From: an uncultured Saprospiraceae bacterium
GTDB lineage: Bacteria; Bacteroidota; Bacteroidia; Chitinophagales; Saprospiraceae
Direction of reading: 5' to 3'
DNA length: 17,885 nucleotides
NCBI GenBank assembly: GCA_938044055.1
Contig: CALIQO010000628.1
Span: 1-17,885, forward strand
Numbering within the stretch: position 1 is the stretch's first letter; each line of letters starts with the position of its first letter. The notes beneath the pieces are model-generated. The model saw nothing but the letters and a program-made list of their open reading frames with translations, ran no database searches and was not told the DNA's origin. A program made the translations under genes and the position numbers. Shown here piece after piece: positions 1 to 17,885 of the stretch.

Positions 1-1
1 G

Positions 2-502
2 CTTGATTACATTAACAATTTCAATCGCTCCTTCGAAAAAACAATTTCACTAGTGTTTTTAGTTTTTCTTACTTGTATCAATGTTTCCGCCCAAGAAACT
101 TTCATCGATGCTACTATAGGAGATAAAACATTTAAAGTTTCTGGAGAGAAAAACTGTTTGTTTTTAGAATTTGCAAAAGATAACAACGGAATATACTGTG
201 TTGAAAATTTCGATGATATTGAAAACACTGATGGCTTTGTCTTTAGTATAAATGACAGTCTTAAGGAAGGGACTTACGATTTTACCAAAATACCAGAAGT
301 AGGAATGGTGAAATATGGCGTGTATTATTCTGAAGGAAAAAATAAATATATTTCATCAGATAAAGGAAATGGCAAGCTTACCTTGATTAAAATTGATGGA
401 GACTATGTAAGTGGCTCATTTGAATACATATGCCCTAATCCAGAAACCAAAGAAGATGTAAACGTAAAAGGAACATTCACTGTCAAAAAAATGAATTTTT
501 AG
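2..502 (+). CDS. Small secreted protein, partial at the left edge (DUF6252-like)
   Basis: I do not recognise a function. The reading frame is open to the left edge and ends at TAA 500-502. A hydrophobic stretch followed by VSAQ, near bases 53-95, looks like the core and cleavage site of a Sec signal peptide, so the protein is probably exported. The mature part is about 135 residues, rich in beta-type alternation, with a GTYDF motif and a closing GxF pattern. This resembles small Bacteroidota proteins of the DUF6252 type, by impression only. There is no ATG in frame inside the window. The GTG at 53 would give a signal peptide with no basic residue, so the true start more likely lies upstream of base 1. 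A hairpin at 552-603 follows the stop. It seems unrelated to the arginine operon downstream. Confidence 0.6.
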   Translation, partial: LDYINNFNRSFEKTISLVFLVFLTCINVSAQETFIDATIGDKTFKVSGEKNCLFLEFAKDNNGIYCVENFDDIENTDGFVFSINDSLKEGTYDFTKIPEVGMVKYGVYYSEGKNKYISSDKGNGKLTLIKIDGDYVSGSFEYICPNPETKEDVNVKGTFTVKKMNF

Positions 503-551
503 GAGTTGTTTAATGCAGTCCCTGGAATGGTAAAACTCTAGACTATAAATA

Positions 552-603
552 ATAAATGGCATCGTTAAATCTATTTATAAGATAGTAAAGCGATGTCATT
601 TAT
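552..603 (+). terminator. Hairpin downstream of the partial secreted-protein gene
   Basis: Bases 552-564 and 591-603 form a 13-pair stem (one G.U) around a loop that can fold into a smaller CTAT/ATAG hairpin. It lies 50 bases after the stop of the upstream gene. There is no clean T-run behind it, so it may be a weak or rho-assisted terminator or an RNA-stabilising element. Confidence 0.4.
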
Positions 604-1054
604 ATGTTTCAGTAAATTGAATCAAGAAAGTATGAAGTTCATTAGAAAAACTATTCTTCACTAGCTAAGAACTTATCCTACAATCTCTATTGGGTTTCCA
701 ATTCAATATACCTCTTAAAGTGCACAGATTCCTTAAAGTAGCAACAGAAGCATTAAGTTAATCCAATCAGGTTCTACCTTCTAATGCCTATTAATAATTA
801 TGTATTTAGGTACTGTTGTAGAGCTGTTCTCATATTATCGCTAATTATATATTCAATATCAGCTCAAATTTTCAAATAAAACATCATCTCTTTTTTCGCC
901 CCTAATCCTTCATATAATTTTGCACATAGGCCAGTATGCGCTATTATCTACTAATTAAGTGTTCTTTCTTTAAATTTTATTGTCGTTTCACTGTTGGTGA
1001 TATAAAGGCCATTCTTGTATAAACCAAAAAAGAATGATAGCTTTACATATAACA
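604..1054. other. Intergenic region, no gene seen
   Basis: About 450 AT-rich bases between the hairpin and the arginine leader. I see no open frame of useful length, no tRNA and no repeat. It must hold the promoter of the arginine operon. Positions 915-922 (TAATTTTG) match the Bacteroidota -7 consensus TAnnTTTG exactly, but no convincing TTG lies at the expected distance upstream. An alternative, TTGCAC at 920-925 with TATTAT at 942-947, looks like a conventional sigma-70 pair, though that arrangement is not the usual one in this phylum. Confidence 0.4.
915..922 (+). promoter_or_regulatory. Candidate -7 element of the arginine operon promoter
   Basis: TAATTTTG is a full match to the Bacteroidota housekeeping -7 element TAnnTTTG. 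It would start a transcript near 930 and leave about 125 bases before the leader ORF at 1055. The -33 TTG element is not evident, so this is a weak call. Confidence 0.25.
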
Positions 1055-1147
1055 ATGCGCACGCCAGCATCACATATCACATCTTGTAACAGCTCTTCTG
1101 CTACTGTAGCAGTAAGGAGTAGCAGGCGTTTCTTCAGGGCCGCGTAG
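1055..1147 (+). CDS. Putative arginine leader peptide (30 aa)
   Basis: A short ORF from ATG 1055 to TAG 1145-1147. Arg occurs at residues 2, 21, 24, 25 and 28, so four Arg codons (AGG, AGG, CGT, AGG) sit within the last ten residues, in the order RSSRRFFRAA. This is the pattern expected of an attenuator leader peptide, where scarcity of charged tRNA-Arg stalls the ribosome near the end of the ORF. It lies 126 bases before the first gene of a complete arginine operon. Just behind it are competing RNA pairings and a hairpin with a T-run. AGG is normally a slowly read codon, which would increase sensitivity. No homologue was checked. Chance occurrence of such a cluster is possible, but the placement makes it unlikely. 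Confidence 0.6.
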   Translation: MRTPASHITSCNSSSATVAVRSSRRFFRAA

Positions 1148-1200
1148 CCCTATCACTCTACATATAACCGTATGCGGTACGGCTATTATTTTTTAATAGC
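1098..1200 (+). promoter_or_regulatory. Candidate arginine-responsive transcription attenuator
   Basis: Three groups of pairings can be drawn by hand. A pause hairpin joins 1098-1104 (CTGCTAC) to 1119-1125 (GTAGCAG); the same GTAGCAG also occurs at 1106-1112. An antiterminator joins 1139-1146 to 1171-1178, eight pairs including two G.U. A terminator joins 1168-1172 to 1178-1182, extended by 1164-1166/1184-1186 and followed by six T (1189-1194). The antiterminator and terminator share bases 1171-1178, so they exclude each other. The antiterminator's left arm covers the leader ORF's last codons and stop. A ribosome stalled earlier at Arg codons would leave this arm free (read-through), while one that reaches the stop would cover it (termination). 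The mechanism is inferred. Confidence 0.5.
1164..1194 (+). terminator. Terminator hairpin of the arginine leader
   Basis: CCGTA (1168-1172) pairs with TACGG (1178-1182) around a five-base loop. After one mismatch, ATA/TAT (1164-1166/1184-1186) extends the stem. The run TATTTTTT follows directly. A second hairpin, GCTATTA/TAATAGC (1182-1188/1194-1200), holds the T-run in its loop and overlaps the descending arm, so it may help destabilise the terminator. Confidence 0.4.
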
Positions 1201-1273
1201 TACACCCCGACGAGATCTGGACTCGGATCATCGCCTATCCCACTATTTTAATTTATACAATACACTTAAGATC

Positions 1274-1849
1274 ATGTCGATCATCATAAGAAAAAGTCAA
1301 TCTTCCGATATAGTCTATGCGCTGAACTTGTCAGCATTATATAAAGCATCCGCCGCTAGACGTAAGACAGGAATTGCTACACGCTCTGCAGAGTATATAT
1401 GCTCTAAGATAGAAAAGGGCGATGCCATCATTGCTTTAGAAAACGATCAACTCGCAGGGTTCTGTTACATTGAAACATTTACAGAAGGAAGCTATGTTTC
1501 TAACAGTGGCCTGATTGTAGACATCCCATTCCAAGGGCTCGGACTGGCCAGTAAAATTAAAAAGGCTGTTCTCAACCTTGCAAGAGAAAAATATCCCGAA
1601 GCACAAGTCTTCGGAATAACAACCAGTCCCATCGTTATGAATATCAATTTCCGACTAGGGTACAAACCTGTTCCCTTCCATCAGTTGACAGATGACGAAG
1701 AGTTCTGGAACGGTTGCAAGACATGTGTCAACTATGATGTACTCACACGCAACCGAAAAGAACTGTGCCTCTGTACAGGAATGATTGCCCCATCTGGAAA
1801 TGAATTACAATCCATCAAAAAAAATGAAAATGAAAACAAAGAAAAATAA
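1274..1849 (+). CDS. GNAT-family N-acetyltransferase, probable N-acetylglutamate synthase
   Basis: A 191-residue single-domain GNAT protein. The acetyl-CoA loop is visible as QGLGLA (residues 87-92). The opening MSIIIRK is the usual beta-1 strand, and TGIATRS at 32-38 and NSGLIVD at 77-83 match the acetyltransferase that precedes argG in Bacteroidota arginine clusters. It would supply N-acetylglutamate from glutamate and acetyl-CoA, the first step of the pathway. No argA-type or argJ gene is present, so this role fits. Four cysteines near the C-terminus (C148, C151, C165, C167; CxxC and CxC) look like a metal or redox site. The frame is open upstream to 1172, but that part overlaps the attenuator and does not look like GNAT sequence, so I start at ATG 1274. 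The 3' end overlaps argG by 26 bases through an A-rich tail. Confidence 0.8.
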   Translation: MSIIIRKSQSSDIVYALNLSALYKASAARRKTGIATRSAEYICSKIEKGDAIIALENDQLAGFCYIETFTEGSYVSNSGLIVDIPFQGLGLASKIKKAVLNLAREKYPEAQVFGITTSPIVMNINFRLGYKPVPFHQLTDDEEFWNGCKTCVNYDVLTRNRKELCLCTGMIAPSGNELQSIKKNENENKEK

Positions 1850-3038
1850 AGTCGTACTTGCCTATAGTGGCGGGCTAGACACTTCCTTCTGTGTAACATA
1901 CCTGACAACAGAAAAAGACATGGAAGTCCACGCTGTAGTGGCTAACAATGGTGGATTCTCTAGGGAGGAAATAACAGCCATGGAAGAACGCGCTTACTTT
2001 CTCGGAGCAAGTAGCTTTCTAGAAATCGACATCACACAACGGTACATCGATGACTGCATCAAGTATATGATCTATGGCAACATAAAAAGAAACGGCACCT
2101 ATCCATTATCTGTCAGTAGCGAGCGTATGTTTCAGGCACTTGCTATAGTCGATCATGCTCAATCTATAGAAGCAGATGCCATCGCTCACGGATCTACTGG
2201 AGCAGGAAACGATCAAGTGCGTTTCGATCTCGTCTTCAAGACGTATGCTCCCCATATGGAAATCATCACACCTATCCGGGACATGAAATTATCTCGTCAA
2301 TATGAAATTGACTACCTTAAAAAAGCTGGTCTGGAATGGAACAGCGAAAAATCAATATACTCCATTAACCAAGGATTGTGGGGAACCAGTATCGGTGGAA
2401 AAGAAACCCTTACTTCTGAACTCCCTCTCCCCGACGCTGCATATCCACACCAGCTAGAAAAAGAAAACCCCTTAGAACTAAGCATAACTTTCGATCATGG
2501 AATACCTGTTGCTCTGAATGGCAATGAATACGACCAATTAGAAAACCTGATTCAGGACTTAAACCTTCTAGGTTATCAATATGCCATCGGTAGAGACATA
2601 CATGTAGGAGACACCATCATCGGAATTAAGGGGCGGGTTGCTTTTGAAGCGCCCGCTGCTTTATTGTTAATCGATGCACACACTTTGCTTGAAAAACATG
2701 TTCTTACTAAACATCAGATATACTGGAAGACGCAAGTGGGCAACTGGTATGGCATGATGCTGCATGAAGGAAACTATCTAGAACCTACCATGCGCTGGAT
2801 GGAAACTCTACTTAATGAAAGTCAGAAGCACGTAAGCGGAGATGTCATGCTTACTCTACATCCTTATCGGTATACCCTCAATGGAATTTCTTCTGCACAT
2901 GATCTTATGAAAGCTAAGTCTGGCATCTACGGAGAAGAAAATTCTGCATGGACTTCTGATGAAGCTAAAGGGTTTATTCAACTCCTTTCTATCTCCAATC
3001 AGAATTATTACTCCATCCACAAAGAAGAGCTAGCATGA
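1824..3038 (+). CDS. argG: Argininosuccinate synthase
   Basis: It joins citrulline and aspartate with ATP to give argininosuccinate, AMP and PPi, the penultimate step of arginine synthesis in the cytosol. The ATP-pyrophosphatase motif AYSGGLDTS lies at residues 13-21. The citrulline/aspartate-binding motif appears as GSTGAGNDQVRF (133-144), where many homologues have GCTGKGNDQVRF. At 404 residues it has the normal family length. Start: ATG 1824, with ATG 1830 as an alternative two codons later; the frame is open back to 1785, but that extra sequence overlaps the upstream gene and is not family-like. The start lies inside the preceding acetyltransferase gene, suggesting coupled translation. 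The stop overlaps the argC start by four bases. Confidence 0.95.
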   Translation: MKMKTKKNKVVLAYSGGLDTSFCVTYLTTEKDMEVHAVVANNGGFSREEITAMEERAYFLGASSFLEIDITQRYIDDCIKYMIYGNIKRNGTYPLSVSSERMFQALAIVDHAQSIEADAIAHGSTGAGNDQVRFDLVFKTYAPHMEIITPIRDMKLSRQYEIDYLKKAGLEWNSEKSIYSINQGLWGTSIGGKETLTSELPLPDAAYPHQLEKENPLELSITFDHGIPVALNGNEYDQLENLIQDLNLLGYQYAIGRDIHVGDTIIGIKGRVAFEAPAALLLIDAHTLLEKHVLTKHQIYWKTQVGNWYGMMLHEGNYLEPTMRWMETLLNESQKHVSGDVMLTLHPYRYTLNGISSAHDLMKAKSGIYGEENSAWTSDEAKGFIQLLSISNQNYYSIHKEELA

Positions 3039-4006
3039 ATCATATAAATAAAAAATCTGTCGGAATTATAGGAGGTGGAGGCTACACTGCCGGTGAACTT
3101 ATCCGCTTACTCGTACACCATCCAGAGGTGGACATAAAATACATCTATAGCCAGAGTCAAGCAGGCAAGCATGTATATGAAGTTCACTCAGACATGCTTA
3201 CTCACCCTCACTTGACTTTCTCTCATGAACCCTCAGATGCAGATGTTGTATTTTTATGTCAAGGACATGGTAAGGCTAAGGCCTTTTTAGAAAAATTTTC
3301 TTTTTCAGAAGAAACGATCATTATCGACTTAGGCAATGACCATCGTATAGAAAACAAGGAATGGATATACGGTCTTCCAGAACTTCAGAAAGATGCCATA
3401 AAGAATGCCACACGGATTGCTAATTGTGGATGTTTCGCAACTGCCATTCAGCTTGCTTGTCTTCCCCTTGCGGCAAATGGAATGCTCACCTCAGACATAC
3501 ATGTAAGTGCCATAACCGGCTCTACTGGTGCAGGACAGAATCCATCCCCTACTACACATTTCTCATGGAGAAATAATAATGTATCCATCTACAAAGCTTT
3601 TTCTCATCAGCATGAAGCAGAGGTATATCAATCTATCCATGTGTTGCAAAAAAATTATTCAGGAAAGATCTGGTTTCTTCCACACCGTGGAAATTTTTCT
3701 AGAGGAATCCTTGCAAGCATATACACACCATTTAGTGGAAGTCAAGAAGATGCTTATGCCTTATATAATTCTTTCTATGAGGAACACCCATTTGCGCAAG
3801 CGACTCAATCAGTCATCAACTTAAAACAAGTGGTCAATACCAATCATTGCTTCTTACGTCCCACAGTATCCGATGGCATGATTCTCATAGAATCTATCCT
3901 AGATAATTTACTAAAAGGAGCTTCTGGTCAAGCGGTGCAAAACATGAACCTTGCACTGGGCTATCCTGAAGAGACTGGACTATTACTTAAATCTATAGCA
4001 TACTAA
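3035..4006 (+). CDS. argC: N-acetyl-gamma-glutamyl-phosphate reductase
   Basis: It reduces N-acetylglutamyl phosphate with NADPH to the semialdehyde, third step of the pathway. A glycine-rich Rossmann motif GIIGGGGYTAG lies at residues 10-20. The catalytic cysteine is C133 in ANCGCFAT, where the usual motif is NPGCYPT: proline is replaced by C131. The conserved histidine motif near 217 reads LPHRGNFSRG, resembling PHLxPxxRG. Length is 323 residues, typical for the short ArgC form. ATG overlaps the argG stop (ATGA). Only four bases separate it from argD. The motif changes appear to be a clade variant rather than decay, since the rest of the protein is intact. Confidence 0.93.
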   Translation: MNHINKKSVGIIGGGGYTAGELIRLLVHHPEVDIKYIYSQSQAGKHVYEVHSDMLTHPHLTFSHEPSDADVVFLCQGHGKAKAFLEKFSFSEETIIIDLGNDHRIENKEWIYGLPELQKDAIKNATRIANCGCFATAIQLACLPLAANGMLTSDIHVSAITGSTGAGQNPSPTTHFSWRNNNVSIYKAFSHQHEAEVYQSIHVLQKNYSGKIWFLPHRGNFSRGILASIYTPFSGSQEDAYALYNSFYEEHPFAQATQSVINLKQVVNTNHCFLRPTVSDGMILIESILDNLLKGASGQAVQNMNLALGYPEETGLLLKSIAY

Positions 4007-4010
4007 TCTT

Positions 4011-5168
4011 ATGAAAAATTTATTGCCTGTATATCCTGTTTTTCAGATCGAACCTGTCCGTGGGGATGGATGCTACATTTATGACAAAGATGATAATCGA
4101 TACTTAGATTTTTATGGCGGTCATGCTGTAATTTCAATCGGACATAGTCATCCTGTCATGAAGAAAAGATTAAAAGCTCAGATCGATGAACTGATGTTTT
4201 ATTCTAATTCTATTGTTAATTCTAAACAACAAGAAGTAGCAGAAAAAATTATTTCTCTTTCTGGAATATCGGAGGATTATAAATTCTTCATGGTTAACTC
4301 CGGTGCTGAAGCAAATGAAAATGCTGTAAAGCTCGCTTCCATGGCCAATGGTAAAAATACATTCGTTGTACTGGAAAATGGGTTTCATGGAAGGACCGCA
4401 GCAGCCTTGAGTCTGACAGATAAAATGAAACACCGCACGGCTTTCAACACAGATTTTAAGGTAATCAAGGTTGCCATCAACGACACCGAAGCGCTGGATC
4501 ATGTTATGGAAAACGAATCCGTATGTGCTGTAATAACTGAAGCCATACAAGGGATAGGCGGCATCTATTCTTGTAACAAGTCATTCTTACAGGCCATCAG
4601 AAAACATTGCGATGAAAAGCAATCAATATGGATTGCAGATGAAGTACAGTGTGGATTCGGAAGGTCTGGAAAGTTCTGGGCTTTCCAGCATGCAGATGTA
4701 GAACCCGATATCATCACGATGGCTAAAGGAATGGGAAATGGATTTCCTGTCGGCGGACTTATGATTAAAGAAAATGTACTCCCTATAGAATACGGAATGG
4801 CTGGCACAACATTCGGAGGAAATCACCTAGCTTGCGAGGCTGTTCTATCTGTTCTAGAAGTACTGGAATCAGAGAATCTAATCCAGCGTGCTGCAGAAGC
4901 TGGAGAATGGATTAAGCAAGAACTCGTGCAGATGATGGGGGTAAAAGAAGTCAGAGGCAAGGGCCTGATGATCGGCATCGAAATGAAATTTCCCATTGCT
5001 GAACTAAGAAAAAAAATGGTCGTAGAAGAAAAAATATTTACAGGATCTTCCTCACAGAAAAACACCTTGCGATTGCTGCCCCCGCTTAATATTCCAGATG
5101 ATGCCATCCATTACTTTCTCCACACGTTACAGAAAAGTATCGGCGCTCATATTAATGTAACTATATAA
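4011..5168 (+). CDS. argD: Acetylornithine aminotransferase
   Basis: A class III PLP-dependent aminotransferase of 385 residues, transferring an amino group from glutamate to N-acetylglutamate semialdehyde to give N-acetylornithine. Visible motifs are NSGAEANE (96-103, phosphate binding), GFHGRT (124-129), IADEVQCGFGR (208-218, with D210 contacting the PLP ring nitrogen) and the Schiff-base lysine K239 in MAKGMGNG. Membership of the arginine operon favours ArgD over other class III aminotransferases. It may act on succinylated substrate instead if the pathway is the succinyl variant. The gene follows argC by four bases and precedes the carbamoyltransferase by eleven. Confidence 0.92.
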   Translation: MKNLLPVYPVFQIEPVRGDGCYIYDKDDNRYLDFYGGHAVISIGHSHPVMKKRLKAQIDELMFYSNSIVNSKQQEVAEKIISLSGISEDYKFFMVNSGAEANENAVKLASMANGKNTFVVLENGFHGRTAAALSLTDKMKHRTAFNTDFKVIKVAINDTEALDHVMENESVCAVITEAIQGIGGIYSCNKSFLQAIRKHCDEKQSIWIADEVQCGFGRSGKFWAFQHADVEPDIITMAKGMGNGFPVGGLMIKENVLPIEYGMAGTTFGGNHLACEAVLSVLEVLESENLIQRAAEAGEWIKQELVQMMGVKEVRGKGLMIGIEMKFPIAELRKKMVVEEKIFTGSSSQKNTLRLLPPLNIPDDAIHYFLHTLQKSIGAHINVTI

Positions 5169-5179
5169 TCAATCTCACT

Positions 5180-6127
5180 ATGAAAAATCACTATTACTCT
5201 TTCAATAGCATATACGATCCCAGTTCTCTTATACGTCGAGGATTAGAAATGAAACAGAAAAAAGTAATTTCTGAGATCGGTAAAAATAAAACCATAGGAT
5301 TGGTTTTTCTCAACCCCAGTCTCAGAACTAGAATGAGTACTCATGAAGCTGCGAATCGATTATCCCTGCATGTCATAACCTTCAATGGTCAAGATGCATG
5401 GTCGTGGGAAATGGAAGAAGGAGCCATCATGAATGTCAATAAAACAGAACATATAAAAGACGCTGCACGTGTCATATCTTCTTACGTGGACATCATAGGG
5501 ATCCGTTGTTTCGCAGGACTAAAAGACATAGAGGAAGATCGAAATGACACAGTGATTAAAAAATTTATGTCATACAGTTCAGTTCCTGTAATCAATCTAG
5601 AATCTGCAGCACTCCATCCTTGCCAGTCACTTGCTGACATGATCACAATGCGAGAAATCTATGGAGAAAAAAAATTGAAGGTTGCGCTTACATGGGCACC
5701 TCACCCAAAAGCTCTCCCACAGGCAGTTGCTCAATCTTTTTCTCAGTGGGCTATAGGTATGGGTCACGATGTAGTCATCGCACATCCAGAAGGATATGAT
5801 CTCGATACTTCTTTCACTACAGGTGCAAAAATTACACACGACCAGGAAGAAGCTATCCGAGGCGTGGATATTGTCTATGCTAAAAGCTGGACCAGCGAAA
5901 TCGATTACGGAAAAGCCACAACAGCATACAACAACTGGACACTAAATGATCAGAAGATGGAACTTTCTGATGGAGGCCGATTCATGCATTGTCTTCCAAT
6001 CAGAAGAAATGTAGTTGCCACTGATGAAGTGCTTGATAGTTATCAGAGCTTAATATATACACAAGCAGAAAATCGGTTGTACGCCGCTCAAGCCATCATA
6101 GAAAAAATACTAAAATCAGAACAATGA
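5180..6127 (+). CDS. argF': N-acyl-L-ornithine carbamoyltransferase (acetyl or succinyl)
   Basis: It transfers the carbamoyl group to N-acylornithine, giving N-acylcitrulline, so deacylation comes after this step. The carbamoyl-phosphate site reads SLRTR (47-51). HPCQ lies near residue 147 and HCLPIRRN near 270. WAPHPKALPQAV near 178-189 closely matches the Bacteroides fragilis succinylornithine enzyme rather than ordinary ornithine carbamoyltransferase. Length is 315 residues. By motif alignment from memory, T89 (in NVNKTEH) sits where the B. fragilis enzyme has Pro90 and the Xanthomonas acetylornithine enzyme has Glu92, so substrate choice cannot be read off directly. The gene overlaps argB by four bases (ATGA). 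Confidence 0.88.
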   Translation: MKNHYYSFNSIYDPSSLIRRGLEMKQKKVISEIGKNKTIGLVFLNPSLRTRMSTHEAANRLSLHVITFNGQDAWSWEMEEGAIMNVNKTEHIKDAARVISSYVDIIGIRCFAGLKDIEEDRNDTVIKKFMSYSSVPVINLESAALHPCQSLADMITMREIYGEKKLKVALTWAPHPKALPQAVAQSFSQWAIGMGHDVVIAHPEGYDLDTSFTTGAKITHDQEEAIRGVDIVYAKSWTSEIDYGKATTAYNNWTLNDQKMELSDGGRFMHCLPIRRNVVATDEVLDSYQSLIYTQAENRLYAAQAIIEKILKSEQ

Positions 6128-6900
6128 TGAAGCAGTGTACGCTAGTTAAAATCGGTGGCCAGGTCATCGATAATTCAGATAAATTGAAAACATGCTTAGA
6201 TGCATTTTCTTCAATACCCGGGAAGAAAATCCTTATCCATGGAGGAGGGAAGTCTGGAAGTGACATGCTTAAAAAATTAGGAATCGAAGTCAAGTATATA
6301 GACGGAAGAAGAATTACAAACAAGAAAACACTAGAGGTCGTTACACAGGTTTACGCTGGCTCTGTCAATAAGAAAATTGTTGCTCAACTACAGGCTCGAA
6401 ATATATCTGCTCTAGGATTGTCAGGTTGTGACCTCAATATAATTCAAGCTGAAAAGCGGCCTTCTCTCCCTATGGATTACGGCTATGCGGGAGACATTAA
6501 AAAGGTACATACTGATAAGTTGGAATGGTTGCTTTCTCATCAAGTATGTCCAGTTATTAATCCTATTACCCACAATGGAGAAGGACAACTCTTGAATACC
6601 AATGCCGATACAATTGCCGCTGAAGTTGCCATTTCTCTGTCTTCCATATTCAGTATAAACTTGCACTACTGTTTCGAGATGCCCGGAGTTATGATGGATA
6701 TCAACAATCCTCATTCTCTACTGAATCAACTCACACAGAATCAGTACACTGAATATCAAGAGTCAGGCATTATTGCAGCAGGAATGATTCCTAAATTATC
6801 TAATGGGTTCAGAGCAGTAAGTGCTGGCAACACCCATGTAACCATAGGTTCACTCAATCATTTTATTTCTGGTGATCCACATACAATACTACGTCCATGA
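6124..6900 (+). CDS. argB: Acetylglutamate kinase
   Basis: It phosphorylates N-acetylglutamate with ATP, second step of the pathway. It is an amino-acid-kinase fold protein of 258 residues. Visible landmarks are K9 in LVKIGG (the lysine matching E. coli K8), HGGG (39-42), DGRRIT (60-65), LNTNADTIAAEVA (157-169) and K224 in AAGMIPK, which in the family contacts ATP phosphates. The length fits the short E. coli-like form without the N-terminal helix of arginine-inhibited hexameric enzymes. This suggests that end-product control acts elsewhere, possibly at the attenuator; that is inference. Two in-frame ATGs (6124 and 6127) are adjacent; the first overlaps the previous stop. Confidence 0.92.
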   Translation: MMKQCTLVKIGGQVIDNSDKLKTCLDAFSSIPGKKILIHGGGKSGSDMLKKLGIEVKYIDGRRITNKKTLEVVTQVYAGSVNKKIVAQLQARNISALGLSGCDLNIIQAEKRPSLPMDYGYAGDIKKVHTDKLEWLLSHQVCPVINPITHNGEGQLLNTNADTIAAEVAISLSSIFSINLHYCFEMPGVMMDINNPHSLLNQLTQNQYTEYQESGIIAAGMIPKLSNGFRAVSAGNTHVTIGSLNHFISGDPHTILRP

Positions 6901-7940
6901 ATAAGCCTATAGAGTTACTTAAAGTGTTGATTCAGACGCCTTCTTTCTCAGGCAGAGAAGAGGAGACAGCAACGTTGATCTACAATTACATAAAGCCTCA
7001 TGTTGACAAAGTTGAACGATTAGACAATAACATCATCGTCCGCCCTAAGCAAGCAGATCCTCAGAAAAAGAACATCCTTTTAAACTCTCACCACGACACT
7101 GTAAAAGTTGTCGATGGATGGACTTATGATCCATTCGGAGCAGAACAGAAAGAAGAAATCATTTATGGACTTGGTAGTACTGATGCTGGTGCTAGCCTAG
7201 TCTGCTTGATAGATACATTCTTACAATTTTATCCTCTAGAAATACCATATAACCTGTATCTAGTTGCTTCTGCGGAAGAGGAAAATTTCGGAAGCCAAGG
7301 TCTTAGTTCTGTTCTTCCTAATCTACCTGATATAGACTTTGGAATAATCGGAGAACCGACTGGACTCACTTTGGGCGTGGCTCAGAAAGGATTGATAGTA
7401 GTGGATGGAACTTTACATGGAAAAGCAGGTCATGCCGCAAGAGATGTAGGAATAAATGCCATCTATGGATTACAAGATGAATTGGCTTTTTTAAATAGTA
7501 ATCCATTCTCTAAAAAGTCTGCACACCTAGGTGAGACAACTGCTAAAATGACCATGGTTACTGCTGGCCAGCTTCACAATGTAATCCCCGATTCTTGTAC
7601 CTATGTACTTGATGTCAGAGTAAATGAATTGTATACCTTACATGAAGCAATGGACGTTTTAAAATCAGGATTGAAAGCGGACTTGAAACCGAGATCCCTC
7701 CGCTGGCATTCTAGAGGAATAGATCCCTCACATCCGATCTTCCTTACGGCTAAAAACTTAAATATAAAAACGATGGGATCCCCTACCTTATCGGATCAAG
7801 TTCATTGTGATTTCCCAACAGTTAAAATAGGTCCAGGACAATCGGAACGATCTCATACAGCGGATGAATTCATCCATACACACGAAATAAAAAACGCCCT
7901 TAAAATTTATAAAGAAATTATAGAAAACATTGTCATATGA
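6897..7940 (+). CDS. argE: M20 deacylase, probable N-acetylcitrulline deacetylase
   Basis: A zinc-dependent M20 peptidase-family amidohydrolase of 347 residues. Metal and catalytic residues can be seen: H65 and D67 in NSHHDTV, D96 in GSTDAGAS, E127/E128 in SAEEEN, E153 in GEPTG, and the late histidine in ERSHTADEF. In this operon the carbamoyltransferase acts on acylated ornithine, so the deacylase most likely removes acetyl (or succinyl) from N-acylcitrulline, freeing citrulline for ArgG. The family also contains DapE and LysK; context decides for arginine. Start ATG overlaps the argB stop and its own stop overlaps argH, both by four bases. Confidence 0.88.
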   Translation: MNKPIELLKVLIQTPSFSGREEETATLIYNYIKPHVDKVERLDNNIIVRPKQADPQKKNILLNSHHDTVKVVDGWTYDPFGAEQKEEIIYGLGSTDAGASLVCLIDTFLQFYPLEIPYNLYLVASAEEENFGSQGLSSVLPNLPDIDFGIIGEPTGLTLGVAQKGLIVVDGTLHGKAGHAARDVGINAIYGLQDELAFLNSNPFSKKSAHLGETTAKMTMVTAGQLHNVIPDSCTYVLDVRVNELYTLHEAMDVLKSGLKADLKPRSLRWHSRGIDPSHPIFLTAKNLNIKTMGSPTLSDQVHCDFPTVKIGPGQSERSHTADEFIHTHEIKNALKIYKEIIENIVI

Positions 7941-9211
7941 AACTCTGGAATAACAACAACAATATAGATCAGCGTATAGAAAAATTCACCATCGGCAACG
8001 ATCCTGCTTATGACATTATCCTGGCACCATACGATGTGCAAGGTTCGCTTGCTCATGCGGCAATGTTGTACAAAATTAATTATCTGACTTCACAAGAATA
8101 TAACTTACTTAAGAAAGGACTCAATGAGATCGCCTCTGAAATCGAAGTGGGCTCATTCGTCATAGAAGACCATGTAGAAGATGTGCATTCTCAAGTAGAA
8201 AAACTACTTACCGATCGCTATGGCGATGTAGGAAAAAAACTACATGTAGGAAGGTCAAGAAACGATCAAGTAGCTGTAGATTTAAAACTCTTCTATCGAG
8301 ATGAAATAAGTAAAATTAATAGGCTGGTTAAATCACTGGCCTTAATCTTTCTTAAGAAAGCAGAAGAAACCAAGGACACATATATGCCAGGCTATACCCA
8401 TACACAAGTCGGTATGGTATCAAGCTTCGGACTCTGGTACAGCAGTTACGCAGAAGCGTTAAGTGATGACTTAGCACTTATTTTTTCCATCCAAAAAATT
8501 GTAGATCAGAATCCACTCGGTAGTGCAGCAGGATATGGAAGCTCTCTACCCAATGATCGAGATGCAACTACAGAGGCGCTCAATTTCTCAGGCATGCATA
8601 TCAATTCTATCTATGCTCAGAACAGCCGAGGAAAAAGTGAATTGATGCTTGGCTATATATTCTCAAGTATATCAGCGACACTTAACAGATGGTGTAACGA
8701 CACCATTTCTTTCTGTAATGAGAATTATAATTTTCTTAAACTTCCCGGCGATCTTACAACTGGAAGCAGCATCATGCCACACAAGAAAAACCCAGATGTT
8801 ATAGAACTTATACGGGCTAAGTGCAATCAATTATCTTCTGTGTCCTCGCAAGTACAGAACATCACTTCTAACTTGATGACCGGGTACCACAGAGACTACC
8901 AACTGTTAAAAGAAATTATTTTTCCAGCTTTCTCCACGCTGAAGTCCATCCTTGATTTAAGTATATACTGTGTCTCATCTATCGTCGAAAAGGAAGACAT
9001 CATGGAAGACGAAAAATATACCTACTGCTATAGCGTAGAAAAGGTCAATGCTTATGTGAAAAAAGGAATATCGTTTAGAGATGCTTATCACAAGGTCAAG
9101 GATGAAATCAATTCAGGTTCATTCAGTATTGAAAGTATAACCATTGATCATACGCATATAGGCAGCATGGGCAATCTAGGGATTGATAGAATTAGAGAAA
9201 AAATCGGATAA
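7937..9211 (+). CDS. argH: Argininosuccinate lyase
   Basis: It splits argininosuccinate into arginine and fumarate, the last step of the pathway. It belongs to the fumarase/aspartase superfamily, with the signature GSSIMPHKKNP at residues 276-286 (S277 matches the catalytic serine of the flexible loop), HVGRSRNDQ (103-111) and the catalytic histidine in GYTHTQ (152-157). Length of 424 residues is slightly short of the usual 450-460 but typical for this phylum. It is the last gene of the tightly packed block. The following 82-base gap contains no obvious terminator, so some read-through into the glucanotransferase gene is possible. Confidence 0.93.
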   Translation: MKLWNNNNNIDQRIEKFTIGNDPAYDIILAPYDVQGSLAHAAMLYKINYLTSQEYNLLKKGLNEIASEIEVGSFVIEDHVEDVHSQVEKLLTDRYGDVGKKLHVGRSRNDQVAVDLKLFYRDEISKINRLVKSLALIFLKKAEETKDTYMPGYTHTQVGMVSSFGLWYSSYAEALSDDLALIFSIQKIVDQNPLGSAAGYGSSLPNDRDATTEALNFSGMHINSIYAQNSRGKSELMLGYIFSSISATLNRWCNDTISFCNENYNFLKLPGDLTTGSSIMPHKKNPDVIELIRAKCNQLSSVSSQVQNITSNLMTGYHRDYQLLKEIIFPAFSTLKSILDLSIYCVSSIVEKEDIMEDEKYTYCYSVEKVNAYVKKGISFRDAYHKVKDEINSGSFSIESITIDHTHIGSMGNLGIDRIREKIG

Positions 9212-9293
9212 GTATCTTAGTTGGTTCGCTATAAAATTCATGAACTAAAACTACATTTATATTATAACCGTCAACAGTAATAAGAATTCTAGT

Positions 9294-11933
9294 ATGGCCC
9301 AAGTAATATTTCATATTCTTTACTATACATATCGAGATGAGAGCGTACACGTTAAAGTATATCAGGGTGAAAAAATTATAAATGTTGATCTATCATCAAC
9401 GGACAATAAAAACTGGAAGGGCACTTACGAAACAGATCTTAAAACATGTAAGTATTCATATGAAATAGAATCAAAGAATAATTCGATAGCAGAGTATGGA
9501 AAGCCTAGAGTTATATTGCTAAATCATATGCAAGTTGAAGTTTACGATCAATGGAGACCACGAGGAGATCGCAAGCATATATTTTCTACGGCTCCTTTCT
9601 ATGAAGTCTTTAGAAAAAGGAAGATTGTTAATCGCAAGAATAATAAATCATCAACACTTATCATCCAAGTTTCGGAACCTACTTTAAGAAATGAATTTTC
9701 TATCGGTGTTTCTGGAAGTATTTCCAGCCTTGGAAACTGGAAAGAGAATATTCCTATGGTGTATCGAGGTGACGGACAATGGGAGGTTGCAGTAAACAAT
9801 ATAATCCTCCACCCTTCTTTCGAATTTAAATTCATCAAAATCGATAATGCTACAGGTAAGATTGTAGAATGGGAAGCAGGAGAAAACCGTAAGATCATAG
9901 TTGATCAAGTCGAGGGTTGTAAAATCATATCGCAGGAAGGGTGTAGATTTCAAGAACCTTTATGGCGAGTTGCTGGAGTTGCAATCCCAGTTTTTTCACT
10001 TAGAAGCATTGAAGGAGGCGGAATAGGAGAGTTTCTTGATCTTAAAAAAATGATCAACCTAGCTTCAAAGTCAGAATTAAAAATTGTTCAGATTCTTCCG
10101 GTGAATGACACCATTGCTACTAAGACATGGAAAGACAGTTATCCGTATGCAGCCATATCTGTTATGGCCTTGCATCCTCTATATATCCACTTAGAAGGAA
10201 TCGGTCCATTAAATGTTTCTGACCAGAAGAAGTGGGATAAGGAAAAGGAAATTATGAATTCGCATACAGCGGTTGACTTCGAAGCGGTATTGAAAAGTAA
10301 AACGACTTACTTAAGAAAGTTGTACAAGAAGTACGGAAAGAAAACATTTGCGGAAGCGGGATACAAAACATTTTATAAAGAGAATCATGACTGGTTAGAT
10401 GCATATGCTTCCTTCTGTTACTTAAGAGACTTATATAAAACTGCAGATTTCAGTAAATGGAAAACCCACAAGGATTACAATCAAGAAAAAATCAACTTGC
10501 TGATAGAAAGTGATCCTGTTATACAACATGAAGTAGGCTTCTATTTTTTCTGCCAGTATTACGCAGATAAGCAATTAAAATCTGTGAAGGATTATGGGAG
10601 AAAAAAAGGTGTCATCCTTAAAGGGGATTTACCGATCGGAATCTATCGACACAGTTGCGATGCGTGGATGTCTCCTGAATTATACAATATGGATGAGCAA
10701 GCGGGTGCACCGCCTGATGACTATGCTGTCCAAGGTCAAAACTGGGGGTTCCCGACTTATAACTGGGACACCATGGCAGAAGACAACTTCCTGTGGTGGA
10801 GACAACGGATGCAGAAACTTGCAACTTATTTCGATGCACTCAGAATCGATCACATTCTAGGGTTTTTCAGAATATGGCAGATTCCTTATGATCAAGTTCT
10901 CGGCACAATGGGATTGTTTAATCCGCGGATGCCATATACACAAGATGAAATAGAACACGCCGGACTTTCAGATCTGAAAAGACTGACACGTCCCTATATA
11001 CGGCTGTATATGTTGAAAGAAATATTTCAAGAAGATTGTGACTGGGTCATCAATCGATTTTTAGAAGAAGTGTGGCCAGGCAGCTATAAGTTTTTAGAAA
11101 AATATGATACACAACAGAAAATCAAAAAAGCGTTTTCTCTAAAGAAAAACAAGGACAAACAGTTTTTACAGATTCCTGTGCAGAATCTAATCGGAGAAGT
11201 ATTATTGCACACAGAAGTTGTAGATGGAAACGTTAAATATAGCCCCCGGATTAGTTTACACAACACATACTCTTTTAAATCCCTTAGTGAGTACGACCAA
11301 GGGATTGTCAATATGCTCTACAACGATTACTTCTATAACCGACACAACCAGTTCTGGAAAGAACAAGCACTGTGGAAGTTGCCTGCATTACTGGATAGTA
11401 CGGACATGCTTATATGTGGTGAGGACCTAGGAATGATTCCAGCAAGTGTACCTGAGGTTATGCGTCAGCTAAATATCATGCCTCTAGAAATCCAGCGTAT
11501 GCCGAAAGGATCTACTCGACTCGGGGATCCAAAGGCCTATGATTACTTTACAGTATCTAGTCCATCTTGCCACGACATGTCTACCATCCGAGGGTGGTGG
11601 TCAACCGATCGTTCTTCTGCACAGTACTATTATAATGCCCGTCTTAAGTTATGGGGAGATGCGCCGATTGAAGCATCTAGTGAAATAGTTACACACATTA
11701 ATCGAGAACACTTGCAAGGACCGTCGATGATAGTCGTAATCCCATTACAAGATTGGCTCGGTATGGATAACTCGCTTAAGAATCCAGACATCTATATAGA
11801 GCAGATTAATGAACCCAGTAATCCAGATCATTACTGGAGGTATAGAATGCATATCAACCTAGAAGATCTTCTAAAGGAGAAAGGTTTTATTTCATCGGTT
11901 AAGAAAATGGTTGAAGAGAGCTACAGAAATTAG
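9294..11933 (+). CDS. malQ: 4-alpha-glucanotransferase, DPE2-like, with starch-binding modules
   Basis: A GH77 amylomaltase that transfers glucan segments between maltose, maltodextrins and glycogen, normally cytosolic. The 879-residue protein has the architecture of plant DPE2 and Bacteroides MalQ. Two N-terminal beta-rich modules of CBM20 type lie at about 1-105 and 128-225; the second is the clearer, with W159 (LGNWK) and W202 as likely glucan-binding tryptophans. The GH77 domain starts near 230. Catalytic residues by motif are D519 (RIDHI, nucleophile), E710 (GEDLG, acid/base) and D761 (SCHDM). D519 and E710 are about 190 residues apart, against roughly 50 in small GH77 enzymes, showing the insertion typical of DPE2. 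No signal peptide is seen. The gene is closed by the terminator at 12013-12054. Confidence 0.9.
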   Translation: MAQVIFHILYYTYRDESVHVKVYQGEKIINVDLSSTDNKNWKGTYETDLKTCKYSYEIESKNNSIAEYGKPRVILLNHMQVEVYDQWRPRGDRKHIFSTAPFYEVFRKRKIVNRKNNKSSTLIIQVSEPTLRNEFSIGVSGSISSLGNWKENIPMVYRGDGQWEVAVNNIILHPSFEFKFIKIDNATGKIVEWEAGENRKIIVDQVEGCKIISQEGCRFQEPLWRVAGVAIPVFSLRSIEGGGIGEFLDLKKMINLASKSELKIVQILPVNDTIATKTWKDSYPYAAISVMALHPLYIHLEGIGPLNVSDQKKWDKEKEIMNSHTAVDFEAVLKSKTTYLRKLYKKYGKKTFAEAGYKTFYKENHDWLDAYASFCYLRDLYKTADFSKWKTHKDYNQEKINLLIESDPVIQHEVGFYFFCQYYADKQLKSVKDYGRKKGVILKGDLPIGIYRHSCDAWMSPELYNMDEQAGAPPDDYAVQGQNWGFPTYNWDTMAEDNFLWWRQRMQKLATYFDALRIDHILGFFRIWQIPYDQVLGTMGLFNPRMPYTQDEIEHAGLSDLKRLTRPYIRLYMLKEIFQEDCDWVINRFLEEVWPGSYKFLEKYDTQQKIKKAFSLKKNKDKQFLQIPVQNLIGEVLLHTEVVDGNVKYSPRISLHNTYSFKSLSEYDQGIVNMLYNDYFYNRHNQFWKEQALWKLPALLDSTDMLICGEDLGMIPASVPEVMRQLNIMPLEIQRMPKGSTRLGDPKAYDYFTVSSPSCHDMSTIRGWWSTDRSSAQYYYNARLKLWGDAPIEASSEIVTHINREHLQGPSMIVVIPLQDWLGMDNSLKNPDIYIEQINEPSNPDHYWRYRMHINLEDLLKEKGFISSVKKMVEESYRN

Positions 11934-12012
11934 TTTATATCTTATTTTCTTAAATCGATCTTAAAGGAAATACAACCCTAAAAGGTAAGCACAAAAATTA
12001 TTTAAAAGTTGA

Positions 12013-12054
12013 TAAAACAAGGATGCAACTACTAGAGTTTACATCCTTGTTTTA
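12013..12054. terminator. Bidirectional terminator between malQ and the lipoprotein gene
   Basis: A perfect 13-pair stem (12013-12025 with 12042-12054) holds a GC-containing core flanked by A and T runs on both sides, the layout of an intrinsic terminator working in both directions. An inner AACT/AGTT pair (12027-12030/12036-12039) tightens the loop. It lies between convergent genes: 79 bases after the malQ stop and 8 bases from the end of the minus-strand lipoprotein gene. Confidence 0.85.
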
Positions 12055-12062
12055 AAATTTTA

Positions 12063-12593
12063 TCAGTGAATTTTAATATTTCCAGCTTCTCCGACATACA
12101 TCTGGCTGGCAGAAAAACCAACATCGCATATTGCATCAATAATCTCAGTATTGCTAAAAGGAACGTGCAATGTTATAGAATCAGCTCCATTACCATTTCC
12201 ACCATCATAAATCCTCATATAGAAATATTCTGTCTCCCCATCTTCATCTTCTTCTTGTAAGATAAGATTAGCATAAGTGCCATCAGTATCCATACAGATT
12301 ACATCACCCTTGTCAGTAAATTCATTGTTAGCATTTCCTCCTATTCTTCTAACCCTCCTATACTTTCCACTTACGGATCCATCTCCATGCTTCTGTGCCT
12401 GAACCGAGAAGGTACGCCAGTCCATATCACCATTAGGAGACGTAATACTCACTTGTCCAGTTACTTTCTGTATCGATGCACCTCTGACAGATAATTCTAC
12501 ATCATTTACAGGATCTTGAAATTCATCTTGAGCACAAGATGTTACAAATAAAAATACACACACCACAAGTAAAGAATTCAATAAAGTTTTCAT
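12063..12593 (-). CDS. Small lipoprotein of unknown function
   Basis: A 176-residue protein with a lipoprotein signal peptide: a basic start, hydrophobic core and lipobox VTSC, with C20 as the lipidated cysteine. The residues after it (AQDEF) include an acidic pair of the kind that Bacteroidota use as a surface-export signal, so it may sit on the outside of the outer membrane; that is inference. The mature part is rich in beta-type sequence with acidic patches, including a short EEDEDGETE stretch near residue 115. I recognise no enzyme motif. It stands alone and is convergent with malQ. Start at ATG 12593 is supported by the signal peptide. Confidence 0.75.
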   Translation of the reverse strand: MKTLLNSLLVVCVFLFVTSCAQDEFQDPVNDVELSVRGASIQKVTGQVSITSPNGDMDWRTFSVQAQKHGDGSVSGKYRRVRRIGGNANNEFTDKGDVICMDTDGTYANLILQEEDEDGETEYFYMRIYDGGNGNGADSITLHVPFSNTEIIDAICDVGFSASQMYVGEAGNIKIH

Positions 12594-13012
12594 AATTGCT
12601 AGTTTAATTTCAGAAACGTTTAATACTTATAAGTTAGGAATATTTCATTTATAAACATGCATAGATGATTATACTGTAGGATCTAATTACTAATACGCAT
12701 AAAAATTCAACTATATGGATGTACTTAAGCATACTAGGTGGATATAATCTTGCAAATCATCTTAACAGATATGAAAAGTGAGTTCTTATATTACTTTATA
12801 TGTAAAAAACTACAAGCACAATTCTCTCGACAAGATTTTCATAGAGGAAGCATTATCTCAGAAGCGGAGGTGATTGACACGCTGAATATTTCATCATATT
12901 GTATAGCTTCATCCTACAGACAAGAAGAATTGAATATTTTCATCTACTTTTTCTGATAAAATCAACCGCGGATAACTTATGAAAAAGAAGGAGAAAAATT
13001 AACTTAGCCGAT
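12594..13012. other. Divergent intergenic region with a gene remnant
   Basis: About 420 bases between the lipoprotein gene (leftward) and the M1 peptidase (rightward), so it must hold both promoters. No consensus TAnnTTTG was found for either. A decayed copy of the peptidase 5' end lies inside it at 12816-12863. A frame of 72 codons at 12738-12956 spans that remnant but has no other support as a gene. GGAG at 12990-12993 lies too far from the peptidase ATG to act as a ribosome-binding site. Confidence 0.5.
12816..12863 (+). pseudogene. Decayed partial copy of an M1 peptidase 5' end
   Basis: By eye, 39 of 48 bases match 13067-13114 without gaps. The translated piece reads AQFSRQDFHRGSIISE against AQFSRQDTLRGSITPE at the mature N-terminus of the peptidase downstream. 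Beyond 12863 the similarity is lost, and no catalytic region follows. It is best read as what is left of a tandem paralogue or of a partial duplication. Confidence 0.6.
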
Positions 13013-14635
13013 ATGAATAAATTCTTGATACTGTTTTCGTTAATTCTCAATGTGTTTTCAGTCGATGCACAATTCTCGCGACAAGATACGCTCAGAGGAA
13101 GCATTACTCCAGAAAGAAGCTGGTGGGATTTAAACCACTACCACTTAGATATAGAAGTTATTCCGAGTGAGAAAAAAATAGAAGGATGCAATACCATTAC
13201 TTATACTGTATTAAGCAACAATGATAAGATACAGATAGACCTGCAGCCTCCTTTAGAATTAACAAGTGCTACTCAGGATGGGCAAGACCTTACTTTTTTA
13301 CGTGAAGAGAAAACATATTTTATATCTCTCGTTAAAAATCAAGCTATCGGAAAAATTGAAAAATTGAAAGTGTGCTATACGGGATTGCCAAGAGAGGCAG
13401 TCCGCGCACCGTGGGATGGAGGAATCTCGTGGAAGAAAGATAGAGAAGGCAGTGACTTCATCGCATCCTCTTGTCAAGGTCTCGGAGCAAGCGTATGGTG
13501 GCCATGTAAGGACCATATGGCAGACGAAGTAGATAGTATGAAAATAAGTGTAGAAGTTCCCGATCACTTAATGAACGTAAGCAATGGAAGATTAAGAAAC
13601 ATAGAAACCAACTCAGATAAAAAAACAAAGACCTTCCACTGGGCAGTAAAAAACCCCATTAACAATTATGGGGTAAATATCAATATCGGAAACTACGTCC
13701 ACTGGAAAGAAATATATCAAGGAGAGAAAGGCCCATTAGATGTTTCTTACTGGGCACTTGCTCAAGATGAAGATAAAGCACGAGAACAATTCAAGGAGGT
13801 TCCTCTTATGTTAGACGCATTTGAGCATTGGTTCGGCCCCTACCCTTTCTACGAAGATGGATATCAACTTGTACAAGCGCCTTATCTAGGCATGGAACAC
13901 CAGAGCTCTATAACCTATGGAAACAAATTTCAGAAAGGATACTTAGGTAGAGACTTAAGCAATACTGGATGGGGACTAAAATTTGACTTTATTATTATCC
14001 ACGAATCTGGTCATGAATGGTGGGCCAACAATATTACCCATAAGGACATGGCTGATATGTGGATCCATGAAAGTTTTACTAACTACTCTGAAAGCTTGTT
14101 TTTAGAATATCATCATTCTAAGGAAGCTGGTCAAGAATATGTACGTGGAACTCGAACCAATATCGGAAACCAAAAACCCATGATCGGCCCTTACGGTGTA
14201 AACTATGAAGGCTACCCTATCGACGTATACTATAAAGGAGCGAATGTGTTGAACACTTTAAGAACCGTTCTTAACGATGACAACAAATGGCGGGCCTATC
14301 TGAGAGAAGTCAATAGCGTTTTCTACCACAAGACCATAACAAGCGATGACTTGGAAAAATTCTCAAGCGAATTTCTCGAAATGTCTCTTGAGAATTTCTA
14401 TGATCAATACCTACGAGATCCTAGAGTTCCTACACTTGAATATTATTTTAAGGATGGGAACTTACATTATAGATGGATAAACTGTATTCCAGATTTCGAT
14501 ATGCCTGTAGATGTGGTTGTGAATGGAGAATCACATAGACTGAATTCTACTTCTTCATGGAAAAAATTCGCTACATCAAGCACGGAACTTGATATCAATC
14601 CTAATTACTATGTAGGTAAAATGAAAAGTAGATAA
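13013..14635 (+). CDS. M1-family zinc metallopeptidase, secreted
   Basis: A gluzincin aminopeptidase of 540 residues. A signal peptide (MNKFLILFSLILNVFSVDAQ) sends it to the periplasm or beyond. The zinc site is H330-E331-x-x-H334 (HESGH) with third ligand E353 eighteen residues after the second histidine (HESFTNYSE). The exopeptidase motif usually written GAMEN appears as GMEHQ (293-297), keeping the glutamate E295, which in the family binds the substrate N-terminus. The N-terminal beta domain begins SRQDTLRGSITPERSWWDL, a common opening in Bacteroidota M1 proteins. It lacks the long C-terminal domain of full-size aminopeptidase N. Likely role: peptide scavenging. It stands alone, with a decayed copy of its own 5' end just upstream. 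Confidence 0.88.
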   Translation: MNKFLILFSLILNVFSVDAQFSRQDTLRGSITPERSWWDLNHYHLDIEVIPSEKKIEGCNTITYTVLSNNDKIQIDLQPPLELTSATQDGQDLTFLREEKTYFISLVKNQAIGKIEKLKVCYTGLPREAVRAPWDGGISWKKDREGSDFIASSCQGLGASVWWPCKDHMADEVDSMKISVEVPDHLMNVSNGRLRNIETNSDKKTKTFHWAVKNPINNYGVNINIGNYVHWKEIYQGEKGPLDVSYWALAQDEDKAREQFKEVPLMLDAFEHWFGPYPFYEDGYQLVQAPYLGMEHQSSITYGNKFQKGYLGRDLSNTGWGLKFDFIIIHESGHEWWANNITHKDMADMWIHESFTNYSESLFLEYHHSKEAGQEYVRGTRTNIGNQKPMIGPYGVNYEGYPIDVYYKGANVLNTLRTVLNDDNKWRAYLREVNSVFYHKTITSDDLEKFSSEFLEMSLENFYDQYLRDPRVPTLEYYFKDGNLHYRWINCIPDFDMPVDVVVNGESHRLNSTSSWKKFATSSTELDINPNYYVGKMKSR

Positions 14636-14642
14636 GAAATCA

Positions 14643-15227
14643 TTATTTCAATTCGGACAACTCCTTAACTAGCTGACTGTTATCCTTATACAATAAACCA
14701 CGGATACCTACTTGCGCTGCTGCCTCAAGCTTATAATCTGAATCGTCTATAAGCAACAACTTAGATGCAGGTATATTTATATCCTCTAATAGTTTTTTCC
14801 AAAATAGTATATTTCCTTTTTCACACTTAAGATCGCAAGACATATACTGTTTTATACTCCATTCAGAAAATTTATATATCGGGGAGATATAGTCAATGTT
14901 CTCCTTGTAATTATCGCTCGCAATGTAGATGTCATACCCAGCAAGAACATCATACACCAGTTCGTTATTAAAGGTTAAAGTCTTCCATATCTCTACTAAA
15001 AATTTCTCTCCAGACCAATCAAGATTCATCCTAGAATTATACTCTTTCATAAATTCTGGAAATACATTTTTTCCCACACACATCTCACTGCCATACTTAT
15101 AATTAAGTTCAGAAATTATCTTCCATTCTATACCGGGTATATTAATTCCGGTTGAACCAAATGTTACTCCACCTAAGTCAAGTAGTATTACTGGTATCGA
15201 ATTAGTTGCTGATGGATGTAAATGCAT
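14643..15227 (-). CDS. HAD-family hydrolase
   Basis: A 194-residue haloacid-dehalogenase-superfamily protein, probably a small-molecule phosphatase. Motif I is LLDLGGV with nucleophile D17; the second acidic residue is glycine, as in the YihX-like (DLGNV) branch of sugar-phosphatases. Motif II is S104 in IASDN, motif III is K137, and motif IV is IDDSDYK with D161 and D162. The substrate cannot be told. It lies downstream of the glycosyltransferase in the same direction, with a 26-base overlap, so the two are almost certainly translated together. A role in supplying or removing a sugar phosphate for that enzyme is possible but unproven. It is convergent with the M1 peptidase, seven bases away, with no terminator visible between them. 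Confidence 0.8.
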   Translation of the reverse strand: MHLHPSATNSIPVILLDLGGVTFGSTGINIPGIEWKIISELNYKYGSEMCVGKNVFPEFMKEYNSRMNLDWSGEKFLVEIWKTLTFNNELVYDVLAGYDIYIASDNYKENIDYISPIYKFSEWSIKQYMSCDLKCEKGNILFWKKLLEDINIPASKLLLIDDSDYKLEAAAQVGIRGLLYKDNSQLVKELSELK

Positions 15228-16287
15228 GGTCGTATTTTTTTATCATTTTTTTCCAGGCGTACTTCTCAACTTGAGACGACAGATCTGGTAAGGTAGTTGC
15301 AAAAAACAATGCTTTCAATTTGGTTAAAAACTCTTTTTCAGAATTGTAATATAGCTTAGGAAAATCATCTGGAGAGATATGCTCTGGATAAGCTAGCGCA
15401 TGTGGAAGCACAGGTGTGCATCCTGCGGATATAGCCTCTACTACACTGATTCCGAAAAAATCTTGTATGGCTGTTACTGGAAGAATGTCTGCAGATTGTA
15501 GTAAGGACTTATACTCTTCTCTACTGCTGACTGATCCCCATTGGATAATTTCATCATTCAATTTTTCTTTCGCTTCCGCAAATATTTTTGGGTTCTTATT
15601 TCCAGATGTTCCTAGCACTATCAACTTGAATTTTAACCCTTCATATTTTATTTTCATCAAAGAGTTGAAAAATAATTCAGGTCCTTTGTCATATTCCCAT
15701 CTGTGGTTCCATAAGATAATAGGAATATCATTTCGTTCGGAATTTTCTCTTTTAGAAATCAAGTCTATCCCGAGGGAAAGTACATTTGCGTAAGCGGAAA
15801 TGTCAGCAACATCCACTTTATTAAAATCAGGAAATGCATGAAAGAAAGCAGGTAATTGATTTAAAAAACTGTCCATATTGTATCTTGAATTAAACCATAG
15901 GTGATCTGCTGCTAATGCCGTTGTATAATTGATCCACACATAACGTCTATCCCATCCCTTAGACACATCTGTATCCGTAAGAGACCATGGATAAGCCAGT
16001 TGGTTTTCATGAAAATATGCTATTACAGGAATATCGATTCTAACAAGGCCACGCAGCGTAGCCACATCTGTCATATCGGTCGTCAATAAAATATCATATT
16101 TCTGAAGGATGTGTTTAATCTTTTCAGCAAAGGTAACTGCCGCACCATGCATCCTCCATTTCCAGTGTCGACCCGGCAAAGAAACAATATCTATGTCATG
16201 CTGAGAATGTGATTTCAATTGCTCTGCCCATGTCTTATGGCTTCCAGAATAAAAAGCTTCAAGTAAAAGAATTTTCAATTTCTTCAT
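15202..16287 (-). CDS. GT-B glycosyltransferase, QTMAN/GTDC1-like (tRNA-queuosine mannosyltransferase)
   Basis: A 361-residue protein. The N-terminal half carries the hallmark sequences of the DUF3524 domain: LLEAFYSGSHKTW (8-20), LPGRHWKWRMHG (37-48) and YFHENQLAYPW (91-101). The C-terminal half is a GT4-like nucleotide-sugar domain, with a VVEAISAGCTPVLP segment holding the acceptor-loop glutamate. The animal member GTDC1 (QTMAN) adds mannose to queuosine at the wobble position of tRNA-Asp. By homology this bacterial protein may modify tRNA in the same or a related way, but the sugar and target are not shown by sequence. Start: the frame is open to 16389, but the family opening (KILLLEAF) follows the ATG at 16287, so the longer form is unlikely. 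It overlaps the HAD gene by 26 bases. Confidence 0.75.
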   Translation of the reverse strand: MKKLKILLLEAFYSGSHKTWAEQLKSHSQHDIDIVSLPGRHWKWRMHGAAVTFAEKIKHILQKYDILLTTDMTDVATLRGLVRIDIPVIAYFHENQLAYPWSLTDTDVSKGWDRRYVWINYTTALAADHLWFNSRYNMDSFLNQLPAFFHAFPDFNKVDVADISAYANVLSLGIDLISKRENSERNDIPIILWNHRWEYDKGPELFFNSLMKIKYEGLKFKLIVLGTSGNKNPKIFAEAKEKLNDEIIQWGSVSSREEYKSLLQSADILPVTAIQDFFGISVVEAISAGCTPVLPHALAYPEHISPDDFPKLYYNSEKEFLTKLKALFFATTLPDLSSQVEKYAWKKMIKKYDHAFTSISN

Positions 16288-16403
16288 AGGTATTAAAAGG
16301 AAATATAATGAATTGAAAACTACTAAAAGAGGTTTCCCATTCCTGATTTGCCTAAATTGCAAGCATGCATTGACTAGTTCGTAAAACAATTATCTGTCTT
16401 AGC

Positions 16404-16550
16404 CAGGACACCACTAAACCTGATTAATCAGTGACCATTCAGTAAATTTCTCGTCATAAGGATGAAATATACGAGCACTCACAGGCTCACAAAATATATA
16501 TCATAGATGGACTCAATAAAGGATGGTGCTTGTACCATCCTTTATTATTT
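16404..16550 (+). ncRNA. Candidate small structured RNA
   Basis: Between two divergently transcribed genes lies a strong terminator that neither needs. A promoter-like pair at 16370-16398 points toward it. The stretch between them can fold: palindrome CTGATTAATCAG (16420-16431), CTCGT/ACGAG (16450-16454/16471-16475) with CAT/ATG inside it, and GAGC/GCTC (16473-16476/16485-16488), which competes with the previous stem. I recognise no known RNA family. It could also be an untranslated leader of the sensor gene. Confidence 0.35.
16515..16546 (+). terminator. Strong intrinsic terminator in the intergenic region
   Basis: AATAAAGGATGGT (16515-16527) pairs perfectly with 16534-16546 around a six-base loop. 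A T-rich tail (TTTATTATTT) on the plus strand favours rightward termination, though the A-rich left flank also allows some leftward activity. It lies 122 bases before the sensor gene start. Confidence 0.7.
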
Positions 16551-16667
16551 CAACAAGAGTTATTAGCCTTCCTGAAATAATAAATATACATTGTCGTACA
16601 GAAATTCTATTTTTAATGGAGTAACACATCCCCCTTGAGATACTATGCAGATGACAACTGATAAAAT

Positions 16668-17885
16668 ATGAAATGCCTTCACTATCATATAACCCTAGTG
16701 TTATCCATAGTATGCATAACGATTTCTTTCGATACATATAGTCAGAACTATTCATCATTAATGCAAGACCCTTATACTGTAGATGTTTATGGCCGTAATT
16801 ATGGCTTGACTGGAGAATATTATAAAAAAATAATTCAAGATAAAGAAGGGTTTATCTGGAGTGTGTTTAAGAATGGATTAGCGAGGTTCGATGGATCTAA
16901 GTTTTCTACATATTTCTATAATAACCAATCTAGTGTTGCTTTAAAACAAGGAGAATACAATAATCTCTTTGAAGATTCTCAAGGTAGATTATGGGTGACA
17001 GGATTTGATGGTGGAGCTTACTATCTAGATTTACGAAAAGATAGTTTCCATGTATTCACTCACGACCCACAAGATGATTTAAGTATTTCTTCTGATCATA
17101 CAGGTTCAGTGTATGAAGATGATGAAGGTACTATCTTCCTATGTACTAATAATTATGTACTGCATGAGTACGACGAAAAAAAAAGGGATTTTAATAGATA
17201 TCCATTGAAGATTCCTAGCAGATTCATAAATTATGAAAATGAGTATTCATACTTCGGAGACATTATACAAGACAAGATAAACTCAGATGTTTTATGGATT
17301 GGTTCACGTTTCGGAATTGTGAAATTCGACAAGTCAAATAAGGAATTAAGATTATATGCTCTTCCAGAAAAGTGGATATCATGGCATCTAGGTATCTATA
17401 CTCCAATTGCGCTATCACAAATAGAAAATAAAATTTGGTTTGGATCAAATGGATCAAATGGATTGATGTTTTTTGACTTAGAAAAAGAAAAGTATGAAGA
17501 TTTTAATATAACAGATGAAGAAACCACTTCAATATATAGAAATAAAATATTGAAAATTATTCCATACAAAAAAGACACAATACTTGCCCTGACAAACACC
17601 CAGATATGGTTAATTAATAAATCTACTTTCGAAATGCAATTAGCTGAGTTTCGCGGTTCAGATGAAATAGTCTATTATAATGATCTGACTATTATAAATG
17701 GAGAAATCTGGCTTATTGGCAACAATGAATTTTGGCATATTTCAAAAAATGTATCAAACGCTATTGGACTTCTTAATACGTCTCAAAAAAATAAAGTGGC
17801 ACATTACGACATGCGTTTTTTAAAACCATTAGATAAAATATTATTGAAAAAAATATTTCAAAAATATAACACTATAATAACCATA
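16668..17885 (+). CDS. Two-component-regulator-propeller sensor, partial at the right edge
   Basis: A frame of 406 codons with no stop runs from ATG 16668 to the window end. It opens with a hydrophobic signal peptide ending near TYSQ (residue 26). Then come repeats of the Reg_prop type, each with an acidic-Gly-x-hydrophobic-Trp core and an aromatic-Asp turn: IIQDKEGFIW...ARFDG (56-75), FEDSQGRLW (101-109), VYEDDEGTIF (148-157), IIQDKINSDVLWIG (199-212) and IENKIWFG (252-259). At least five blades of a periplasmic beta-propeller are present; a full sensor domain usually has two seven-bladed propellers. Such proteins continue with a Y_Y_Y domain, a membrane helix and either a hybrid histidine kinase with AraC output or a LuxR-type domain; which one lies outside the window. 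In Bacteroidota they often sense glycan breakdown products. ATG 16668 is chosen because of the signal peptide and because an in-frame stop precedes it at 16662. Confidence 0.82.
   Translation, partial: MKCLHYHITLVLSIVCITISFDTYSQNYSSLMQDPYTVDVYGRNYGLTGEYYKKIIQDKEGFIWSVFKNGLARFDGSKFSTYFYNNQSSVALKQGEYNNLFEDSQGRLWVTGFDGGAYYLDLRKDSFHVFTHDPQDDLSISSDHTGSVYEDDEGTIFLCTNNYVLHEYDEKKRDFNRYPLKIPSRFINYENEYSYFGDIIQDKINSDVLWIGSRFGIVKFDKSNKELRLYALPEKWISWHLGIYTPIALSQIENKIWFGSNGSNGLMFFDLEKEKYEDFNITDEETTSIYRNKILKIIPYKKDTILALTNTQIWLINKSTFEMQLAEFRGSDEIVYYNDLTIINGEIWLIGNNEFWHISKNVSNAIGLLNTSQKNKVAHYDMRFLKPLDKILLKKIFQKYNTIITI

Follow-up and report, generated by a model that had tools for sequence, protein, structure and literature searches.

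A putative arginine leader peptide attenuator at the head of the arginine operon in Saprospiraceae and other Bacteroidota

Results

An arginine-rich ORF ahead of the arginine operon

The arginine operon in the window analysed here, a stretch of 17,885 nucleotides from an uncultured Saprospiraceae bacterium (contig CALIQO010000628.1), is preceded by a short open reading frame (ORF) with clustered arginine codons. We consider it highly probable, from the comparison of genome sequences, that this ORF is part of a ribosome-mediated attenuator responding to charged tRNA-Arg, and that this device, not the ArgR repressor, regulates the arg operon. The window alone makes a weak case, and it is the relatives that make the case strong: what their sequences bring out is the short ORF itself, its Arg content, its placement behind a promoter box, covarying hairpins further downstream and the rarity of ArgR in genomes that carry the GNAT gene opening the operon.

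The leader ORF starts with the ATG at 1055 and ends with the TAG at 1145–1147, its translation being MRTPASHITSCNSSSATVAVRSSRRFFRAA. Arginine occupies residues 21, 24, 25 and 28, the C-terminus reads FFRAA, and the stop codon lies 126 nt from the ATG of the GNAT gene at 1274. The original prediction of a 30-codon ORF with four Arg codons among its last ten, 126 nt before the operon, was reproduced in all of its coordinates. An in-frame ATG at 1034 represents an alternative start, with which the leader would comprise 37 aa. No tRNA gene was found in a search of the window.

Upstream of the leader, we noted a candidate promoter, the TAGCTTTA box of which lies 9 nt before the leader ATG. Its reference is TAnnTTTG, which we take to be the −7 consensus of Bacteroidota-type promoters and which is under-represented in the window as a whole (6 observed vs. 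19.1 expected from shuffles). In relatives with an exact box, the leader ATG is located 3–10 nt past it, and in 65 of 101 cases at 7 or 8 nt; such spacing suggests that the leader mRNA is probably almost leaderless. A second short ORF (936–1022, 28 aa, MRYYLLIKCSFFKFYCRFTVGDIKAILV) begins 13 nt past the exact TAATTTTG box listed in Table 1.

The complete arg operon predicted behind the leader was confirmed, each gene being recognized by Pfam in the order GNAT-argG-argC-argD-argF-argB-argE-argH (Table 1). Directly past it, there is an 879-aa ORF (9294–11933) that by eye resembles a 4-alpha-glucanotransferase, and further downstream a 540-aa ORF (13013–14635) that by eye resembles an M1-type metallopeptidase (HESGHEWWANN). 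In six of the genomes compared, GNAT lies within an open frame of 582–630 codons, which suggests a fusion with a neighbour gene.

Table 1. Features of the window, with positions and the basis or status of each assignment
Feature	Position	Strand	Basis or remark
Exact TAATTTTG box, possible second promoter	915..922	+	Motif scan
Candidate Bacteroidota-type promoter: TTG 1015–1017, 20 nt spacer, −7 box TAGCTTTA 1038–1045	1015..1045	+	Sequence; one mismatch to TAnnTTTG
Putative arginine leader peptide ORF	1055..1147	+	30 aa + TAG; probably near-leaderless start; window reading and relatives
Four Arg codons (1115, 1124, 1127, 1136), presumed stall sites	1115..1138	+	Sequence
Hairpin P1, AGGGC-CGCGTA-GCCCT, stop codon in loop and arm	1136..1151	+	−7.2 kcal/mol; stop-region hairpins in many relatives
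A/U-rich linker with CATAT (1161–1165)	1152..1166	+	Motif in 45/177 distinct accepted leaders, one of which (L256) is probably spurious
Hairpin P2a, ACCG-TATG-CGGT	1167..1178	+	−2.9 kcal/mol; covaries in 45 leaders
Originally predicted terminator, CCGTA/TACGG and T-rich tail	1168..1194	+	Most relatives without clear counterpart
Hairpin P3, GGT...GCTATTA-TTTTT-TAATAGC...ACC	1176..1206	+	−8.4 kcal/mol; in unconstrained fold; covaries
GNAT acetyltransferase, first arg operon gene	1274..1849	+	PF00583
argG, argininosuccinate synthase	1785..3038	+	PF00764, PF20979; mechanical ORF start, true start may be further downstream
argC-type semialdehyde dehydrogenase	3035..4006	+	PF01118, PF22698
argD-type class III aminotransferase	4011..5168	+	PF00202
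argF-type carbamoyltransferase	5180..6127	+	PF02729, PF00185
argB-type amino acid kinase	6124..6900	+	PF00696
argE-type M20 deacylase	6897..7940	+	PF01546, PF07687
argH-type lyase	7937..9211	+	PF00206

Arginine-rich leaders in related genomes

We compared the sequences preceding this GNAT gene in close relatives, named genomes (the best 80 of 585 candidates), a phylum sample and the window's own family; 15 of the fetched loci proved identical to named records across the 100 nt compared. An ORF with at least five Arg among its last 12 residues was found upstream of GNAT in 49 of 177 loci (a set that includes six duplicates), while 1.0 was expected from 3540 shuffles. The next amino acids in the same test were Leu (11 loci vs. 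6.7 expected) and Lys (4 vs. 0.3). Hence, the Arg excess upstream of GNAT is far above that of any other amino acid.

A second test was blind to Arg, taking every exact TAnnTTTG box in 268 distinct Bacteroidota loci and asking for an ATG 3–11 nt past it. At least three Arg in the last 14 residues were present in 99 of the 101 box-placed ORFs, and at least four in 83. The other ORFs of these loci, counted once per stop codon, reached the same thresholds in 132/722 and 87/722 cases, and in 11/213 and 3/213 cases where the locus also owned a box-placed ORF. Many of the 132 probably represent leaders whose box deviates from the consensus, as in the window; this control has nothing removed, whereas a control from which Arg-rich accepted leaders had been subtracted (81/826) is too low. 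Overall, the short ORF with clustered Arg codons that was to be expected in relatives is there, and an arginine leader ahead of the arg operon is indeed wide in the phylum.

Accepted leaders number 192, of which 177 are distinct; the set was chosen by Arg content, start codons were picked with a bonus for the promoter box, and nine loci were excluded manually because they were of poor quality or probably fragments of other genes. These leaders contain each of the six Arg codons (CGC 315, CGT 248, AGG 103, CGA 82, CGG 75 and AGA 48), and 164 of the 177 employ at least two kinds. Such mixed use suggests that selection acts on the amino acid and not only on an RNA motif.

To describe the spread of the leader, we used a rule of four Arg near the end, or three Arg and a perfect box, the resulting counts being raw ones. 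Within the family of the window, 126 of 298 genomes have this GNAT, and 98 of 120 loci pass the rule. In the phylum sample (73 loci, covering 72 of the 80 GNAT genera), 38 loci pass it or have the Flavobacteriaceae-type hairpin described below. All nine loci were positive in the family that includes the Balneolaceae records, as were 11 of 13 in the family to which Zobellia belongs; in a further family (f20) 4/11 were positive, with at least three Arg in 11/11. Ten of the twenty families, comprising 19 loci, had no leader by rule or hairpin, and single positives in small families may be due to chance.

Hairpins behind the leader

Taken by itself, the fold of the window is unremarkable (z = −1.41, with 19 of 200 shuffles folding as well). 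The unconstrained fold contains P1 and P3, but a small hairpin (1161–1165 with 1170–1174) replaces P2a. P2a and P3 are mutually exclusive, having bases 1176–1178 in common, and both covary in a test on the 45 leaders with a CATAT linker, the window included, in which the arms were taken by fixed positions and not by pairing, and the permutations ignore relatedness. P2a scored −5.37 against −4.46 ± 0.18 in permuted sets, and P3 −10.04 against −7.51 ± 0.29, with 0/200 permutations as good in either case. By eye, the P2a of the window differs from the usual ACCC/GGGT by a double change of C-G to G-C. P1 is nearly invariant in the 45 leaders, which makes its covariation test uninformative (87/200). 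The only genome of the same genus has the Arg leader and P1; it is outside the P2a/P3 test because its CATAT linker is absent.

Across the 177 leaders, mean fold z-scores against shuffles were −0.98 over the stop codon and −1.30 behind it, compared with −0.30 and −0.41 in control windows. A hairpin spans the stop codon in 110 of 176 leaders, these hairpins having been picked by pairing. The arm energies of P1 and P2 (a5:a3, c5:c3) were discarded as evidence: with stems picked by pairing, the argument is circular. We also rejected a protector pairing between the 3' arm of P1 and ACCC, which did not covary (110/200) and by eye is absent from the window, and found no steady covariation for P1-to-P2a or P1-to-P3 pairings among the leaders tested.

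Flavobacteriaceae-type leaders have a P1 of the kind CGCCC-GUAA-GGGUG, followed by a different hairpin with the apical loop GGUGNGUCC. The stem of this hairpin covaries: 26 of the 27 distinct cases have 5 bp or more, whereas 1000 permutations gave a mean of 11.5 and a maximum of 17. The constancy of the loop carries no weight, as the 41 loci of this set were collected by it. In these loci (L047:2872–2963 and 40 others), the hairpin is located 56–129 nt before the GNAT match. An informal look at the Flavobacteriaceae-type leaders revealed no exclusive pair like P2a/P3.

The switch proposed in the original prediction was a different one. Its antiterminator pairs 1139–1146 with 1171–1178 (8 bp, −8.9 kcal/mol), and its terminator stem pairs 1168–1172 with 1178–1182 (5 bp, −3.6 kcal/mol), six T at 1189–1194 following six bases (CTATTA) past the stem. 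Both pairings can form, and in the computed fold the antiterminator arises with a ribosome occupying the Arg codon 1124; clear comparative support is lacking for this pair of foldings, and the exclusive pair that covaries is P2a/P3. For pairing of the antiterminator type, i.e., of the 5' arm of P1 with the 5' arm of the downstream hairpin, the picture is mixed: over 139 leaders, it scored −4.13 against −3.61 and beat 30/30 free permutations, but 17/200 were as good when partners were swapped only within P1 types, and 45/200 in a positional test on 45 leaders. As a conserved element, it is not clearly supported. Compensatory changes, which had been expected in the stems, are found in P2a and P3. 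As for the six T, in the free fold they lie in the loop and adjoining pair of the larger hairpin P3, and behind the best hairpin of relatives T-rich tails barely exceed the level at random positions.

A possible course of control

From these sequences, we infer the following course of translation, stalling and early termination, including the direction of control. Transcription would start shortly upstream of the leader ATG (1055), and translation of the leader peptide would follow. With arginine in short supply, the ribosome would stall on the clustered Arg codons; with plentiful arginine, it would reach the stop codon within P1. Its position would set whether P1 forms and the choice between P2a and P3, and this choice would decide whether RNA polymerase ends early or continues into GNAT-argGCDFBEH. 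The OFF state might be represented by either P3 or P2a, with termination being intrinsic or mediated by Rho.

An intrinsic terminator as the general output appears weak. A scan of positions 700–1400 of the window found one site, compared to a mean of 0.3 in shuffles. In relatives, 39 of 157 leaders had a T-rich tail behind their best hairpin, compared with 339 of 1760 positions drawn at random, and strict terminators were detected in 12 of 177 leaders. The latter rarity proves little, since strict U-tract terminators are only mildly enriched in the loci L032–L111 (84 vs. 55, with one shuffle per sequence). A relaxed hairpin-plus-T signal was present in 87/177 leaders and 162/885 shuffles. Between leader and GNAT, C exceeds G (0.214 and 0.151), compared with 0.172 and 0.168 upstream of the leader. 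Such weak T-tail signals, along with the excess of C over G, suggest that termination may be either intrinsic and weak or Rho-dependent.

The strongest competing explanation, which overlaps with our own as a variant of it, assumes that leader translation senses arginine while the output is Rho-dependent termination or a change in RNA stability. We give it a substantial chance, although one somewhat short of even. The missing general U-tract speaks in its favour, the C-over-G composition is suggestive only, and a precedent exists in Salmonella, where the speF leader ORF orf34 contains two consecutive Arg codons, is reported to respond to arginine and involves Rho and RNase G (PMC6386406). Conversely, both of the leader types tested are followed by covarying hairpins, and the relaxed hairpin-plus-T signal is enriched.

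ArgR and the leader

No match to ArgR (PF01316) was found in the window's genome, which is 74.6% complete, nor in the five other members of its family in a sample of 395 genomes. In the whole sample, GNAT was present in 160 genomes, ArgR in 139 and both in 8, with about 56 expected for both if they were independent and lineage is ignored. This rarity is in large part a matter of lineage, since a single family contributes 80 of the 139 genomes with ArgR.

Among the eight double-positive genomes, the ArgR match is weak in two (G149 and G127) and the GNAT match in one (G216). The remaining five have strong matches to both, and in all of them argR is located directly upstream of GNAT. No ORF with at least four Arg in its last 12 residues lies within 450 nt of GNAT in four of these five argR-headed operons. 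A 13-aa Arg-rich ORF is situated between argR and GNAT at locus L185, and a 1400-nt scan yielded one Arg-rich ORF each at L184 and L186, more than 1100 nt upstream. With argR at the head and the Arg-rich ORF mostly missing there, it looks as if one operon can be headed either by argR or by the leader. In G412, a genome with GNAT and without ArgR, there is an ORF that ends in RRRR, read across masked bases as X.

It is tempting to suppose a more specific scenario for many ArgR-less Bacteroidota, namely control of arginine biosynthesis by a near-leaderless Arg leader with a non-classical early end, which would rely on Rho or some further factor, on hairpins particular to each lineage (the GGUGNGUCC-loop hairpin being one example) and perhaps on a slow Pro-stop on P1, argR and leader being swapped as heads of the operon. 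We put this forward tentatively, considering it somewhat less probable than the Rho-based variant above. Pro before a stop codon is a context that slows termination, and it is the last residue in 74 of the 177 leaders; such a slow Pro-stop could park the ribosome on P1.

Discussion

Remaining alternatives

The same Pro residues could be read differently. Leaders share a common C-terminal pattern, ..RRRP-stop, which would suit a nascent Arg-rich peptide that itself arrests the ribosome when free arginine is sensed, as the arginine attenuator peptide of fungi does. We regard this as improbable: N-terminal parts, lengths and last residues vary widely, the window itself ends in FFRAA, and Pro may be imposed by the CGCCC arm of P1. 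Equally improbable, in our opinion, is that a regulatory protein or a ligand binds the downstream hairpin while the ORF is secondary. The GGUGNGUCC loop on a covarying hairpin at 41 loci, collected by that very loop, would fit such a binder, but the window has the Arg-rich ORF without this loop, and neither the window nor 40 relative loci (two sets of 20) gave any Rfam match.

That the product of the ORF is a small Arg-rich protein with a function of its own, and the ORF no regulatory device at all, seems very unlikely, for all its wide distribution and the set distance between promoter box and start codon. By eye, the peptides are alike in little but their Arg clusters, the stop codon often falls inside one of the hairpins picked by pairing, and four of the five argR-headed operons are devoid of a nearby Arg-rich ORF. 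Least credible of all is a chance ORF with chance foldings, which the fold score of the window alone would allow and which the comparative statistics of Arg content, box placement and covarying hairpins speak against.

Comparison with known systems

Among all of these explanations, we favour the attenuator sensing charged tRNA-Arg. Ribosome-mediated attenuation is well known for the trp, his, leu and thr operons. There, as in the case described here, an ORF rich in codons for the end product precedes the operon and is followed by exclusive hairpins. Unlike those attenuators, the leader described here would respond to Arg, has its ATG near the promoter box (making it probably near-leaderless), shows no general strong U-tract and is followed by a hairpin type that depends on the lineage.

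Arginine biosynthesis is a textbook example of repressor control. ArgR/AhrC is a DNA-binding protein, and what it shares with the leader is the position that argR takes at the operon head in five relatives. An arginine T-box reads the charging of tRNA-Arg without a translated ORF; the signal would be the same as that proposed for our leader, and the ORF is what sets them apart. Bacteroid-trp RNA heads trp operons. Bacteroid-trp RNA, a T-box or another riboswitch were all considered for the window and rejected, with no Rfam match in it or in either set of relative loci. T-boxes have been named for arginine (PMC1262725), and Bacteroid-trp RNA (RF01692) is listed as a candidate cis-regulatory RNA for Bacteroidetes (PMC2864571).

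Salmonella orf34 is likewise a leader ORF with Arg codons, but the gene it controls encodes ornithine decarboxylase and does not serve arginine biosynthesis. A leader peptide has been reported for carA of Pseudomonas aeruginosa, with attenuation predicted in P. syringae (PMC4997734); carA is a single gene shared by arginine and pyrimidine synthesis, and the likeness concerns the reported leader peptide alone. In Staphylococcus aureus, the leader peptide rbfL is reported to sense arginine restriction via rare Arg codons (PMC13009471); it differs in that it has two Arg codons and blocks the ribosome binding site of rbf, with no transcription attenuation. Finally, a transcriptome of Flavobacterium psychrophilum contains clues for leader-peptide attenuation before amino-acid operons, and its supplement may include arginine (PMC9723704).

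Among the literature matches listed, judged by titles and the beginnings of abstracts, none describes an arginine leader-peptide attenuator of a Bacteroidota arginine operon, with the proviso that the supplement just mentioned may hold one. We would thus file the putative leader as a new form of ribosome-mediated attenuation, applied to arginine biosynthesis.

Overall, if our interpretation is true, a number of families in this large phylum have an arginine operon headed by a leader attenuator that is seldom found beside ArgR, which would show how an operon can exchange its sensor and keep the same genes. Bacteroidota ribosomes hardly use Shine-Dalgarno sites. The many natural variants of the leader would therefore be material for testing how attenuation works with hardly any use of such sites.
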